This document shows positions 1 through 64,000 of a stretch of DNA of 64,000 nucleotides, in pieces. The stretch is from positions 2,852,001 through 2,916,000 of the forward strand of contig NZ_AP023287.1 of assembly GCF_014218295.1 (NCBI RefSeq), read 5' to 3'. The notes under the pieces were generated by a model, which was not told the DNA's origin, searched no databases, and saw only the letters and a list, made by a program, of their open reading frames with translations. The translations under genes and the position numbers were made by a program. Within the stretch, counting starts at the first letter, position 1; each line of letters opens with the position of its first letter. This stretch comes from Mycolicibacterium litorale. Its GTDB lineage: Bacteria > Actinomycetota > Actinomycetes > Mycobacteriales > Mycobacteriaceae.

Positions 1-177
1 GCCGAACGAATCCCCCGCCGACAGCTCGGCGCCGATGTCGGGCAACTGGACGAACACGACGTCACCGAGCGCCGCCTGCGCATAGTCGGTGATGCCGACG
101 CGGACGGTGTCGTCACCCGTGCGGAGCACCCACTCGTGTTCGTCGGTGTAGTACAGCTCGGCTGGGATCTCGGTCAC
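1..177 (-). CDS. gcvH: Glycine cleavage system H protein (N-terminal part)
   Basis: The first 59 codons of the lipoyl carrier protein of the glycine cleavage system are present. The protein shuttles the methylamine group between the P, T and L proteins. The N-terminus reads TEIPAELYYTDEHEWV and continues through GITDYAQAALGDVVFVQLP, the classic H-protein start. The gene runs off the left edge just before the lipoylated lysine (the ESVKS motif), so that residue cannot be checked. The GTG start at 177 is preceded by a good GAGGAG ribosome site. It is followed by the DUF881 genes upstream on the same strand, as at M. tuberculosis Rv1823-Rv1826. Identity is secure; completeness is not visible. 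Confidence 0.95.
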   Translation of the reverse strand, partial: MTEIPAELYYTDEHEWVLRTGDDTVRVGITDYAQAALGDVVFVQLPDIGAELSAGDSFG

Positions 178-225
178 GGGTCTCCTCGGGAGTGCGATGC
201 GTCACCGGCCGGGTGGCCGGTGACG

Positions 226-1047
226 CTATTTGACTGGCTGAGCGTATTGGCGGTCTTTCGGTTGCCGCAAGGCGGTCACGTCCACCCGGTCCGCCTGCTG
301 GATCGCCATCACCCCGCCCACCCGTTCGATGCTGTCCATCGCTCCGCCGGGGATGTTCATCGCCGCCGCCAGGGTGGGCGGATCCCCAATCGCGGCAACG
401 GTATAGGGCGGGTTCAGCGTGGCCCCGTCGACCGTGAGCGCTCCTGGCTGGCCGAGGACCCACGTGTCCACGCCGACGCGCACCGCGACCCGCTGCCCGC
501 CCGCGGTGCCCTGGATCTCGATCGCCTCGGCACCGGCGGCGCGCAGTTCGTTGACGACGTCGAGCATCGTCTCGGGCGGGACGCCGGGGGTGGTGTCGGT
601 GATCGTGATGATCACGCCGGGACCCGTCGCACCCACCGCACCGATCAGGATGGACAGCGCCGCGAGCCGGGCCTGCGCGTTCTCGATGGCCGCCTGGTCG
701 TTGCTGCCGGACGCCGCCAGCTGTTCGAGCGTCCGGCGCAGCTCGGCCACTTCGGTGTTGAGTCCGGCCTCCCGCTGCTGCAGCGAGTCGAGCAGGACCA
801 GCAGATCGGCCGGCCGGGCCGTCTCCAGGGAGTCGCCGGACTCGTTCTGCCGGACCTGGGTGACGATGGCCACGCCGAGCAGCATGCACAGCACCACGCC
901 GAGCGCCCCGAAGAGCAGCTGCGTCCGGCCGCGTCGCCGCAGTGGGCTCGCGGTGTGCGGGGGCAGTTCGTGGCGGCCGTGATGATCGGCGGGGTCCTCG
1001 TGTCGGCCCTTGCCGTGATCGGGTTGGTTGCCGGGGGTCGACGTCAT
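226..1047 (-). CDS. DUF881 family membrane-anchored protein (Rv1825-like)
   Basis: A 273-residue protein with a hydrophilic His/Asp-rich N-terminus (about 1-40), one transmembrane segment (about 43-64, LLFGALGVVLCMLLGVAIV), a coiled-coil-like stretch (about 75-120, leucine and glutamate rich) and a C-terminal globular DUF881 domain (about 130-260) with GPGVIITITDTTPG and ADRVDVTALR. DUF881 proteins flank a small basic membrane protein in many actinobacteria and Firmicutes; their role is not established, although cell-envelope or division functions have been suggested. It lies 2 bases downstream of the small basic protein gene, so the two are surely co-transcribed. It corresponds by order to Rv1825. 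No catalytic motif is visible. Confidence 0.88.
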   Translation of the reverse strand: MTSTPGNQPDHGKGRHEDPADHHGRHELPPHTASPLRRRGRTQLLFGALGVVLCMLLGVAIVTQVRQNESGDSLETARPADLLVLLDSLQQREAGLNTEVAELRRTLEQLAASGSNDQAAIENAQARLAALSILIGAVGATGPGVIITITDTTPGVPPETMLDVVNELRAAGAEAIEIQGTAGGQRVAVRVGVDTWVLGQPGALTVDGATLNPPYTVAAIGDPPTLAAAMNIPGGAMDSIERVGGVMAIQQADRVDVTALRQPKDRQYAQPVK

Positions 1048-1049
1048 GG

Positions 1050-1382
1050 TCAGGCGCCGAACAGTCTGCGCCGCAGCGCGGCCGCGTTGCCGAAGATGCG
1101 GATGCCGAGGACGACGATGATCGCGGTGGACAGCTGCGTTCCCACGCCCAGTTGGTCACCCACGTAGACGATGAGCGCGGCGACGAGCACGTTGAACACG
1201 AACGACACCACGAACACCTTGGCGTCGAAGATCCGCTCGAGATAGGCGCGCAGACCGCCGAACACGGCGTCGAGGGCCGCGACCACCGCGATGGGAAGAT
1301 AGGGCTCGACGAAGTCCGGCACGCTCGGGCGGAACACCAGGCCCAGTACGATGCCGACCACGAGTGCGGCGATTCCGATCAT
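1050..1382 (-). CDS. Small basic protein, DUF1290 family (Rv1824-like)
   Basis: This 110-residue membrane protein has three hydrophobic segments (about 3-20, 30-45 and 57-100) and a basic C-terminus (ALRRRLFGA). It matches the sbp/DUF1290 family that sits between two DUF881 genes. The ATG at 1382 is chosen because the open frame upstream of it is only the out-of-frame reading of the preceding gene. The stop is 2 bases before the next start, so translation is probably coupled. Bacillus sbp lies next to division genes, but no biochemical role is known. Order and length match Rv1824. Confidence 0.88.
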   Translation of the reverse strand: MIGIAALVVGIVLGLVFRPSVPDFVEPYLPIAVVAALDAVFGGLRAYLERIFDAKVFVVSFVFNVLVAALIVYVGDQLGVGTQLSTAIIVVLGIRIFGNAAALRRRLFGA

Positions 1383-1396
1383 CGGTGTCCCACCAT

Positions 1397-2308
1397 CTAG
1401 CGTCCGATCTGCTTGGCGAAGTTGACATCCCGCACCGATCCGGCGGGCAGGGTGAGTGCCTCGGCGGCGCTGACGGAAACGCCCACCCCGTAGGAGGTTT
1501 CGAGCAACCGCAGCCGTTGCAGTCCCGAACTGCGGTTGAACGTGTCGGCCATCGAGTTCGGCGGACCGATGGCCTGCAGGACGTACGGGCTGCTGATGGG
1601 CTGGTTGTCGACGAGGATGCCGCCACCGGCCTGCCTGATCGTGACGTTCGGCCCGATCCGCACCCCGCCGACCGCCACCGCTTCGGCGCCGCTGACCCAC
1701 AGCGAGTTGACCACCAGCTGCAGATCGCGGTCGAGGATGACCTGCCGGCTCCCCGCGACCCGCTGTTTGGACACGTCCGACAGGTCCTTCGACATACCGG
1801 GGTCGGTCACGGTGACCGTCAGCCCCGGCCCGATCACCGGTGTCGCCGCTGCGGCGACGTCGGCGACGTCGAGGTCCGCGAGCAGCTGCCTGCCTCGCTC
1901 GTCGCCCTCGAGGCGGCTGCGGCGCTCGGTGGCCACCTGCGCCGTCAGTGCGTTGCGCTGCGCGGTGAGCTGATCGTCGGCCGCCTCGGCCGCCCGCACG
2001 CTGCCGGCGAGGACCTGCTGGGCCTCCCGGTTGGCGGGTGCGGCGGTCTGAGCCTGCGCGGCGGCCACACCGAAGACCGTCGCCACCGCGAGCGCCGCCG
2101 CCACCTGCCAACCCCATTCGACGGCGCGGGGGCGGCGGGCACCGTCCCGCCGCGCGGCCGCCGCCGCGGCATAGCCGGGGTCGAGGTGTTCGGACAGCAG
2201 CGAGCGCAGCAGCGACGGCACCGGGATCCGCTTCGGGGCGCCCGCATCGTGCTGGTTGCGTCCCGCCTCCGGGTCGAAACCGCCGAGGAGCCGGTCGGGC
2301 TCAGCCAT
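1397..2308 (-). CDS. DUF881 family membrane-anchored protein (Rv1823-like)
   Basis: A 303-residue protein with a cytoplasmic N-terminus of about 65 residues, one transmembrane helix (about 66-86, [16 protein letters not shown]), a long helical linker (about 90-145) and a C-terminal DUF881 domain (about 150-300) with [30 protein letters not shown] and an IGPP motif. It is the second DUF881 copy around the small basic protein. Its start overlaps the 3' end of pgsA2 by 8 bases, so it is translated from the same transcript. The pair probably forms an envelope complex with the product at 1050-1382; that is inferred from the conserved triplet only. Confidence 0.88.
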
Positions 2309-2903
2309 CGCGCGAGACCTTCGGCAATCGGTTGGCGACCATCACCACCTGCACCAGGTACAGCACGCCCGACCACAGGTACAGCGCCATGCCCCAGATC
2401 AGGAACCCCCAACCGCACGCCAGCACCACCCGGCTCCATTGCGCGTCCCACTGGCCGAGCAGCACCAAGGGGAAGCCGGACATCAACGCGAACGTCGCCG
2501 CCTTGCCGAGATAGGTCACCGGGAGGGCCGCCAGCCCCCGGCTGCGCAGCAGCGGCAACGTCGCGGCCAGCACCGCGTCGCGCCCGAGCAGGGTCAGGAC
2601 GAACCACCATGGGACGCTGCCGTGGACGGCCAGCGCCAGCGGCACCGTCACCATGTAGATGCGGTCGACGAGCGGATCGAGCAACTCCCCCAGCCGCGAC
2701 GACTGGTTGTCCACCAGTCGCGCGATCTTGCCGTCGGCCCAGTCGGAGAACCCGCTGAACATGAGCACGCCGACCGCCCAGGCGTTGGCGTGGGCGCCGA
2801 ACAGCAGCCACAGGAACACCGGGACCAGCACCAGGCGCAGCACCGACAGCGCGTTCGGCACCGTCAGCACCCGGTCCCGCTCCCCCGACGCAGAGGCGTC
2901 CAT
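2301..2903 (-). CDS. pgsA2: CDP-alcohol phosphatidyltransferase
   Basis: A 200-residue integral membrane enzyme of the CDP-alcohol phosphotransferase class, which moves a phosphatidyl group from CDP-diacylglycerol to an alcohol acceptor. The full signature DG-x2-AR-x8-G-x3-D-x3-D is present at about residues 48-71 (DGKIAR, G, D, D), so it should be active. About five hydrophobic helices follow. The gene sits directly downstream of secA2, as Rv1822 (pgsA2) does in M. tuberculosis; the true acceptor of that paralogue is not settled. A TAGGTT box at 2911-2916, seven bases before the ATG, suggests an additional leaderless promoter inside the end of secA2. Confidence 0.92.
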
Positions 2904-2910
2904 GCCGGTA

Positions 2911-2916
2911 AACCTA
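2911..2916 (-). promoter_or_regulatory. Possible leaderless -10 box of pgsA2
   Basis: On the minus strand TAGGTT is followed by seven bases and the pgsA2 ATG. The TAG is at the same time the secA2 stop codon. No clear -35 element is visible. This is a pattern match only. Confidence 0.4.
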
Positions 2917-5250
2917 GCGGAACACCCCCGGCAGGCTCAGCGCCGCCATCGTGTCGTCGGACAGCGGGTTGTCGTGGACCATGTAGGTCCACGTGGAGGT
3001 GGGCCTGGCCAGTTTGGACAGATCGACACCCGGTTCGTCCTCGATGGACGGTGCGGTCTCGAAGGTCTGCTGAGCCGCTTCGATCGCGTCGGCCGCCAGC
3101 GACGCGAAGGCGTCGACCGCCATCCGGTGGAATTCGTCGAGCGGGTTCTGCCGCCCCAGCGCGCGCAGGTGGATGCTCTCGCGGATGTCGGCCAGGTACG
3201 CCAGGTGTTCACACCAGCCGCGGTCGAGGTGGTACAGCATGATGAGCCGGCAGATCTCGCTGAGCCGCTCCTCGGAGAGTTCCTCGGAGAGCTCGGCGTA
3301 GCGCTTCGGCGACAGTTCGGCGAGTTCCTCACGCGCGGTGTCGGTGCGCAGCAACGTATCCCGGCGTTCGACGATGATCGCGCGCTGCTGGGCGGTGAGC
3401 TGGTTGTAGCGCCAGGTGTTGGCGTGCACGTCGAGCAGCCGGCCTTCGGCCACACGCTGGGCGTGGTCGAGCAGTGCGGCCGCCTTGTCGGTCAGCACCC
3501 GTCCGTTCTCGTCGGCCTGCATTGGGCGTTTGTTCGGTTCGAGATGGGCCTGGACGAGCTCGTCCTCCCAGCTCGAGAAGAACACCGACGAACCGGGATC
3601 GCCCTGGCGACCGGCGCGGCCCCGCAGCTGGTTGTCGAGCCGCTGGGTGTGGTGGCGGCCGGTGCCGACGACGTGCAGACCACCGAGTTCGGCGACCCGC
3701 TCATGTTCGGCGGCGTGATCGCCTACGTCGGATCCGCCGAGCCGGATGTCGGTGCCGCGCCCCGCCATCTGGGTGGACACGGTGACGGCCCCGAGTTTGC
3801 CGGCCTCGGCGATGACGCGGGCCTCCTCGGCGTCGTTCTTCGCGTTCAGCACGACCGCGGGCACACCGCGTTTGACCAGCTTCTCGTGCAGCTCTTCGGA
3901 TTCGGCGACGTCCTGCGTGCCGACCAGGACCGGTTGGCCGGTCTTGTGGACCTCTTCGATGTGTTCGATGATCGCGTCGACCTTGGCGGCCGCGGTCACG
4001 TAGACCCGGTCGGACTCGTCCTCGCGGACGTTCGGTTTGTTCGGCTCGATCGGCGAGACGCCCAGCTTGTAGAACTGGCGCAGCTGTTCACCGGCGGCCA
4101 GCGCCGTACCCGTCATCCCGCACACGGTCGGGTACCGGTTGATCAGCGCCTGGACGGTGATGGTGTCGAGCACCTCGCCGGTCTCGGTGGTCGCGATGCC
4201 CTCCTTCGCCTCCACGGCGGCCTGCAGGCCGTCGGGCCAGCGCTGCAGCTGGGCGATGCGGCCGCGGGAGGCGTTGATGAGGTGTACCGCACCGTCGCGG
4301 ACGATGTAATGGACGTCGCGCTGGAGCAGCACGTGGGCGTGCAGGGCGACGTTCACCTCGGTCAGGGTGGTGCCGACGTGCTCCTCGGAGTACAGGTCGA
4401 TGCCGCCGAGCTTGGCCTCTAGCTTGCGGGCGCCCTCTTCGGTGAGGTGCACGTTGCGGCTGTCGGTGTCGGTGTCGTAGTCGCGGCCCGGGGTCAGCTC
4501 ACCGACCATGCGGATCAGCTCGACGCGCGGGGTCTCGCGGTGGCTGGTGCCGGCCAGGACCAGCGGGACGAGGGCCTCGTCGACGAGCACGGAATCCGCT
4601 TCGTCGATGAGCGCCACGTCGGGGTTGGGCGAGACCAGGTTGGCGACGTCGGTGACGAGCTGGTCGCGCAGGACGTCGAACCCGATCTCGTTGACCGAGG
4701 CGTACGTGACGTCGCAGGTGTAGGCGTGTCGGCGTTCCTCGGGTGTCGACTCGGCGGTGATCCACCCGACCGTCAGCCCGAGCGCCTCGATCAGCGGACC
4801 CATCCATTCGGCGTCGCGGCGGGCCAGGTAGTCGTTGATCGTGATGACGTGCACGCTGCGCCCGGCGAGGGCGTAGCCGGCCGCGGCGATGGCACCGGAC
4901 AGCGTCTTGCCTTCACCGGTCGCCATCTCGACGACGTCGCCGGCCAGCATGCGCAGCGCACCCAGCAGCTGCACGTCGAACGGGCGCAGCGACGTGCTGC
5001 GCTCGGCGGCTTCCCGGGCGATGGCCAGGAACTGCGGGATGTCGGCCGACTCGGAGAGCTCGTCGAGCCGCAGCAGCTTGGCCGCCTTGCGCAGCTGTTC
5101 GTCGTCGAGGTCGGCGGCCTTGGCTTCGAAGTCCGCCGCGGCGCGCACCTGTGCCAGTGACCGGCCTTGGTTCTTCTCGGTGGAGGCGCCGAGGAGTTTC
5201 CAGAACTTGCCGCTCAGGCGGCCGGGGGTGCGTGTCGTCGTCTTGGGCAC
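2914..5250 (-). CDS. secA2: Accessory preprotein translocase ATPase SecA2
   Basis: SecA2 is the accessory SecA ATPase that drives export of a subset of proteins, many without signal peptides, in mycobacteria. The product from the GTG at 5250 is 778 residues, the usual length of mycobacterial SecA2. Visible motifs are Walker A MATGEGKT (about 109-116), the DEAD-type box LIDEADS (about 213-219), MAGRGTDI and the [13 protein letters not shown] segment. The protein lacks the zinc-binding C-terminal tail of SecA1, as expected for SecA2. An ATG exists 13 codons upstream at 5289, but it lies inside the GNAT gene. The GTG fits the conserved N-terminus and has a TACCGT box six bases before it. Downstream are pgsA2 and the DUF881 genes in the order of Rv1821 to Rv1826. 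Confidence 0.96.
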
Positions 5251-5254
5251 ACGT

Positions 5255-6106
5255 TTACGGTACGCGGAACTCCACCGTGATCGAGTCACCCACCGGCACG
5301 AAACCGAGCCGCTGATACACCCGGTTGCTCGTCGGGTTGTCGAGGTCGGCGAACAGCACGACCTGCGTGGCGCCGGCAGCCAGCGCCCATCGGCAGGCCG
5401 CCGCGGTCACCGCGGCCCCGAAGCCGCGGCCCCGCACCTCGGGCGCGGTGTACACCGGGCCGATCCGGGAGACCCCGGCCGCCGGCCGGCGCACCCCGGC
5501 CATACTGACCGGCGCCCCCTCGGCGGTCCACAGCAGGAAGGCGTTGCCCGCCGCGGCGGCGGCGGTCAACGTCGCCGCGGCCCTGGCCGGGTCGGGTACG
5601 TGACCAAACGCCTCGGCGGCGAATTCGCACTGGAACTTGACGAGCACGGGTTCCTCGGCTTTGCGGGCGACGCGGTGACCACCCGGCACACCGGCCGGCG
5701 CCGTCAGTGTCCCCAACCGGTACAGCCGCTCCCCCGCGCTGGATACGGCGACGGCGCCGGTGGCCGCACACCACTGGTCCGCGAAGGATTGCGCGGTCTC
5801 GCGCGGGCCCCGCACGCCCGGCAGGATGAGACCGGCGCCGACCATCTCGCCGACCACGCCGTCGTCCGGTGCGGCCGACAGCCCGCCGCACAACAGCGGC
5901 AGGGGCGGAGTGCGGATCGCGGCGCCGAGGAGTTCGGCGTCCGCGCCGGCGCGGTCCCACACCGTCATCAGCAGCGGCGGTTCGTCGGACGGCACACCCT
6001 CGCGCAGCAGCGACAGTTCGATGGTGTGCACCATCGGCCGGCGGGTGTACCAGGACGCTGCCGAGGATGCGAAGTCCTCCACGTCCGAGTGAAAGCGCAA
6101 GCGCAT
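5255..6106 (-). CDS. GNAT family N-acetyltransferase
   Basis: A 283-residue two-lobed acetyltransferase. The C-terminal half (about 155-280) holds the GNAT fold, with [20 protein letters not shown] as the acetyl-CoA pyrophosphate-binding motif (R/Q-x-x-G-x-G/A) and a terminal [20 protein letters not shown] segment. The N-terminal half ([19 protein letters not shown]) is a divergent domain often seen in actinobacterial GNAT proteins. The substrate is unknown. Start ATG 6106 is preferred over one 14 codons upstream because it leaves a workable space to the divergent monooxygenase gene at 6184. The stop lies 4 bases before secA2. Confidence 0.85.
5257..5262 (-). promoter_or_regulatory. Probable leaderless -10 box of secA2
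   Basis: TACCGT on the minus strand is separated by six bases (AAACGT) from the GTG start of secA2. This spacing would put transcription start on or next to the start codon. The box overlaps the stop codon (TAA) of the GNAT gene. Confidence 0.5.
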
Positions 6107-6170
6107 GCGCCCAGCATGCCGGGCGCGGGGCCGAAGGTCGTGAAACACCGCCCACGCGGCGCGCGCGCGA

Positions 6171-6176
6171 CATACT
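6171..6176 (+). promoter_or_regulatory. Possible leaderless -10 box of the FAD monooxygenase gene
   Basis: CATACT lies seven bases before the GTG start at 6184 within a 77-base divergent intergenic region. No ribosome-binding site precedes the GTG, which agrees with a leaderless message. Confidence 0.4.
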
Positions 6177-6183
6177 TCTCGCT

Positions 6184-7797
6184 GTGCCCGACACCGCGAA
6201 CACCCAGGTCCTCATCGCCGGCGCTGGTCCCGTCGGGCTCACCGCGGCGATCGAGCTGACCCGGCGCGGCGTCGACTGCATGGTCGTCGACCCGCTGACC
6301 GAACCACCCCGGTACGCGAAAGCCGTTGGGCTACAACCCCGGACACTCGAGGTGTTCGAGAACATGGGGGTACTGCGCGCCGTACTCGACGCCGGCATCG
6401 AGATGAAGGGGCAATGCGTCTACGTCAACGGTCAGGCGGTGTCGCGGATCGACCTGTCGCTGCCCGCCGACGTCCCCTTCCGGTTCCTCTGCATCCCCCA
6501 GTACGAGACCGAACGCATCCTGCGCGACGAGTTCGCGCGGCGCGGCGGGGCGGTGCAGCGAGGCTGGCGCCTCACCGGTTTCGGGCAGGACGACGACGGG
6601 GTGTCGGCGACCGTATCCACCGGTAGCGATGAGCGCACCATCCGCGCCCAGTACCTGGTCGGTGCCGACGGCGCCCACAGCGTCGTCCGCAAGACGCTCG
6701 GGCTGAACTTCGAGGGTGCGGCGTTCGAGGAGCAGTACATGCTCGGCGACGTCGAGGTCGACTGGTCGCAACCTCGCGGATACGCCATCCGCTCCATGCA
6801 CCAGACCGACGGCGTCACCGACGATCTGCTGGTCTGCATCCCCCTTCCCGGTCGCAACCGGTACCGGATGTCGATGCTGGCGCCCGACGAACTGGCCACC
6901 GCATCACGCGACGGGGTGGCGCACGGATTCGAGGGCGGCCGGGCTCCGGAGCTGTCCCACATCCAGGCGGTGCTCGACCGACTGGCGCCCGAACCGACCA
7001 CGGCCCGCACTCTGCGCTGGTCGTCGGTGTTCCGGATCAGCCACCGCATCGTCGACGCGTACGGCCGCGGCCGAGTATTCGTCGCCGGCGACGCCGCCCA
7101 CATCCATCCACCGACCGGCGCGCAGGGGATGAACACCGGCATCCAGGACGCCCACAACCTGGCGTGGAAGGTGGCGCTCGCGGTGTCCGGGCACGCCGCC
7201 CCCGGGCTTCTCGACACCTACGACGCCGAACGCCGCCCGGTCGGCGAGGAGGTGGTCGGCCGCACCGTCCGCAGTGCCCGGCACGGGATCGGCGCGGACA
7301 CCGACGATCCCGACCACGTCATGCGTCGGGAGGGGCAACTGCTGATCACCTATGCCGACAGCCCCATCGTCTCGTCGGCGGGGCCGGTACCCGAACCGGC
7401 GCCAGGTGCTCGCGCACCGGATGCCAACGGGCTCAGCCGCGCCGCGGTGTCGGGACCGCTGCGGCTGTTCTCCCTGTTGGGGCGCCACCACACCGCAGTC
7501 TTCTACGCCGACGGTGACGCCACCGCCGCCGACGTCGCGCGTTTCGAAGCCGCGGCCGCGGCCGCCACCGACATCGCGCACGGCATGCTCGACGTGTATC
7601 TCGTCGCGGCGCCCAGCGCCGATGTGGACACCACGGTCCTTCCACTGCTGCGCGACACCGACGGCGACTTCGCCCGCAGCTATTCGACCGCGGGCACCTC
7701 GGTCTTCGTCATCCGGCCCGACGGCTATCTGGGGTTCACCGCCCACCGGCTCGACACCGAGGCGCTCGAGGGCTTCCTGCACAACACCTTCGGCTGA
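6184..7797 (+). CDS. FAD-dependent aromatic-ring type monooxygenase (PheA/TfdB family)
   Basis: A 537-residue class A flavoprotein hydroxylase, which normally uses NAD(P)H and O2 to hydroxylate an aromatic or polyketide substrate. It has the Rossmann motif GAGPVG (about 13-18), the conserved DG motif (YLVGADGAHSVVRK, about 158-171) and the second FAD motif GDAAHIHPPTGAQGMNTGIQ (about 302-321), followed by a thioredoxin-like C-terminal domain (about 390-530). It resembles phenol, pentachlorophenol and 3-(3-hydroxyphenyl)propionate hydroxylases; the sequence does not say which substrate. The GTG start at 6184 removes a long out-of-frame extension. Seven bases separate it from a BacA-like transporter gene, so both are probably one transcript. 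Confidence 0.88.
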   Translation: MPDTANTQVLIAGAGPVGLTAAIELTRRGVDCMVVDPLTEPPRYAKAVGLQPRTLEVFENMGVLRAVLDAGIEMKGQCVYVNGQAVSRIDLSLPADVPFRFLCIPQYETERILRDEFARRGGAVQRGWRLTGFGQDDDGVSATVSTGSDERTIRAQYLVGADGAHSVVRKTLGLNFEGAAFEEQYMLGDVEVDWSQPRGYAIRSMHQTDGVTDDLLVCIPLPGRNRYRMSMLAPDELATASRDGVAHGFEGGRAPELSHIQAVLDRLAPEPTTARTLRWSSVFRISHRIVDAYGRGRVFVAGDAAHIHPPTGAQGMNTGIQDAHNLAWKVALAVSGHAAPGLLDTYDAERRPVGEEVVGRTVRSARHGIGADTDDPDHVMRREGQLLITYADSPIVSSAGPVPEPAPGARAPDANGLSRAAVSGPLRLFSLLGRHHTAVFYADGDATAADVARFEAAAAAATDIAHGMLDVYLVAAPSADVDTTVLPLLRDTDGDFARSYSTAGTSVFVIRPDGYLGFTAHRLDTEALEGFLHNTFG

Positions 7798-7804
7798 GAC
7801 GACG

Positions 7805-9682
7805 ATGTTCAGACCGTCGATCGACTGGGGTTCGGAACTCCTGAACTCGACGGTGTGGGTGGTGTCGTGTTTCCTCATCACCGCACCGTGTCTGCTGCTG
7901 GTACTGGTCGCCGTCGGGCGGTGGACGGAGTGGGGCAGGCAGTTCTGGCGGATCTCCGGCGGGTACTTCACCGGCAGGCGAAGCGTTCCGGTGTGGACCG
8001 CGCTGGCGGCGCTGCTGCTGTCGTCGATCCTGCTGGTGCGGATCAGCGTGCTGCTCAGCTACTACGCGAACGATCTGTTCACGTCGCTGCAGGTGGCGTT
8101 CCAGGGCGGTCCGGCCGACGCCGCCCGCAGTGGCGAACGGGGATTCTGGGCGACGATGCTGGTGTTCGTCGTGCTGGCCGCCTGCCTGGTGGTGCGGCTG
8201 CTGATCGATCTGTATCTCACCCAGCGGTTCATCATGCGCTGGCGAATCTGGTTGAGCCGCAGGCTGATCGACGACTGGCTCGCTGACCACGCCCATTATC
8301 GGGGCCGGTTCTCGCGCCAACCCGTCGACAACCCGGATCAGCGGATCCAGCAGGACATCGACGTGTTCACCACAGGCGTCGGCCGCCAGACCAACAACCC
8401 CGCCTACACCTCCGACCGAGTGCTGCTGTTCGGTGCCGTGCAGGCGGCGTTGTCGACGGGTGCGTTCAGTGTGATCCTCTGGCAGCTCTCGGGCCCGCTC
8501 ACGCTGTTCGGCGTCACGCTCCCCCGGGCGCTGTTCTGGATAGTCCTCGTCTACGTGGCGGTGGTCACGTACGTCGCCGTCGTGGTCGGCCGGCCGCTGA
8601 TCCGGCTGAGCTACCTCGACGAGGTGCGCAACGCCGGGTTCCGCTACGCCCTGGTGCGGTTGCGCGACGCGAGCGCGGCGGTCGGGATGTACCGGGGTGA
8701 GCGGGCCGAGACGGCCGAACTGGACCGCAGGCTGACCGCGGTGATGACGAATTACCGGCACTGGCTCGACCGCACTCTGCTGTTCATCGGGTGGAACGTG
8801 TCGATGAGCCAGGCGATCAACCCGTTGCCGTTCCTCGTCCAGGCGCAGCGACTGTTCGCCGGTCAGATCTCGTTCGGCGGGGTCATGCAGTCGGCCACCG
8901 CGTTCGGCGTCATCCACGATTCGCTCTCGTTCTTCCGCAACGCCTACGACGAGTTCGCCGGGTACCGCGCCGCGGTGATCCGGCTCGACGGGCTGGTGAC
9001 CGGGAACGCGCGCGCCCGCACCGCCGATCACGTCCTCGTCGCCTCGAAGGACGGGGCGGTGCTCACCAAGGGTCTCACCGTCCGCACCCCCGACGGACGC
9101 GAACTGATCAGTGCACTCGAACTGGCGCTCCCTACGGGCGACGCGCTGCTGATCCGTGGGCCGTCGGGGGTCGGCAAGACGGTGCTGGTGCACACGCTGG
9201 CCGGACTGTGGCCGTTCGCGACCGGGCGGGTCGCCGTACCGGAGACCGCGATGTTGGTACCGCAGCTCCCCTATCTCCCGCTCGGCGATCTGCGAGCCGT
9301 CGCCACCTATCCCCAGCCGGGCGGCACGGTCGATGACCGCGAGATCCAACGCGCGTTGGTGGCGGTGGCGCTGTCCCACCTGGTGATCCGGCTGGGTGAG
9401 GTGCGGGACTGGACACAGGCGCTGTCGGTCGGCGAACAGCAGCGCATCGCGTTCGCCCGCATCCTGCTGGCGCGGCCGAGCGCGGTGTTCCTCGACGAAT
9501 CGACGTCGGCGATGGACGAGGGACTCGAGGCGATGCTCTACGCGCTGCTTCGCTCGCGGCTGCCGCAGACCACCATCGTCAGCGTCAGCCACCGCGACAC
9601 CGTCGCGCGGTTCCACGGTCACGAACTGCGGTTACTCGGCGACGGCCAGTGGCTACTGGGCCGACTCACCGCGTCGGCTTGA
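7805..9682 (+). CDS. BacA/SbmA-type ABC transporter, first copy
   Basis: A 625-residue fusion of a membrane domain (SbmA/BacA-like ABC transmembrane family, about 1-400, starting with FRPSIDWGSELL) to an ABC ATPase (about 430-620). Walker A is GPSGVGKT (about 452-459), the signature is SVGEQQR, and Walker B is AVFLDEST. M. tuberculosis Rv1819c, of the same architecture, imports vitamin B12 and other hydrophilic compounds including bleomycin. This copy is less like Rv1819c than the next gene. The pairing with the monooxygenase 7 bases upstream hints that it moves a substrate or product of that enzyme, which is inference. The ATG at 7805 fits the conserved N-terminus. Confidence 0.88.
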   Translation: MFRPSIDWGSELLNSTVWVVSCFLITAPCLLLVLVAVGRWTEWGRQFWRISGGYFTGRRSVPVWTALAALLLSSILLVRISVLLSYYANDLFTSLQVAFQGGPADAARSGERGFWATMLVFVVLAACLVVRLLIDLYLTQRFIMRWRIWLSRRLIDDWLADHAHYRGRFSRQPVDNPDQRIQQDIDVFTTGVGRQTNNPAYTSDRVLLFGAVQAALSTGAFSVILWQLSGPLTLFGVTLPRALFWIVLVYVAVVTYVAVVVGRPLIRLSYLDEVRNAGFRYALVRLRDASAAVGMYRGERAETAELDRRLTAVMTNYRHWLDRTLLFIGWNVSMSQAINPLPFLVQAQRLFAGQISFGGVMQSATAFGVIHDSLSFFRNAYDEFAGYRAAVIRLDGLVTGNARARTADHVLVASKDGAVLTKGLTVRTPDGRELISALELALPTGDALLIRGPSGVGKTVLVHTLAGLWPFATGRVAVPETAMLVPQLPYLPLGDLRAVATYPQPGGTVDDREIQRALVAVALSHLVIRLGEVRDWTQALSVGEQQRIAFARILLARPSAVFLDESTSAMDEGLEAMLYALLRSRLPQTTIVSVSHRDTVARFHGHELRLLGDGQWLLGRLTASA

Positions 9683-9715
9683 GCGTCCCGAACGGCCACG
9701 GCCAGTTCGTCGCGG

Positions 9716-9721
9716 TACCTT
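9716..9721 (+). promoter_or_regulatory. Probable leaderless -10 box of bacA
   Basis: TACCTT is followed by six bases and the ATG at 9728. No ribosome-binding site is present in the 45-base gap, so the second transporter copy may have its own leaderless promoter. Confidence 0.45.
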
Positions 9722-9727
9722 GCCCGC

Positions 9728-11647
9728 ATGGAAATGTTCACCCCGACGCTCGACTGGGGCAATGAGCTGTTGACCTCGCTGGCGTGGATCGCCAAGGCGT
9801 GGGTCGTCGCCGCCATCGCCACGTTGGTGATCCTCGCGCTGATCGTGCGATTCACCACCTGGGGCAGACAGTTCTGGCGCGTCACCCGCGGTTACTTCGT
9901 CGGGTCGGAAAGCGTCGTGGTGTGGGCCTGGCTCGGGGCGCTGCTTCTGTCGGTCATGATCGGCGTACGACTCTCGGTGCTCTTCAGCTACCAGGGCAAC
10001 GACATGCTGACGAGCTTCCAGGTCGTCGCATCGGGTGTCGGGGCCGGCGATGAAGCGGTGAAACAGTCCGGCGCGGACGGCTTCTGGATGTCGCTGGCGG
10101 TCTTCGCGGTACTGGCGGTTCTCAACGTCGCGCAGATCATGCTGGATCTGTATCTGGCCCAGCGGTTCATGCTGAGGTGGCGGACCTGGCTGACCGATCA
10201 ACTCACCGGTGACTGGCTCGACGGTAAGGCCTACTACCGCGCCCGCTTCATCGACGACACGATCGACAACCCGGACCAGCGCATCCAAACCGACATCGAC
10301 ATCTTCACCGCGGGCGTCGGGTCGCTGCCGAACACGCCGAACAACACGTCGACGGCCACCCTGCTCTTCGGCGCGATCTCCTCGATCACGTCGATGTACG
10401 CGTTCACTGCGATCCTGTGGAACCTCTCGGGCCCGATCACGCTTCCGTTCGTCGGCGTCGAACTGCCCAAGGCGATGTTCTGGATCGGCATCTTCTACAT
10501 CCTGCTGGCGACCGTGGTCGCGTTCTGGATCGGCCGGCCGATCATCGCGCTGTCGTTCAACAACGAGAAATTCAACGCCGTGTTCCGGTACGCGCTCGTG
10601 CGCCTGCGCGACGCATCGGAGTCGGTGGCGTTCTACCGCGGTGAGATCGCAGAGCGGACGGGCCTGCGGCGCCGGTTCGCCCCAGTGGTGAGCAACTACA
10701 AGAAGTACGTCAACCGAATGGCGGGGTTCTACGGGTGGAACCTGTCCATCACCCAGGGCCAGGAGCTCATCCCCTACCTCGTCCAGTTCCCCCGGTTCCT
10801 CAACGGCGACATCACCCTCGGCGCGCTGAACCAGACCGCCAGCGCGTTCCGGGAGATCCTCACCGGCCTGTCCTTCTTCCGTAACGCTTACGACCAGTTC
10901 GCCGGCTACCGCGCGGCGATCATCCGTCTCCACGGCCTGGTGATCGCCAACGACGAGGCCCGGGCACTGCCGTCGGTCGACGTCGAGGGTTCGCGGGACG
11001 GCAGTGTCCAACTCGACGACATCGAGGTCCGCACCCCGGCGGGCAAGCAGCTGGTCCGACCGCTCGATCTCAACCTGGAGCCCGGTGACAGCCTGGTGAT
11101 CACCGGACCGTCGGGCAGCGGTAAGACCACCCTGCTGCGCAGCCTCGGCCGACTGTGGCCGTATGCGTCCGGCACGTTGAAGTACCCGGCCGACGAGAAC
11201 GCCACGATGTTCCTGTCCCAGATGCCGTACGTCCCGCTGGGTGATCTGCGGGCAGTCGTGACCTATCCGCTCCAGGGCGGCGCGGTCACCGACGACGAGG
11301 TCTGCGACGTCCTGAACAAGGTGGCGCTGCCGCACCTCGTCGACCGGCTCGACGAGGAGAAGGACTGGGCGAAGGTGCTCTCCCCGGGCGAGCAGCAGCG
11401 CGTCGCGTTCGCCCGCATCCTGCTGACCAAGCCGAAGGCCGTGTTCCTCGACGAGTCCACGTCCGCACTCGATGAAGGCCTCGAGCTGACGCTCTACCGG
11501 CTCGTGCGTACCGAACTGCCGGAGACGATCCTGGTCAGCGTCAGCCATCGCAGCACTGTGGAGCAGCATCACACGCGGCAGCTCAAGCTCCTCGGCGACG
11601 GTGAGTGGGAACTCGGCACGATAGAGGCGGGCGTGCCGTCGCGATAG
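9728..11647 (+). CDS. bacA: BacA-type ABC transporter (Rv1819c-like), second copy
   Basis: A 639-residue transporter, the same length as M. tuberculosis Rv1819c, with which it shares the order of motifs: [10 protein letters not shown] at the N-terminus, [43 protein letters not shown], Walker [10 protein letters not shown] (about 460-468), signature [14 protein letters not shown] and Walker [17 protein letters not shown]. The membrane domain has six to eight hydrophobic helices. The family imports cobalamin and peptide or aminoglycoside-like drugs. It is the probable orthologue, with the gene at 7805 being a tandem paralogue. Gene order also fits, lying near the secA2 cluster. Confidence 0.92.
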
Positions 11648-11674
11648 GCGTCACGTCTCGGCAGGGAGATCGTC

Positions 11675-12358
11675 ATGGGGGCGCACGCGGGAACGCCGAA
11701 CATCGTGCTGGTGCACGGAGCCTTCGTCGACGGATCCAGTTGGCGAGCCGTTCGTGACCTCCTGGCGGCGGACGGTTTCCACGTCGCAGTGGTACAGAAT
11801 CCGACTCTCTCGCTGGCCGGCGATGCGGCGGCCACCCGGCTGATCGTCGACGCACAGGACGGGCCGGTCGTGCTGGTGGGGCATTCCTACGGCGGCGCGG
11901 TCATCACCGAGGCGGGAAACCACGACAAGGTCACGGCACTGGTCTACATCGCGGCGTTCGTGCCGGATGTGGACGAGTCGGTGGAAATGCTCGGCGGCCA
12001 CCCCGGTGTGCCCGGGTCGCCGATCGTCGCGGCACCTGGCGGGTTCTTCTTCCAGGACCGGGGGAGATTCCACCATTCGTTCGGTGCGGACCTGCCTGCC
12101 GACGATGCCGCGTTCCTGGCCGATTCGCAGGTGCCGTGGTCAGTGGAGGCGATGACCGGACAGGTGACCACAACGGCCTGGCGGGTCAAGCCGAGCTGGT
12201 ACCTGATCGCCACCGACGACCGCATGATCCCGCCGGCCGCCCAGTTGGCCATGGCGCAGCGGGCCGGCGCCGTCACGGTGGAGGTGGCCGCCAGCCACGC
12301 CGTCTACCTGTCACAGCCGGGCGCCGTCGCCGCGCTCGTCCGGCGGGCCGCCGCCTAG
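11675..12358 (+). CDS. Alpha/beta hydrolase (esterase-like)
   Basis: A 227-residue alpha/beta hydrolase. It has the oxyanion segment LVHGAFVDGSSW near the N-terminus, the nucleophile elbow GHSYGG (about 69-74, serine 71), the acid region ATDDRMIPP (about 184-192) and the histidine motif ASHAVYLSQP (about 208-217). The short length and motif set match the salicylate esterase / MEKHLA-like group of plant-type esterases in bacteria. A GGGAG ribosome site lies about 8 bases before the ATG. The gene is convergent with the flavoprotein gene, 11 bases away. Substrate unknown. Confidence 0.85.
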   Translation: MGAHAGTPNIVLVHGAFVDGSSWRAVRDLLAADGFHVAVVQNPTLSLAGDAAATRLIVDAQDGPVVLVGHSYGGAVITEAGNHDKVTALVYIAAFVPDVDESVEMLGGHPGVPGSPIVAAPGGFFFQDRGRFHHSFGADLPADDAAFLADSQVPWSVEAMTGQVTTTAWRVKPSWYLIATDDRMIPPAAQLAMAQRAGAVTVEVAASHAVYLSQPGAVAALVRRAAA

Positions 12359-12369
12359 GGGCGTCGAAC

Positions 12370-13851
12370 CTAACCGCGCTGCGCCGCGTGCGTTCCCGCG
12401 CGTCTACCGAAGAACGACCCCTCGCCCAGCTGGGTACCGCTCGCGTAGCCCTTACCGTCCTGGGCGATGTTCGACGCGCAGGCGCCTGCGGCATACAGGC
12501 CAGCGATCGGCGAACCGTCCTCGCGCAGAACCTCACCGTCGACGGACACCGCCAACCCACCCATCGTGAAGCCCGAGTACATGGCCCGCCCCAACGACAG
12601 ATCGAACGCCGCCCACGGCCCGCTGTCCTGTGCCGCAACGTATTCCGGCTGCTTGTGGAAGTCCGGATCTTCACCGTGGGCCGCGTGCTCGTTGTACCGC
12701 GCGAGGGTCGCGGCCAGCCTGCCCTCCGGGATACCGAGCGCCGCCTCCATCTCCGCGACGGTTTCCCAGCCGTCGATGAATTTGATGAGCGGCATCTCGG
12801 GCATCTGCATGTGCGCCTCGTCGACGATCAGGTACGCGGTCTGATCCGGCTGCTCCAGCACGAATGCCGATGTGCGTGAATGGTAGGAATCCTCGGCGAC
12901 GAACCGCTGGCCGTCCTTGTTCACGATGACGCCGGTCAGCAGGATCTCCGGCGGATACGCGGCGGCGGTGATGAACAGCTGGTCGAGGTTCTTGGCGACT
13001 CCACCCGCCGAGATGCCCATCCGGATACCGAGACCGTCGTCGTTGGTGTTGCCGAGGATGTAGGGCTCGACCTCGCCGTGGTGCTTGGTCTTGCGCTTCT
13101 GCCCGAGCGCCGGGGTGTACTCGGCGACCATGTCGGGGTTCATCGCGAAACCACCGGCGGCAATGACCACCGCGCCGGCCCGCACAGTTCCGGTGTCACC
13201 GAAGTGCTTCCATCTCACCCCGGCGACCCGATCACCGTCGAGGACCAGGTTCGTCACACCGGTCTCGTACCGGATCTGCACCCCGAGGTCCGCGGCCCGC
13301 TTGACCAGAAGGTCGATCACCATCGCGGCTCCGCCCAGCTCGCCCGGCACCGGCACCGAGTGCCCGCGCGGCGCGGGCTTGGCCTGTTCGCAGAACGGCC
13401 ACACCTTCTCGTTACCGGTGTAGGACAGCCCCTCCGTACCCGGTGGCACCACCACCTTGCCCGGATAGAAGCTGCGCTCGAACTGGAAGCCGAGGCCCTC
13501 GAGCCACTCGAAGTGCTCGACGCTGCCCTCGCAGTACGCCCGGATCTTGTCGTATTCGGGCTCCCGCGACATCGCGACCAGGTACTTGTACATCTCCTCG
13601 GCGCTGTCGTCGAAACCGGTCGCCTGTTGCACGGCGGTGCCGCCGCCGAGATAGAAATGCCCACCCGCCATCGAGGTGGTGCCACCCGCCGCCGCGGCCT
13701 TCTCCAGCACCAGAACCCGGGCTCCGGACGCGGCGGCGCTCACCGCGGCGCAGCCGCCGGCGATGCCGAACCCGATCACCACCACGTCCACCTCATCCGA
13801 CCACTCGGTGACCGAGGCGGCCTCGATGGTTTCGGGAATGTCGGTGCTCAT
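12370..13851 (-). CDS. FAD-binding dehydrogenase of the fumarate reductase / ketosteroid dehydrogenase class (Rv1817-like)
   Basis: A 493-residue flavoprotein with the FAD dinucleotide motif VVVIGFGIAGGCAAVSAA (about 24-41), the GGTTSMAGGHFYLGGGT loop, and the terminal GLYAAGACASNIAQ and GTQLGEGSFFGRRAG motifs of the fumarate reductase/3-ketosteroid dehydrogenase flavoprotein family. It closely follows the sequence of M. tuberculosis Rv1817. Members oxidise or reduce C-C double bonds; the true substrate is unknown. Its start overlaps the VOC gene stop by 4 bases (ATGA), so the two act from one transcript, downstream of the TetR gene. Confidence 0.88.
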   Translation of the reverse strand: MSTDIPETIEAASVTEWSDEVDVVVIGFGIAGGCAAVSAAASGARVLVLEKAAAAGGTTSMAGGHFYLGGGTAVQQATGFDDSAEEMYKYLVAMSREPEYDKIRAYCEGSVEHFEWLEGLGFQFERSFYPGKVVVPPGTEGLSYTGNEKVWPFCEQAKPAPRGHSVPVPGELGGAAMVIDLLVKRAADLGVQIRYETGVTNLVLDGDRVAGVRWKHFGDTGTVRAGAVVIAAGGFAMNPDMVAEYTPALGQKRKTKHHGEVEPYILGNTNDDGLGIRMGISAGGVAKNLDQLFITAAAYPPEILLTGVIVNKDGQRFVAEDSYHSRTSAFVLEQPDQTAYLIVDEAHMQMPEMPLIKFIDGWETVAEMEAALGIPEGRLAATLARYNEHAAHGEDPDFHKQPEYVAAQDSGPWAAFDLSLGRAMYSGFTMGGLAVSVDGEVLREDGSPIAGLYAAGACASNIAQDGKGYASGTQLGEGSFFGRRAGTHAAQRG

Positions 13852-14345
13852 GACTGCTGCTCCTGTTTGACGTAGTCGAAGAAAGTGCGGATATCGTCTG
13901 ACAGACAGGCGATTTCGATATAGGGCACACCGGCGTCCTCAGCCGAGACGTAGGCGAATCGCATCCCACCGGCCATCACCCCGTCCGCGACGACGCCGGC
14001 ACCATCCCGTTCGGCGGCACGCACGGCGGCCTCGAACGCATCGCCGTCGGCCACCTCCCTGCAGACATGGTGGAGGCCGGGACCGCACCGGTCGAGGAAC
14101 TCGGTGTAGAGGCTGTCCCCGCGCACCGGCTTGATGATCTCCAGCTGCGTCTCACCGGCGTAGCTCAACGCGACGTCGGCGACGAAGTCGGCGGGCCTGC
14201 CGCGGAACCGGCACGCGTCCGGCCCGAAGTGCACACCCGGCATGCGCACCCACTTTCGCGCGCCGAGCAACGCCGACAGCGCCCGTTCGGTGGCGTCCAT
14301 GTCGCGGGTCACCCAGGCAATCTGGACAGGTGTCTGATCGACCAT
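13848..14345 (-). CDS. VOC (glyoxalase/dioxygenase fold) family protein
   Basis: A 165-residue protein with two beta-alpha-beta-beta-beta units typical of the vicinal oxygen chelate fold: IAWVTRDMDATERALSALLG at the N-terminus, then GPGLHHVCREVADGDAF and a terminal PYIEIACLSDD segment. Histidine 92 or 93 and glutamate near 147 could bind a metal, as in methylmalonyl-CoA epimerase and glyoxalase. Function is not assignable. It is coupled by a 4-base overlap to the downstream flavoprotein gene, suggesting a shared pathway. Confidence 0.82.
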   Translation of the reverse strand: MVDQTPVQIAWVTRDMDATERALSALLGARKWVRMPGVHFGPDACRFRGRPADFVADVALSYAGETQLEIIKPVRGDSLYTEFLDRCGPGLHHVCREVADGDAFEAAVRAAERDGAGVVADGVMAGGMRFAYVSAEDAGVPYIEIACLSDDIRTFFDYVKQEQQS

Positions 14346-14390
14346 CGGACCGAGAATATCGCTCCGGGTGCCGGCGCGCTAGAACGTGTT

Positions 14391-15092
14391 CTAGTTTCGC
14401 GTGCCGGCCGGCCGGGCCGAGAGCAGATCGGTCAGCGCTCGCACGTGGATGTCGAAGACCTCCGCCGGATCACTGAACGTATCCGCGCCGTACTGGCCGA
14501 AGACCTCGAGGCTGATCGCCCCGACAAGCCCGGCCCACAGCGTGACGGTCCGCGCCACGGCGGCGTCGCCACCGGTGAAGCCGAACTCCTGGCGGAGCTG
14601 ATCGAAATCACCCGAAAGGGCTTGCGATGCACTGATTCCCGAAGCGTCGACCTCGCCCGCAGCGATACCCGCCGCCACCGCGCCGAACAGCGCCCCGACC
14701 ACGCGGGTGCCCGGTCCGGTGGTGCGGTCGGCGGGTGCCCGGTAGCCGGGTACCGGGGTGCCGTAGAGCAGCGCCCAGCGCGCCGGCTGGGAGACCGCCC
14801 ACTCGCGCGCGGCGTGCGCCATCCGCAGGATCCGGTTCCGCCACCCCGGATCGCCCGAGGCGGCCGCCTCGTCGACCAGATCCGCCAGTTCGGAGTAGGC
14901 GTCCACCAACAGGAGCGTGAGCAGATCGTCACGGCTGCTGACGTAGCGGTACACCGCCGAGGAGACCACGCCGAGGTCGCGGGCGATCGCGCGCAGCGAG
15001 AGCCCGGCGGGGCCGTCGGTGATCAGGTGCCTGCGGCCGACCTCGACGATCTGCGTCTCCATCCTCGCCCGGCTGTCCTGACGTACACCCAT
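14391..15092 (-). CDS. TetR family transcriptional repressor (Rv1816-like)
   Basis: A 233-residue regulator, near the 234 of M. tuberculosis Rv1816 and in the same neighbourhood. The N-terminal helix-turn-helix (about 15-58) contains GPAGLSLRAIARDLGVVSSAVYRY. The C-terminal ligand domain is all helical with FDQLRQEFGF. The ATG at 15092 is preferred because a CAGACT box lies six bases before it (leaderless) and longer forms would run through the intergenic operator. It is divergent from the DUF385 gene; a 17-base dyad at 15160-15176 is the probable binding site. Confidence 0.88.
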   Translation of the reverse strand: MGVRQDSRARMETQIVEVGRRHLITDGPAGLSLRAIARDLGVVSSAVYRYVSSRDDLLTLLLVDAYSELADLVDEAAASGDPGWRNRILRMAHAAREWAVSQPARWALLYGTPVPGYRAPADRTTGPGTRVVGALFGAVAAGIAAGEVDASGISASQALSGDFDQLRQEFGFTGGDAAVARTVTLWAGLVGAISLEVFGQYGADTFSDPAEVFDIHVRALTDLLSARPAGTRN

Positions 15093-15159
15093 GTCGTCAG
15101 TCTGACACAAAGCGAGATCACTGCTCTTGCTTTCCGGCCGACAAGGGCGCACCATCAAT

Positions 15160-15176
15160 AGAGAGCACCGCTCTCT
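15160..15176. promoter_or_regulatory. Probable TetR operator
   Basis: AGAGAGC, three bases (ACC), GCTCTCT form a perfect 7-base inverted repeat between the divergent TetR gene and the DUF385 gene, 19 bases before the start of the latter. Symmetry, size and position fit a TetR dimer site. Binding itself is inferred. Confidence 0.65.
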
Positions 15177-15195
15177 GAACTGAAAGGGGAAGACC

Positions 15196-15636
15196 ATGAC
15201 CGTCCGTTACGACGAACCGACCGCGAGCGCGAAGGCGTTCAACCAGGTGATCCGATGGCTCGCCGAAGCCGGTGTCAGCATCGCCGGGACCTGCGCCCTG
15301 CGGGTCCGCGGCCGCAAGACCGGACAACCGCGCACCGTCGTCGTCAACCTGATGTCGGTCGACGGCCGTCGCTACCTGGTCTCGCCCCGCGGCAACACCC
15401 AGTGGGCGCGCAACGCCAGGGCCGCCGGGGAGGTCCAGACAGGACCGCGCTGGCGGCGCCGCACCGTCCGGATCGCCGAAGTGGCCGACGCGGACAAACC
15501 CGCGCTGCTGAAGCGCTATCTCGATCGCTGGTACTGGGAGGTCAAAGGCCACGTCGGCGGACTGACGCCGCAGTCGGGCGACGACGACATACGCGCGGTG
15601 GCGCCGTCGATCCCGGTGTTCGAACTCTTCGACTGA
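15196..15636 (+). CDS. Deazaflavin (F420)-dependent nitroreductase family protein, DUF385
   Basis: A 146-residue split-barrel protein of the Ddn/DUF385 family, which in mycobacteria uses coenzyme F420H2 to reduce quinones, nitro compounds and toxins. Typical features are LRVRGRKTGQPRTVVVNLMSV (about 34-54), the YLVSPRGNTQWARNARA segment that contacts F420 (about 60-76) and a tryptophan-rich C-terminal third. AAAGGGGA forms the ribosome site. It stands divergent to the TetR repressor and is the likely target, which suggests induction by a toxic ligand. Confidence 0.87.
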   Translation: MTVRYDEPTASAKAFNQVIRWLAEAGVSIAGTCALRVRGRKTGQPRTVVVNLMSVDGRRYLVSPRGNTQWARNARAAGEVQTGPRWRRRTVRIAEVADADKPALLKRYLDRWYWEVKGHVGGLTPQSGDDDIRAVAPSIPVFELFD

Positions 15637-15639
15637 CCG

Positions 15640-16311
15640 TCAGGCGCCGGCGGTGATGATGACACCCTGGCCGGCCCGCTGTGTGGCCGCCTGCCACGAC
15701 ACGGCCGCCGGGAACTGACCCCAGGTGCTGTTGAACATGCCGATGATCACCGCGCGACCGTCGGGGGTGTTGGTGTAGACGGGACCGCCCGAGTCACCCT
15801 TCTTGCTCACCACACCGTTGGCCATCGTGAACCAGCCGTTGTTGACCGCCTCGATCGTGCCGCAGCTTTCACCGGTGACGACGCCGAAGTGACACACCGG
15901 CATGCCCTTGGTGGGGACGACGGAAGCGTCGGCGACCAGCGCGCGACCGCTCGGAAGGAGGTTGTTGACCTGGACGTCGGGCGCCAACGCGATGGTCTGC
16001 CAGTCCGAGATCTGGTGGTTGATGTCGATGGTGGTGCCGTCGGGGGTGTTGTCCTCGAAGCCCGTCTGGACGCCGATGAAGCTACCCGCCCGGTCGTTGA
16101 CCGGCCCGCTGCCGCGGCAGTGTCCGGCGGTGTAGGCCACCCGCTGTTGCAGATCGACGAATCCCAGCGTGCAGACGTTGGTGTCCTGGCGGATCTCCAT
16201 ACCGGGAAAGACCAGGACGCCGGGATCGGCGTTCGCCGGTGCCAGCGGCGCCAGCAGTGCCGCCAATGGCGCGGCGACGGCCGCGAGCACGCTCAGCAGG
16301 TGTCGGCGCAC
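15640..16311 (-). CDS. Secreted chymotrypsin-fold serine protease-like protein (Rv1815-like)
   Basis: A 223-residue exported protein. From the GTG at 16311 it starts VRRHLLSVLAAVAAPLAALL, a clear signal peptide ending near ANADPG (about 25-31). The mature part carries AYTAGHC (histidine 64) and KKGDSGGPV (serine about 172-176), the histidine and serine boxes of trypsin-like proteases; an aspartate could be in QISDWQTIAL. Four cysteines could form two disulphides. A strong GGAGGAG site precedes the GTG. M. tuberculosis Rv1815 has the same length and position. Proteolytic activity has to be treated as probable, not shown. Confidence 0.87.
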   Translation of the reverse strand: MRRHLLSVLAAVAAPLAALLAPLAPANADPGVLVFPGMEIRQDTNVCTLGFVDLQQRVAYTAGHCRGSGPVNDRAGSFIGVQTGFEDNTPDGTTIDINHQISDWQTIALAPDVQVNNLLPSGRALVADASVVPTKGMPVCHFGVVTGESCGTIEAVNNGWFTMANGVVSKKGDSGGPVYTNTPDGRAVIIGMFNSTWGQFPAAVSWQAATQRAGQGVIITAGA

Positions 16312-16425
16312 GTCTGCTCCTCCCGACGGTGACAGCGGTGCGACCCCGATCAGCGGCCGCTCGAAGGCTGTATCGGGGGCTTCGGCTCTCACGTTACGGA
16401 AGGATCACGATGACCGCTCAGGTGG

Positions 16426-17832
16426 TCACGAGTCGAACCCGAGCCCCAGCGCATCGAGCGTGCGCAGCAGCACATTGCGCCGGCCCGCGGAATGGTCGGC
16501 CCGGTCCAGTGACCAGCGGGTGGCATTGATGCCGGCGCTGGCCAGCGGTTCGGGCGGGAACGGCAGCGGCTTCTTGCGCACCATCTCCAGTCGCGTGCGC
16601 GCGGTATCGGCGCCATCGAGCAGGTCGAGGCACACGTCGGCGGCGAAGCGCGCCGCACCCACCCCGAGCCCGGTGAACCCGTTGACGTGGGCGACGCGTC
16701 CGCCACGCGCCAGTCCCCAGTGAGCGCAGAACCGCGTGTTGGTGTCGATCGCACCCGCCCAGCGGTAGCCGAACCGTACGTCGGTCAGTTGCGGGAACGT
16801 GAGGAAGAAGTGCGCGGCCAGCCGCCGGTACGTCTGCGGACGGTCCTCGTAAGCCGCCTTGACCTTGCGTCCGAAGTGGTAGATCGCGTCGTAGCCGCCC
16901 CACACGATCCGGTTGTCCGCACTCAGCCGGTAGTAGTGGAACTGGTTCGCGCAGTCGCCGACGCCCTGCCGGTTTCGCCAGCCGATCCGCGAGAGCTGTT
17001 CTTCACTCAACGGTTCGGTGGCGAGCACGTAGTCGTACACCGGCACCGTGTGGAGCCGGTTGCGCCGCAACAGACTCGGGAAGACGTTGGTGGCCAACAC
17101 CGCCTGCCGCGCGGTGACGCGGCCGCCTTCGGTGTGTACGCACACGGTCGAACCGCGCGTCTCGAGTGACGTCGCGGCGCTGTGCTCGTGGATCTGCACT
17201 CCGGCCTCGGTGCAGGCGCGCGCCAACTCCAGCGCCAGCTTGGCCGGGTGCACGATGGCGCACGACTCGGCGTCGAACAGCCCGGCCCGGTAGGTCGGTG
17301 ACGCGACCTCGGCGCGCACCGCGGTCTCCTCGAGGAAACGGCCCTGGCCTTCCAGCGCCGCCGACCGCAGCCACTCCACCTGATGTGGTTCGGTTGCCAC
17401 GGTCAGCATCCCGGTGCGCTGCCAGTCGACGTCGAGCCGGAGCCGCTCGATATCGGCCTGCATGCCGTCGAGGTTTTCCATACCGAGCCGCTCGAGGACG
17501 TCGATGTCGTTGGGCCAGCGAGCTTTTCCGTTCTCGCGGCCGTGGGTGAGGCTGGCGTCGACGAATCCGCCGTTGCGCCCGGACGCCGCCCACGCCACGC
17601 GGTCGGATTCGATGACCACGATCCGCCGGCCGGGCTGGCGTTCGGCCGCGTGCAGCGCCGTCCACAACCCGGTGTAGCCCGCCCCGACGACGACCAGATC
17701 CGCGGTCACCGCACCGGTCAGCGGTGCGAACCGTGGCCGCGTCACGTCGAGCCACATCGACCCGGGGATGCTGGGAGCCAGCGCCGCATCGATCAGCGTC
17801 GCGTCGACCGGGGCGTCGAATACCGTCTGCAC
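16426..17832 (-). CDS. DAO-family FAD-dependent amine/amino acid oxidoreductase
   Basis: A 468-residue oxidoreductase of the D-amino acid oxidase / glycine oxidase fold. The FAD-binding motif is LVVVGAGYTGLWTALHAAE (about 46-64) and the ESDRVAWAASGRNGGFV loop (about 75-91) follows, as in gamma-glutamylputrescine oxidase-like proteins. The C-terminal GFTGLGVGAARFAAD motif closes the FAD site. These enzymes oxidise C-N bonds of amines. The GTG at 17832 has a TAGTCT box six bases upstream. The box includes the stop codon of the antiporter gene, so a separate leaderless promoter is likely. Confidence 0.85.
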   Translation of the reverse strand: MQTVFDAPVDATLIDAALAPSIPGSMWLDVTRPRFAPLTGAVTADLVVVGAGYTGLWTALHAAERQPGRRIVVIESDRVAWAASGRNGGFVDASLTHGRENGKARWPNDIDVLERLGMENLDGMQADIERLRLDVDWQRTGMLTVATEPHQVEWLRSAALEGQGRFLEETAVRAEVASPTYRAGLFDAESCAIVHPAKLALELARACTEAGVQIHEHSAATSLETRGSTVCVHTEGGRVTARQAVLATNVFPSLLRRNRLHTVPVYDYVLATEPLSEEQLSRIGWRNRQGVGDCANQFHYYRLSADNRIVWGGYDAIYHFGRKVKAAYEDRPQTYRRLAAHFFLTFPQLTDVRFGYRWAGAIDTNTRFCAHWGLARGGRVAHVNGFTGLGVGAARFAADVCLDLLDGADTARTRLEMVRKKPLPFPPEPLASAGINATRWSLDRADHSAGRRNVLLRTLDALGLGFDS

Positions 17833-17838
17833 AGGCGG

Positions 17839-17844
17839 AGACTA
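17839..17844 (-). promoter_or_regulatory. Probable leaderless -10 box of the DAO-family gene
   Basis: TAGTCT on the minus strand lies six bases before the GTG at 17832. Its TAG is the stop codon of the upstream antiporter gene. Confidence 0.45.
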
Positions 17845-18996
17845 GCCGGGCCGGCGCCGCGCGGGCACCCGTGCTCCGGTGAAGCGGGCCAGCACCGGTC
17901 CGACCATCGCCAGGATGAACACGTACGGCGTCGCCACCGCTTCGAGCGAGTCCACGGTCGCACCGACCAGACCGATGATCACCAGCGAGAACTCGCCGCG
18001 CGCGATCAGCGCCGTCCCGGCCCGCAGCTGACCGGGGCGTCCGACCCCGTCGCGCCGCGCGGCGAACTGCCCGGTGAGCACCTTCGTACCCGACGTGACC
18101 ACCGCGAGCGCGAGGGCGACCGGGAGCATCGGGAGCAGCGCCATCGGGTCCACCGACACCCCGATCGCGAGGAAGAAGATCGCCGCGAACAGGTCGCGCA
18201 ACGGGCTCAGGACGGTGCGCGCACGGTCGGCCGCCTCACCGGTCAACGTCAGACCGACCAGGAACGCACCGACCGCGGCCGAGGCGTGGATGAACTCCGC
18301 GAGCGCGGCCACGATCAGGGTCAGACCCAGGATGCGCAGCAGCAACTGCTCGTTGTCCGGGTGCGCGACCAGGCGGCCGACGTGATGACCCCAGCGATAG
18401 GACACCACGAACGCCAGCACCAGCGCGCTGATGGCGATCGCCATCCCGAACAGCGCCTGCAGGAACGTCCCGCCGGCAGCCAGCACCGCGAGCAGCGGCA
18501 GGTAGGCCGCCATCGCGAAATCCTCGAGCACCAGGATCGACAACACCGCGGGGGTCTCGCGGTTACCGAGCCGCCGCAGGTCGGACAACAGCCGCGCGAT
18601 GACCCCGGACGACGAGATCCACGTGACGCCCGCCAGCGCCAGGATGCCGACGCCGTCGAGGCCGATCAGCCAGCCGGCGATGGCGCCGGGCGCCGCATTG
18701 AGAACCAGGTCGACGCCTGCCGACGGCAGATGACGGCGCAGGCTGGTGGCGAACTCCCCGATCGAGAACTCGAGTCCGAGGGTGAGCAGCAGCAGGACGA
18801 CGCCGATCGTGGCGCCGGTCTGGACGAACTCCCCGGCGGCGGGCACCGGCGCGACACCGCCTTCTCCCAGGGCCAGTCCGGCCGCGAGGTAGAGCGGGAT
18901 CGGTGACAGCGCGAAGCGCCGGGCGATCGTGCCGAGCAGGGTGAGCACCGCGAGGATGACGCCCAGCTCGAGCAGCAGCGTCGCCGAGACCTCCAT
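17842..18996 (-). CDS. CPA2 family cation:proton antiporter (KefB/KhtU-like membrane subunit)
   Basis: A 384-residue membrane protein with 11-12 hydrophobic helices and no C-terminal nucleotide-binding domain. It has LTLGLEFSIGEF (about 71-82), an ILVLEDF motif (about 154-160) and an ALIARGEFSLVI motif (about 328-339), all standard for the Kef/CPA2 exchangers. The partner gene with a TrkA-C domain lies 3 bases upstream, so the pair makes a KhtTU-type K+/H+ antiporter with a separate regulatory subunit. M. tuberculosis Rv3236c-Rv3237c has the same layout. It should act in potassium or pH balance at the plasma membrane. Confidence 0.88.
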   Translation of the reverse strand: MEVSATLLLELGVILAVLTLLGTIARRFALSPIPLYLAAGLALGEGGVAPVPAAGEFVQTGATIGVVLLLLTLGLEFSIGEFATSLRRHLPSAGVDLVLNAAPGAIAGWLIGLDGVGILALAGVTWISSSGVIARLLSDLRRLGNRETPAVLSILVLEDFAMAAYLPLLAVLAAGGTFLQALFGMAIAISALVLAFVVSYRWGHHVGRLVAHPDNEQLLLRILGLTLIVAALAEFIHASAAVGAFLVGLTLTGEAADRARTVLSPLRDLFAAIFFLAIGVSVDPMALLPMLPVALALAVVTSGTKVLTGQFAARRDGVGRPGQLRAGTALIARGEFSLVIIGLVGATVDSLEAVATPYVFILAMVGPVLARFTGARVPARRRPG

Positions 18997-18999
18997 AGA

Positions 19000-19533
19000 T
19001 CAGCCCCGGCCGGGCGGACCGGGCCGGTGTGATTCGCCGGCGTGGCCCTGGCTGACGATGATCTCCACGCCGCCGATGCCTTCTTCGGTGCCGATCACCA
19101 CCAGGACATCGCCTGCCCGCAGCAGATCGCCGGGACCCGGGGACGCCAGCACTTCCTCGTCGCGAACGATCGCCACGATCGAGGCGCCGGTGCGGGTGCG
19201 GGCGCGGGTGTCGCCGAGCGGCCGGTCGACGAACGGGCTTCCGGCCCGTACGAGGACCTGACCGGCGTTGAGGCCGGGCACTTCACGGGTGAGGTCGGCG
19301 AACCTCTCGGCGATACGCGGGGCGCCGAGGATCTGCGCCAGCGCCTCGGCTTCCTCACCGGTCAGCCGGAACACCTGCTGGGCGAGGTCGGGGTCCTCCT
19401 TGGGGTAGACCACCACCTCGAAGTCACCGGTGCGCCGGGCGACCACGCCGATCCGATCGCCGTCGCGGTTGTCGAACTCGAACCGCAGCCCCACGCCGGG
19501 CAGCAGAACCTCTTTGACATCCATGATGCTCAT
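19000..19533 (-). CDS. TrkA-C domain regulatory subunit of a K+/H+ antiporter (KhtT-like)
   Basis: A 177-residue cytoplasmic protein. The N-terminal part (DVKEVLLPGVGLRFEFDNRDG) matches KhtT-type subunits and the C-terminal TrkA-C (RCK-C) domain (about 95-165) ends with the DLLRAGDVLVVIGTEEG motif. Such domains sense nucleotides and gate a partner antiporter. The start at 19533 is chosen because longer forms overlap the sterol desaturase gene; an ATG three codons downstream is possible. It is encoded 3 bases before the antiporter gene. Rv3237c is the M. tuberculosis counterpart by architecture. Confidence 0.85.
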   Translation of the reverse strand: MSIMDVKEVLLPGVGLRFEFDNRDGDRIGVVARRTGDFEVVVYPKEDPDLAQQVFRLTGEEAEALAQILGAPRIAERFADLTREVPGLNAGQVLVRAGSPFVDRPLGDTRARTRTGASIVAIVRDEEVLASPGPGDLLRAGDVLVVIGTEEGIGGVEIIVSQGHAGESHRPGPPGRG

Positions 19534-19552
19534 CTTGCTGCCCGCGCCGAAT

Positions 19553-20491
19553 TCACGCACGAACCGCGGCCGTGTCCTCCACATGTCGGTCCGCGGCCGG
19601 TTTCCACCCGGGCGGCCCGAAGGCGTACCCGAGGCGGTCACGCCATCGGCGGGCGCGGCGCACATCGCGGGCGATCGCCGCGTACTCGTGTGTCTGCAGC
19701 CGCCAGATGTTGTAGGTGTCGACCGGTTTGGTCAGCCCGTAGTGCGGGCGGAACAGCTCGCGCTGGAACGTGCCGAACAGCCGATCCCAGATGATGAGGA
19801 TGCCGCCGTAGTTGCGGTCGAGGTACTCGGCGTCCCTGCCGTGGTGGACGCGGTGATGCGACGGCGTGTTGAACACGAACTCGATGGGGCGCCACAGCGT
19901 GCCGATGCGCTCGGTGTGGACCCAGAACTGGTAGATGAGGCTGATCGAGAAGCTGGCGAACACCATCCACGGCGGGACACCCAGCAGCGGCAGCGGCAGC
20001 CACATCACGATCTCGCCGCTGTTGTTCCACTTCTGGCGGAGTGCGGTGGCGAAGTTGTAGTACTCGCTGGAGTGGTGGGCCTGATGGGTCGCCCAGACCA
20101 GCCGAACCCGGTGGGCGACGCGGTGATAGCAGTAGAACAGCAGGTCGACGCCGACGATCGCGATCACCCACGTGTACCACTGCGTCGACGGAAGCTGCCA
20201 CGGCGCGACATAGGTGTAGAGCGCCGCGTATCCGATCAGCGCGCCGAACTTCCACGCCGCCATGGTGACGACCGACACCAGCCCCATCGACAGGCTGGTC
20301 CACGCGTCGCGGGCCACGTACGCCCCGGCGGGGGCACGCTCAGCCGACTCGAGGTGCTCGAGGCGCCGCGCGGCGGTCCACTCCACGATCAGCAGCACAA
20401 GGAAGAACGGAATCGCGAACAACACCGGTTCGCGCATCTGCGGCGGCAACACATCCAAAAATCCGCTGACGGCGTCGATCACTGCGCCCAA
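19553..20491 (-). CDS. Sterol desaturase / fatty acid hydroxylase family membrane protein (Rv1814-like)
   Basis: A 312-residue membrane-bound di-iron enzyme with four or five transmembrane segments and the three histidine boxes of the fatty acid hydroxylase superfamily: HRVAH (about 123-127), HQAHHS (about 136-141) and HRVHHGRD (about 219-226). Family members are C5 sterol desaturases, carotenoid hydroxylases and alkylglycerol monooxygenases. M. tuberculosis Rv1814 is annotated erg3. Since mycobacteria do not make sterols de novo, the true lipid substrate is open. It marks the end of the conserved Rv1814-Rv1826 block in this window. Confidence 0.88.
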   Translation of the reverse strand: MGAVIDAVSGFLDVLPPQMREPVLFAIPFFLVLLIVEWTAARRLEHLESAERAPAGAYVARDAWTSLSMGLVSVVTMAAWKFGALIGYAALYTYVAPWQLPSTQWYTWVIAIVGVDLLFYCYHRVAHRVRLVWATHQAHHSSEYYNFATALRQKWNNSGEIVMWLPLPLLGVPPWMVFASFSISLIYQFWVHTERIGTLWRPIEFVFNTPSHHRVHHGRDAEYLDRNYGGILIIWDRLFGTFQRELFRPHYGLTKPVDTYNIWRLQTHEYAAIARDVRRARRWRDRLGYAFGPPGWKPAADRHVEDTAAVRA

Positions 20492-20527
20492 TTCACCACA
20501 CCTCCGGGCGGAGTCTATCCGCCTGGA

Positions 20528-22099
20528 TCACTGGAAACTGAGGACCTCATCACCCCATGCGGCGCGCAGGGCACCGTCGAGGTCGTCGACCACCGCGTCC
20601 TCGGTGTCGATGACCAGAGTGGCCCGGTCGTCGGCGGTGTAGGGCCGCCACCGCGGCGCGCCCGCGGGAACGCCGGACGCGGCGAAGCCGGTCCACCGGC
20701 CGCGGAGCCGCTGCGAGACGGCGGTCCCCGCCTTCAACCCGCCGAGCTTGAAGGTCGGGTCCTTGGGGCCCGCCACCAAGTTGCCCCAGACGTAGGGCAG
20801 TTCGGTCGCGTGCGCGGCGCCGAGACGCAGCAGCCGCAGCATCGGTGTGGCGAAGTCGAAGCGGTACAGGTAGACCGGCGCGACGGCGCTGTGCCCTTCG
20901 GCGAACCACACCGACGGCATGCGGAAGCCGATGTCGCGGGCCACGCCCATCCCGCGGGCCTTACCGCGCAGCCCGGAGTACGCACCCACCAGATCCGCCT
21001 CCGACGGGATCTGCAGTCCGGGTTGCTCGGCGGCGATCTCGGCGAACATCGAGCTGATGGCCTGCGGCGTGATCGGCATCAGCGGTGACTTCATCCACCG
21101 GAACAGCGCCGCCTCGTGTTTGTTGGTGCCGATGATCAGCGGGACGGGAAGGGAGCCGCCCTGGCGGGCCACCTTGACCGGCAGATCGGGGACGAGGTCC
21201 CCGTCGACGATCGGAGCGAAGCCCAGTGTTCCCGGGGTGCGCACCGGGACCTCGTCGAAGAGCCGCTTCGAGGCGGCCAGCACGGCAGGCAGTGGCGCGG
21301 CGACCAGACGGTCGGCGTCGGCGGGCGCGACGCCGAGCCGGTCGAGGAACTGCTCCGCGGTGCGCCGGCCACGCTCGGCGCTGTAGACCGACGTCGCCGG
21401 GGAGCTCTGAGCGATCGCCGCCGAGAACAATCCCCGCGCAGCGGGGCTGGTCAAGAGCGTGGTGACGATGCCGCCGCCCGCGGATTCCCCGAACAGCGTG
21501 ACGCGGGCCGGGTCACCGCCGAACGCGGCGATGTTGCGCTGCACCCAGTGCAGTGCCGCTAGCACGTCCCGTAGACCGGGGTTGGTGTCGAACCGGGTGC
21601 GCGACGTGCTGAACGCCGAGAGGTCGAGGAAGCCGAACGCGCCGACGCGGTAGTTGACCGTGACGACCACGACGTCACCGCCCGAGGCCAGCGCCCGCCC
21701 GTGGTACAGGGGCTGATTCGCCGAGCCGAGCACGTACGCGCCGCCATGGACCCACACCATCACCGGTTTGTCGTCGCCGGCGGCGGTGCCCGACGGCGCC
21801 CACACGTTCAGCCGCAGGCTGTCCTCATCCTGTACACCGCCGAGGTCGAGCGGAATCCGCGGATCCGTCGACTGGGGACAGACCGGGCCGACCCGTCTCG
21901 CGTCCGCCACCTCGGCCCATGGTTGCGGCGGTTGCGGGGCGCGCCAGCGCATCTCACCGACCGGCGCCGCGGCGTAACGAACGCCTCTCCAGGATTTGAC
22001 GACACCGTCGTCGGTGCCCCGGACGGGTCCGTACTCGGTCTCGACGACCGGCTCGGCGGCTGCCGTCCGGCCCGAGGCCCCGGTCGATTCGGTGGTCAC
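20528..22099 (-). CDS. Type B carboxylesterase
   Basis: A 523-residue carboxylesterase/para-nitrobenzyl esterase homologue. It has the N-terminal RGVRYAAAPVGEMRW, the EDSLRLNVW motif (about 92-100), the oxyanion hole VHGGAYV (about 117-123) and the nucleophile GESAGGG (serine about 206). The acid is probably the glutamate in GTNKHEAALF and the histidine that in AAHATELPYVWGN, as in LipT-type esterases. There is no signal peptide, so it should be cytoplasmic. It belongs to a minus-strand run, 42 bases downstream of the MFS gene stop in transcription order. Confidence 0.9.
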   Translation of the reverse strand: MTTESTGASGRTAAAEPVVETEYGPVRGTDDGVVKSWRGVRYAAAPVGEMRWRAPQPPQPWAEVADARRVGPVCPQSTDPRIPLDLGGVQDEDSLRLNVWAPSGTAAGDDKPVMVWVHGGAYVLGSANQPLYHGRALASGGDVVVVTVNYRVGAFGFLDLSAFSTSRTRFDTNPGLRDVLAALHWVQRNIAAFGGDPARVTLFGESAGGGIVTTLLTSPAARGLFSAAIAQSSPATSVYSAERGRRTAEQFLDRLGVAPADADRLVAAPLPAVLAASKRLFDEVPVRTPGTLGFAPIVDGDLVPDLPVKVARQGGSLPVPLIIGTNKHEAALFRWMKSPLMPITPQAISSMFAEIAAEQPGLQIPSEADLVGAYSGLRGKARGMGVARDIGFRMPSVWFAEGHSAVAPVYLYRFDFATPMLRLLRLGAAHATELPYVWGNLVAGPKDPTFKLGGLKAGTAVSQRLRGRWTGFAASGVPAGAPRWRPYTADDRATLVIDTEDAVVDDLDGALRAAWGDEVLSFQ

Positions 22100-22142
22100 G
22101 CAGCAGCACCTCCTGCGGTAAGCGGCGACCTGTCCAGGCTAC

Positions 22143-23345
22143 TCACCGCGTCGGGTGGGCCCGGTCCCTCACATTCAGGACGCCCGCGCACACCACGATC
22201 AGCAATCCGGCGAACGGGACGCTGAGCAGTCCGACTCGCAGGCTGGTGGAATCGGCGATCACCCCGACGACGGGTGGTGACGCCAGGAAGCCGATGCGCA
22301 GCAGCCAGGTGACGACGGTCAAACCGGTGCCGGGTCGCAGCCCGGGCAGCTGATCGGCGGCATGCATGGCCGCCGGGATGGCGGTGGCCACGCCGAAACC
22401 GGCGGCGGCGAAGCCGGCGATCGTCGTGGGCACGCTCGGGAAGGCCAGCGCCGCCCCCATGCCGGTGGCGGCCAACGCTCCCCCGGCGCGCGCCACCCGC
22501 GCTTCCCCGAACCGATCGACCAGGCGGTCGCCCATGAGGCGGCCGACGAACAGGAACGCGACCAAAGCGATGTACCCGAACGCCGCGACGGCGCCGGGAG
22601 CCCCGACGCTCTCCCGCAGATACAGCGTCGCCCAGGAGCTTCCGGCGTCTTCGACCAGCGCTCCGGCGATCGCGATCAGCGCGAGCACCCCCAACAGCAG
22701 GTACACCTTGCCACCGCGGTGGGCGGCGCCGGTGTGGGCCGCGGCCGGATGGTCGTCGTGGTCGGGCCCGCGCAGCATGAACCGGTAGGCGACCAGCACC
22801 ACGGTGGAGAACAGCACGGCCGCCACACCGAGGTGCAGCGGGCGGGGAATGTCGAGAGCGATGGCGCCGGCGCCCATCAGGCCGCCGAGCACCGCGCCGG
22901 CCGCCCATACCGCGTGCACCGAATTGATGATCGAGCGGCCGTAGTTGCGCTGCACCCGAAGGGCGTGTGCATTCTGCGCCACATCCGTGACAGCATCGGA
23001 CGCGCCCGCCAGGAACAGCGCACCCGCCAGCAGCACCGGTGAGGGGGCGAGCGCCGCCACGAACATGAAGACCGCGATGGCCACGGTGCCGCCGACGGCG
23101 ACCCGGGCCGAGGTGAACCGGCGGATCAGCGCGGCCGCGGTGAGGCCTGCCACGAACGCTCCCGCGGAGAAGGCGGCGATGGTGATGCCGTACACCGCGT
23201 TGGACAGCGCGAGGTCGGCCTTGATCTCCGGATAGCGAGGCAGCAGGTTCGCGAAGAGCGCACCGTTGGTGAGGAACTGCGCGCCCACCGCGATCCGCGC
23301 CCGGCGATCGCGCACCATCGACTCGTCGAGCACCCCGGACGTCAT
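22143..23345 (-). CDS. Major facilitator superfamily transporter
   Basis: A 400-residue membrane protein with 12 hydrophobic helices. The intracellular loop between helices 2 and 3 (LIRRFTSARVAVGG) matches the MFS A motif area, and the second half repeats a similar loop (GDRLVDRFGEARVARAGG). It resembles efflux carriers of the FucP/DHA type; substrate unknown. ATG 23345 is preferred: both a TATGGT box seven bases upstream and an overlapping SigF-like GGGTAT element would give a near-leaderless transcript starting there. Longer forms would overlap the divergent malQ promoter. Confidence 0.87.
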   Translation of the reverse strand: MTSGVLDESMVRDRRARIAVGAQFLTNGALFANLLPRYPEIKADLALSNAVYGITIAAFSAGAFVAGLTAAALIRRFTSARVAVGGTVAIAVFMFVAALAPSPVLLAGALFLAGASDAVTDVAQNAHALRVQRNYGRSIINSVHAVWAAGAVLGGLMGAGAIALDIPRPLHLGVAAVLFSTVVLVAYRFMLRGPDHDDHPAAAHTGAAHRGGKVYLLLGVLALIAIAGALVEDAGSSWATLYLRESVGAPGAVAAFGYIALVAFLFVGRLMGDRLVDRFGEARVARAGGALAATGMGAALAFPSVPTTIAGFAAAGFGVATAIPAAMHAADQLPGLRPGTGLTVVTWLLRIGFLASPPVVGVIADSTSLRVGLLSVPFAGLLIVVCAGVLNVRDRAHPTR

Positions 23346-23352
23346 GGCCGCG

Positions 23353-23381
23353 ACCATACCCACGCGGGTTACTTTCACACC
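23353..23381 (-). promoter_or_regulatory. Promoter of the MFS gene, possibly SigF type
   Basis: On the minus strand GGTGT, 15 bases, GGGTAT (23381 to 23356) lies 10 bases before the ATG at 23345. It is one mismatch from the mycobacterial SigF pattern GGTTT-N15-17-GGGTA. An overlapping TATGGT (23358-23353) could serve as a SigA -10 box, so the sigma factor cannot be decided by eye. Confidence 0.4.
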
Positions 23382-23472
23382 GAAGGGGAATGCTTGCGCG
23401 CGTGCCACCGATGACGACACCACAGCAAGGCCGTCCCACGCCCGCGCGCCGTTACCGGCAGGATGGTCAGGC

Positions 23473-25620
23473 ATGACCGAACTGTCCCCGGCACTGGTCG
23501 AACTCGCCGCCCGCCACGGCGTGGCCACCCACTACGAGGACTGGACCGGTACGCAGGTCCCGGTGCCCGAGTCGACACTGATCTCGGTGCTGGCCGCCCT
23601 CGGCGTCCCCGCCGCGGACGACGACGAGCGGGCGGTCGCGCTCAGCGAACACGACCGCCGGTACTGGCGGCGGCCGCTTCCACCCACGATCCTCGGCCGA
23701 ACCGGCAGCACGTCGACGTTCTGGGTGCATGTCACCCACGGCGACGACGTCGAGGTGTGGGTCGCCCTCGAAGATGGGTCGACCCGTGGGGGCCTGCGCC
23801 AATTGACAAACGACACACCACCTTTCGACCTCGACGGCCGTCTGGTCGGCGAAGCCAGCTTCGAGCTTCCCGCCGATCTGCCCATGGGATACCACCGGGT
23901 CCACATGCGGACGGGGACGTTCGAATCCGATGCACCGCTGATCGTCTCCCCGGCCTCACTTCCGGTGCCGCCGCGGCTGGGGGCCCGGCGCAGCTGGGGG
24001 CTGGCGACCCAGCTCTACAGCGTTCGCTCGGAGCGGTCCTGGGGAGTCGGCGACCTCACCGATCTGACCGATCTCGCCGTGTGGTCGGCGACCCGCCACA
24101 ACGCGGGCTTCATCCTGGTCAACCCGCTGCACGCGGCCGCCCCGGCGGCGCCGATGGAGCCGTCGCCGTACCTGCCGACCTCGCGGCGCTTCGTCAATCC
24201 GCTGTACCTGCGCCCCGAGGCGATTCCCGAGTACGCCGAACTGCGCCACCGCGGGCGGTTGCGGCGCGCACGCACCGAGGTGCAGGCGCGCGCCCGACGC
24301 AGAGAGCTCGTCGACCGGGACTCGGCATGGCGGGCCAAGCGGGCGGCGCTCACCGCGATCTACCGCGTCGAGCGTTCGGCCGGGCGCGAACTCGCCTACA
24401 CCGGATACCGGGCCCGCGAGGGCCGCGCCCTCGACGATTTCGCCGTCTGGTGTGCGCTCGCCGAGAAGTACGGCAACGACTGGCACCGGTGGCCGGACGA
24501 GCTGCAGCATCCGCGCAGTGAGGCGGTGGCCTCGTTCGCGGCCGAGAACGCCGAGGACGTCGACTTCCACCGCTGGCTGCAGTGGCAGCTCGACGAGCAG
24601 TTGACCGTCGCGCACGCCACGGCGATCACCGCCGGGATGGATGTCGGGGTGATGCACGACCTGGCGGTGGGCGTCGATCCCAACGGCGCCGACGCGTGGG
24701 CGTTGCAGGAGGTGCTGGCGCTCGGCGTCACCGCGGGCGCCCCGCCCGACGAGTTCAACCAGCTCGGTCAGGACTGGTCGCAGCCGCCGTGGCGGCCCGA
24801 CCAGCTCGTGGAGCAGGCTTACACACCGTTTCGCGCACTGGTCGAAGGTGTGCTCCGGCATGCGGGCGGCGTGCGGATCGACCACATCATCGGGCTGTTC
24901 CGGCTGTGGTGGATCCCGCGCGACGCCGCTCCGACCGAAGGCACCTACGTCCGGTACGACCATGAGGCGATGATCGGCATCGTCGCGCTCGAGGCGCACC
25001 GGGCGGGGGCGGTGGTGGTCGGCGAGGACCTCGGCACCGTCGAACCGTGGGTGCGCGACTACCTGCACGACCGCGGGCTGTTCGGCACGTCGATCCTGTG
25101 GTTCGAGAACGACCGCGACGGGGACGGCGGTCCGCTGCCCGCCGAGCGGTGGCGGGAGTACTGCCTGTCGGCGGTGACGACCCACGATCTGCCGCCCACC
25201 GCGGGTTACCTCGCCGGCGAACACGTCCGGCTGCGCGACGAACTCGGACTGCTGACCCGCCCGGCCGAGGAGGAGCTGGCCGACGACCGCGCCGCGCAGG
25301 CCGCCTGGATGGACGAGCTGCGGCGGGTGGGGCTGCTGCCCGACGGCGACGGCGCGGAGCCGGATGCCGACGCCGTGATCCTCGCGCTGCACCGGTATCT
25401 CGGGCGCACACCGTCGAAACTGCTCGCCCTCTCACTCGCCGACGCGGTGGGTGATCTGAAGACCCAGAACCAGCCCGGCACCAGCGACGAATACCCGAAC
25501 TGGCGGGTGCCGCTGCGCGGTCCGGACGGCCGCCAACGCCTCGTCGAGGACGTGTTCCGCGACCCGCGCGCGGCCGCGCTCGGCGCCGTCATGGGGGCAT
25601 TGGTGCGCCCGGTGCACTGA
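23473..25620 (+). CDS. malQ: 4-alpha-glucanotransferase (amylomaltase)
   Basis: A 715-residue enzyme of glycoside hydrolase family 77, which transfers 1,4-alpha-glucan segments during maltodextrin and glycogen metabolism. The mycobacterial extension (about 1-160, with a beta-sandwich-like region) is present. Then come SWGVGDLTDLTDLAVW, SPYLPTSRRFVNPLYL, the nucleophile segment GVRIDHIIGLFRLWWIP, the acid/base segment VVGEDLGTVEPWVRD and the TTHDLPPTAGYL motif, so all catalytic blocks are intact. Length is close to M. tuberculosis MalQ (Rv1781c). The ATG at 23473 was chosen because upstream codons run antisense to the MFS gene. Confidence 0.95.
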   Translation: MTELSPALVELAARHGVATHYEDWTGTQVPVPESTLISVLAALGVPAADDDERAVALSEHDRRYWRRPLPPTILGRTGSTSTFWVHVTHGDDVEVWVALEDGSTRGGLRQLTNDTPPFDLDGRLVGEASFELPADLPMGYHRVHMRTGTFESDAPLIVSPASLPVPPRLGARRSWGLATQLYSVRSERSWGVGDLTDLTDLAVWSATRHNAGFILVNPLHAAAPAAPMEPSPYLPTSRRFVNPLYLRPEAIPEYAELRHRGRLRRARTEVQARARRRELVDRDSAWRAKRAALTAIYRVERSAGRELAYTGYRAREGRALDDFAVWCALAEKYGNDWHRWPDELQHPRSEAVASFAAENAEDVDFHRWLQWQLDEQLTVAHATAITAGMDVGVMHDLAVGVDPNGADAWALQEVLALGVTAGAPPDEFNQLGQDWSQPPWRPDQLVEQAYTPFRALVEGVLRHAGGVRIDHIIGLFRLWWIPRDAAPTEGTYVRYDHEAMIGIVALEAHRAGAVVVGEDLGTVEPWVRDYLHDRGLFGTSILWFENDRDGDGGPLPAERWREYCLSAVTTHDLPPTAGYLAGEHVRLRDELGLLTRPAEEELADDRAAQAAWMDELRRVGLLPDGDGAEPDADAVILALHRYLGRTPSKLLALSLADAVGDLKTQNQPGTSDEYPNWRVPLRGPDGRQRLVEDVFRDPRAAALGAVMGALVRPVH

Positions 25621-25634
25621 GGCGGGATGTAACA

Positions 25635-25653
25635 CCGGACGGGCTTTCTCCGG
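25635..25653 (+). terminator. Weak hairpin after malQ
   Basis: CCGGA and TCCGG arms with a 9-base loop are followed by TTTC, 15 bases after the malQ stop. The stem is only five pairs and the T run is short, so it may not terminate. Confidence 0.25.
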
Positions 25654-25712
25654 TTTCACATTCGTCACCGCTGCGATATGTTCGCACCCGCACCACAACC
25701 GACGGAGGCCAT

Positions 25713-26123
25713 GTGAAGAAGCTCGTGACGCTCGGCGCCGGAGTGCTGGCGGCCGGAGCCGCAGCCGTGATCGGCACCGGTGTGGCCGCGTCCCAGCCGG
25801 GCGGCAGCTACAACGTCGTCGGGGAGCCTTACAACAAGGCGCTGCAGATCCTGCGCTCCCAGGGTGTGAAGGCCACCTTCGGCGGCTCGTTCGGCAGTGT
25901 CCTGCCGCAGGCCAGCTGCCTCGTCGACACGCAGAAGCTGACCTCCGCGGGCAAGATGCTGCTGATGCTCGACTGCAGCCAGGCCGCCGCGGACCGGCTC
26001 AAGGCGTCGCAGCCTGCCGGCGGACCCCGCGTGGGCGCCAACGGCATCACCACCGTGACACCGACGCCGATCGTCCCGATCCAGGGTGCCCCCGGTGCGG
26101 GCACGCCGCCGCCGGTGGGCTGA
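25713..26123 (+). CDS. Small secreted protein of mycobacterial type, unknown function
   Basis: A 136-residue exported protein. The N-terminus KKLVTLGAGVLAAGAAAVIGTGVAAS is a signal peptide with likely cleavage near residue 26-28. The mature part (NVVGEPYNKALQILRSQGVKATFGGSFGS) has the look of a single PASTA-like or DUF-type domain, with two cysteines (about 70 and 90) that could form a disulphide, then a proline/threonine-rich tail ending in GTPPPVG. A GACGGAGG ribosome site lies before the GTG. Function unknown; similar proteins are abundant in mycobacterial culture filtrates. Confidence 0.8.
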   Translation: MKKLVTLGAGVLAAGAAAVIGTGVAASQPGGSYNVVGEPYNKALQILRSQGVKATFGGSFGSVLPQASCLVDTQKLTSAGKMLLMLDCSQAAADRLKASQPAGGPRVGANGITTVTPTPIVPIQGAPGAGTPPPVG

Positions 26124-26125
26124 CC

Positions 26126-26917
26126 TCAGCGATCCATCGGACGCGCGATCAGCCGGTTCAGCCGCGCCTTGACGCCGTCGGGCAGCACCATGTTGGCCGC
26201 GCCGAGGGCTTTCGACATCAGCGATGCCGCGACCACCTTCCGGTCGCCGCGCATCAGCGCCTCGTAACCCTGTCTGGCGACGTCCGCCGGGTCGTCCTTG
26301 GGCAGCGGACCGCCGACCGGGGTGTTACGCATCTTGGCGCGGGTGAAGAACTCGGTGTCGACGGGTCCGGGCATCAGTGCGGTCACCGTGACCCCGGTAT
26401 CGCGCAGTTCGTCGTGCAGCGCCTCGGCGAAGTTCTGCACGAACGACTTCGACGCGTTGTAGATGCTCTGATAGGACCCGGGCATCGCGGCGACCGTCGA
26501 CGACGTGAACAGCACGCGGCCGCTCCCCCGCTCCACCATGTCGGCGAGCACCAGCTTCGCCAGGTGCACGGTGGACCGCACGTTGAGATCGATGATCGCC
26601 AGGTCCTCCTGCAGGTCACCGTCGACGAACCGGCCGGCCCGGCCGATGCCGGCGTTGATCGCCGCCGCGTCCAGACGACGGCCGTCGGCGGTGGCGGTCT
26701 GGTACAGCGAGGCCACGCCGTCAGGGGTCCGCAGGTCGACCTCGACGGGCGTCACCTGCCGGCCGGTACTCGAAAGGTCTTGCGCGGCAACGTGAATCTG
26801 GGCCTCGTCAGCGGCGATCACCAGGTCGTACCCGTGCTGGGCGAACTGTTTGGCCAGTTCGAAACCGATCCCTGTCGACGCTCCGGTGACCAACGCGAGC
26901 TTCGTTGCTTGAGCCAT
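26126..26917 (-). CDS. Short-chain dehydrogenase/reductase
   Basis: A 263-residue classical SDR. The cofactor motif is TGASTGIG (about 11-18), followed by a structural NAG motif (NAGIG about 89-93) and the catalytic serine, tyrosine and lysine in SSTVAAMPGSYQSIYNASK (tyrosine about 156). The C-terminal 60 residues with GDRKVVAASLMSKALGAANMVLPD are typical of the mycobacterial DltE-like/ketoreductase group, often stress-induced. NADP(H) preference and substrate are not clear. Directly upstream is a SigF-type promoter with perfect core elements. Confidence 0.87.
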   Translation of the reverse strand: MAQATKLALVTGASTGIGFELAKQFAQHGYDLVIAADEAQIHVAAQDLSSTGRQVTPVEVDLRTPDGVASLYQTATADGRRLDAAAINAGIGRAGRFVDGDLQEDLAIIDLNVRSTVHLAKLVLADMVERGSGRVLFTSSTVAAMPGSYQSIYNASKSFVQNFAEALHDELRDTGVTVTALMPGPVDTEFFTRAKMRNTPVGGPLPKDDPADVARQGYEALMRGDRKVVAASLMSKALGAANMVLPDGVKARLNRLIARPMDR

Positions 26918-26926
26918 GGGGCCCGA

Positions 26927-26952
26927 CTACCCGTCGCGGTGCCGGTGAAACC
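26927..26952 (-). promoter_or_regulatory. SigF-type promoter of the SDR gene
   Basis: On the minus strand GGTTT (26952-26948), 15 bases, GGGTAG (26932-26927) matches the mycobacterial SigF consensus GGTTT-N15-17-GGGTA in both elements. The -10 element ends 9 bases before the ATG of the SDR gene, giving an almost leaderless message. It is the best such match in the window. Confidence 0.65.
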
Positions 26953-26955
26953 GCC

Positions 26956-27390
26956 TCAGCCCTCCACCATCGCCTTGAGCCGTTTGACCGTCTCCGACAT
27001 CGTGCGCCCCACCTGGCGCGCCGCCACCCGGTCGGCGATGAGGCCGAGCAGCCCGCCCGGCGCCTCGTAGGACAGCCGGAACGTGACCTTGGTGCGCCCG
27101 TCGTTGCAGTCGCGCAGCCGGAACCGGCCGCGCAGCGTCACCCCGGTGATGCCGATCCACGCCAGGTCGCGGTTGCGGTCGAACTCGACGATCTCGACGA
27201 CGCCGCCGATCGGCACCGAGCCGATCTTCCAGTGGGCGGTGAAACGCGAACCCACGCCGACCGGACCCTCGGTCACCGTCTCCCACCGCTCGAGGCTGGC
27301 CATGAACTCCGGATAGCAGTCGGGGTTGCTGACCACTTTCCACACGGTGTCGCGATCCGCGTCGACGACGCACCGCCGTTCCAGCCTCAT
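26956..27390 (-). CDS. SRPBCC family (START-like) polyketide cyclase/dehydrase-type protein
   Basis: A 144-residue helix-grip protein. The sequence MRLERRCVVDADRDTVWKVVSN, then YPEFMASLERWETVTEG, and the C-terminal helix MSETVKRLKAMVEG are typical of the Bet v1-like/SRPBCC fold that binds hydrophobic ligands. Catalytic residues cannot be assigned. Its ATG overlaps the acyltransferase stop by one base (TGATG), so it is translationally coupled to that gene. A role in lipid handling together with the acyltransferase is plausible but inferred. Confidence 0.83.
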   Translation of the reverse strand: MRLERRCVVDADRDTVWKVVSNPDCYPEFMASLERWETVTEGPVGVGSRFTAHWKIGSVPIGGVVEIVEFDRNRDLAWIGITGVTLRGRFRLRDCNDGRTKVTFRLSYEAPGGLLGLIADRVAARQVGRTMSETVKRLKAMVEG

Positions 27391-28235
27391 CAGCCGATCA
27401 CCGGGAACCGTCGCTCCGCGGCCAGCCTGTCCACCCCCGCCTGCAGGCTGGCCACCACCTTGTCGTTGATCACGTCGTCGTCGGTGTCGGCGATGTCGTC
27501 GGCGGCGATGGGCTCCTGCACCTCGATGACGATCTTCGTGGGCAGCGGCAGTCGCGGGATGAGATCGCTGACCACCAGTCCCCACGGGGGCGCGAGCAGG
27601 ATCGGCACGCTCTTGAGCCGGGCCAGCTTGTCCACCATCAGCAGGCGTGCCAGCCACTGACCGCGGTCGAGGAACAGTGCGGCCTCCTGGCCGCCGACGC
27701 TGGCGACGGGCACGATCGGCACACCCGCCTCCCGGGCCAGCTTCACGTAACCCTTCCGGCCGCCGAAGTCGACGCGGTGGCGTTCCCATGACGGCCGGAA
27801 CACCTCGTAGTCGCCGCCCGGGTACACCAGCAGCGCAGCACCGGACTCCAGCGCCAGCCGAGCGTTGTCGTGGTTGGCCGCGACCGTGCCGAACTTGCGC
27901 AGCCACCCCAACCCGGGTGCGGAGACCACCAGGTTGTGTGCGAGCTGGTAGAAGGGCCGCTCCACTCCGAAGTAGGAGCAGAACGCCAGCGTGAACACGA
28001 ACGTGTCGGGTGGGATGTTGCCCCCGCTGTGGTTTCCGACCAGCAGCACCGGCCCGTCGGGTGGGATGCGGTCCAGCCCCCGTACGTCGGCCCGGAAGTA
28101 GAGCGACGCCAGCAGCCACGTGCCGGGCAGTTGTTCGCGGATGTAGTCGGCGTCGCGCTGGTCCAGGTCCGCCTTCGGCACCCGGGAGGACACCTGGTGT
28201 TTGGCCCAGTCGAGAACGTCGCTGACTCCCGCCAT
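27390..28235 (-). CDS. PlsC-type lysophospholipid acyltransferase family protein
   Basis: A 281-residue protein with the acyltransferase core. VLLVGNHSGGNIPPD (about 62-76) gives the H-x4-D type catalytic motif in the form NHSGGNIPPD; VYPGGDYEVFRPSW (about 137-150) supplies the glycine-rich and substrate block, and GVPIVPVASVGGQEAALF the fourth block. It should acylate a glycerolipid or glycolipid at the membrane. The ATG 28235 is chosen to limit overlap with the upstream gene; an alternative start 23 codons earlier exists. It is followed by the SRPBCC gene in an operon. Confidence 0.82.
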   Translation of the reverse strand: MAGVSDVLDWAKHQVSSRVPKADLDQRDADYIREQLPGTWLLASLYFRADVRGLDRIPPDGPVLLVGNHSGGNIPPDTFVFTLAFCSYFGVERPFYQLAHNLVVSAPGLGWLRKFGTVAANHDNARLALESGAALLVYPGGDYEVFRPSWERHRVDFGGRKGYVKLAREAGVPIVPVASVGGQEAALFLDRGQWLARLLMVDKLARLKSVPILLAPPWGLVVSDLIPRLPLPTKIVIEVQEPIAADDIADTDDDVINDKVVASLQAGVDRLAAERRFPVIG

Positions 28236-28276
28236 GGCACGTCGTATTGACGCCGCGGGGTCGGCCGAAACCTCGC

Positions 28277-28621
28277 CTACAGCTGATCGGCGAACGGCCA
28301 CCACAGCCCGTCGCTGCCACGCACCCCGTTCGGCGTGTCCATGGCGGCGGTGATCGCCTCGATCTCGTTGTCGTGCAGCGTCTCTGGCGCCAGGTGGCCA
28401 CCGGAGCCGTCGGTGACGTCGTAGGCGAAGCTCACCGGGAGACCGGGGTGCAGCCAGTGGCTCACCGTCCGCTCGACGCCGTCCTCGCCGACCTCGGTGG
28501 TGGCCAGGATGAATCCCTTACCGGACGCGAACCGTGCCACCGTGGCCACCTGCAGGTGTGCCAGGAAGCGGTTGCTGAACGTGCCCGGTAGCGGTTGCCC
28601 GCCGACGTGAACCGTTGCCAC
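28277..28621 (-). CDS. Conserved hypothetical protein
   Basis: A 114-residue soluble protein beginning [24 protein letters not shown] and ending [20 protein letters not shown] ribosome site precedes the GTG at 28621, which is why this start was preferred over an ATG 16 codons upstream. Residues 35-70 contain alternating strands ([20 protein letters not shown]), suggesting a beta-rich fold. No known motif recognised. It is divergent from the protein kinase gene with 70 bases between them, and precedes the acyltransferase gene. Confidence 0.68.
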
Positions 28622-28679
28622 GGACCTGCCCTTCGCTCGTGTCGTCGTCGACCTTCGCCCGCCCGCCAACGCCGATCGG

Positions 28680-28685
28680 TACTAT
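28680..28685 (+). promoter_or_regulatory. Probable leaderless -10 box of the protein kinase gene
   Basis: TACTAT is followed by six bases and the ATG at 28692, with no ribosome site between. Confidence 0.5.
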
Positions 28686-28691
28686 CGCGCC

Positions 28692-30110
28692 ATGCCGTTG
28701 GCCGAGGGGGCGACGTTCGCGGGCTACACCATCGTGCGACTACTGGGGACCGGCGGCATGGGTGAGGTCTACCTCGCCCAGCATCCCCGGTTGCCCCGGC
28801 GCGACGCACTGAAGGTGCTGCCCGCGACCGTATCAGCGGACGACGAGTACCGAGAGCGGTTCAACCGGGAAGCCGATATCGCCGCGACACTGTGGCATCC
28901 CCACATCGTCGGCGTGCACGACCGTGGCGAGTACGACGGTCAGCTCTGGATCTCCATGGACTACGTGGAGGGCACCGACGCCGCGCGACTGTTGCGGGAA
29001 CGCCACCCCGGCGGACTGCCCGCAGCCGAGGTCGTGGAGATCGTGCGTGCGGTCGCCGATGCCCTCGACTACGCCCACCAGCGCGGCCTGCTGCACCGCG
29101 ACGTCAAGCCGGCCAACATCCTGCTGACCCGCCCGGGTTTCGGTGAGCGGCGAATCCTACTGGCCGACTTCGGGATCGCGCGATGGGCGCATGACATCAG
29201 CGGGCTCACGGCCACCAACATGACCGTCGGCACCGTGTCGTACGCCGCGCCGGAGCAGCTCATGGGAGGCGAACTCGACGGTCGCGCCGATCAGTACGCG
29301 TTGGCCGCCACGGCTTTCCATCTGCTCACCGGCGAGCCGCCGTTCTCCCACGCCAATCCGGCGGTGGTCATCAGCCGGCATCTGTCCGCGGCGCCGCCGG
29401 CGCCGGGCGCGCACCGCACCGACCTGGCCCCCGCCGACCCGGTGTTCGCCCGGGCGCTGGCCAAGGATCCCGCGGATCGGTTCCAACGGTGCGCGGACTT
29501 CGCCCGCGCCCTGACCCACCATCTCGCCGACGCGGACCCCGGCGCCACCCAGCAGTGGCTGCCCACCGCACCGGCGCGGGCACCGTCGCGTCCGTCGCTG
29601 CTGCGCCCCGCCGTGCTGATCCCCGCGGTGCTGGCGGTCTTGCTGGTGGCGGCCGTCGCGGTGGCGGTCACCGAGTTCCGCCGGGCCGACGAAGAGCGTC
29701 CCACGGCCGCGACCGCGACCACCGGCGCGCCGGCGACCACGGCCACCACGGCCACCACGGCCACCACGGCCACCATCACACCGGCCTCCACCACGCCGAC
29801 GGCCACGTCAACCGGGCCGGCACCGGTGCCGGCCGCCGTCGTCGGTGCCGACTGCGCACCCGTCGGCATCACCTCCGTAACCGTCGACGGCACCACGGCG
29901 TACTGCGAAACCCTGCAATCCACCGGGGCTTCCATCTGGTCGCTGACCCCCGGCGACGTCCCGGAGCCGACGGTGACGGCCGCCCCCACCGAAGAGGTGC
30001 TGCCCTTCGCCGAGGAGTCCCCGGTGCGGGTGTGCATGCAGCAGACCGGGATGACCCGCCGGGAGTGCCGAGAGGCGATTCGGCGCAGCAACGAATCGCC
30101 GTTCCCGTGA
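28692..30110 (+). CDS. Transmembrane serine/threonine protein kinase (PknF/PknI/PknJ group)
   Basis: A 472-residue Hanks-type kinase. The kinase domain (about 11-275) has the glycine loop [13 protein letters not shown], lysine 41 (DALKVLP), HRDVKPAN (catalytic aspartate about 137), DFG at about 159-161 and a threonine-rich activation loop (TATNMTVGT). A single transmembrane helix follows (about 304-327). The external part has an alanine/threonine repeat linker (about 338-370) and a small domain with four cysteines (ADC, YC, VC, REC) that may form two disulphides. It phosphorylates unknown targets in response to an external cue. The stop overlaps the GTG of the LLM gene (GTGA), so the two are coupled. 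Confidence 0.92.
29741..29776 (+). repeat. 9-bp tandem repeat in the kinase linker
   Basis: Four tandem copies of GGCCACCAC (the last ending in T) encode an Ala-Thr-Thr repeat in the extracellular linker of the kinase. Such a repeat may vary in copy number among strains without a frame change. Confidence 0.75.
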
Positions 30111-30982
30111 AGTACGCCGTCGTCGCGCCGGTCGCCGCAGGCGTCACCGCCGATCCGGTCTGGATGGCGGCGTTCGCCCGCCATCTGGAGGCCTGCGGCT
30201 TCGAATCGATCGTCGTGGTCGAACACACCGTGTTGCTGACCCAGTACGCCAGCGTGTACCCGTACGACCCGTCGGGGCGGGTCGAACTCACCGCCGACAC
30301 CCCGGTGCCCGACCCGCTCGACCTGCTCGCGTTCCTCGCCGCCCACACCGAACGACTGACGCTGGCGACCGGCGTGCTGGTGCTGCCGAACCACCACCCG
30401 GTGGTGCTGGCCGAGCGGGTCGCCACGCTGGACGTCCTGTCGGGTGGGCGGGTCCGACTGGCCGTCGGGACCGGTTGGCTGGCCGAAGAACTCGACGCGT
30501 GCGGTGCCGAGTTCACCACCCGCGGGCGCCGCGCCGACGAGCAGATCCAGGTGCTGAGGGCACTGTGGGCCGACACGCCGGGCGGAGCCGGCTTCCACGG
30601 CGAGTTCTTCGAATTCGAGCATGCGATGTCCTACCCGAAGCCGGTCGCCCGCATCCCCATCCACATCGGCGGACACAGCAGGGCCGCCGCCCGGCGCGCC
30701 GGCCGGTTCGGCGACGGTTTCCAGCCGCTGGGCGTCGCCGGCACGCAGCTCGCCGACCTGATATCCGAGATGCGTTGCACCGCAACACGATTCGACCGCG
30801 ATCCCGACTCCTTGGAGCTGTCGCTCGGACATGCGGTTCCCAAGATCGACGCCGGCCGTGCCGAGAAGCTGGCGTCCCTCGGAGCCGACCGTGTCGTCCT
30901 GGCGATGCCACCGGTCACCGCCATCGAGGAAGCCACCGACATGGTGTCGGCGTGCGCGCAACGGCTCGGGCTGGCGCCGTGA
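30107..30982 (+). CDS. LLM class F420-dependent oxidoreductase
   Basis: A 291-residue TIM-barrel protein of the luciferase-like monooxygenase family, the F420-dependent branch common in mycobacteria. The motif [22 protein letters not shown] (about 105-126) and the later [23 protein letters not shown] (about 184-206) are typical. These enzymes use F420H2 or F420 to reduce or oxidise ketones, alcohols or cofactors. The GTG start lies within the last bases of the kinase gene (GTGA overlap), and its own stop overlaps the next GTG in the same way, so three genes are coupled. Confidence 0.87.
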
Positions 30983-31542
30983 CCCTCACTCCCGCCGACC
31001 GGCTCGCGGTGGCCGATCTGGTGCACCTGTACGCCGCCGCGGTCGACGATCGCCGGTACGAAGACGTGGTGCGACTGTTCACCGAAACCGCCGAGCTCCG
31101 CCTCCCCGATCCGCCGCGCATGCTGGAACCGGCGCGGCACCTACACGGCCACGACGGGGTGCGCGAGGCGATGGCCGCGCTCTCCGGTGTCGCCCGCACC
31201 GAGCACGCGATCGTCGGCGAGGTCTACACCCACACCGCCGACCCCGGATACGCCCTCGGCCGTGTCACCTGCATCGCCCACCATTGGAGCGCGTCCGCAG
31301 GTGAGGTGACCGACGTCGTCTGGCACCTGCGCTACGACGACGAATACCAGCGCACTCCACGCGGGTGGCGGATCCACGGCCGGGCGCTGACCGTCAACGC
31401 CATCGACGTCTCGCCTACTCGGATTCTGCGTCGATGGCCGCCATCAGCTGATCCAGCACCGGGCGCTGACCGGCGATCAGCTTCACCCGGGCCGCCGCCA
31501 CCGGAAACCATGCCACCCGGTCGATCTCGGGAAACTCCCTGA
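30979..31542 (+). CDS. SnoaL-like / NTF2-fold protein
   Basis: A 187-residue protein whose first 145 residues fit the SnoaL-like fold: LAVADLVHLYAAAVDDRRYEDVVRLFTE at the N-terminus and a C-terminal strand ending RIHGRALTVNAID. These proteins are often small hydratases, isomerases or ligand-binding proteins. The final 43 codons run antisense over the end of the Nudix gene (31415-31542) and look low in complexity, so the functional domain probably ends near residue 150. It is coupled to the LLM gene by GTGA overlap. Confidence 0.78.
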   Translation: MTLTPADRLAVADLVHLYAAAVDDRRYEDVVRLFTETAELRLPDPPRMLEPARHLHGHDGVREAMAALSGVARTEHAIVGEVYTHTADPGYALGRVTCIAHHWSASAGEVTDVVWHLRYDDEYQRTPRGWRIHGRALTVNAIDVSPTRILRRWPPSADPAPGADRRSASPGPPPPETMPPGRSRETP

Positions 31543-31888
31543 GCGCACCGGAACCCCTCGGCCATTCCAGGGTGAATGTGTTGCTCACCGCGGTGGCCGG
31601 ATCGAAGTCGCCCCGGACCGCGAAAACCGTGACGATCTTGCCGCCCGCCTGCTTGACCGGTTCGAGCTGCAACGGGTCGCCCGTCGGCGCCGGTGCGCCG
31701 AGCTCCTCGCGGAACTCGCGCTGCGCGGCGACCCAGGGGTCCTCGTCGAGAGTGTATTCGCCCTTGGGAATCGACCAGGCGCCGTCGTCGCGCCGAGCCC
31801 AGAACGGCCCGCCCGGATGGCCCAGCAGCACCTCGACAGCGCCGTCGACCATCCGGTACAGCAGCAGGCCGGCACTGAGTCTGGGCAC
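31415..31888 (-). CDS. Nudix hydrolase
   Basis: A 157-residue Nudix enzyme with the box G-x5-E-x7-RE-x-REELG at about residues 43-64 (GEYTLDE, then REFREELG), which binds Mg2+ and hydrolyses nucleoside diphosphate derivatives. The segment PFWARRDDGAWSIPKGEY before the box places it near the NUDIX family that acts on (di)nucleotides or NDP-sugars. The gene is convergent with, and overlaps by 128 bases, the SnoaL-like gene. Its upstream neighbour is a small protein gene of unknown role. Confidence 0.9.
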   Translation of the reverse strand: MPRLSAGLLLYRMVDGAVEVLLGHPGGPFWARRDDGAWSIPKGEYTLDEDPWVAAQREFREELGAPAPTGDPLQLEPVKQAGGKIVTVFAVRGDFDPATAVSNTFTLEWPRGSGALREFPEIDRVAWFPVAAARVKLIAGQRPVLDQLMAAIDAESE

Positions 31889-31908
31889 GGCGCTACCGCC
31901 CGCGGCGG

Positions 31909-32100
31909 TCAGTAGGAGCGGTCACCTTCGCTGTCGTCGAGGAAATCCCAACGGTCGTCGTCGACTTTGACTTCCATCCGGTAGCCCAGCTCATTGCCGG
32001 GGACCTGATCGACGAACCAGGCGTGCGCGTCGTCGGCGCTCTCGATGTCCTTGGTGGAGACGACCTCACCCTTCGGATTCAACACGCGATAGGTAGCCAT
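31909..32100 (-). CDS. Small conserved acidic protein
   Basis: A 63-residue protein, MATYRVLNPKGEVVSTKDIE at the N-terminus and DDDRWDFLDDSEG near the end. Its compact mix of strands and acidic tail suggests a soluble small protein. No family recognised. The ATG is preceded by a GGGAAC element at 32115-32110 with nine bases to the start, a spacing shared with the SigF-type promoters in this window, but no good -35 partner is visible. Confidence 0.65.
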   Translation of the reverse strand: MATYRVLNPKGEVVSTKDIESADDAHAWFVDQVPGNELGYRMEVKVDDDRWDFLDDSEGDRSY

Positions 32101-32132
32101 GGCAGTACTGTTCCCGCTGCGGTGAGTTTGAA

Positions 32133-33455
32133 TCAGTCCGCTTTCGGCATGGGGATGCCCTCGCTGGCGGAGAACCGCGCGTCGTCGGCCGACGACAGGC
32201 CGATCGACACCACCGACCTGGCGAAGAACACATCGGTCAGATAGGCCAGCGAGACCGCCCAGCGGTTGACGAACCGAGGGATCGCGTACAGGTGGTAGGC
32301 GCGCGTGACGGCCTTCGCCGGCAGCCCGGAGAGCTGCACGCCGAGAGGATTCGCCACGGCGTAACGCGGACCCAGATCGACCACCAGGCCCATGTTGCGG
32401 TGCTTGTAGAGCTTCTTGGTGCCGTAGCCGAGGCTGGCAGCGACGTTGCGCGCCAGCACTTTTCCCTGCCTGGTGGCGTGCTGCGCCGTCGGCGGGGTGA
32501 TCGCGCCGGACTGGGTGAGGTCAGGGACGGCGGCGGCGTCACCGGCCGCGAACACATCGGGGTGACCCGGGACCTGAAGATCGGCGTCCACCTTGAGCCG
32601 GCCCTTCTCGGTCGGCAGACCGAGTTTCTCGATCAGGGGCGCGCCCGTCACCCCGGTGACCCAGGCGACGGTGTGGGTGTCGATGCGGGTGTCGTCGGTC
32701 AGCAACACATGGTCGTGGTGCACCTCCTTGAGCGTGACCCCCAACCGCACGTCGACGCCGCGGCCCTTCAGGACCCGCTGCGCGGCAGCGCCGAGCTTCT
32801 CCCCCACCTCCGGCATCACCTGTTCGGCGAGGTCGAGCAGGACGAAGCGCACACTGTCGGGATCGAACCCCATCTGCTGGGCAGCGGCGTCGGCCAGTGC
32901 GCGGAGTTGAACCGCCAGTTCCGTACCGGAGTACGAACCACCCACCACCACGACGGTCCGCCTGGCCGCCGCCACCTCGGGGTCCTCGTCGATGTTGGCC
33001 AGTTCGAGCTGTTCGAGAACGTGGTCGCGCAGGTAGAGCGCTTCGGCCGTCGACTTGAGTCCACGGGCGTGTTCGGCCAGCCCCGGTACGTCGAACAGTC
33101 GTGTCACCGAACCCGGGGTGAGGACCAGCCGGTCCCATGACATGCTGCGGGTCCGTTGTTCGGGGTCGGTGAACGTGACGGTGTGTCCGTCGAAGTCCAC
33201 GTCCTCGACCCGGCCGCGCACGGCCCGCACGCCCCGCAGGCTGTTCGCCAGCGGGATGGTGACGAACCGGGCGTCCACCAGACCGCCTGCGACGTCGGGC
33301 AGTAACGGTGTGTAGAGCATGTAGTCGACCGGCGAGATGATCGTGATCTCGACCGGTTCGGACCCGGATGCGGTGTGCTTGCGCAGTCTGCGGGCCAGGT
33401 GGCGGGCGCACTCGAAGCCGGTGAACCCGCTGCCGACGATTACCACCGAGGTCAT
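32133..33455 (-). CDS. FAD/NAD(P)-dependent oxidoreductase, type II NADH dehydrogenase-like
   Basis: A 440-residue two-dinucleotide-binding oxidoreductase. The FAD motif is VVIVGSGFTGFECARHL (about 4-20), the NAD(P) motif VVVVGGSYSGTELAVQL (about 167-183) and the second FAD motif DVFAAGDAAAVPD (about 301-313). The C-terminal third contains an amphipathic region (about 370-425) as in NDH-2, which feeds electrons from NADH to menaquinone at the membrane. It could also be a sulfide:quinone or ferredoxin reductase-type enzyme. The ATG at 33455 is supported by a TACAGT box seven bases upstream. Confidence 0.87.
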   Translation of the reverse strand: MTSVVIVGSGFTGFECARHLARRLRKHTASGSEPVEITIISPVDYMLYTPLLPDVAGGLVDARFVTIPLANSLRGVRAVRGRVEDVDFDGHTVTFTDPEQRTRSMSWDRLVLTPGSVTRLFDVPGLAEHARGLKSTAEALYLRDHVLEQLELANIDEDPEVAAARRTVVVVGGSYSGTELAVQLRALADAAAQQMGFDPDSVRFVLLDLAEQVMPEVGEKLGAAAQRVLKGRGVDVRLGVTLKEVHHDHVLLTDDTRIDTHTVAWVTGVTGAPLIEKLGLPTEKGRLKVDADLQVPGHPDVFAAGDAAAVPDLTQSGAITPPTAQHATRQGKVLARNVAASLGYGTKKLYKHRNMGLVVDLGPRYAVANPLGVQLSGLPAKAVTRAYHLYAIPRFVNRWAVSLAYLTDVFFARSVVSIGLSSADDARFSASEGIPMPKAD

Positions 33456-33462
33456 CGGCCCC

Positions 33463-33468
33463 ACTGTA
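33463..33468 (-). promoter_or_regulatory. Probable leaderless -10 box of the NDH-2-like gene
   Basis: TACAGT on the minus strand with seven bases to the ATG at 33455; no ribosome site is seen. Confidence 0.45.
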
Positions 33469-33524
33469 CGCAGGTCGGGCCGCAATCGTGCGGTGTCGCG
33501 AAAGTCGTTGCCGTGTCCTTCAAC

Positions 33525-34082
33525 TCAGGTGTGCGCCGGGGTGTTGGCGAACTGGTCGGTGATCGCCTGACAGAAGGCCGGGAGGTCCTTCGGCGACCGG
33601 CTGGTGATCAGGTTGCCGTCGATACAGACCTCCTGGTCGACGACGGTTGCTCCGGCGTTGCGCAGATCTGTGCGGATGCTCGGATACGACGTGAGCGTCC
33701 GGTCGCGTACGACGTCGGCCTCCACCAGCGTCCAGGGACCGTGACAGATGGCGGCGACCGGTTTACCCGACCGCACGAAGTCCCGGACGAACGCCACCGC
33801 CGACTCGTCGAGCCGCAGCTTGTCCGGGTTGACCGTGCCCCCGGGCAGCACCAGCCCGTCGTACTCGTCGACCGACACCTCACCGACCGTGCGGTCGACG
33901 GAGAACGTGCCCGCCGGTTCGAGGTCGTGGTTGCGCGCCTCGATCTCGCCGGCCTCCAGCGACAGCAGGTCGGCCTGCCCGCCCGCGGTCTCGACGGCGG
34001 CGCGCGGCTGCTCGAGCTCAACCTTCTCGACGCCGTCGGCGGCGAGGATGGCGATCTTGCGGCCCTTCAGTTCGTTCGGCAT
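33525..34082 (-). CDS. DJ-1/PfpI family protein
   Basis: A 185-residue protein of the class I glutamine amidotransferase-like fold. The nucleophile elbow AICHGPW (cysteine about 113, histidine 114) and GLVLPGG (about 76-82) are intact, and glutamates near 19-22 (GVEKVELEQP) supply the partner carboxylate. Members are protein deglycases, proteases or chaperones induced by stress. A strong AAAGGAA ribosome site precedes the ATG. It is divergent from the lipase gene. Confidence 0.9.
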   Translation of the reverse strand: MPNELKGRKIAILAADGVEKVELEQPRAAVETAGGQADLLSLEAGEIEARNHDLEPAGTFSVDRTVGEVSVDEYDGLVLPGGTVNPDKLRLDESAVAFVRDFVRSGKPVAAICHGPWTLVEADVVRDRTLTSYPSIRTDLRNAGATVVDQEVCIDGNLITSRSPKDLPAFCQAITDQFANTPAHT

Positions 34083-34148
34083 GTGCGATTCCTTTCATCG
34101 ACGCACTCCACGCGTACCCGCGTGGATGCGGTCGAAAAACACCGCCCG

Positions 34149-34154
34149 TAGTGT
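34149..34154 (+). promoter_or_regulatory. Possible leaderless -10 box of the lipase gene
   Basis: TAGTGT lies seven bases before the GTG at 34162. It supports that GTG rather than the ATG at 34201. Confidence 0.4.
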
Positions 34155-34161
34155 TTCGAAG

Positions 34162-35214
34162 GTGATTCCCGCTGCACTCCGCCGGGTGCCGGCCGGCCAG
34201 ATGGACGTCACCGTGCCGGTGACCGTGGACGGCCTGAGCTTCGTCCCGCCCGACGACCCCGCGATGCCGATGTACCGGCTGATCGCCAACAACCGGCAGC
34301 CGGTGGCGTTGCGCGATCTGATGATCGGGCCCGTGCGCAGCGGCTACATCGGTGACGGCCACCAGCCGGATCCGGCGCTGATCCCACCGAGCGGGGCCGA
34401 GGCGGTGCCGGACGTCGACGTCGACCAGGTCTACCTGCCGGTGCGCGACGGGGTGGCGCGGTGCCAGCTCTACCGGCCGGCCGCCGCGTCTCCTGGCGAG
34501 CGGCTCCCGGTGATCGTCTACTACCACGGCGGCGGGTTCACGGTCGGGGTGTCCGAGGACTGCGACTTCCTCGCGCGCAAACTGTCGTTCACGAACTCCG
34601 CGCTGGTCGTGTCGGCCAACTACCGCTGTGCGCCGGAGTTCATGTTCCCCACACCGCTCGACGACGCCTTCGACGTGTACCGGTGGGTGACCGGGAACGC
34701 CGAGTCGCTCGGCGGCGACAGTGGCCGCATTGCGGTGGCGGGTGATTCGGCCGGCTCGAATTTCGCTGCGGCACTGGCATTGCGGGCGCGCGACGAGGCC
34801 GTCCGGGTGCCGGATGCGGTGGTGATGCTCGGCGCGATGCCCGACTTCCACTTCGAACGCTGGGAGTCGTTCCGCACGCAGGCGCCGCGCGGGATCGTCT
34901 ACGACATGGCGTTCGCCGGGTTCATCCGCGGCGCCTACGTCGGCCCCACCCCGTGGAACCATCCGTGGGTGAGCCCGATCGAAGGCGACCTGACGGGCTA
35001 TCCGCTCACGGTCATCGCGGCGGGCACCCATGACCCGATCCTCGATTCGGCGAAGGCGTTCGGCGAACGTATCCGGGCGGCCGGTGGCCGCACCGTCGAG
35101 TACTTCCCCGACGGAATGCCGCACGGCTTCTACTTCTTTCCCGGGGTGCACCCCGAGGAGAACGTCGCCTACGACATCGTGGCGGAGGCGCTCACCGGAG
35201 CATTCCGCAAGTGA
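34162..35214 (+). CDS. Alpha/beta hydrolase of the hormone-sensitive lipase family
   Basis: A 350-residue Lip-type esterase. It has the HSL signature YYHGGGF (about 121-127), the nucleophile GDSAGS (serine about 196), the acid in GTHDPILD (about 292-299) and the histidine in MPHGFYFF (about 317-324). These enzymes hydrolyse short-chain esters or triacylglycerol-derived lipids. The GTG at 34162 appears leaderless; an ATG 13 codons downstream is the alternative. Its stop overlaps the start of the SGNH hydrolase gene (GTGA). Confidence 0.88.
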   Translation: MIPAALRRVPAGQMDVTVPVTVDGLSFVPPDDPAMPMYRLIANNRQPVALRDLMIGPVRSGYIGDGHQPDPALIPPSGAEAVPDVDVDQVYLPVRDGVARCQLYRPAAASPGERLPVIVYYHGGGFTVGVSEDCDFLARKLSFTNSALVVSANYRCAPEFMFPTPLDDAFDVYRWVTGNAESLGGDSGRIAVAGDSAGSNFAAALALRARDEAVRVPDAVVMLGAMPDFHFERWESFRTQAPRGIVYDMAFAGFIRGAYVGPTPWNHPWVSPIEGDLTGYPLTVIAAGTHDPILDSAKAFGERIRAAGGRTVEYFPDGMPHGFYFFPGVHPEENVAYDIVAEALTGAFRK

Positions 35215-35981
35215 GCGGCTTCGCGCGGTACGTCGCGATCGGCGACAGTCAGACCGAGGGGCTCTACGACCGCGACGCCGACGGCAGCCTCATCGGTTTC
35301 GCCGACCGGCTGGCGGCGCGGCTCGACACGCTCCATCCCGGTCTGCAGTACGCCAACCTCGCCGTACGTGGCCGCCGGATCGCCGACGTCCTCGAGGACC
35401 AGGTGCCTCGGGCGCTCGCCATGCGGCCGGACCTCATCACGGTCTGTATCGGGATGAACGACGTGACGCGGCTCGGTCGCTCGTTCGGCGTCGCCCTGGC
35501 CGACCTGGAGACCCTCTATGCGACGTTGGCCGCCTCCGGCGCGACGGTCGTCACCACCATGTTCCCCGACGTCGCGCAGACCGTGCCCGTCGGCCGGGTG
35601 CTGGCCGGACGCGTGCGCCGCATCAACGACACCATCCAGGCCGCCGCCCACCGTCACGGGTTCCGGCTCGTCGACCTGTTCCACGCGGAGTCGATGCGTG
35701 AACCCGACACCTGGAGCGCCGACCGGGTGCACGGTTCGACGAAGGGCCATCGCCTGTTCGCCGCGGCCGCGGCCGAAGCCCTCGGACTGCCCGGCAGTGA
35801 TCACGGCTGGGCGGCGGCGAATCCGGCCGCCGAGCAGCCGTCGCCGCGGACCAGGGCCGCCTCGCAGGCGGCGTGGACCCGCAACATGCTGGTGCCACAC
35901 CTGTGGGGGCAGCTGCGGGGGGTCTCGGGTGGCCGCGGCCTGGCACCGCGGCGTCCGGAGTTGGCGCCGGTGGGCGGTTAG
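35211..35981 (+). CDS. SGNH/GDSL-type hydrolase
   Basis: A 256-residue hydrolase with block I GDSQTEG (about 11-17, nucleophile serine 13), block III GMND (about 82-85) and the block V pair DRVHGSTKGH (aspartate and histidine about 170-173). No signal peptide is seen, so it is likely cytoplasmic. Substrates of the family include lipids, acetylated sugars and thioesters. It is translationally coupled to the lipase gene, so the two could deacylate the same compound. The last 50 residues (after GSDHGW) are not conserved-looking. Confidence 0.87.
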   Translation: MSGFARYVAIGDSQTEGLYDRDADGSLIGFADRLAARLDTLHPGLQYANLAVRGRRIADVLEDQVPRALAMRPDLITVCIGMNDVTRLGRSFGVALADLETLYATLAASGATVVTTMFPDVAQTVPVGRVLAGRVRRINDTIQAAAHRHGFRLVDLFHAESMREPDTWSADRVHGSTKGHRLFAAAAAEALGLPGSDHGWAAANPAAEQPSPRTRAASQAAWTRNMLVPHLWGQLRGVSGGRGLAPRRPELAPVGG

Positions 35982-36550
35982 ATCCCGGTCCAGGACTCGT
36001 CGATCATCTCCGCGACGTTGATGACCTGGGCCTGTTTGCTTTCGGGGCTGTCGATCTCACCTGCGACGTGGGCGGCGATGAATCTCTTGATCTCGGCGTC
36101 GATACCGGCCAGCACGCGAAGCACCTCGCCGCGCAGCGATTTCGACGTGACATGGATCGAGATGTCGGACGGTCGTGGCTTCTTGACGTCGAGGATCAGC
36201 AGCAGCGGCTGCGCCGCGAGCGCCGACGCCCGCAGCGAGATCTCGCCGTACACCACGAATTTCGGCTTGTCGATGCGCAGATCGACGACCATGTCGATCT
36301 CGAGCGGGATCCGGATCGCGAACGTGATCATCTCGCCGACGTGACGTGTCACGCGCGGCTGCTGGATCTTCACCCGGGCGGTGACCTTGGCGATGCCGCC
36401 CGGCCCCTGGCCCATCGGGCCCATCTCGAAGGCGTCGCCGGCGATCTCGCCGATCGCCGCGCCGACGCGCTCCTCGGTGACGGCGACTTCGAAGAACTTG
36501 CGGCCGAAGTCCTCGTAGGTCATGTGTTGGCGGTCAGACATGGTCGTCAT
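35978..36550 (-). CDS. Conserved hypothetical protein
   Basis: A 190-residue soluble protein with the N-terminus TYEDFGRKFFEVAVTEERVGAAIGEIAG and a central beta-rich part (VTARVKIQQPRVTRHVGEMITFAIRIP, LRIDKPKFVVYGEISLRA). The C-terminus GEVLRVLAGIDAEIKRFIAAHVAGEID is helical. The shape resembles small mycobacterial proteins of unknown function, possibly a SYLF-like or lipid-binding fold. The start could also be the ATG nine bases downstream. Its stop overlaps that of the convergent SGNH gene by 4 bases. Confidence 0.72.
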   Translation of the reverse strand: MTTMSDRQHMTYEDFGRKFFEVAVTEERVGAAIGEIAGDAFEMGPMGQGPGGIAKVTARVKIQQPRVTRHVGEMITFAIRIPLEIDMVVDLRIDKPKFVVYGEISLRASALAAQPLLLILDVKKPRPSDISIHVTSKSLRGEVLRVLAGIDAEIKRFIAAHVAGEIDSPESKQAQVINVAEMIDESWTGI

Positions 36551-36602
36551 ACCGTCTCATGCCCGGGTATGCGCGCTGTGCAACCCGGCCGTACCGCCGT
36601 GG

Positions 36603-36794
36603 TCAGGTGCCCTGCTGCTGTGCGCGGGCCTCGGCGCCGGTCTGTTCGTCATCGAGTGCGTCGTCGCTGCCGGTCCGGCCGACATAGGTGCCGTCGTCCT
36701 CGTCGCCCTCCTTGCCCGCCCGGGAAGAGGCGACCTTGGCATCGTCGCCGACGTCGGATTCGCTCTTGTCGTCGTCATCGCTTGGGGTGCTCAC
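36603..36794 (-). CDS. Small, highly acidic, disordered protein
   Basis: A 63-residue protein, STPSDDDDKSESDVGDD at the N-terminus, with about one third Asp and Glu and nearly no hydrophobic residues. It is predicted to be disordered. No family recognised. The GTG at 36794 is ten bases after a GGGTAG element with a GGGTT partner 16 bases further upstream, which fits a SigF-type near-leaderless promoter. A small stress-induced protein is the best guess, and that is inference. Confidence 0.65.
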   Translation of the reverse strand: MSTPSDDDDKSESDVGDDAKVASSRAGKEGDEDDGTYVGRTGSDDALDDEQTGAEARAQQQGT

Positions 36795-36804
36795 GGGGGC
36801 AGGT

Positions 36805-36831
36805 CTACCCGCGGTCCGACCTGGTTAACCC
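36805..36831 (-). promoter_or_regulatory. SigF-type promoter of the small acidic protein gene
   Basis: On the minus strand GGGTT (36831-36827), 16 bases, GGGTAG (36810-36805). It matches GGNTT-N16-GGGTA closely and lies ten bases before the GTG at 36794. It is embedded in the 3' end of the frameshifted SnoaL-like gene. Confidence 0.55.
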
Positions 36832-37628
36832 CAGTGACGGGAACAGACGGACACGCGTGATCGCGAACGGTCGGTTCTCGACGTCGGCGATCACGACACC
36901 GTGCTCGCCAGTGGGCGAGTCGATCGCTGCCACCACATGGCGTCCCGCGGCGATCAGCTTGTCGCAGCGGACGTCGCCGAGGGCGCGCAGGAGTTCGGCC
37001 CCGCTGAGCGGGCGGTTCTCGCCGACGGTGATGCGTGCGCCCCTGCCCAGCCTGCGCCGCACCGCCACTTCGTCGCCTGCGCGGGCGTCCTCGAGGAACC
37101 GCGCGACGTGGCGTCGGCCGGAGGGACCCGCCCCCGAAGCCCGGCCAGGAATCCGGCCGCCCCGCCCAGCCCCTGGTTGCGCAGCAGCCCCACCGTCAGT
37201 GCACCACCGGCGGGCACGGCCCGCGGACCGCGGCGCAGGAACGTCGCGACCATGCCCGGCAGCTCCCAGAACGCCTGCAGCCGGGTGATCTTCAGCTCGC
37301 CGTCCACCCCGGCGAGGTCGTACCGGAGGACGGCGGGGATCCGCATCGTCACCCCTGCCGTCATCCCCACCTCGAGGTCGACATCGCGCACGACCGTTTC
37401 GTCGACGACCACGTCGCGGCGCACGTGGAAGGTGATGTCGCGCGGGGCGATGAACGTCGCGTAGAACCGGTCGATCTCGGCGAGGCCGCGGTGCGGACGG
37501 CTGCCGACCGGGTCCTCGATCACCGCGTCCGGCGTGTAGAGCGCGACCCAGCCGGCGCGGTCGTGCTCGGCCACCAACCGCGGTGACCGCTCGACCGCCG
37601 TCAGCAGGTCATGTCGGGGGAAGGCCAT
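36805..37628 (-). pseudogene. SnoaL-like gene broken by a -1 frameshift
   Basis: The N-terminal 170 codons (from ATG 37628, MAFPRHDLLTAVERSPRLV) encode a SnoaL/NTF2-like domain followed by a helical segment. The frame then becomes an implausible Ser/Arg/Ala-rich reading. In another frame the protein continues smoothly as RRHVARFLEDARAGDEVAV and ends GLTRSDRG at 36805. The switch falls in or next to a run of five G on the coding strand (37131-37135), so one base appears lost relative to a 274-residue ancestor. A GAGAGAGG ribosome site is intact. It may be a true pseudogene, a strain-specific mutation or a sequencing error in a homopolymer. Function unknown. Confidence 0.7.
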
Positions 37629-37714
37629 GCGGTCACCTCTCTCGCGCGAGACGAACTGTGAGTACCGTGAGTGTTGCGGCCCACGAGGAGGACGGCAACG
37701 ATGGACACACGACC

Positions 37715-38104
37715 ATGAGCAACAGCGGACCATTCGGCTTCGACCCCGACGATCTCGACCGCGTCGCCCGCGAGGCGCTCGAGGGTGTCGGCCGGTTCTT
37801 CACCACCTCGGGTGAGCGCGCCGGATGGAGCGCGCTGCTCGACGAGCTGGGGCGGTTCAGCCGGCCCCGGCCCGAGCCGGAGACGACCGGCGAGGCCGGT
37901 GACGGCGTGTGGGCGATCTACACCGTCGACGCCGAGGGCGGCGCGCACATCGAGCAGGTCTACCCCACCGAACTCGACGCGCTGCGGGCCAACAAGAACA
38001 ACACCGATCCCAGCCGCAAGGTGCGGTTCCTGCCGTACGGGATCGCGGTCAGCGTGCTCGACGCCAGCACTGGTACCGATACGCACACCGACTCGGCGGA
38101 GTAG
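37715..38104 (+). CDS. Conserved hypothetical protein
   Basis: A 129-residue soluble protein, MSNSGPFGFDPDDLDRVAREAL at the start, with a central DGVWAIYTVDAEGGAHIEQVYP and a C-terminal RKVRFLPYGIAVSVLD. The central and C-terminal parts form a compact alpha/beta unit. No known motif. An AGGAGG site at 37685-37690 serves a five-codon leader (ATG at 37701, ending TGA) whose stop overlaps this ATG. An upstream in-frame GTG is also possible. Divergent from the SnoaL-like gene. Confidence 0.7.
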   Translation: MSNSGPFGFDPDDLDRVAREALEGVGRFFTTSGERAGWSALLDELGRFSRPRPEPETTGEAGDGVWAIYTVDAEGGAHIEQVYPTELDALRANKNNTDPSRKVRFLPYGIAVSVLDASTGTDTHTDSAE

Positions 38105-38182
38105 GGCCGAAAGCGGTCGTGGCCCCTCGGCCACCGGCTAGGCTTTGCCCGCTGGGCCGTCGAGTGAGCCGTGAGGGTGGAC

Positions 38183-38605
38183 ATGTTTCGTGAACTTCTC
38201 GTCGCCGCGTCGATCGCGGGAGCCGCTGTCGGGCTGGCGCCGGGCGCTGTCGCCGACCCGTCGAACGACTACCACGACGACCCCGGCCGGTACCCCACGG
38301 ATGTGCCGGGTATGAGCTACGAGGCAAAACTCGGTGCGCCCTGCTACAGCTGGGAGCGCAACGTCTTCGGCCGCGGCCGCGGCGGCGAACCGCTGCAGTG
38401 CAAGTGGATCCCCAACCAGTGGCCCCCGGTGTACACCGGGTTCTGGACGGCGACGTACGCGCTGCACGGCGTCCAGGACATCGGTGCGCCGTGCCCCGGT
38501 CCCCAGTCCGCCGCCCAGGCACCCGACGGGCGGCCGCTGCTGTGCGTGGGGGCACGCGGCTGGCAACCGACCGTGCTGACCGGCAGCGGCCTGCACCCGG
38601 CCTGA
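38183..38605 (+). CDS. Small secreted protein
   Basis: A 140-residue exported protein. The N-terminus MFRELLVAASIAGAAVGLAPGAVADPS is a signal peptide with probable cleavage at AVA-DP (about 25). The mature part has four cysteines (APCYSW, LQCKW, APCPGP, LLCVG), suggesting two disulphides, and a tryptophan-rich stretch (WIPNQWPPVYTGFW). The ATG 38183 is preferred because GAGGGTGG lies at the right distance; a GTG four codons upstream is possible. Secreted proteins of this type are common in mycobacteria; function unknown. Confidence 0.78.
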   Translation: MFRELLVAASIAGAAVGLAPGAVADPSNDYHDDPGRYPTDVPGMSYEAKLGAPCYSWERNVFGRGRGGEPLQCKWIPNQWPPVYTGFWTATYALHGVQDIGAPCPGPQSAAQAPDGRPLLCVGARGWQPTVLTGSGLHPA

Positions 38606-38613
38606 GACTTTCG

Positions 38614-38642
38614 ACCATACGGGCGCCCCTTCGTTGTATGGT
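38614..38642 (+). promoter_or_regulatory. Operator-like inverted repeat over the FadD promoter
   Basis: ACCATAC (38614-38620) and GTATGGT (38636-38642) are perfect 7-base inverted arms separated by 15 bases. The right arm contains TATGGT, a -10 box six bases before the ATG at 38649. A repressor dimer bound here would block a leaderless promoter. The protein is unknown. Confidence 0.5.
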
Positions 38643-38648
38643 CTGCCC

Positions 38649-40313
38649 ATGACCGACGGCGCTGTGAGTTTCGATCTGTCGACCGTGTTCGCGACGGTGG
38701 CCGAAGCGGTCCCCGACAACACGTTCCTGGTGTGGCGGGACCGTCGGCTCACCTACGCCGAGGCGAACGCGCGCGTGGACGGTGTCGCGCACTACCTGGC
38801 CTCGGTCGGACTGGGCTGCCACACCGAACGGGACGGGCTGCGGGGCCACGAATCCGGACAGGACCACCTCGGGATCTACCTGCGCAACGGCAACGAGTAC
38901 CTCGAGGCGATGATCGGCAGCTACCGCGCCAGGGTCGCACCATTCAACGTCAACTACCGCTACGTCGGAGAGGAACTCACCTACCTGCTCACCGACGCCG
39001 ACGCCAAAGCCCTGGTCTACGGCGCGGAGTTCGCACCGCAGGTGGCGGCGGTGCGCGACCGGCTGCCGAACCTGCGGGTGCTGATCCAGGTCGCCGACGA
39101 TTCGGGTAACCAATTGCTGCCCGGCGCAGTCGATTACGAGTCCATCGTCACCACGGCCGCGCCCGCGGGCGGGATGCCGGTGCCGACCGGTGACGATCTG
39201 TACATCCTGTACACCGGCGGCACGACAGGTATGCCGAAGGGCGTGCTGTGGCGCCAGCACGACATCTTCCTGTCGTCGATGGGCGGCCGGCCGTTCGGCA
39301 GCGACACGTTCCTGTCGTCCTACGCCGAACTCGCCGAACGCGCGCGGGCCGGCGCCGGTGCGATGGGGCTGTTGATGATCCCGCCGTTCATGCACGGTGC
39401 CGCGCAGTGGGCGGCGTACAACGCGATCACGATGGGTGGCCGGCTGGCCATCCCCGACCACGTCGACCGGTTGCATCCCGACGACGCGCTGCGGGTCGCC
39501 GCCCGTGAGCGCGTGCTGAGCATCCCGATGGTGGGCGACGCGGTCGCCCGCCCGCTGCTCGACGAGATCGAGCGGGGTGACTACGACCTGTCGGGCCTGG
39601 TCACCCTCACCAACGGCGGGGCGCCGCTGTCGCCGACGGTGCGCGACCGCATCCTCGCGGCGCTGCCCCATGTGATCGTGATGGACGCCGTCGGGTCCTC
39701 GGAGTCCGGTGCGCAGATGAGCACCTACGCCAGCGCGGGCGCCGAGATCGAGGCGGCCACCTTCACCCCGCAGAGCGACACCGCGGTGATCGCCGCCGAC
39801 TTCAGCCGGGTGTTGCGGCCCGGTGAGGGCCAGGGCTGGCTGGCGCGCCGCGACCTGGTCCCGCTGGGCTATCTCGGCGACGAGGCCAAGACCGCCAAGA
39901 CCTTCCCCACCATCGACGGCGTCCGCTGGTCGGTGCCCGGTGACCGCGCGAACGTGTTGCCCGACGGCCGGATTCAGCTGCTGGGCCGCGACTCGGTCAC
40001 CATCAACTCCGGCGGCGAGAAGATCTTCGCCGAGGAGGTCGAACGGGCTGTCGCGGCCCATCCGGCCGTGTACGACGTCGTGGTGGTGGGCCGTCCGTCT
40101 GAGCGCTGGGGCAGTGAGGTCGTCGCGGTCGTGCAGTTCACCGACGGCGCGTCGGCCACCGACGAGGAACTGGCCGAGGTCTGCTCCCGGTCGATCGCCC
40201 GGTACAAGGTGCCGAAGGTGTTCATCCGGACCGAGAAGGTGGTGCGCTCGCCGGCGGGCAAGGCCGACTACCGCTGGGCGAAATCGGTGGCCACCGAGAG
40301 TGTGACCAGCTGA
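38649..40313 (+). CDS. Acyl-CoA synthetase (FadD type)
   Basis: A 554-residue adenylate-forming enzyme that activates a carboxylic acid to its CoA thioester. The P-loop motif YTGGTTGMPKGVLWR (about 192-206), the A5 motif region DAVGSSESGAQ, the A7/A8 part IPGDRANV-like WSVPGDRANV and the terminal A10 lysine in SPAGKADYRWAK are all present. It is most similar in layout to mycobacterial FadD3/FadD19-like synthetases acting on sterol side chains or fatty acids, but the substrate is open. It probably has its own leaderless promoter. Confidence 0.9.
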   Translation: MTDGAVSFDLSTVFATVAEAVPDNTFLVWRDRRLTYAEANARVDGVAHYLASVGLGCHTERDGLRGHESGQDHLGIYLRNGNEYLEAMIGSYRARVAPFNVNYRYVGEELTYLLTDADAKALVYGAEFAPQVAAVRDRLPNLRVLIQVADDSGNQLLPGAVDYESIVTTAAPAGGMPVPTGDDLYILYTGGTTGMPKGVLWRQHDIFLSSMGGRPFGSDTFLSSYAELAERARAGAGAMGLLMIPPFMHGAAQWAAYNAITMGGRLAIPDHVDRLHPDDALRVAARERVLSIPMVGDAVARPLLDEIERGDYDLSGLVTLTNGGAPLSPTVRDRILAALPHVIVMDAVGSSESGAQMSTYASAGAEIEAATFTPQSDTAVIAADFSRVLRPGEGQGWLARRDLVPLGYLGDEAKTAKTFPTIDGVRWSVPGDRANVLPDGRIQLLGRDSVTINSGGEKIFAEEVERAVAAHPAVYDVVVVGRPSERWGSEVVAVVQFTDGASATDEELAEVCSRSIARYKVPKVFIRTEKVVRSPAGKADYRWAKSVATESVTS

Positions 40314-40326
40314 CAGACGGGCGCTC

Positions 40327-40332
40327 TACCAT
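40327..40332 (+). promoter_or_regulatory. Probable leaderless -10 box of the histidine kinase gene
   Basis: TACCAT lies six bases before the GTG at 40339. It suggests the kinase-rsbQ-rsbP-ligase group has its own promoter just after fadD. Confidence 0.45.
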
Positions 40333-40338
40333 CGGTCC

Positions 40339-42180
40339 GTGAGTGTCACCGGCCGAACGCAGGCGGTGCCCAACCGGCTGCTCAGGCTCCTGCTCCGCCC
40401 GACCGCACCTCCGTTGTGGCTCGGTGTGGCCGTGGCGGTCGGGTTCATCGGCGTCGAGACGCTCCTGGTGTTCCAGCTCAAGCGCGTGGCACCGGAGAAC
40501 GCGTTCGGGGCGGTGTTCCTGCTCGGTGTTCTCGTGGTGTCCGCAGGCTGGGGTTTCGGCCTGGCGATCGCCACCTCGCTGGCCAGTGCGCTGGTGTACG
40601 TGTACTTCCACCTGGAAGGCACCGACAGTCTGGCGCCCGCGGTGTCGGTCTTCCTGCCGCTGGCGCTGCTGACCAATCTGCTCGTCGGGCAGGCACGGCT
40701 GCGCGCCGCCGAGGCCGAACAACGCCGCGTGGAGGCCGACCTGTCCGCCGAACTCGCCCGCTCCACCCTCGGCGCCGGTGACCTGCGGGCCGCGCTCGAC
40801 AGCGCGGGCCGCCGGATCGCCGAGGTCCTGGAACTGCCGTTCGCGGTGCTCGGCCTCGGCGACCTGACGGCAGACGCCCGGTCCACCGCGGTGGCGCTGT
40901 GCGACGGTGCGGAACGGATCGGAACACTGCTGGTGCCGGCCGATCTGCCGGCCGACGCCCGCCGGCGCGTGCGGCGCATCCTGCCGTCGCTCGAGGCTCT
41001 GCTGGTGTCCACCCGGGACCGGCAGCAGATCAATGCGGCGCTCGCGGCCACCCATGCCGAGGTCAGCGCGCTGGCCGATCAGCAGGCCGCGTTGCGCCGC
41101 GTCGCCACGCTGGTGGCTCGGGGTGCCGAACCGGCGGAGGTGTATCCGGCCGCGGTGACCGAACTGGCCGCCGGACTCGGCGTCGAACACGTGACACTGG
41201 TCGCCTACGACGGTGACACCGACTGTGTGGTCCTCGCGGCCAGAGACAGCAGGGACACCGCGACCCTCAGCCCCGGTGAGCGGCTCAGCCTCGACGGGGA
41301 CAGCCTGACCCGGCGGATCCGGATGACCGGCCGGCCGGCCCGCATCGACGACTACGCCGGGCTCGGCGGGCCCATCCCCGCCCGGCTGCACGGGCTGCGG
41401 GTCCGTTCGGGCGTCGGCGCACCCGTGATCGTCGACGGACGGCTCCGTGGCGCCGTCCTCGTCGGTTCGGTCACCGCGGACCCGCTGCCGGCGGAGTGCG
41501 AGGCCAAGGTCGGCGACTTCGCCGACCTGATCGCCACCGCGATCGCCAACGCCGAGACCCGAGCCGAGCTCAAGGCCTCCCGCAGCCGCATCATCACCGC
41601 CGCCGACCATGCGCGCCGGAGCCTGGAACGCGATCTTCACGACGGCGCCCAGCAGCGGATCGTGTCGCTCGGCCTGGAGGTGCGCGCACTCGAGGCGTCG
41701 CTGCCTCCCGACGCCGAGCAGCAGCGGCACGCGATGTCACGGGTGGCCACCGGCCTGGCCGATCTCCACCACGATCTGCAGGAGCTGTCCCGTGGGATCC
41801 ATCCGGCGATCCTGTCCCGGGGCGGGCTGGGCCCGGCGATCAAGACGCTGACCCGGCGCTCCGCCGTCCCGGTCGAGCTCGACCTCGACGTCGACCGCCG
41901 GCTGCCGGAATCGGTCGAGGTGGCCGCGTACTACGTCGTCGCCGAGGCGTTGACCAATGCCGCCAAACATGCGCGCGCCTCGCAGGTGACGGTGCACGCG
42001 CGCGCCGGGGACCGCGCGCTGCACCTGGCTGTCGCCGACGACGGTGTGGGCGGCGCCGACGCATCGGCCGGCTCGGGGCTGATCGGCCTCAAAGACCGGG
42101 TCGAGGCGGTGTCGGGGCACCTGGAGGTCACCAGCGTCCACGGCGCCGGCACCACGTTGACGGTGGAGATTCGGCTCTGA
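40339..42180 (+). CDS. Membrane sensor histidine kinase, NarL/DesK (HisKA_3) type
   Basis: A 613-residue kinase. The N-terminus has three or four transmembrane helices (about 25-45, 55-75, 76-92, 100-117), then a helical linker, a GAF domain (about 250-405), a HisKA_3 dimerisation domain with phospho-acceptor histidine 434 (RSLERDLHDGAQQR) and a HATPase_c domain (about 525-613, with EALTNAAKHARA and DDGVGGAD motifs). No response regulator is encoded next to it, so its target is elsewhere or it acts on its neighbours. The stop is 33 bases before rsbQ. Confidence 0.9.
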   Translation: MSVTGRTQAVPNRLLRLLLRPTAPPLWLGVAVAVGFIGVETLLVFQLKRVAPENAFGAVFLLGVLVVSAGWGFGLAIATSLASALVYVYFHLEGTDSLAPAVSVFLPLALLTNLLVGQARLRAAEAEQRRVEADLSAELARSTLGAGDLRAALDSAGRRIAEVLELPFAVLGLGDLTADARSTAVALCDGAERIGTLLVPADLPADARRRVRRILPSLEALLVSTRDRQQINAALAATHAEVSALADQQAALRRVATLVARGAEPAEVYPAAVTELAAGLGVEHVTLVAYDGDTDCVVLAARDSRDTATLSPGERLSLDGDSLTRRIRMTGRPARIDDYAGLGGPIPARLHGLRVRSGVGAPVIVDGRLRGAVLVGSVTADPLPAECEAKVGDFADLIATAIANAETRAELKASRSRIITAADHARRSLERDLHDGAQQRIVSLGLEVRALEASLPPDAEQQRHAMSRVATGLADLHHDLQELSRGIHPAILSRGGLGPAIKTLTRRSAVPVELDLDVDRRLPESVEVAAYYVVAEALTNAAKHARASQVTVHARAGDRALHLAVADDGVGGADASAGSGLIGLKDRVEAVSGHLEVTSVHGAGTTLTVEIRL

Positions 42181-42213
42181 AACCCCCGATCAGCGGCCGG
42201 AAGTGACAAGATC

Positions 42214-43020
42214 GTGTCGATGGATGTGCATTCCCGGAACAACGTCCGGATCGTGGGCCCCGAGCAGGGATCGACGATTGTGCTGGCGCACGGTTTCGGG
42301 TGCGACCAGAACCTGTGGCGGCGGGTGACCCCACGGCTGGCGCCGGAGTTCCGTGTCGTCCTGTTCGATCACGTGGGCTCGGGATCGTCGGATCCCGCGG
42401 CATGGGACGCCGACCGCTACTCGTCGCTGCAGGGCTACGCCGACGACATCCTGCTGCTCCTGCGCGAGCTCGACCTGCGCGACGTGGTGTTCGTCGGGCA
42501 CTCGGTGGCGGCGATGATGGGAGTGATCGCCGCCGGCGCGGATCCGAGCCGGTTCGCCAAGCTGGTGCTGCTCACCCCGTCCCCCTGTTACGTCGACGAC
42601 GGGGACTATCGGGGCGGGTTCTCCCGCGCGGACATCGACGAACTCCTCGAATCGATGGAGAGCAACTACCTCGGGTGGTCGCGGGCGATGGCGCCGACCA
42701 TCATGGGCGCCCCGGAGCAGCCCGAGTTGTCCGAGGAGTTGGCCGAGAGTTTCTGCCGCACCGACCCGGCCCGGGCGCGGGTATTCGCCCGGGCCACCTT
42801 CCTGTCCGACAACCGCGCCGATCTCGACCGCGTCCACGTCCCGACCCTGGTGGTGGAATGCGCGTACGACGCCATCGCCCCGCGGGGTGTGGGCGCGTTC
42901 GTCCACGACCACATCGGGGGCAGTGCGCTACTCACCCTCGAGACGACCGGTCACTGCCCTCATCTCAGCGCCCCGGAGGAAACCGCCGAGGCCATCGCCA
43001 CCTTCGCCCGGTCGACGTGA
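42214..43020 (+). CDS. rsbQ: RsbQ-type alpha/beta hydrolase, energy-stress activator
   Basis: A 268-residue alpha/beta hydrolase. It matches Bacillus subtilis RsbQ across its length: HGFGCDQNLW, VLFDHVGSGSSD, GYADDILLLLRELDL, FVGHSVAAMMG, PSPCY, GGF, FCRTDPARAR and GHCPHLSAPEE. The triad falls at serine 97, aspartate 219 and histidine 247, nearly the same numbers as in Bacillus (96, 219, 247). RsbQ makes or handles a small hydrophobic ligand that lets the PAS domain of RsbP switch on its phosphatase. The next gene is exactly such a PAS-PP2C protein, coupled by GTGA. The family is also related to plant karrikin and strigolactone receptors. GGAAG precedes the GTG start. Confidence 0.92.
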   Translation: MSMDVHSRNNVRIVGPEQGSTIVLAHGFGCDQNLWRRVTPRLAPEFRVVLFDHVGSGSSDPAAWDADRYSSLQGYADDILLLLRELDLRDVVFVGHSVAAMMGVIAAGADPSRFAKLVLLTPSPCYVDDGDYRGGFSRADIDELLESMESNYLGWSRAMAPTIMGAPEQPELSEELAESFCRTDPARARVFARATFLSDNRADLDRVHVPTLVVECAYDAIAPRGVGAFVHDHIGGSALLTLETTGHCPHLSAPEETAEAIATFARST

Positions 43021-44198
43021 ATCCCCACGAAACCAGCCAGCAGACAAGCGAATTCACGGTCGAGGACCTCTACGACCGGGCCCCGTGCGGCCACGTCGCG
43101 ACCGGGCCGGATCGGCGGATCCTGGCGGTGAACGACACCCTCGCCAGGTGGCTCGGCAGATCCCCTGAGGATTTGATCGGCACGCCGTTCACCGATCTGC
43201 TGACCGTCGGCTGCCGGATCCACTTCGAGACCCACTTCGCCCCCCTTCTGCATGTCGCCGGCGAGATTCGTGGGGTGACCGTCGATCTGCACGCGGCCGG
43301 CGGCACGCGCCTGCCCGCGCTGCTCGCCGCCAACGCCGAGACCGATGCGTCCGGAGCGCCGACCACCATCCGCTTCGCGCTGCAGGACGCCAGCGACCGC
43401 CGGGCCTACGAGCGTGAACTGCTGGCCGAGCGCCAGCGCGCCGAGCAGGAACGGGCGCGGGCGACGGCCCTGGCGCGCACGCTGAAGCGGTCGTTGCTGC
43501 CGCCCGCCCTGTCGCCGCCGGCCGGCCTGGAAGCCAGTGCCCATCTGCACGCCGCATCCGACGACGAGGTGGGCGGCGATTTCTACGACCTGTTCGCGCT
43601 GGGTCATGACCGGTCGGCGTTCTTCCTGGGTGACGTCTGCGGTAAGGGGGTCAGCGCCGCGACCGTCGCCTCACTCACCCGCTACACGCTGCGCGCGGCC
43701 GCGGTCTTCGACGACGATCCGGTGGCGGTGCTGCACAACCTCGACACCGTGCTGATCAACGAGTACGGCGCGGACGGGACGCATTTCTGCACCGTGGTGT
43801 TCGGCCTGCTGATCCGCGACGGCGACGGGTTCGACGTACACCTCGCCAGCGGCGGCCATCCACCGGCGCTGCTGCTCAACGCAGACGGTGCGGTCCGGAA
43901 GGTCAGCACCGAAGGCGGTCAAGCCGTGGGGATCTTCAGCAACGCCCGGTTCGCGTCGGCGCGGATCCACCTCGGCGCCGGTGACACCCTGGTCCTGTAC
44001 ACCGACGGGGTCACCGAGGCCCGGATCGGCCGCGGCACAGAGCGTTTCGACGATCACGATGCGCTGATTCAGCTGGCACGCGCGCACGCGCCAACCACCG
44101 CCACCGAGATCGTCGCGACGCTGCGACACCTGTTGGCCGAACTCGGCGACGGGGTGGAGGACGATGCGGCGGTACTCGCGCTCGGGGTGCCCCGGTAG
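43017..44198 (+). CDS. rsbP: RsbP-type PAS-PP2C (SpoIIE) serine phosphatase
   Basis: A 393-residue phosphatase with a PAS domain (about 15-125), a coiled-coil linker (about 128-155, ERELLAERQRAEQERARA) and a PP2C/SpoIIE domain (about 170-390). Metal-binding acidic motifs are GGDFYD (186-191), GDVCGKG (205-211), LYTDGVTEA and the terminal DDAAVLAL. Domain order and length agree with B. subtilis RsbP (403 residues), which dephosphorylates the anti-anti-sigma factor RsbV under energy stress. The start GTG overlaps the rsbQ stop. Its likely substrate is a STAS protein; one is encoded about 4 kb away at 48122-48568. Confidence 0.92.
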   Translation: MNPHETSQQTSEFTVEDLYDRAPCGHVATGPDRRILAVNDTLARWLGRSPEDLIGTPFTDLLTVGCRIHFETHFAPLLHVAGEIRGVTVDLHAAGGTRLPALLAANAETDASGAPTTIRFALQDASDRRAYERELLAERQRAEQERARATALARTLKRSLLPPALSPPAGLEASAHLHAASDDEVGGDFYDLFALGHDRSAFFLGDVCGKGVSAATVASLTRYTLRAAAVFDDDPVAVLHNLDTVLINEYGADGTHFCTVVFGLLIRDGDGFDVHLASGGHPPALLLNADGAVRKVSTEGGQAVGIFSNARFASARIHLGAGDTLVLYTDGVTEARIGRGTERFDDHDALIQLARAHAPTTATEIVATLRHLLAELGDGVEDDAAVLALGVPR

Positions 44199-44200
44199 TC

Positions 44201-45676
44201 ATGCTCCTGCACGACCTCGTGGCGTCGGCCGCCGCCGCCGATCCGCGGCGCCCCGCGGTCATCGGGCCGGACGGAGCGGCGGTGCCGTTCGACGAGTTCG
44301 ACCGGCAGATCCGTGCGGTCGCCGGATGGGTCGGCGCGCACAGCGCGCCCGGTGACCGCATCGCGGTCGTCGCCGACAACAGCACCGCCTACGCCCGGCT
44401 GTACTACGGGGTGCCCCGCGCCGGCCGGATCCTGACGTTGATCAATCAGCGGCTGCGGCCGGGCGAACAGTACGCCCAGTTGGCGCTCACCCGTCCCACT
44501 GTCGTCGTCGGCGATCCGGTTCACCTGGACCGGCTGACCGAGCTGCGCTCCGAGGTGCCGTCGGTCGTTCGTGTGGTGACGGCCGACGCCGCGGAGCTGA
44601 CCGCGGACCCGGCCGGCTCCGACGCCGCCCGGCCCGCGCCCGACGACCCGGCGTGGCTGCTGTTCACCAGCGGATCCACTGGCACACCGAAAGGCGTTGT
44701 GCACAGCCACCGGTCGGTGCTGGCCGCCGTGCGCGGTTCGGTCGTCGGGCGCGCCGTCGCACCCGGAGGGGTTTATCTGCTGCCGTTCCCGATGTGCCAT
44801 ATCGCCGGGTACAACATGCTGGTGCAGCACGCGGTCGGCGCGACGGTGGTGCTGGCCGCCCAGTTCCGCGCGGATGCGTTCGCGAAGGCCGTCCGCGACC
44901 ACGGCGTGACGGCGTGCTCCCTCGCCCCGACCATGTTGCACGCCCTGTTGACGCACCTAAAGGACACCGGTGCGACGCTTCCGACGCTTCGGTCGATCGC
45001 CTACGGTTCCGCCGCGATTCCCGCCGATCTGTTGCGCACCGCCCTCGACCGCCTCGACGTCGACTTCCATCAGGGCTACGGCATGACCGAGACCAGCGGC
45101 AACGTGACGTTCCTCGGTCCTGCGGAGCACCGCCGCGGCCTCGCCGGCCATCCCGAGATCCTGACCGCCGCCGGGATCCCCCATCCACAGGTCGAGGTGC
45201 GGATCGGTGCCGGCGGCGAGATCCTGGTGCGGGGCGCCCAGGTCGCGGCCCAGTACTGGCCCGACCGGCCCGCGGTGGACCGCGACGGCTGGCTGCCCAC
45301 CGGCGACGTGGGCAGGGTGGACCCCGAGGGCAGGTTGTATGTCGTGGACCGTCGAAAGGACATCGTCGTCACCGGCGGGGAGAACGTGTCCTCACGCGAA
45401 GTCGAGGACGCGCTGACCGCGCACGCCGACGTGGAGTCGGCGGCGGTGGTCGGGGTGCCCGACGAGTACTGGGGTGAGGCGGTCTGCGCGGTGGTGGTCG
45501 CGGTCGACGGTCGGCGTCCGGCCGCGGCGGACCTCATCGCGCACGTACGTGACCGGCTCACCGCGTTCAAACGGCCGCGCCATGTGCTGTTCGTCCAGCG
45601 GCTACCGCTGACGACGAACGGGAAGGTCGACAAGAACGCGGTCCGCCGGTACGCCCGCAGCGAACTTCGGGCGTAA
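44201..45676 (+). CDS. Class I adenylate-forming acyl-CoA ligase
   Basis: A 491-residue acyl-CoA synthetase. The P-loop LLFTSGSTGTPKGVVHSH (about 151-168), the A5 motif QGYGMTETSG (about 292-301), TGDVGRVDPEGRLYVVDR (A7-A8) and the catalytic lysine in TTNGKVDKNAV are present. It is shorter than most FadD proteins and close to the benzoate/long-chain acid ligase group. The ATG is two bases after the rsbP stop, so it is transcribed with the stress genes, which is unusual. Substrate unknown. Confidence 0.88.
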   Translation: MLLHDLVASAAAADPRRPAVIGPDGAAVPFDEFDRQIRAVAGWVGAHSAPGDRIAVVADNSTAYARLYYGVPRAGRILTLINQRLRPGEQYAQLALTRPTVVVGDPVHLDRLTELRSEVPSVVRVVTADAAELTADPAGSDAARPAPDDPAWLLFTSGSTGTPKGVVHSHRSVLAAVRGSVVGRAVAPGGVYLLPFPMCHIAGYNMLVQHAVGATVVLAAQFRADAFAKAVRDHGVTACSLAPTMLHALLTHLKDTGATLPTLRSIAYGSAAIPADLLRTALDRLDVDFHQGYGMTETSGNVTFLGPAEHRRGLAGHPEILTAAGIPHPQVEVRIGAGGEILVRGAQVAAQYWPDRPAVDRDGWLPTGDVGRVDPEGRLYVVDRRKDIVVTGGENVSSREVEDALTAHADVESAAVVGVPDEYWGEAVCAVVVAVDGRRPAAADLIAHVRDRLTAFKRPRHVLFVQRLPLTTNGKVDKNAVRRYARSELRA

Positions 45677-45692
45677 CCGGCGGGCCGTCTCG

Positions 45693-45947
45693 TCAGTTGC
45701 CGGTCTGCTCGGACTTCTGCCGCTCCTCGGCGACCTTCGCCGAGCCTCGGGCGGCCTCGGCTTCGGCTTCCTTCCTGGCGGCGTCGCGCTGAGCGTCGGC
45801 CTTGTCCTGCTGCGCCTGACCCTCGCGGTACAGGTCGTCGCGGCCGAGCACGGCGCCGGTGACTTCCTTGACCTTGCCCTTCACCCCTTCGACCGCGCCC
45901 TTGACGGCCTCTTCCGGCCCGGTGTTGCCGCTGTTGTCATCGGCCAT
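45693..45947 (-). CDS. CsbD-like general stress protein
   Basis: An 84-residue hydrophilic protein with the CsbD pattern GKVKEVTGAVLGRDDLYREGQAQQDKADAQ-like repeat organisation at about 24-53, flanked by a charged helical tail. B. subtilis CsbD is a SigB-dependent stress protein, and homologues are common in actinobacteria. The start ATG 45947 follows AGGAAGGAT. A SigF/SigB-like promoter (GGTTT-N17-GGGAAC) lies 53 bases upstream. It is convergent with the acyl-CoA ligase gene. Confidence 0.83.
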   Translation of the reverse strand: MADDNSGNTGPEEAVKGAVEGVKGKVKEVTGAVLGRDDLYREGQAQQDKADAQRDAARKEAEAEAARGSAKVAEERQKSEQTGN

Positions 45948-46000
45948 GATCGCTGGATCCTTCCTGTTCCCGGCCCCGCGTCGAGGCGTTCGGGAGGTCT

Positions 46001-46028
46001 GTTCCCTGAAGTGATCATGTGCCAAACC
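46001..46028 (-). promoter_or_regulatory. SigF/SigB-type promoter of the csbD-like gene
   Basis: On the minus strand GGTTT (46028-46024), 17 bases, GGGAAC (46006-46001). The -35 element is perfect; the -10 differs from GGGTA at one base and matches the Bacillus SigB GGGWAW form. It leaves a leader of about 45-50 bases. Confidence 0.55.
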
Positions 46029-46132
46029 TGGCGCCGCGCGGACGGTGATGTCACAACGATGACGAAATGCCGGGTTCCGTTTGCCGCCTTCGCTCGGCGG
46101 CTAACCGGGCCGCGAACGGAGGAACGGGGACC

Positions 46133-46756
46133 ATGGTGAAAGCGATAGTGCGGGCGGCCGGCCAGGTGGTCGAGGCGGCCGGGTCGACGGTGGGCATCCG
46201 GTGCGGCACCGAGGAACCACCCCATACGACGCAACGTCTTTCGGACTCTGTCGAGATTCGCCGTTACCAGCAACGCATCGCCGCCGAGACCACGGTGTCG
46301 GCCGACGAGGAATCGGCGCGCAACGAGGGTTTCCGCCGACTGGCGGGCTACATCTTCGGAAGCAACCACGGCGACACCGAGATCGCGATGACCGCGCCGG
46401 TGGCTCAGCAGCGTGGTACCACCATCGCGATGACGGCACCGGTGGCGCAGTCCAGCGGTGGCGGTGGCGACTGGACGATCCGGTTCTTCATGCCGTCCCG
46501 ATGGACGATGGACACCCTGCCGACTCCGAACGACGACCGCGTGCGCTTGACCGTCACGCCGGCCGAGACGGTCGCCGTGCTGAGGTTCTCCGGCGACCGC
46601 GGCGGACCGGCCGTCGCCCGCCGCACCGCAGAACTGCGAGACACCGAGTTCGAGCCCACCGGTGAACCCGCCGCATGGTTCTACGATCCGCCGTGGACGC
46701 TACCGTTCCGGCGACGCAACGAGATCGCGATACCGGTCCGACCGCGCACGGGCTGA
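46133..46756 (+). CDS. SOUL family heme-binding-like protein
   Basis: A 207-residue protein of the SOUL/HEBP family. EIRRYQQRIAAETTV (about 40-54), the repeated EIAMTAPVAQQ and TIAMTAPVAQS (about 83-104) and WTIRFFMPSRWTM (about 112-124) are the family hallmarks. Eukaryotic members bind heme or tetrapyrroles; bacterial function is not known. The ATG follows GGAGGAAC. It is divergent from the csbD-like gene and convergent with the sigma factor gene. It may belong to the local stress set, as an inference. Confidence 0.87.
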   Translation: MVKAIVRAAGQVVEAAGSTVGIRCGTEEPPHTTQRLSDSVEIRRYQQRIAAETTVSADEESARNEGFRRLAGYIFGSNHGDTEIAMTAPVAQQRGTTIAMTAPVAQSSGGGGDWTIRFFMPSRWTMDTLPTPNDDRVRLTVTPAETVAVLRFSGDRGGPAVARRTAELRDTEFEPTGEPAAWFYDPPWTLPFRRRNEIAIPVRPRTG

Positions 46757-46762
46757 TCCGGC

Positions 46763-47572
46763 TCAGCTCATCCCGTCACGCAACTGCTGGAGTGTCTTGG
46801 CGAGGATGCGCGAGACCTGCATCTGTGAGACGCCGATGCGCTCGGCGATCTGCGTCTGCGTCATCGACGCGAAGAACCTGAGGCTGATCACCGTGCGTTC
46901 GCGTTCGGACAACGCCGCCAGGAGCGGGCGCAGCGATTCCCGATCGGTGATGTGCTCCATGTCGCCGTCGACCGCGCCGAGCGTGTCGGCGAGTGAGCGC
47001 GTCGTATCGTCGGCCGAGGAGATCGGGCTGTCGATCGAGCGCAGACTGTAGGAGTCGCCGGCGACCAGGCACTCGACCACTTCCTGCCGATCCGCCCCCA
47101 GTTCGAGGGCCAGATCGGACGCGGTCGGGGCGCGCCCCAGCGACTGCGTCAACCGGGGTGTGGCCCTGGTGATCTGGACGTGCAGATCCTTGAGCCGACG
47201 TGGTACGTGCATGGCCCACCCGTTGTCCCGGAAGTGGCGCCGGATCTCGCCGAGCATCGTCGGCACCGCGAAGGACAGGAAATTGGCGCCGTTCTCCGGG
47301 TCGAACCGGTTGACCGCATGCATCAGGCCGACCCGCGCGATCTGCACGAGATCGTCGAGGTTCTCACCCTTGCGGTGGTAGCGGAACGCGATGTGGTCGG
47401 CCAGCGGCAGGCAACGGGTGACGATGCGTTCGCGCTGGCGGAGGAATTCCGGGGACTCGGCGGACAGCGCCGCCAGGAGCCGGAACATGTCGGGAACGTC
47501 TGCGTAGTCGTCTTGTGTGCGGGTCGACGGCTTGGCAACCGTCACCTGGGGGGTGTCGTCAATGATCGTCAT
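46763..47572 (-). CDS. sigF: Stress/sporulation-type sigma factor (SigF/SigB family)
   Basis: A 269-residue group 3 sigma factor. Region 2 contains CLPLADHIAFRYHRKGENLDDLVQIARVGL (about 54-83 without a full region 1), then NFLSFAVPTMLGEIRRHFRDNGW (about 97-119), VPRRLKDLH, region 3 and region 4 with the helix-turn-helix TQIAERIGVSQMQVSRILAK (about 241-260). It resembles M. tuberculosis SigF (YADVPEMF-type N-terminus: here YADVPDMFRLL) but may be a second paralogue, since no anti-sigma rsbW (usfX) lies upstream. GGAAGGA precedes the ATG. The symbol is by family and the genome may have another sigF. Confidence 0.85.
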   Translation of the reverse strand: MTIIDDTPQVTVAKPSTRTQDDYADVPDMFRLLAALSAESPEFLRQRERIVTRCLPLADHIAFRYHRKGENLDDLVQIARVGLMHAVNRFDPENGANFLSFAVPTMLGEIRRHFRDNGWAMHVPRRLKDLHVQITRATPRLTQSLGRAPTASDLALELGADRQEVVECLVAGDSYSLRSIDSPISSADDTTRSLADTLGAVDGDMEHITDRESLRPLLAALSERERTVISLRFFASMTQTQIAERIGVSQMQVSRILAKTLQQLRDGMS

Positions 47573-48121
47573 CGCGGGTCCTTCCGGACTCGGTGCGGAC
47601 GCGAAGTCAACGCCGTTGGGACGGCGCGTGCCTCACTGTTCCGGGAGACGGAGAACTGCTGTCACGCTGGGCGCTACACCACGCGGAGGACATCGGCGGT
47701 AATGAGAGACCGTTGGCTCGATCGGACTATCGCCTACAGCGGTCCGCTTTGCACTAAACGGTGGCGCCTCCCGGACGGGATGTGTGTCACTCTACCCCCT
47801 CGACGCGGCTACGTCGCGGTTGTGATCCCGGAAGTTCCGAGATGTGCGCAATCAGTCGTCGCCGCGGCTGCGGCGGCCGGAATATGCGGACACGTCAACG
47901 GGAGTCACAGCAAAACCCCAGGTAGAGGCCTTCCTGAGAACCTCCTAAACCTTGTAGTAATACGACGCATTCCGTAGTAATCTGCGTCACAGGTTGAGAA
48001 GACCAGCCAGCGGCGAGGTCATTCGCGTAAGGCTTGCCGGCCATCCCCGGCGGCGCGCAAGCTGTGGTTTCGCGGTGGCCGCAACACCCATCGGGGCATC
48101 ACAATCGAGGGAGTCCCACCC
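47573..48121. other. Gene-free divergent region between sigF and the STAS gene
   Basis: These 549 bases hold no credible coding frame on either strand. The right half is less GC-rich, notably 47900-48000. It holds paired GTAGTAAT repeats and an inverted repeat (see 47954-47988). No SigF-type promoter was found by eye on either strand. Both divergent genes must have their control sequences here, so regulatory RNA or several operators are possible. Confidence 0.6.
47954..47988. repeat. Direct repeat GTAGTAAT and overlapping dyad
   Basis: GTAGTAAT occurs at 47954-47961 and 47974-47981, exactly 20 bases (two helical turns) apart. An overlapping inverted pair GACGCA (47964-47969) and TGCGTC (47983-47988) is separated by 13 bases. 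It sits about 135 bases before the STAS gene. This is a regulator-site candidate with no known binder. Confidence 0.5.
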
Positions 48122-48568
48122 ATGATGGACATCGGCACCGTCCGGGTTTTCCGCCCCGACCCATCGGCATCCGAGGCGCCCCAACGGTGCGGCCGGGCCG
48201 TCTTCTCGATCCGATCACTCTCGCCGACACTTTCGGTGGTCACCGCGGTCGGCGACGTGGACGCCACCAACGGCCGCGACCTCGGCCGCTACGTCGAGCG
48301 CCACACGGCGACCGCGTCGCAGTTGATCGTGGATCTGAGCGGCGTCGCGTTCTTCGGTTCGCAGGGTTTCAGCGCACTGCACTACATGAGTGTGGGCTGC
48401 GCGCGGATCGACGTGGACTGGGTGATCGTGCCGGGCAGGGAGGTGCGCCGGTTGCTGCGCATCTGCGATCCCCAGGGTGAACTACCCCTCGCCGACAGTG
48501 TCGAGTCCGCACGCGGACGGCTCGACCGGGTCGCGCGTCGGCGGCAACCGATCTCCTGGGCGGGTTGA
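48122..48568 (+). CDS. STAS-domain anti-anti-sigma factor (RsbV type)
   Basis: A 148-residue protein with an N-terminal extension (about 1-28) and a STAS domain (about 30-125). LSVVTAVGDVDATN matches strand 1 and the loop of RsbV-type antagonists. The phosphorylatable serine sits in DLSGVAFFGSQGFSAL (serine about 80), where the usual DS is GS. When dephosphorylated, such a protein sequesters an anti-sigma kinase and frees the sigma factor. It is divergent from the SigF-type gene and is a plausible substrate of the RsbP phosphatase. The start may be either of two adjacent ATG codons; GAGGGAG precedes them. Confidence 0.85.
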   Translation: MMDIGTVRVFRPDPSASEAPQRCGRAVFSIRSLSPTLSVVTAVGDVDATNGRDLGRYVERHTATASQLIVDLSGVAFFGSQGFSALHYMSVGCARIDVDWVIVPGREVRRLLRICDPQGELPLADSVESARGRLDRVARRRQPISWAG

Positions 48569-48618
48569 GCCGGACCCCAGCCCTGAGATCAGTTGCGCCG
48601 GCGAGGGTTTCGGCGCCG

Positions 48619-48846
48619 TCAAGTGGCGAGCTCGACCTCGTAGCACACAGCGTACCGCCGGAAGTTGGGCGTCGGACGGAACAGATGGCCCGCGTCGGGC
48701 GACCACGTCACCACCCGCAACAGGCGCTTGTACGAGGGCAGTTGCTTGGCCACCAGTTCGGCCAGCGCAGCGCGGGGTGAATACCCGCAACGATCGTCAA
48801 CGTCCTTCGGGAGCAGCACATCCCACATGGTTTCCTCGAACCGCAT
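48619..48846 (-). CDS. Small hypothetical protein
   Basis: A 75-residue protein starting MRFEETMWDVLLPKDVDD and ending RRYAVCYEVELAT. It is well balanced in composition and unlikely to be noise, with a GYSPRAALAELVAKQLPSYKRLL helix. The ATG at 48846 was chosen over a GTG seven codons upstream. No family recognised. It is convergent with the STAS gene, 50 bases away. Confidence 0.55.
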   Translation of the reverse strand: MRFEETMWDVLLPKDVDDRCGYSPRAALAELVAKQLPSYKRLLRVVTWSPDAGHLFRPTPNFRRYAVCYEVELAT

Positions 48847-48928
48847 GCCAGAAGTCTCAGGCGTCACGGCTGACGAACGGGGACCTCACGCCGACGTGTC
48901 GGAGATCGAGACCAATTAGTGACCTTGC

Positions 48929-49729
48929 TCACATCGGGCCCACCGGGTCGAAGCGCACCCGGTAGGTCGTCGACCAGTTCTTGCCGGTGACCAGGAATTG
49001 TCCGTCGCCGGCATAGGCAATTCCGTTGAGCACGTTGCGCTCCGGCTCCCCCCGCCGGAGCACCGAGGCGTCGACCGAGGCGGTCACCGTCCCGGTTCCC
49101 GGATCGATCCGCACGATCTCGTCGGTCGGCCAGACGTTGGCCCACACGTCTCCGTCGACGCATTCCAGCTCGTTGAGTCCGGCGATGGACACGCCGCCCG
49201 GTCTCGTGACGGTGACGCCGCCGGTTTCGGAGAAGCCGGTGGGTTCGACGAACCGCAACCGGTCGGTGCCGTCGCTGCGCACGATCCGGTCGCCGTCGAA
49301 GCACACCCCCCATCCCTCACCGTCGATCGGGACTTCGCGACGTAATTCGAATGTCGTTGTGTCCCACTCGATAGCGACACCGTCACGGTAGGTGACCTGC
49401 CAGATGCCGGTGCCGACGCTCGTCATGCCCTCACCGAAGTAGCCGCCCGGCAGCGGCACCGAACGGCGCACCGCACCGGTGTCGGGGTCGAGCTCCCGCA
49501 GCTGGGATTGCCCGGCCAGTCCGGTGGTCTCCAGCAGTGTGTCACCGTCGAACTCCAGCCCCTGGGTGAAGGCCGCCGGATCGTGGGGCATCTCGCCGAG
49601 CACCGTGATACGAAGCTGTTGCGGGGCATCGGGAGCCGCCGCGGCGTCATGGGCGTCGGCGCACCCCGCCACGAGCAGCGCGGTGGTGGCGCATGCCGTG
49701 GCGAGCACACGTAGCGCGGTCATCACCAC
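48929..49729 (-). CDS. Glutaminyl-peptide cyclotransferase-like lipoprotein (plant-type QC)
   Basis: A 266-residue exported protein. The signal peptide ends with the lipobox LLVAGC (cysteine 23), so it should be lipid-anchored outside the membrane. The mature part is the five-bladed propeller of the plant/bacterial glutaminyl cyclase family: FTQGLEFDGDTLLETTGLAGQS, PLPGGYFGEGMTSVG, ELECVDGDVWANVWPTDEIVRIDP and LNGIAYAGDGQFLVTGKNW. Such enzymes turn N-terminal glutamine into pyroglutamate. Two ATG codons lie two codons apart at the start. Confidence 0.88.
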   Translation of the reverse strand: MVMTALRVLATACATTALLVAGCADAHDAAAAPDAPQQLRITVLGEMPHDPAAFTQGLEFDGDTLLETTGLAGQSQLRELDPDTGAVRRSVPLPGGYFGEGMTSVGTGIWQVTYRDGVAIEWDTTTFELRREVPIDGEGWGVCFDGDRIVRSDGTDRLRFVEPTGFSETGGVTVTRPGGVSIAGLNELECVDGDVWANVWPTDEIVRIDPGTGTVTASVDASVLRRGEPERNVLNGIAYAGDGQFLVTGKNWSTTYRVRFDPVGPM

Positions 49730-49756
49730 ATGGTGCCCTATCGCCCACCGCGCCGT

Positions 49757-50368
49757 TCAGCCACGGTAGAACAGAGCCGGCGGCAGCGCACGCAACCCTC
49801 CCCCGCTGTTGCTCGCGGCGAAACCGACCGAGGCTCGCGGGATCTCACTACCCAGGCGGATGTCACCGATGCGGTGGAAGCGGCCGATCAGGCCCCCCAG
49901 CAGGAAGTCGAGCCGGTCGCCCCGGCTCAGCGCACCGGAGCGTGATCCGGCCGGGGCCGACGCACCGAAGACGACGGGACGCACCCCCGCCAGGTACGGC
50001 CACAGTGAGGAGTACAGCTGGTTGTCGGCACGTGTGGTGGGGAACGCGACGTGGTGCAGTGGCGCGCCGTCGCCGGAGGAGGCGAACAGGAAGTCCTGGT
50101 CGTCGCCGGGGCCGTAGGCGTCGGGGAACTTGACGCAGACTGTGCGCACGACGGCGTCCCGGCTGAGCGGGGCGATCCGCACGAAGGTGGTGTAGCGCCG
50201 CCCGGGGCGCAGCAGTTGGGTCAGGCCGGGAAGGCGGGCGTCGTCGTCGAAGGTCACGTCGGCTTGGAAAACCTGACCGGGTTCGGCGAACACGCGCAGC
50301 GGGTCGCCGAGTGCACCCGAGACGGTTGAGCGGACGGTGTGCGGCAGCGTCGCCAGGTTGTCACCCAT
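49757..50368 (-). CDS. Conserved protein with a catalase-like domain outline
   Basis: A 203-residue soluble protein. The pattern RVFAEPGQVFQADVTFDD, then YTTFVRIAPLS and VRTVCVKFPDAYGPGDDQDFLFASS resembles the core barrel of catalase-fold proteins, but the heme tyrosine and histidine motifs are not visible, so enzyme activity is doubtful. Function unknown. A GGGTAG element (50383-50378) lies nine bases before the ATG, the same spacing as at other SigF-type promoters here, although its -35 match is weak. Confidence 0.65.
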   Translation of the reverse strand: MGDNLATLPHTVRSTVSGALGDPLRVFAEPGQVFQADVTFDDDARLPGLTQLLRPGRRYTTFVRIAPLSRDAVVRTVCVKFPDAYGPGDDQDFLFASSGDGAPLHHVAFPTTRADNQLYSSLWPYLAGVRPVVFGASAPAGSRSGALSRGDRLDFLLGGLIGRFHRIGDIRLGSEIPRASVGFAASNSGGGLRALPPALFYRG

Positions 50369-50397
50369 GTGCCGTGACTACCCAGACGTGGCGAATC

Positions 50398-50949
50398 TCA
50401 ACATGACGCCGGCCGACGCCCCATCAGCCACGCCGTCCCCGATCCTTCACCGGCAGCGACGACGTCGAGGGCGGCGAACGCGGTGGTCAGTTCGCCTGCA
50501 CGGACGCGGAACCGGCCGGGCGCGGCGCCGACTTCGCTCAACGCGGCGATCGCCAGCAGCCCTCCCGGCGCGAGTCGGGTGACCAGCGCTGCGTCGAGGC
50601 GCTCGTCGCGGAAGAGGTGGCAGACGATGACGTCGGCCGGCGGCCCGGCGGGCAGTCCGCCGTCGAGGTCTGCCACCTCGAACCGGCACCGACCGGCCAC
50701 CCGCCGGTCCCGCGCCGCGGCGGCGGCGTGCGCGATCGCGACCGCGGAGACGTCGACCCCGTGCACCGCCATGCCGCGTTCGGCCAGCCACACGGCGGTG
50801 CGGCCCTGCCCGCAGGCGATGTCGAGTGCGAACCCGGTCGTGGGGAACGCGTGGGCGTGAGCGGCGAACACCTCGGGCGGGCCGACCTTCTGTCTCGGCG
50901 TCGGCCCCTCGGCCAGGTACCGGCGGTCCCAGTGCTCGGCGTCGCTCAT
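50398..50949 (-). CDS. SAM-dependent methyltransferase
   Basis: A 183-residue class I methyltransferase starting MSDAEHWDRRYLAEG. Motif I is ALDIACGQGRTAVWLAERG (about 44-62), followed by the acidic GVDVS strand and ADVIVCHLFRDERLD. It resembles the TehB/thiopurine-type family that methylates tellurite or small molecules. The ATG at 50949 separates it from the acyltransferase stop at 50952 by two bases. Substrate unknown. Confidence 0.85.
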   Translation of the reverse strand: MSDAEHWDRRYLAEGPTPRQKVGPPEVFAAHAHAFPTTGFALDIACGQGRTAVWLAERGMAVHGVDVSAVAIAHAAAAARDRRVAGRCRFEVADLDGGLPAGPPADVIVCHLFRDERLDAALVTRLAPGGLLAIAALSEVGAAPGRFRVRAGELTTAFAALDVVAAGEGSGTAWLMGRRPASC

Positions 50950-50951
50950 CG

Positions 50952-52250
50952 TCACCGGGACGCCACCGATGCCGAGGCCGGGGCTCCGGCCACCGCTGAG
51001 CCCGCCCAGATCCGGGCGGCGACCGCGGCGGTGAGGAAGCCGCCGAGCGCAACCCACCCGGCGGTGCCGGCCAGCCCCTGTTTGGCCATGAGCGCCAAGG
51101 CCACCCCGGCCGCACAGACCAGCGCACCGGTGACGGCCGACCGGGCACCGGTGGCAGCAACTCGGTCGTCCCACCATGGAAGCCGGCGGTGCTCGAGCGG
51201 TGAGAGCAGGCGGAACAGCGCGGCCATGACCCCGGCGAACACGACGGCCCGTAGGGCCAGCATCGCCCAGAAGTCCGACGCCTCGACATCGTAGGCGTCG
51301 AGTCCGACGGCGTGCAGCGAGAACGCCGCGACCGCGATGGCGGGGATGTGCCACAGGTAGAGCGTCATCGCTCCGGCGTTGCCCGAGGCGACGATGCGCC
51401 AGACGCGCGGCCGGTCCGCCCACCGCCGGATCGGCGCGGCGACGGCCACGAAGGCGCACGACATCCACGTGCAGTGCAGTCCGAGCAGCAGCGTCGGGGG
51501 CGAGACGTTGGAGACGTGCTCGGCACCGGTGACGACCAGCGCGACCTCGTAGGCGCCGGTGACCACGAGCGCGCACTGCGCCGCAAGTGCCGCGACAGCG
51601 ACGAGCAGTGCGGACCGCGGGCTGATCAGCCGGCGGGCGTAGGCGACGCCGATCACCACGGGGATCGACCAGATGAGGAGGAAGTTGGCGATGCCGGATT
51701 CCGGTGTGCCGACGGCGAATCGGATGCGGTCGACCGCCCATGCGGCGGCCAGCAGCGCGATGACCACGACAGCGAACGTCCGGCCGGTCCGCAGGTGGGT
51801 CAGCGACGGCACGAGGGCCAGGGCGATCAGGTAGACACCCAGGAACCACAGCAGCGCGACGCTCTCGCGGCCCAGCGCGTCCGCCGACTGCACACCGAGC
51901 AGCAGCCGCACCAGGAGCAGGGCGGTGACCCACACCGCCAGATACCAGAAGACGGGGCGGCACAGCCGTTGGGCGCGGGTGAACAACCATGTGCCCCACG
52001 GGGTACCGGACCGACTGCCATAGGCGCCCGCAGCCCCACCGGCGAGGAAGAACAGCGGCATCACCTGCACGACCCAGGTGACCGGCGCGAGCGCGGGCAC
52101 GGCGCCCAGCAGGTTGCCGATCCGCACACCGCCGGAATCGATGGTGGCGAGCAGCAGGGCGCAGTGCCCGAACATGACCACCACCAGCGCCGCGAGGCGG
52201 GCGACGTCGACGGCGCGGTCACGCTGGCGAACGGTGTCGGAGGTCGGCAT
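50952..52250 (-). CDS. Membrane-bound acyltransferase (acyltransferase 3 / OafA family)
   Basis: A 432-residue integral membrane protein with about 10-11 transmembrane helices. The N-terminus RDRAVDVARLAALVVVMFGH (about 10-29) has the arginine/aspartate motif of acyltransferase 3 proteins and the conserved histidine. LFFLAGGAAGAYG, TLYLWHIPAIAV and YLAVW motifs continue the family pattern. Such enzymes acylate cell-wall or extracellular sugars. The ATG at 52250 is used because sequence further upstream is the arsC remnant. It is followed closely by the methyltransferase gene. Confidence 0.85.
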   Translation of the reverse strand: MPTSDTVRQRDRAVDVARLAALVVVMFGHCALLLATIDSGGVRIGNLLGAVPALAPVTWVVQVMPLFFLAGGAAGAYGSRSGTPWGTWLFTRAQRLCRPVFWYLAVWVTALLLVRLLLGVQSADALGRESVALLWFLGVYLIALALVPSLTHLRTGRTFAVVVIALLAAAWAVDRIRFAVGTPESGIANFLLIWSIPVVIGVAYARRLISPRSALLVAVAALAAQCALVVTGAYEVALVVTGAEHVSNVSPPTLLLGLHCTWMSCAFVAVAAPIRRWADRPRVWRIVASGNAGAMTLYLWHIPAIAVAAFSLHAVGLDAYDVEASDFWAMLALRAVVFAGVMAALFRLLSPLEHRRLPWWDDRVAATGARSAVTGALVCAAGVALALMAKQGLAGTAGWVALGGFLTAAVAARIWAGSAVAGAPASASVASR

Positions 52251-52311
52251 GGGTCCAGCATGCCCGCGGCGCCGGCCCGCGGGCTGAGTAGGACTACCCG
52301 ACATCACCGGG

Positions 52312-52438
52312 TCAGTGGGCCGGAGTGACCCCGAGCTCGGTGAGCAGCGCGCGGACGCGCCGAGGGCCATCTGCGAGCGGCCGGCGTTGTGGGTGCTCAG
52401 GAACAGCAGGGTGGGACGGTGTGTGAGGGGTCGGTCAT
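52312..52438 (-). pseudogene. arsC: arsC remnant (arsenate reductase) with internal deletion
   Basis: The 127-base stretch begins MTDPSH at an ATG overlapping the acr3 stop (ATGA). After a likely 2-base CA slip it reads RPTLLFLSTHNAGRSQMALG, the arsenate reductase N-terminus. About 280 bases later in an intact gene the C-terminus VRALLTELGVTPAH would follow; here it comes directly in another frame and ends at 52312. Thus the middle of the gene is deleted, the catalytic cysteine of the C-x5-R loop is a serine (STHNAGRS) and the frame is broken. Three separate lesions make function impossible. Confidence 0.85.
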
Positions 52439-53505
52439 GCGAGGCTCCGCGAGGTCGGTGTCCGGTCGATCCGTCGCCGCAGTGCCAGCGAGGCGTAGAC
52501 GAGCGCGACCAGCACGGGCACTTCGACGAGCGGGCCGACGACGCCGGCGAGCGCCTGCCCGGAGGTCGCGCCGTAGGTGGCGACGGCGACGGCGATCGCG
52601 AGTTCGAAGTTGTTGCCCGCGGCGGTGAACGCCAGCGTCGTGGTGCGTGCGTAGCCGAGGCGAAGACAGGCTCCCGCGAGGTAGCCGCCACCCCACATGA
52701 CCGCGAAGTAGACGAGTAGCGGCAGGGCAATGCGGGCGACGTCGAGCGGACGACCGGTGATCTGTTCGCCCTGCAGTGCGAACAGGATGACGATGGTGAA
52801 CAACAGTCCGTACAGCGCCCAGGGAGCGACCTTCGGCAGGAACGCCGACTCGTACCAGTCACGTCCCTTCGCCTTCTCGCCGAACCGGCGGCTGAGATAT
52901 CCGGCGAGCAGCGGGATGCCGAGGAAGATCAGCACGGATCGGGCGATCTGCCACGGCGACGTGTCGATGGTCGCCTGCTCGAGTCCGAGCCAACCGGGCA
53001 GGACGGAGAGGTAGAACCAGCCGAGCACGGCGAACATGACGACCTGGAACACCGAGTTCAGCGCGACGAGGACCGCTGCGGCTTCGCGGTCTCCGCAGGC
53101 GAGGTCGTTCCAGATGATGACCATCGCGATACAGCGCGCCAGACCCACGATGATCAGGCCGGTACGATATTCGGGCAGATCAGGCAGCATCAGCCAGGCA
53201 AGGGCGAACATCAACGCCGGGCCGAGCACCCAGTTGAGCGCCAGCGAACCGACCAGCAGCTTACGGTCGCCGGTGACCGATTCCAGCCGGTCGTATCGGA
53301 CCTTGGCCAGCACCGGGTACATCATGATGAGCAGCCCCAGCGCGATGGGGAGCGAGATCCCGTCGACCGCAACCTGGCTCACGACGTCGCCGACACCCGG
53401 CACGAGCCGGCCCAGAAGCAGACCGGCAGCCATCGCCAGACCGATCCACACGGGCAGGAAACGGTCGAGCAACGACAGGCGTTCGACGACCGGCACGCCG
53501 GCCAT
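52435..53505 (-). CDS. acr3: ACR3-type arsenite efflux permease
   Basis: A 356-residue permease with 10 transmembrane helices that expels arsenite by proton exchange. The conserved cysteine is 125 in GLARCIAMVIIWNDL, and NWVLGPALMFALAW, ALNSVFQVVMFAVLGWFYL and AFTAAGNNFELAIAVAVA are the ACR3 motifs. ATG 53505 overlaps the cadI stop by one base (TGATG), so translation is coupled. The gene follows cadI and precedes the broken arsC. Confidence 0.94.
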   Translation of the reverse strand: MAGVPVVERLSLLDRFLPVWIGLAMAAGLLLGRLVPGVGDVVSQVAVDGISLPIALGLLIMMYPVLAKVRYDRLESVTGDRKLLVGSLALNWVLGPALMFALAWLMLPDLPEYRTGLIIVGLARCIAMVIIWNDLACGDREAAAVLVALNSVFQVVMFAVLGWFYLSVLPGWLGLEQATIDTSPWQIARSVLIFLGIPLLAGYLSRRFGEKAKGRDWYESAFLPKVAPWALYGLLFTIVILFALQGEQITGRPLDVARIALPLLVYFAVMWGGGYLAGACLRLGYARTTTLAFTAAGNNFELAIAVAVATYGATSGQALAGVVGPLVEVPVLVALVYASLALRRRIDRTPTSRSLA

Positions 53506-53927
53506 CAGCAGCAGGATGCGTCTACGTGGTCCGGTCCGCCGCCCGAGGTCCCGCCGAAAGTCTGCGAGTCGGCCAGCACGGTGTAGACCTCCCACTTCTC
53601 GCCGCCGGGGCCCGTCACCCAGACCTTGTCCTGGGTGGCGAAGCAACAGGTGGTGCCGATCTCCTCATCGGTGAACAAGCCCTCGCCGGTCAATCGGGCG
53701 ATCTCGGCGTGTACGGCGGCGCTGTCGTCGACCTCGACACCGAGGTGGTTGAGGGTGCCCCCGGCGCCGGGGTTCTCCAGGAGCACCAGCTTCAACGGCG
53801 GTTCGGCGACGACGAAGTTGGCGTAGCCCGGCTTGACCTTGGCGGGCTGGGTGTTGAAGAGCCTCGAATAGAACGCGACGGCCTCGTCGACGTCGTCGAC
53901 GTTGAGCGCCAGTTGGACTCGGGACAT
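53505..53927 (-). CDS. cadI: ArsI/CadI family VOC protein (organoarsenical lyase-like)
   Basis: A 140-residue vicinal oxygen chelate protein. It closely follows M. tuberculosis CadI (Rv2641): RVQLALNVDDVDEAVAFYSRLF, KPGYANFVVAEPPLKLVLLENP and TTCCFATQDKVWVTGPGGEKWEVYT. The cysteine pair CC at 94-95, histidine 61 and a C-terminal CC match ArsI, which cleaves C-As bonds of trivalent organoarsenicals. A TTGGAGGAT ribosome site precedes the ATG. It is divergent from arsR. Confidence 0.92.
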   Translation of the reverse strand: MSRVQLALNVDDVDEAVAFYSRLFNTQPAKVKPGYANFVVAEPPLKLVLLENPGAGGTLNHLGVEVDDSAAVHAEIARLTGEGLFTDEEIGTTCCFATQDKVWVTGPGGEKWEVYTVLADSQTFGGTSGGGPDHVDASCC

Positions 53928-53946
53928 GACGATCCTCCAACGGTGA

Positions 53947-54000
53947 GACATATATCGAATTGGCATTGCCGATGATGCTCACCTCTTTGACATAAGTCAA
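53947..54000. promoter_or_regulatory. ArsR operator region between cadI and arsR
   Basis: TTGACATAAGTCAA (53987-54000) is an inverted repeat (TTGAC and GTCAA with four bases between). Related GACATATATC (53947-53956) and GACATAAGTC (53989-53998) occur 42 bases apart. The second overlaps the likely -10 box TATGGT (54001-54006) of arsR. The first lies 20 bases before cadI on the other strand, so each promoter could have its own half or full site. Confidence 0.5.
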
Positions 54001-54021
54001 TATGGTCGGCAAGATCGGGGC

Positions 54022-54381
54022 ATGCCCAAGACGCTGCCCGCGATCGACACGTCCGGGCCGATCTGCTGCCCGCCCGTGGCCGCCGGCCCGATGAGCGACG
54101 CCGATGCGCTCGAAGTGGCGCTGCGTCTGAAGGCCCTCGCCGACCCGGCCCGGGTGAAGATCATGTCGCTGCTGTTCGGCGCGGATCCCGGCGGCGTCAA
54201 CAGCGGGGAACTCGCGCAGGTGCTCGGCCTGACGGAATCGACCGTCAGCCACCACATGGCCCAGTTGCGCAAGGCCGGGATGGTCGAATCGGACCGGCGC
54301 GGCATGAACGTGTACCACCGCCCGCACCGCGATGCGGTCGGAGCGCTGTGCGCGGTGCTCGACCCCAACTGCTGCCGGTGA
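54022..54381 (+). CDS. arsR: ArsR family metalloregulator
   Basis: A 119-residue winged helix repressor. The N-terminal CC pair (15-16, GPICCPP) and C-terminal PNCC match the M. tuberculosis Rv2642 type, where cysteines bind As(III) and release DNA. The DNA helix is LGLTESTVSHHMAQLRKAGMV (about 73-93 including RRGMNVYHR wing). It is divergent from cadI-acr3 and is expected to repress both directions. The ATG follows a GGGG site. Confidence 0.93.
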   Translation: MPKTLPAIDTSGPICCPPVAAGPMSDADALEVALRLKALADPARVKIMSLLFGADPGGVNSGELAQVLGLTESTVSHHMAQLRKAGMVESDRRGMNVYHRPHRDAVGALCAVLDPNCCR

Positions 54382-54434
54382 CACCGAACGCGGCGAATTA
54401 GCGGAGAATGCCGGTGATCAGCCGGTCACGACTC

Positions 54435-54440
54435 TAAAGT
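54435..54440 (+). promoter_or_regulatory. Probable leaderless -10 box of the secreted peptidase-like gene
   Basis: TAAAGT is followed by six bases and the ATG at 54447. No ribosome site precedes the start. Confidence 0.45.
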
Positions 54441-54446
54441 CTGCTC

Positions 54447-55118
54447 ATGGGCGCGACGATGTGGGCGAACGGGATGGGCCGCTGGGCGGCGCTCGCCGGA
54501 TCGCTCGTGGTGTCCGCGGGCATGATCTACGCCGCTGACAGCGAAGCGCCGGGCCCCGCCGAGCCCCCCTTGGCTGCGGCACCGGCTGCGACGGCCCCCG
54601 CGCAGGCGGCCGCGCCGTCGACCGCCCACCCCGCCGAGGCCGAACTCCTCGCGGCGAGCGCGCCCGTCGCCGCCCAGGATTTCAAGCTCGAGTTGCCGGC
54701 GGGTATCACGCCGGAAGACGGCCTGCAGGTCAAGACCATCTGGGTCGCGCGCGCGATCAACGTGATGTTCCCGGAGATCAAGACCATCGGCGGCTACCGG
54801 CAGGACCCGCTGAAGTGGCACCCCAACGGCCTCGCGATCGACGTGATGATCCCCAACCACGGCACCGACGAGGGCATCGAGCTCGGCAACCAGGTGGCGG
54901 GGCTGGCGTTGGCCAATGCGCGGCGCTGGGGCGTGCTGCATGTCATCTGGCGGCAGGGCTTCTACCCCGGCATCGGGGCGCCGAGTTGGACCGCCGACTA
55001 CGGCAACGAGACGGCCAACCACTACGACCACGTCCACATCGCCACCAACGGTGGCGGTTATCCCACCGGCCGCGAGACCTACTACCTCGGCTCGATGAGC
55101 CCGGCGCCCAAGGCGTGA
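54447..55118 (+). CDS. Exported peptidase M15-like / ARB-07466-type domain protein
   Basis: A 223-residue protein with a signal segment (about 12-30, WAALAGSLVVSAGMIYAAD), an Ala/Pro-rich linker (about 32-75) and a C-terminal domain (about 85-220). That domain contains IGGYRQDPLKWHPNGLAIDV and NHYDHVHIATNGG, where the H-x6-D and H-x-H residues fit zinc binding in the D-Ala-D-Ala carboxypeptidase-like group. Members act on peptidoglycan or are inactive relatives. It should be periplasmic or secreted. Convergent with the SDR gene. Confidence 0.8.
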   Translation: MGATMWANGMGRWAALAGSLVVSAGMIYAADSEAPGPAEPPLAAAPAATAPAQAAAPSTAHPAEAELLAASAPVAAQDFKLELPAGITPEDGLQVKTIWVARAINVMFPEIKTIGGYRQDPLKWHPNGLAIDVMIPNHGTDEGIELGNQVAGLALANARRWGVLHVIWRQGFYPGIGAPSWTADYGNETANHYDHVHIATNGGGYPTGRETYYLGSMSPAPKA

Positions 55119-55131
55119 CCCGCCGGGTCCG

Positions 55132-55905
55132 TCAGTGTGCGGTCCAGCCGCCGTCGACCAGCAGCGAACTGCCGGTGGTCAGCGATGACGCCGGGCCGGC
55201 GAGGTAGGCGACCGCCGCGGCGACTTCGTCGACCGACCCCAGCCTGCCCATCGGGATCTCACCGAGCACCCACTGCCGGAACTCCGGCTTCGCCAGGCTC
55301 TGCGCCGTCAGCTCCGTCTCGACGAAGGTCGGGGCGACGGTGTTCACCCGGATCCCCTCTGCGGCCAACTCCAGCGCCAGCGCCTTCGTCATCCCCTCCA
55401 GCGCCCACTTCGAGGTGCAGTACAGCGTCCGTTGCGGCCCGCCCACGTGGCCCATCTGGGAGCTGATCGAGACGATGGACCCGCCCTGCCCCTGGGCGCG
55501 CATCCGGGCGACCGCCTGTTGGATCACGAACAGCACCGCTTCGACGTTGACGCGCATGACGGCCGCATAGGTTTGCGGGGTGATGTCGTCGAGGAGTTGT
55601 GCGATGTTGCGGCCGGCGCTGTTCACCAGGACGTCGACACGCTGACCGTCCATCAGGGCGGCCACGAAGGCGGCGTCGGTCACGTCACCGACATGGATCG
55701 TGGCCGCTCCGTCGTACTCGCGCACCAGCCGGGCGGTTTCCCGCAGCGACTCGGCGGTCCGGCCGACGAGATGAGCGGTGGCGCCCAGTCGGGCGAGGGC
55801 GACGGCCGACGCGCGACCGATTCCGGAACCGGCACCCGTGACCCAGGCGTGTTTCCCGGCCAGAGAGGCTCCCCCGACCAGGGCGTCGACCGCTCCCGGA
55901 CTCAT
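55132..55905 (-). CDS. Short-chain dehydrogenase/reductase of the catabolic island
   Basis: A 257-residue SDR with TGAGSGIG (about 24-31), NSAGRN (the NAG motif region, about 96-101), the catalytic SISSQMGHVGGPQRTLYCTSK (serine about 149, tyrosine about 161, lysine about 165 by count) and the C-terminal VDGGWTAH tail of ketoreductase-type SDRs. Its ATG overlaps the cyclase stop by 4 bases (ATGA), so the cyclase and SDR are one operon. It probably oxidises an alcohol or reduces a ketone of the degraded compound. Confidence 0.88.
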   Translation of the reverse strand: MSPGAVDALVGGASLAGKHAWVTGAGSGIGRASAVALARLGATAHLVGRTAESLRETARLVREYDGAATIHVGDVTDAAFVAALMDGQRVDVLVNSAGRNIAQLLDDITPQTYAAVMRVNVEAVLFVIQQAVARMRAQGQGGSIVSISSQMGHVGGPQRTLYCTSKWALEGMTKALALELAAEGIRVNTVAPTFVETELTAQSLAKPEFRQWVLGEIPMGRLGSVDEVAAAVAYLAGPASSLTTGSSLLVDGGWTAH

Positions 55906-56870
55906 TTGACGGCTTGGGGATTCACCGGCGAACCGACCGCTCCGGGGATCACCAGCGGGGGCCCGACGAGGAGGAACTCGTACTGGCCGTCGGCGGCGCA
56001 GTCGTCGGCCAGAGCGTCGAGATACCAGATCTCGCCGACCAGCAGGCCCATGGACACGATCATCACCAGATGCAGCGGCTGGAACGTCCCTTCGAGTTCG
56101 TTCGGCCGGACCTCGGCTCCCCAGGTGTCGGTGGCGATCCCGGCGACCTCCTTGTCGTACAGCCAGCGCGCGACCGAAAGCGACAAGCCGGGCGCATCGC
56201 CGGCGGAATAGCCACCCCAACCGGGCAGCCCGCGGCGTGCGGCCATGTCACCGGTCCGGATCAACACGATGTCACCGCGGCCCACGGTGACCCCGTGGAA
56301 CGCGCACGCCTCGTCGAGGTCCTCCGGGTAGATCGCCTCCCCCGGCTCCAGGTGCGTCTTGCCCTTGACGCGCGGCATGTCGAGCAGGACACCGCGCGAG
56401 ACGATCGTCGGCATGTGCTCCACCCCGCCGCGCGCCGCTCCCGAGGACGTCACCTCACCCGCGCTGAATCCGTTGAACATCTTGCCGTCTCGGAAGATGT
56501 GCCCGAGCGCGTCCCACTGTGTCCCGCCCTGCAGGAACAGGAACAGGCTGTCGTCGGCGAACCCCCAACCCAGGGGATCGGCGCTGTAGGTCTGCGTGCC
56601 GGCCAGGTGGTCCGTGCCGGTGGCCGCCATCTGGTGGACGGGGTTGACCCGACCGAAAGCACCGGTCTGCGGGCCGTTTCCGTCGAGCGGGAGTTGCAGC
56701 GAGATGGCCTTACCGGTCCGAACCGTGGACGCCGCGGCGCTGATCACTTCGGGAGTGATGAAATTCAGTGTGCCCCTTTGATCTTCGCTCCCCCAGCGAC
56801 CCCAGTTGTTGCAGGATTCGTACAGCTCGTGGAAGAGCTCGAAGGTGATGGACTTCTGGTCTGTGGTCAT
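55902..56870 (-). CDS. Cyclase family protein (kynurenine formamidase / isatin hydrolase-like)
   Basis: A 322-residue metal-dependent hydrolase of the cyclase family (PF04199). The usual HxGTHxDxxxH motif is seen here as GGTQWDALGH (about 118-127), with the second histidine replaced by glutamine, a point that could affect metal binding. FHELYESCNNWGRWG and the C-terminal MGLLVGEIWYLDALA are typical of the larger bacterial group. The enzyme would hydrolyse an amide, lactam or ester. A GGAG ribosome site precedes the ATG. It is coupled to the SDR gene. Confidence 0.86.
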   Translation of the reverse strand: MTTDQKSITFELFHELYESCNNWGRWGSEDQRGTLNFITPEVISAAASTVRTGKAISLQLPLDGNGPQTGAFGRVNPVHQMAATGTDHLAGTQTYSADPLGWGFADDSLFLFLQGGTQWDALGHIFRDGKMFNGFSAGEVTSSGAARGGVEHMPTIVSRGVLLDMPRVKGKTHLEPGEAIYPEDLDEACAFHGVTVGRGDIVLIRTGDMAARRGLPGWGGYSAGDAPGLSLSVARWLYDKEVAGIATDTWGAEVRPNELEGTFQPLHLVMIVSMGLLVGEIWYLDALADDCAADGQYEFLLVGPPLVIPGAVGSPVNPQAVK

Positions 56871-56947
56871 GTGTCGGCTCCGAGTGATCGTGCGGGCGCG
56901 GATGTGGCGCGGTGCAGCGAAAATCTACGGCGGAGCCGGGGCGATCC

Positions 56948-56968
56948 GTTCCTCTGATACGAGAGAAC
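56948..56968. promoter_or_regulatory. PucR-site candidate before the cyclase operon
   Basis: GTTCCTCT, GATAC, GAGAGAAC forms an imperfect inverted repeat about 80 bases before the cyclase ATG. A near copy lies at 58671-58689. The sharing of GTTCCTCT and GAGAAC arms by the two promoters flanking pucR suggests a common regulator. Confidence 0.55.
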
Positions 56969-57005
56969 TACGCCGGATCCCCCCGCGGATCGGAGGAAGC
57001 GCCCG

Positions 57006-58607
57006 CTATCGGAGGAGTAGTTCGCACAGCAATCGCTCGGCCGGGTCGTCGAGGTTCAGCCCCGAGATGGCCTGAATGCGCTTCAACCGGTACCGCAGAG
57101 TGGTGACGTGGACGTTGAGTTGCCGCGCCGCGGCCACCACGTTGCCGAACGCGGTCAGGTATGCCGTGAGCGTCACGATGTACTCCGACCCGGTGGCGCC
57201 GTCTTCGGCCCTCAGGCGTTCGAGCTTGGGATGGTCGATCGCGTTCGCGGTCATGAACTGACGGACCTGCGACAGGGCGATTCTCGCGAGCGCGTCGTCG
57301 TAGGTGGCCACGGCCAACCGATCCGTTGCCGGGCTCGTGGCGAGAACCTCGTCGACCTGGCGCCGCGCGGACGGGATGTCTCGCAGTGCGGCGACATTGC
57401 GACTCAGCGAGACCAGAACGCCGCGCCCGAGCAGCGCACGCCTGACGTGTTCCCCCACCGCGGCGGCGATGTCGCCGAGTCTCGCGTCCGAGGTTTCGGC
57501 GTCGTGGGCCAGCACGCAGTAGACGGTGTGCCCGATCGTCGTGGTCGCGGCACGCCAACGGTAGGACTGGCAGTACATACCGACGGATTCGACGGTCCGG
57601 CTCCGGTCGAGGCTCGTCAGCAGGGCATCCGGGGAGGCGCGCAGACCGAGCACGGTGTAGCGGGTGGCAGGTGACAGACCGTATTCCTCGGCCGTGGACT
57701 GCGCGATCGTGCCCTGATCCAACAGGACACGCAGCTGCCGGTTCTGCGTCGCCCGCCGCTGGAAACCGGACTCCTGGTGCCGCAGCAGGAACGGCGCTGC
57801 CGTACGTGCGGCGGCGATCATCCGGTCATGGATGTCGGCGGGCAGCGGTGTCTCGCCCTCGGCGACCCAGAGGACGCCGAGCAGGAAGCGTTCGGCGCGG
57901 ATCGCGCACAGCAACCGTCGCCGGGCCTCGAAGGGCCCGTCGTCCACGGTCACCACCTCGTCGGTGCCCAGCAGTGTGTCGATGACGCCGAGGGACTCCA
58001 GGTGCCGCAGCCAATCGTCGGGTATCCGACGGCCGAGGATGGCGATGTCGCGACCCCTGTCGACGTGGCCGGTGGAACTCGAGTACGACAGCAGCCGGAA
58101 CTTCGCGTCTTCGACGATCACATGGCCACCGAGCATCTCGGCGAGCGATTCCGCCAGGCCGGCCAGATCATCCAGCGCCACACCGGATTCCCTGATCTCC
58201 CAGGTGTCTGCCTGGCGGATCAGATCCCGGATCAGATCGCCCAGCGTCAGCCACGGCACCTCGGCTCTGCGCTCGAGCAGACCGACGCCCGCCTGTACGG
58301 CCGCGGACCGGACCCGCCCCCGGGCATCGTCGGGGATCGGGCCGAGGACCACTGCGCAGGCGCCCCGGCCGGCCGCCCGGGTGATCAGGTCAGCCCACTC
58401 CGCCGGTGCCGCACCGATCAGCAGCAGCACGTCCGGGCACTCGTCTGACGAGCCGTCGAACACACCCACCGACCGGATCCGCGTGCTCTGGTCGACGGGT
58501 GGCACCACCATCGTCACGAGATCCTCGCCGAGTAGCCGACCGATGTCCGGCGCCGGGATTCCGCCGAGGGATTCACCGGCGACCGGCGGGTTGAGCGTCG
58601 CGTTCAC
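57006..58607 (-). CDS. PucR family transcriptional regulator
   Basis: A 533-residue regulator of the PucR/CdaR class. It has an N-terminal purine-catabolism-type domain (about 15-140), a middle GGDEF-like/GAF-like portion (about 160-420) and the C-terminal PucR helix-turn-helix (about 465-533) with YLTAFGNVVAAARQLNVHVTTLRYRLKRI. It usually activates catabolic operons in response to a metabolite. It lies between the cyclase-SDR operon and the divergent amidohydrolase gene, with related dyads at both promoters. The GTG at 58607 was taken as the start. Confidence 0.87.
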   Translation of the reverse strand: MNATLNPPVAGESLGGIPAPDIGRLLGEDLVTMVVPPVDQSTRIRSVGVFDGSSDECPDVLLLIGAAPAEWADLITRAAGRGACAVVLGPIPDDARGRVRSAAVQAGVGLLERRAEVPWLTLGDLIRDLIRQADTWEIRESGVALDDLAGLAESLAEMLGGHVIVEDAKFRLLSYSSSTGHVDRGRDIAILGRRIPDDWLRHLESLGVIDTLLGTDEVVTVDDGPFEARRRLLCAIRAERFLLGVLWVAEGETPLPADIHDRMIAAARTAAPFLLRHQESGFQRRATQNRQLRVLLDQGTIAQSTAEEYGLSPATRYTVLGLRASPDALLTSLDRSRTVESVGMYCQSYRWRAATTTIGHTVYCVLAHDAETSDARLGDIAAAVGEHVRRALLGRGVLVSLSRNVAALRDIPSARRQVDEVLATSPATDRLAVATYDDALARIALSQVRQFMTANAIDHPKLERLRAEDGATGSEYIVTLTAYLTAFGNVVAAARQLNVHVTTLRYRLKRIQAISGLNLDDPAERLLCELLLR

Positions 58608-58670
58608 CCCGACAGTGTGCCGGACCCGCCGCGGCCGCCGTTAACCGTTCGGTGCGCGCCGACCGCTGAT

Positions 58671-58689
58671 GTTCCTCTCATCGGAGAAC
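58671..58689. promoter_or_regulatory. PucR-site candidate in the pucR-amidohydrolase gap
   Basis: GTTCCTCTCATCGGAGAAC, an imperfect inverted repeat that shares GTTCCTCT and GAGAAC with the site at 56948-56968. A TACACT box at 58711-58716, just downstream, would be the -10 of the amidohydrolase promoter. Confidence 0.55.
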
Positions 58690-58786
58690 CGCGGACGCAG
58701 GGGCCGCCCCTACACTTCAGCGAGCCGGCACGGAACGCTCGATGCACCTGCCGTGTACGAGACCACGAAAGAGACTGGAAGATCAC

Positions 58787-59773
58787 GTGACCGCTCCGTC
58801 CCCGCTCGCCCCGGGCCACATCGACATCCATGCGCACCTCCTGCCGGAGGACTGCTACGAGATACCGGCCGCCGACGGCACGCGCCGCCTCGCCGAGCGC
58901 ACCGACGACGAGTTGTACCTCGGCGACTTCCCCATCGCGGTCACCCGGGACCAGATCTCCGGGGTGCCGCGCATCCTGGCCGACATGCACGCCGAGGACA
59001 TCGCGGTGCGGGTCGTGTCCGCGCCGCCCTACGCCTTCGCGGTCACCGCCGAGCCCGACGCCGCCGCCGAGTACGCGCGTCGGGTCAACGAAGGCCTGAT
59101 GCGGATGTGCGAGGGTGCTCCGGACCGGCTGATCCCGCTCGGGGTCTTGCCGCTACAGGACCGCGGCGCCACCGCGGCCGAAGTGAAACAGCTTGTGGCC
59201 GACGGCGTTCGGGGTGTGTCGGTGCCGCCGGTCGTCGGCTCGCTGACCCTGGGCGATCCGGAGCTGCACCACGTGCTCGACAGTTGCGCGGCGGCGGGCC
59301 TCGCGGTGCTCGTTCACCCCACCCAACAGCCACGGCCCGGGTTCAACCACCACTACCTGCAGAACCTGATCGGCAATCCCGTCGAGTCGGCGACCGCGAT
59401 CGCCTCCATCCTGCTCGGCGGCACCTTCGAGCGCGCACCGGCACTGCGTATCGCCTTCGTCCACGGCGCCGGAGTGGCGCCCGCGCTGCTGGGGCGGTGG
59501 GACCACGGTTGGCGCATGCGGGGGGATGTCTCCGCCGACAGCGACACACCCCCGAGCGAACTGTTCCGCGCCCACGTGTACGCCGATTCGCTGGCCCATT
59601 CGGTGGAGGCGGGCACTCTGCTCTGCAGCACCGTCCACCCCGATCGCATCACCTTGGGCTCCGACTACCCGTTCGACATGGCCGATCCGCACCCGGTCCG
59701 CTCGGCGGAGGCGTTGGGCCTCGACCGAGAAGTGCTGCGCGGCAACGCGCTGAGATGGCTCGACTGGTCCTGA
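58787..59773 (+). CDS. ACMSD-type amidohydrolase
   Basis: A 328-residue amidohydrolase superfamily member of the aminocarboxymuconate-semialdehyde decarboxylase branch. The metal motif HIDIHAHLLP (histidines about 13-17), the central LVHPTQQPRPGF (about 176-187), FVHGAGVAPALL (about 224-235) and the terminal GSDYPFDMADP (about 291-301) fit the family. It would decarboxylate or hydrate an unsaturated acid or hydrolyse a ring. The GTG 58787 follows TGGAAG at the right distance; an upstream ATG 15 codons earlier is less likely. Divergent from pucR. Confidence 0.87.
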   Translation: MTAPSPLAPGHIDIHAHLLPEDCYEIPAADGTRRLAERTDDELYLGDFPIAVTRDQISGVPRILADMHAEDIAVRVVSAPPYAFAVTAEPDAAAEYARRVNEGLMRMCEGAPDRLIPLGVLPLQDRGATAAEVKQLVADGVRGVSVPPVVGSLTLGDPELHHVLDSCAAAGLAVLVHPTQQPRPGFNHHYLQNLIGNPVESATAIASILLGGTFERAPALRIAFVHGAGVAPALLGRWDHGWRMRGDVSADSDTPPSELFRAHVYADSLAHSVEAGTLLCSTVHPDRITLGSDYPFDMADPHPVRSAEALGLDREVLRGNALRWLDWS

Positions 59774-59973
59774 GGCCATCCGGTCCGCATCGATCGGCGT
59801 GGCGGGCCCGCCGACGACCATGACCCCGCGGCGACAACCGATTTCGGCCTGACTCGCCGACTCCGGACGGTACCGGAGCGGGCCACCGACGCCGGTCGGA
59901 GCCTGAGCCGCAGGGCGCCGACGCGTGTCCGCCCCAGGATGTGACGCCGATCATGGGTGCGGCAGCAAAGTGA

Positions 59974-60003
59974 TTGACAACACACATCCTGATGTATACA
60001 TTT
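59974..60003 (+). promoter_or_regulatory. Promoter and GntR operator before the ABC operon
   Basis: TTGACA (59974-59979) is a perfect -35. A perfect palindrome ATGTATACAT (59992-60001) overlaps the -10 region, where TATACA or TACATT could serve. TGTATACA is the typical core of FadR-family GntR sites. It lies 30 bases before the GntR start, so autoregulation is likely. Confidence 0.7.
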
Positions 60004-60030
60004 CTCGCAGTTGGTAGACAAGGAGGCCAG

Positions 60031-60777
60031 ATGGCATACACCAGCGCTGCCAGTCGCATCGCAGCCGAGCTGCGAATCGAAATCCTGCAGGGCCAGATCG
60101 CCCCGGGTTCGCGGCTGTCGCAATTGAGCATCGCCGAGCGGTTCGGAGTGAGCCGCATCCCGGTGCGGGATGCCCTGCAGATGCTCGCCGGCGAAGGGCT
60201 GGTGCATCCGAGCTCCAACGCCACCGCCGTCGTCATCGGGATGTCGATCCCCGAACTGCAGGAGCTCTACGAGCTTCGTGAAGCGGTCGAGCCGCTGGCG
60301 ACGCAGATCGCGGTGCCGAAGGTGGGTCGCGCCGACATCCTCATGATGCGCAAGCAGATGGCGGTCATGGAGACCAGCAGCGAAACACCGATCTGGTTGG
60401 CCGCCAACGCCGAATTCCACGCGGCGATCTACAAGAGGGCGGGGCGTCCCCGCATGATCGACCTCGTCGAGCAGCTACGCCGCCTCACCGATCGCTATCT
60501 CTACATGCACCTCGAGGTGATCGGACAGACCGAGCACCTGCATGCCGAGCACGCCGCGATTCTCGCCGCGGTGGAGAGCGGCGACCCGGCGCTGGCCGCC
60601 CAGCTCACGCGGGACCATCTCGCCACCTCACACGATTTCATCCTGTCCTACCTGTTGGAGCATCCGTCCGCGACCGGTGGTGACGACCTCATCAGCTACC
60701 ACGATCGCGATCAGCAAGAACCCGCGCCCACGGCAACGATGCCCAGGGGCGGCCGAGTGAAGGGAACACAATCGTGA
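60031..60777 (+). CDS. GntR family regulator with FCD domain
   Basis: A 248-residue repressor. The winged helix is about 5-75 (SIAERFGVSRIPVRDALQMLAGEGLV), and the C-terminal FCD all-helical ligand domain about 80-215 (LYELREAVEPLATQIA, FHAAIYKRAGRPRMIDLVEQL, EHAAILAAVESGD), with the conserved metal-type histidines. The ATG follows a strong AAGGAGG. It overlaps the substrate-binding protein start (GTGA) and so is the first gene of the ABC operon. Confidence 0.92.
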   Translation: MAYTSAASRIAAELRIEILQGQIAPGSRLSQLSIAERFGVSRIPVRDALQMLAGEGLVHPSSNATAVVIGMSIPELQELYELREAVEPLATQIAVPKVGRADILMMRKQMAVMETSSETPIWLAANAEFHAAIYKRAGRPRMIDLVEQLRRLTDRYLYMHLEVIGQTEHLHAEHAAILAAVESGDPALAAQLTRDHLATSHDFILSYLLEHPSATGGDDLISYHDRDQQEPAPTATMPRGGRVKGTQS

Positions 60778-61817
60778 AAGTACTGGGACGCCGAATCACG
60801 GCTGTGGTGGTCGCCGCCACGACTGCGCTCGCGATGTCCGGGTGCGTCTCCCGGCCGGATTCCGGCGGCAGCGGCGGCGACGGCGGAACCATCCGCTTCA
60901 CCTTCGCCCCGGATCCGGTGTGGGACTACATCACTGACCAGGGCATCCTCGAAGAGATGGAGGCCGAGTCCGGCATCAACATCGAAGCCTCGTCGACCTG
61001 GGACGAGTTCGGGGTGTTCGCCGGCGGGCACGCCGACATCGTCTCCTCCGCCTCCTACGAGGTGCCGGTCATCGAAGAGGAGACCGGCCGCGACACGATC
61101 ATCATCGGCAAGTACAACCTCGACCGCAGCGTCATCATCACCAGGGCCGACAACCCCGCGCAGAGTCTGGCCGACATCAAGAGCGAGGACGTCTCGGTGT
61201 ACACCGCCGTGTCGGCGACGCTGCTGTGGGGTGCGTACGCCAAGAAGATGCACGGAGTCGACTTCCGAACGGGCGGTGGCGATTACAACCTGATCGTCTC
61301 GGATCCCCAGCAGCAGGCCGACCTGGTGACCAAGGGTGAGGTGGCCGCGTGCGTGTGCCTGCCCGAGTTCGCCGCGCCGGGGCTGCGCAGCGGTGAGCTC
61401 AAGGTGCTCTACGACGGCCGGTCCGCGGCCGACATGTACTCCGATCTGGTGGTCGAAGGCCACGAGGGGCCGATGATCAACGTGTTCCTCGCCGGTAACG
61501 AATGGGCACAGGAGAACCCGGACAAGGTCGAGTTCTTCCTCGACGTCTGGCAGCGCGGCCTCAAGGAGTGGGAGGCCAACAAGGCGACGATCATCGAGAC
61601 CTACCCGCAGCACTTCGCGGTGGAGGCACCCGAGGACATCTCGTTCGTGCAGGACTACATCGCCGATCACGACTGGTTCGTGCGCGACGTCCGATTCGAT
61701 CAGTCCTGGGCCGACAACGAGGGGAAGGTCTTCCCGTTCCTCAAGGAGACCGGCTTCATGGCGCAGGATCAGGCCCTGCCGAAGTTCCGGCCGTCTGAGC
61801 AGGGCGGCCAGTCGTGA
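60774..61817 (+). CDS. NitT/TauT-type ABC substrate-binding lipoprotein
   Basis: A 347-residue lipoprotein. The signal peptide ends LAMSGC (cysteine 24), so it should be lipid-anchored outside the membrane. The mature part FTFAPDPVWDYITDQG and the two lobes with WDEFGVFAGGHADIVSSASYEVPVIEE match the SsuA/THI5-like/NMT1 class that binds sulfonates, nitrate, taurine or pyrimidines. The ligand cannot be named. Coupled to gntR by GTGA and to the permease gene by the same overlap. Confidence 0.9.
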   Translation: MKVLGRRITAVVVAATTALAMSGCVSRPDSGGSGGDGGTIRFTFAPDPVWDYITDQGILEEMEAESGINIEASSTWDEFGVFAGGHADIVSSASYEVPVIEEETGRDTIIIGKYNLDRSVIITRADNPAQSLADIKSEDVSVYTAVSATLLWGAYAKKMHGVDFRTGGGDYNLIVSDPQQQADLVTKGEVAACVCLPEFAAPGLRSGELKVLYDGRSAADMYSDLVVEGHEGPMINVFLAGNEWAQENPDKVEFFLDVWQRGLKEWEANKATIIETYPQHFAVEAPEDISFVQDYIADHDWFVRDVRFDQSWADNEGKVFPFLKETGFMAQDQALPKFRPSEQGGQS

Positions 61818-62650
61818 CGATGACCCCCAATCGAACCGCTGACGTCGACACCGCCACCCCCGAACCGGGGGTGGCGCCCGCCAGCCCGCTGGCGGCGTCG
61901 GCGCGCCGGATCGGACTCCACTTCGTCGGTTACGCGCTGCTCCTGGCGATCTGGGCTTTCTGCTCGCTGGTCGTGTTCACCGAGTACGTGCTGCCCGCTC
62001 CGTGGACGGTCGGTGCCGAGATGTGGCATCTCGCCGCCGACGGGACGGCGTTCCTCCAGTTCGGCTCGAGCATCGTCAAGATCGCGCTGGGGTTCGCGAT
62101 CGGCACACTGTTCGGTGTGCCCCTGGGCCTGCTGATGGGCCGCATCCGGTATCAGAAGTACTTCTGGCAGCAGCCGCTTCTGGTGCTCGGCAATGTCCCC
62201 GGTCTCGCCTTCGCGGTGTTCGCGCTCATCCTGTTCGGCATCGGAGCCATCGGGCCGATCGTGGTCGTGGCGTTCGTCGCGCTGCCCTATGTCGCCCTCA
62301 ACGTCGCGCAGGGCGTCGAAGAGGTCGACCGCCGGCTGATCGACATGAGCACCGTCTACGGGCTCGGGCGTCGGGACGTCGTCAAGTCCGTCTTCCTGCC
62401 CTCGGTGATGCCCTTCCTGTTCGCCGCCCTGCGGTACGGGTTCGCGATGGCGTGGAAGGTCGAGGCGCTCACCGAGGTGTTCGGCGGACGCAGCGGCATC
62501 GGTTTCATGATCCGCCAGTCATTTCAAGAGTTTTCCGTCGCCGGCGTGCTGGCCTGGACCGGGTTCTTCGTGGTCTTCATCTTGTTGATCGAACGAGTGA
62601 TCCTGGCCCACCTGGAACAACGGTTCTTCGCATGGAGAGGGGGCCGCTGA
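61814..62650 (+). CDS. ABC transporter permease, first subunit
   Basis: A 278-residue membrane protein with six hydrophobic helices. The cytoplasmic EAA-type loop lies at MSTVYGLGRRDVVKSVFLPSVMPFLF (about 177-202), the typical contact with the ATPase. It belongs to the SsuC/TauC-like BPD_transp_1 family. The GTG overlaps the substrate-binding protein stop. It forms a heterodimer with the next permease, since two permease genes are unusual for this importer class where one often suffices. Confidence 0.9.
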   Translation: MTMTPNRTADVDTATPEPGVAPASPLAASARRIGLHFVGYALLLAIWAFCSLVVFTEYVLPAPWTVGAEMWHLAADGTAFLQFGSSIVKIALGFAIGTLFGVPLGLLMGRIRYQKYFWQQPLLVLGNVPGLAFAVFALILFGIGAIGPIVVVAFVALPYVALNVAQGVEEVDRRLIDMSTVYGLGRRDVVKSVFLPSVMPFLFAALRYGFAMAWKVEALTEVFGGRSGIGFMIRQSFQEFSVAGVLAWTGFFVVFILLIERVILAHLEQRFFAWRGGR

Positions 62651-62651
62651 C

Positions 62652-63497
62652 ATGAGCGCACCCGTGACCGACCGTGGCAGCACGGTCACCGCACGCCGCA
62701 GGTCCGTACCCGGTTGGCTGACCGGCCCGGTGGGCGCCACCACCGCGGCAGGACTGCTGTTCCTGCTGTTGTGGCAGCTCGCCGGTACGTTCGGCGACCG
62801 GATTCCCGGTCCCATGCCGGTGGTCCAGGCCGCGATCAAGGAGATCGAGCGCGGCGAGTTCTTCTTCAACTTCGCCATCAGCATGCAGCGTTTCGTGATC
62901 GGGATGGCCATCTCGATCGTGCTCGGCATCGTCATCGGGCTGGCGATCGGCTCCTTCCGGGTGTTCGACGACCTCTTCGGCGACGTGAACCTCGTCGGGC
63001 TGGCGATACCGGCGGTGATCTGGGCGCTGTTGTGCGCCATGTGGTTCGGGTTCTCCGACACCGCGCCGATTCTGACGGTGATCCTGTCGGCGATTCCGTT
63101 CGTCGTGGTCAACGTCGCGGCCGGGGCCCGGTCGATACCGCCTGCGCTGCTGGACATGTCCCAGTCCTACGACGTGCCCCCGGCACGCCGGTTGCGCCAT
63201 GCCGTGCTGCCGTCGGTCACCGGCTACGTGGTGGCCGGTATCCGGTTCGGCGTGATGTCCGGCTGGAACGGGCTGCTGCTGTCGGAGTGGTTCGGCTCGG
63301 CGGACGGCGTCGGGCACCGCGCCCGCTACTGGTACGACGCCAACCAGCTACCCGGTTTCGTCGCGTGGATCGCGTTCTTCATCGCCTTCATGGTGCTCAC
63401 CGACCGCGTCCTCCTCGAGCGCCTGTCCCGCCGTGCGTTCCGCTGGCGCGACGGTGAATCCAAGCCCGGCGAGCCCACCGCCGCGGCAGCGGCTTAG
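62652..63497 (+). CDS. ABC transporter permease, second subunit
   Basis: A 281-residue membrane protein with six hydrophobic helices and the EAA-type loop in LLDMSQSYDVPPARRLRHAVLPSVTGYV (about 167-194). It is the second BPD_transp_1 permease of the importer and starts one base after the previous stop. The sequence differs enough from its neighbour that it is an old duplication. The gap to the ATPase gene is 53 bases, with its own AAGGAG site there. Confidence 0.9.
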   Translation: MSAPVTDRGSTVTARRRSVPGWLTGPVGATTAAGLLFLLLWQLAGTFGDRIPGPMPVVQAAIKEIERGEFFFNFAISMQRFVIGMAISIVLGIVIGLAIGSFRVFDDLFGDVNLVGLAIPAVIWALLCAMWFGFSDTAPILTVILSAIPFVVVNVAAGARSIPPALLDMSQSYDVPPARRLRHAVLPSVTGYVVAGIRFGVMSGWNGLLLSEWFGSADGVGHRARYWYDANQLPGFVAWIAFFIAFMVLTDRVLLERLSRRAFRWRDGESKPGEPTAAAAA

Positions 63498-63550
63498 CAG
63501 TCGCAGCGGCCGCCGCCGCCTAGACCCTCACTCACTCAAGGAGATTCATC

Positions 63551-64000
63551 ATGGCCAACGTCACCGTGACAGATCTGCTCAAAGTGTTCGGCACCCCGAC
63601 CGGACCGCAGACCGTCATCAACCGCATCGGATTCGAGATCGCCGACCAGTCCTTCGTATCGCTGGTCGGACCGTCGGGCTGCGGTAAGACCACACTGCTC
63701 AACATCATCGCCGGGATCGAGTCCGCTACGTCGGGCACCGTCACCATCGGCGGAGCCGGCCAGTCGGCCAAACTCGCCTACGTCTTCCAGGAGCCCCGGT
63801 TACTGCCGTGGCGGTCGATCTTCGACAACCTGATGTACGTGCAGGCGGTGCGCGACGACGCCGCGAAGGAGCGCGTGCACGAGGCACTCAAGCGCGTCGG
63901 GCTGGGTCACGCTGAGAAGAAGTGGCCCGGACAGCTGTCGGGCGGACAGCAGCAGCGCGTCGGTATCGCCAGGGCGCTGTCGATCGAACCGGACGTGCTG
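63551..64000 (+). CDS. ABC transporter ATP-binding protein (N-terminal part)
   Basis: The first 150 codons of the ATPase of the importer are visible; the gene runs off the right edge. Walker A is GPSGCGKTT (40-48), the Q-loop is FQEPRLLPWRS (about 84-94) and the signature LSGGQQQRVGIARALS (about 128-143), all of the NitT/TauT (SsuB/TauB) class. Walker B would follow directly. AAGGAG precedes the ATG. Confidence 0.93.
   Translation, partial: MANVTVTDLLKVFGTPTGPQTVINRIGFEIADQSFVSLVGPSGCGKTTLLNIIAGIESATSGTVTIGGAGQSAKLAYVFQEPRLLPWRSIFDNLMYVQAVRDDAAKERVHEALKRVGLGHAEKKWPGQLSGGQQQRVGIARALSIEPDVL

Follow-up and report, generated by a model that had tools for sequence, protein, structure and literature searches.

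We found that the 64,000-nt stretch of Mycolicibacterium litorale DNA analysed here (the window) encodes a true RsbQ-RsbP-type pair, with intact catalytic residues and one marked residue difference in its PAS domain, and that this pair lies close to a second SigF-type sigma factor. A mycobacterial pair of this kind is already described in outline, and the part worth testing is the recurrent closeness of RsbQP to orphan SigF paralogs. The initial annotation of this stretch had reported an RsbQ-RsbP locus; that observation was confirmed and its interpretation was partly supported. The features of the locus, in window coordinates, are the following.

38634..40313, plus strand: acyl-CoA synthetase, 5' of the histidine kinase (NCBIfam PRK07798, 717 bits against a cut-off of 543)
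40339..42180, plus strand: membrane histidine kinase (Pfam DUF4118, GAF, HisKA_3), probably on the same transcript, outside the conserved module
42214..43020, plus strand: RsbQ-type alpha/beta hydrolase (phmmer, fold, triad), starting at GTG 42214 or, likelier, at ATG 42220
43017..44198, plus strand: RsbP-type PAS-helix-PP2C (SpoIIE) phosphatase (Pfam PAS and SpoIIE), with a GTG start overlapping the RsbQ stop
44201..45676, plus strand: acyl-CoA ligase (Pfam AMP-binding), probably on the same transcript, outside the conserved module
45693..45947, minus strand: CsbD-like protein/microaggregate-binding protein 1 (NCBIfam MBP-1, 113.9 bits against a cut-off of 80), likely start ATG 45947
46002..46028, minus strand: GGTTT-N17-GGGAA, a SigF-type promoter-like site upstream of the CsbD-like gene
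46763..47572, minus strand: sigF2, the genome's second SigF-type sigma factor (NCBIfam SigF, 459 bits against a cut-off of 372)
48122..48568, plus strand: STAS anti-sigma-antagonist-like protein, candidate RsbP substrate (Pfam STAS, 41.8 bits)

The product of 42214..43020 is nearest to RsbQ by both sequence and fold and carries a Ser-Asp-His triad. Its top match was B. subtilis RsbQ (1wom) at 283 bits (phmmer; 282 matched sequences), and the E value of 1.6e-83 places the identification far beyond chance. The next solved relatives by sequence were olei00960 and the plant KAI2/D14 receptors, which are also close by fold. In a Foldseek search with the hydrolase model (mean pLDDT 93.1 from a 25-sequence alignment), the structural comparison that had been proposed earlier, 1wom ranked first at 1.5 A and 48% identity. 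It was noted that Pfam, taken alone, returned only generic hydrolase families. Both reading frames of the pair appear in the ORF list exactly as first annotated, and the triad assigned then, Ser97, Asp219 and His247 as numbered from GTG 42214, is invariant across the 25 aligned members. Since the family consensus begins at residue 3, a Met, ATG 42220 is the likelier start, and numbering from there puts the triad at 95/217/245. The likeness to KAI2/D14 extends to the use of a hydrolase as a receptor. These plant receptors work through plant partners and are not known to use a PP2C phosphatase.

The coupling of the two genes by a GTGA overlap was likewise borne out, with the RsbQ TGA at 43018-43020 and a possible RsbP GTG start at 43017. 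The RsbP product is 27% identical to B. subtilis RsbP (P0121) over 96 of 362 aligned residues. The RsbP-like domain order that had been claimed was recovered: Pfam detects PAS and SpoIIE, and the structural model (mean pLDDT 84.7; 45 sequences) consists of a PAS domain, a single helix and a PP2C domain. The linking helix spans 33 residues (128-160, with pLDDT of about 70-80), and a potential coiled coil 21 or more residues long is what separates PAS from output domain in the published definition of the RsbQ-PAS module (PMC3183031, in the part covered). As that definition also describes, rsbQ lies immediately upstream and PAS is the most N-terminal domain of its partner. The PP2C metal-site aspartates that mark an RsbP phosphatase are in place: Asp is retained at each of the five sites (207, 225, 348, 393 and 394 in B. 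subtilis) in all 116 actinobacterial RsbP rows, window included. The nearest solved structure to RsbP was the RsbU domain of Rv1364c.

Nine residues are reported to mark RsbQ-partnered PAS domains, namely C10, L13, L48, Q53, F55, C56, Y59, E72 and P86 (PMC3183031, in the part covered). The window PAS has C, V, L, R, H, F, H, G and P at these positions, and eight of the nine are compatible with the paper's residue classes, as we matched classes to positions from its text; the position of E72 is the incompatible one. In B. subtilis RsbP, E72 is essential and E72A is a null. Gly stands in its place in the window and in 111 of the 116 actinobacterial rows, which counts against the interpretation that we prefer below. 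Because all 111 of these rows adjoin RsbQ, we read the Gly as a lineage difference and not as a loss. The window pair resembles B. subtilis RsbQ-RsbP in gene order, triad and hydrolase fold, PAS-helix-PP2C architecture, metal-site Asp and, on our matching of classes to positions, apparently also in most of the class-specific PAS residues. It differs in its shorter linking region (a large alignment gap), in the Gly for E72 and in adjoining a second SigF-type sigma.

We assessed how widespread the pair is, a survey that had been suggested by the initial annotation. RsbQ was found in 44 of 148 same-genus genomes, window genome included (E up to 1e-40), at 64-88% identity in 42 of the 43 other genomes with a match and at 42% in the remaining one (G106). 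This genus set comprises 44 loci from those 43 other genomes, one of which (G140) contributes two. A scan of named genomes provided a further set of 80 loci, the best of 187, with RsbQ identities of 67-88% among mycobacteria, Williamsia, Nocardia, Rhodococcus, Streptomyces, Amycolatopsis, Lentzea and others; the counts of the two sets are not additive because 16 loci with identical RsbQ stretches are common to both. Where the sequence continues for more than 1.5 kb past RsbQ, RsbP follows directly in 117 of 117 loci (102 of them distinct, the window among the 117), and an in-frame start that would give an NTGA overlap is possible in 104 of the 121 loci measured. The RsbQ-RsbP pair is thus ordinary for Actinobacteria. 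Among loci with enough flank, 20 of 39 in the genus set and 33 of 67 in the named set have a SigF-type, STAS, RsbW-like or further PP2C gene within 5 kb; these are raw counts.

The closeness of the pair to a SigF-type sigma factor, first put at 2.6 kb, measures 2.56 kb from the RsbP stop to sigF2, and it recurs in other mycobacteria in differing arrangements. In 12 of the 44 genus loci, which do not include the window, RsbQ has a SigF-type gene no more than 8 kb away. Simple arithmetic gives an expectation of about 0.4 linked loci against these 12 (45 sigma matches in 15 genomes, a 16 kb span, about 5.7 Mb), with the sigma density of 45 in 15 being on the high side because the genomes were mostly picked for having a linked sigma. 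Restricting the count to genus loci flanked by 8 kb on each side leaves 11 of 37 linked; the other 26 have no SigF-type gene within that distance, which counts against our preferred interpretation.

Four arrangements were found among the linked loci. The window-type arrangement (window, L157-L160) has the sigma 2.6-4.6 kb and the STAS gene 4.0-6.0 kb downstream. In the divergent arrangement (L174-L178) the sigma lies 0.9 kb upstream of RsbQ, in the co-directional one (L179, L187) it lies 2.1 kb downstream, and in L193 it is 4.5 kb downstream on the opposite strand. A sigma tree of 36 rows, part of the 45 matches in 15 genomes, resolved the linked sigmas into three well-supported clades, with L193 standing by itself on a long branch. 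On this tree the linked label needs three changes, two of which are forced by well-supported branches; a single gain followed by two losses may also account for the three. Of the 148 genomes, 6 carry the window-type sigma, and every one of these has RsbQ (hypergeometric 0.0005, a value that ignores kinship). The linked loci and these six co-occurrences come from related genomes, and their counts are not independent.

The other SigF of the genome (G000:C1:1385379) is 61% identical to sigF2, and an RsbW gene immediately precedes it. A genome-wide HATPase_c_2 search found no RsbW-like gene at the sigF2 locus, the match at 2893923 being the histidine kinase of the locus. All 15 genomes searched carry one sigF gene with RsbW directly upstream, and these 15 genes group together (support 94/92 in the 36-row tree and 97/91 in another sigma tree). 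Linkage to an RsbW-like gene typifies a SigF/SigB partner-switching locus, yet none was found within 8 kb in any of the 11 fully flanked linked loci, and this counts against the preferred interpretation. The contrast between canonical and linked sigmas holds partly by definition, because the canonical label was assigned from an upstream RsbW; its independent part is the grouping in the tree. Partners do exist in trans, since elsewhere in the window genome there are 8 SpoIIE-type phosphatases, together with 14 STAS matches and several kinases of the RsbW-like kind.

Two groups of genomes separate the sigma from RsbQP, and both count against a functional tie. G042 carries a STAS-sigma-CsbD-ligase-kinase island without RsbQP, which is located on another contig; this arrangement fits action in trans and equally fits independence of sigma and RsbQP. 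Among the seven genomes with the divergent-type sigma, two (G040 and G133, with sigmas 86% and 83% identical) gave no RsbQ match at E up to 1e-40, and their sigma genes keep the promoter-like site described next.

SigF-type promoter-like sites are conserved beside two of the linked sigma clades. GGTTT-N17-GGGAA precedes the CsbD-like gene in 10 of 10 rows from 7 distinct genomes, and with the G042 version, GTTT-N17-GGGAA, a SigF-type site is present in 8 of 8 distinct genomes. The putative downstream gene itself was identified from its MBP-1 match, which begins at residue 27 of the longer ORF; the Pfam CsbD score of the 45693..45947 product is 31.6 bits, under the cut-off of 40. Before the divergent-type sigma, GTTT-N16-GGGTA was found at 5 of 5 RsbQP-linked loci and 2 of 2 unlinked ones (7 of 7). 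M. smegmatis SigF-dependent genes are reported with GTTT-N15/16-GGGTA, GTTT-N17-GGGTA and GTTT-N15/16-GGGAA, which GTTT-N17-GGGAA resembles; its exact form is not among the Table 1 patterns found in the part of that paper covered (PMC4694148). Across the window genome, GGTTT-N15-18-GGGWA occurs 32 times, against 6 occurrences of the reversed pattern. On either strand, the motif was present in 6 of 45 regions upstream of RsbQ and in 0 of 45 control stretches inside RsbQ. In the window lineage we found no match to the strict SigF-type pattern ahead of the STAS gene, the kinase, the SOUL gene or the ligases, nor ahead of rsbQ or sigF2; the last two absences count against the preferred interpretation. 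A scan of the whole window for GTTT-N15-18-GGGTA gave two sites, both outside the RsbQP locus, and region 45600-48700, covering the sigF2-STAS neighbourhood, had no Rfam match to an RNA element up to E 0.1.

The STAS protein that had been placed 4 kb away lies 3.9 kb from the RsbP stop and is a reasonable candidate substrate of RsbP. A potentially phosphorylatable residue of the kind found in antagonists is present in the 48122-48568 product, with Ser at the aligned phosphosite in 7 of 7 proteins (window and 6 relatives compared). Counting against this role, the residue before the phosphosite Ser is Gly in the window protein and Asp in TM1442, and the matches to solved antagonists were weak (TM1442, E 0.0027; RsfB, E 0.48).

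The genes on either side of the pair were then considered. Gaps along the ligase-histidine kinase-rsbQ-rsbP-ligase series are 25, 33, -4 and 2 bases when the longest ORFs are used, and the five genes are likely an operon. An operon with the kinase and one ligase had been proposed earlier; the kinase stood, and the single ligase gave way to two that flank the other genes (38634-40313 and 44201-45676). The ligase had also been counted into the module, which did not survive comparison: a ligase adjoins RsbQP in 4 of 40 genus loci (G095, G014, G052 and G028), and in L158 both ligase and kinase are absent within 9 kb, while RsbQP, the CsbD-like gene, sigma and STAS are all present. The ligase was rejected as a ligand maker within the module on these adjacency counts, and the histidine kinase, which adjoins RsbQP in 2 of 42 genus loci, was rejected as a fixed partner.

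The pair had been annotated as new in mycobacteria, a claim overtaken by a 2021 study that reports rsbQ and rsbP homologs in several slow- and rapid-growing mycobacteria (PMC8115616). This study, which cites de Been et al. 2011, also suggests that in species without other routes SigF might be reached through RsbPQX. The main-text parts of that study covered here describe the same pair and do not mention linked SigF paralogs. Mycobacterial SigF control had further been portrayed as described mainly through anti-sigma kinases and anti-anti-sigma factors; the implied lack of phosphatase inputs does not agree with M. smegmatis RsfR, a PP2C that activates RsfB, or with M. tuberculosis Rv1364c, which contains PAS and PP2C domains (PMC10950880). 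In both RsfS-RsfR and Rv1364c, a PP2C phosphatase acts in, or is proposed for, SigF partner switching. Rv1364c resembles RsbP in its RsbU domain and also in its PAS domain, and differs in having kinase and STAS domains fused in; RsfR differs in that its control runs through a histidine kinase and a receiver domain. The parts of PMC10950880 covered mention no RsbQ partner for either protein.

The RsbQ-PAS module is present across diverse bacteria and is coupled also to other output domains; according to the paper that describes it, B. subtilis was the sole species with a known regulatory target (PMC3183031). Its authors call the cue mysterious even there, so energy depletion, named as the signal in the initial annotation, is not upheld as such; their proposal is a small molecule that enters the hydrolase or is made by it. 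A predicted RsbP-RsbQ complex has also been reported (PMC12143880). Within the open-access literature searched, we found no published report of SigF paralogs linked to RsbQP, and nothing on SigF paralogs in mycobacteria.

By analogy with B. subtilis and M. smegmatis, RsbQ would bind the RsbP PAS domain, and a signal held in, or made by, the RsbQ active site would switch on the PP2C domain via the linking helix. RsbP would then strip the phosphate off a serine of a STAS antagonist, and the unphosphorylated antagonist would capture an RsbW-type anti-sigma factor. We lean, by a little, towards the view that the RsbQP arm dephosphorylates a STAS antagonist in this way, with release of a SigF-type sigma as the result. 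Judged by position, the best candidates at this locus would be STAS 48122-48568 as antagonist and sigF2 46763-47572 as sigma, and sigF2 would transcribe genes such as the CsbD-like 45693-45947. A kinase encoded elsewhere must serve if this scheme is right, because the anti-sigma gene is not linked.

Which sigma is served can be answered only tentatively. A further-reaching version, which we judge less likely than not, makes RsbQP a dedicated input arm for the second, orphan SigF-type sigma: lineages would each have tied RsbQP to a different SigF paralog without a nearby anti-sigma kinase, and the CsbD-like gene would belong to a stress regulon that runs parallel to canonical SigF and apart from it, gated by a small-molecule-reading hydrolase. 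It is also possible, if doubtful, that RsbQP is the normal input arm to canonical SigF via an RsfB-like STAS protein encoded elsewhere, with the second sigma incidental or merely sharing a regulon. The RsbW-preceded, co-grouping sigF of all 15 genomes points this way, as do the many STAS matches and RsbW-like kinases of the genome, the activation of RsfB by a PP2C in M. smegmatis (PMC10950880), the suggested action of RsbPQX on SigF (PMC8115616) and the majority of RsbQP loci that are without a nearby SigF paralog. Closeness to SigF paralogs in three sigma clades, well over the arithmetic expectation, counts against this alternative.

We consider it unlikely that RsbQP is a working hydrolase-PAS-phosphatase sensor whose STAS partner governs something besides a sigma factor. 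Such an output would agree with the range of output domains that RsbQ-PAS is joined to elsewhere among bacteria (PMC3183031) and with loci that have a STAS gene nearby but no sigma gene, and it is opposed by the recurrence of a SigF-type sigma as neighbour in the window lineage and two others, with SigF-type sites beside two of them. Still less credence is given to the neighbouring acyl-CoA ligases making or activating a lipophilic ligand read by RsbQ, so that ligase and RsbQP form one signalling unit. This ligand-making idea draws on gene position and was not supported: the tight spacing in the window and the ligase retained beside RsbQP in four genomes favour it, against the rarity of that adjacency over the genus, the L158 locus that keeps RsbQP, sigma and STAS without the ligase, and the G042 island that has ligase and kinase together without RsbQP. 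Least credible of all is that RsbQ is a mere metabolic esterase and RsbP an unrelated phosphatase, neighbours by chance. Alpha/beta hydrolases are common, and Pfam sees here a generic one, but the unbroken pairing, the frequent possible stop/start overlap, the best match of the hydrolase to RsbQ in sequence and fold, and the apparently largely kept residues of the RsbQ-partnered PAS class argue strongly otherwise.

Within 7 kb the locus brings together RsbQP, a SigF paralog, a STAS gene and a gene preceded by a conserved promoter-like site of the SigF type, in an association that recurs in relatives. So compact a locus offers a chance to find a second RsbQ-PAS target and to search for the ligand. 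Possibly two SigF-type circuits operate in some mycobacteria, and the reading of SigF regulons in those species would then change.

The DNA between sigF2, the second SigF-type sigma gene of the genome, and the STAS gene was found to contain one block that is almost invariant across seven aligned genomes (the window and six relatives), while the DNA on either side is variable:

47954-47998, minus strand: conserved block of about 45 bases in the interval between sigF2 and the STAS gene.

The block includes an inverted repeat, GACGCA-N13-TGCGTC, and two copies of ATTACTAC. When the repeat was searched in a looser form with at most two mismatches, it was encountered once genome-wide. No Rfam match was obtained for the block (45600-48700 searched, up to E 0.1). 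It is possibly an operator.

We also compared the phosphatase itself with its Bacillus counterpart. The E72 glutamate is essential in B. subtilis RsbP, whereas the window RsbP (43017-44198) carries glycine at the aligned residue 86, as do 111 of the 116 actinobacterial rows at this position.

The island of STAS, sigma, CsbD-like, acyl-CoA ligase and membrane histidine kinase genes was also found without the RsbQ-RsbP pair (RsbQP) in one same-genus genome, G042:

L300, 7021-12641: island without RsbQP.

Here the ligase directly follows the kinase; G042 does possess RsbQP, but on a different contig.

In another mycobacterial group (L043, L044, L051, L052, L064, L068, L163 and L166-L168), it was noted that RsbQP lies inside a partner-switching cluster, with RsbW-like and PP2C matches 2-4 kb away on the opposite strand and, beyond these, STAS and an additional PP2C gene. 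At both L198 and L199 the RsbQ match falls into two overlapping pieces, and these copies may therefore be broken or misassembled. Locus L200 (G106), on a short contig, carries a more distant RsbQ relative (42%), with an RsbW-like match 0.7 kb upstream.

A SigF-type site, GTTT-N16-GGGTA, is conserved before the SigF paralog gene in all seven loci examined (L174-L178, L277 and L279), and its location in front of that gene suggests that the paralog would activate its own expression.
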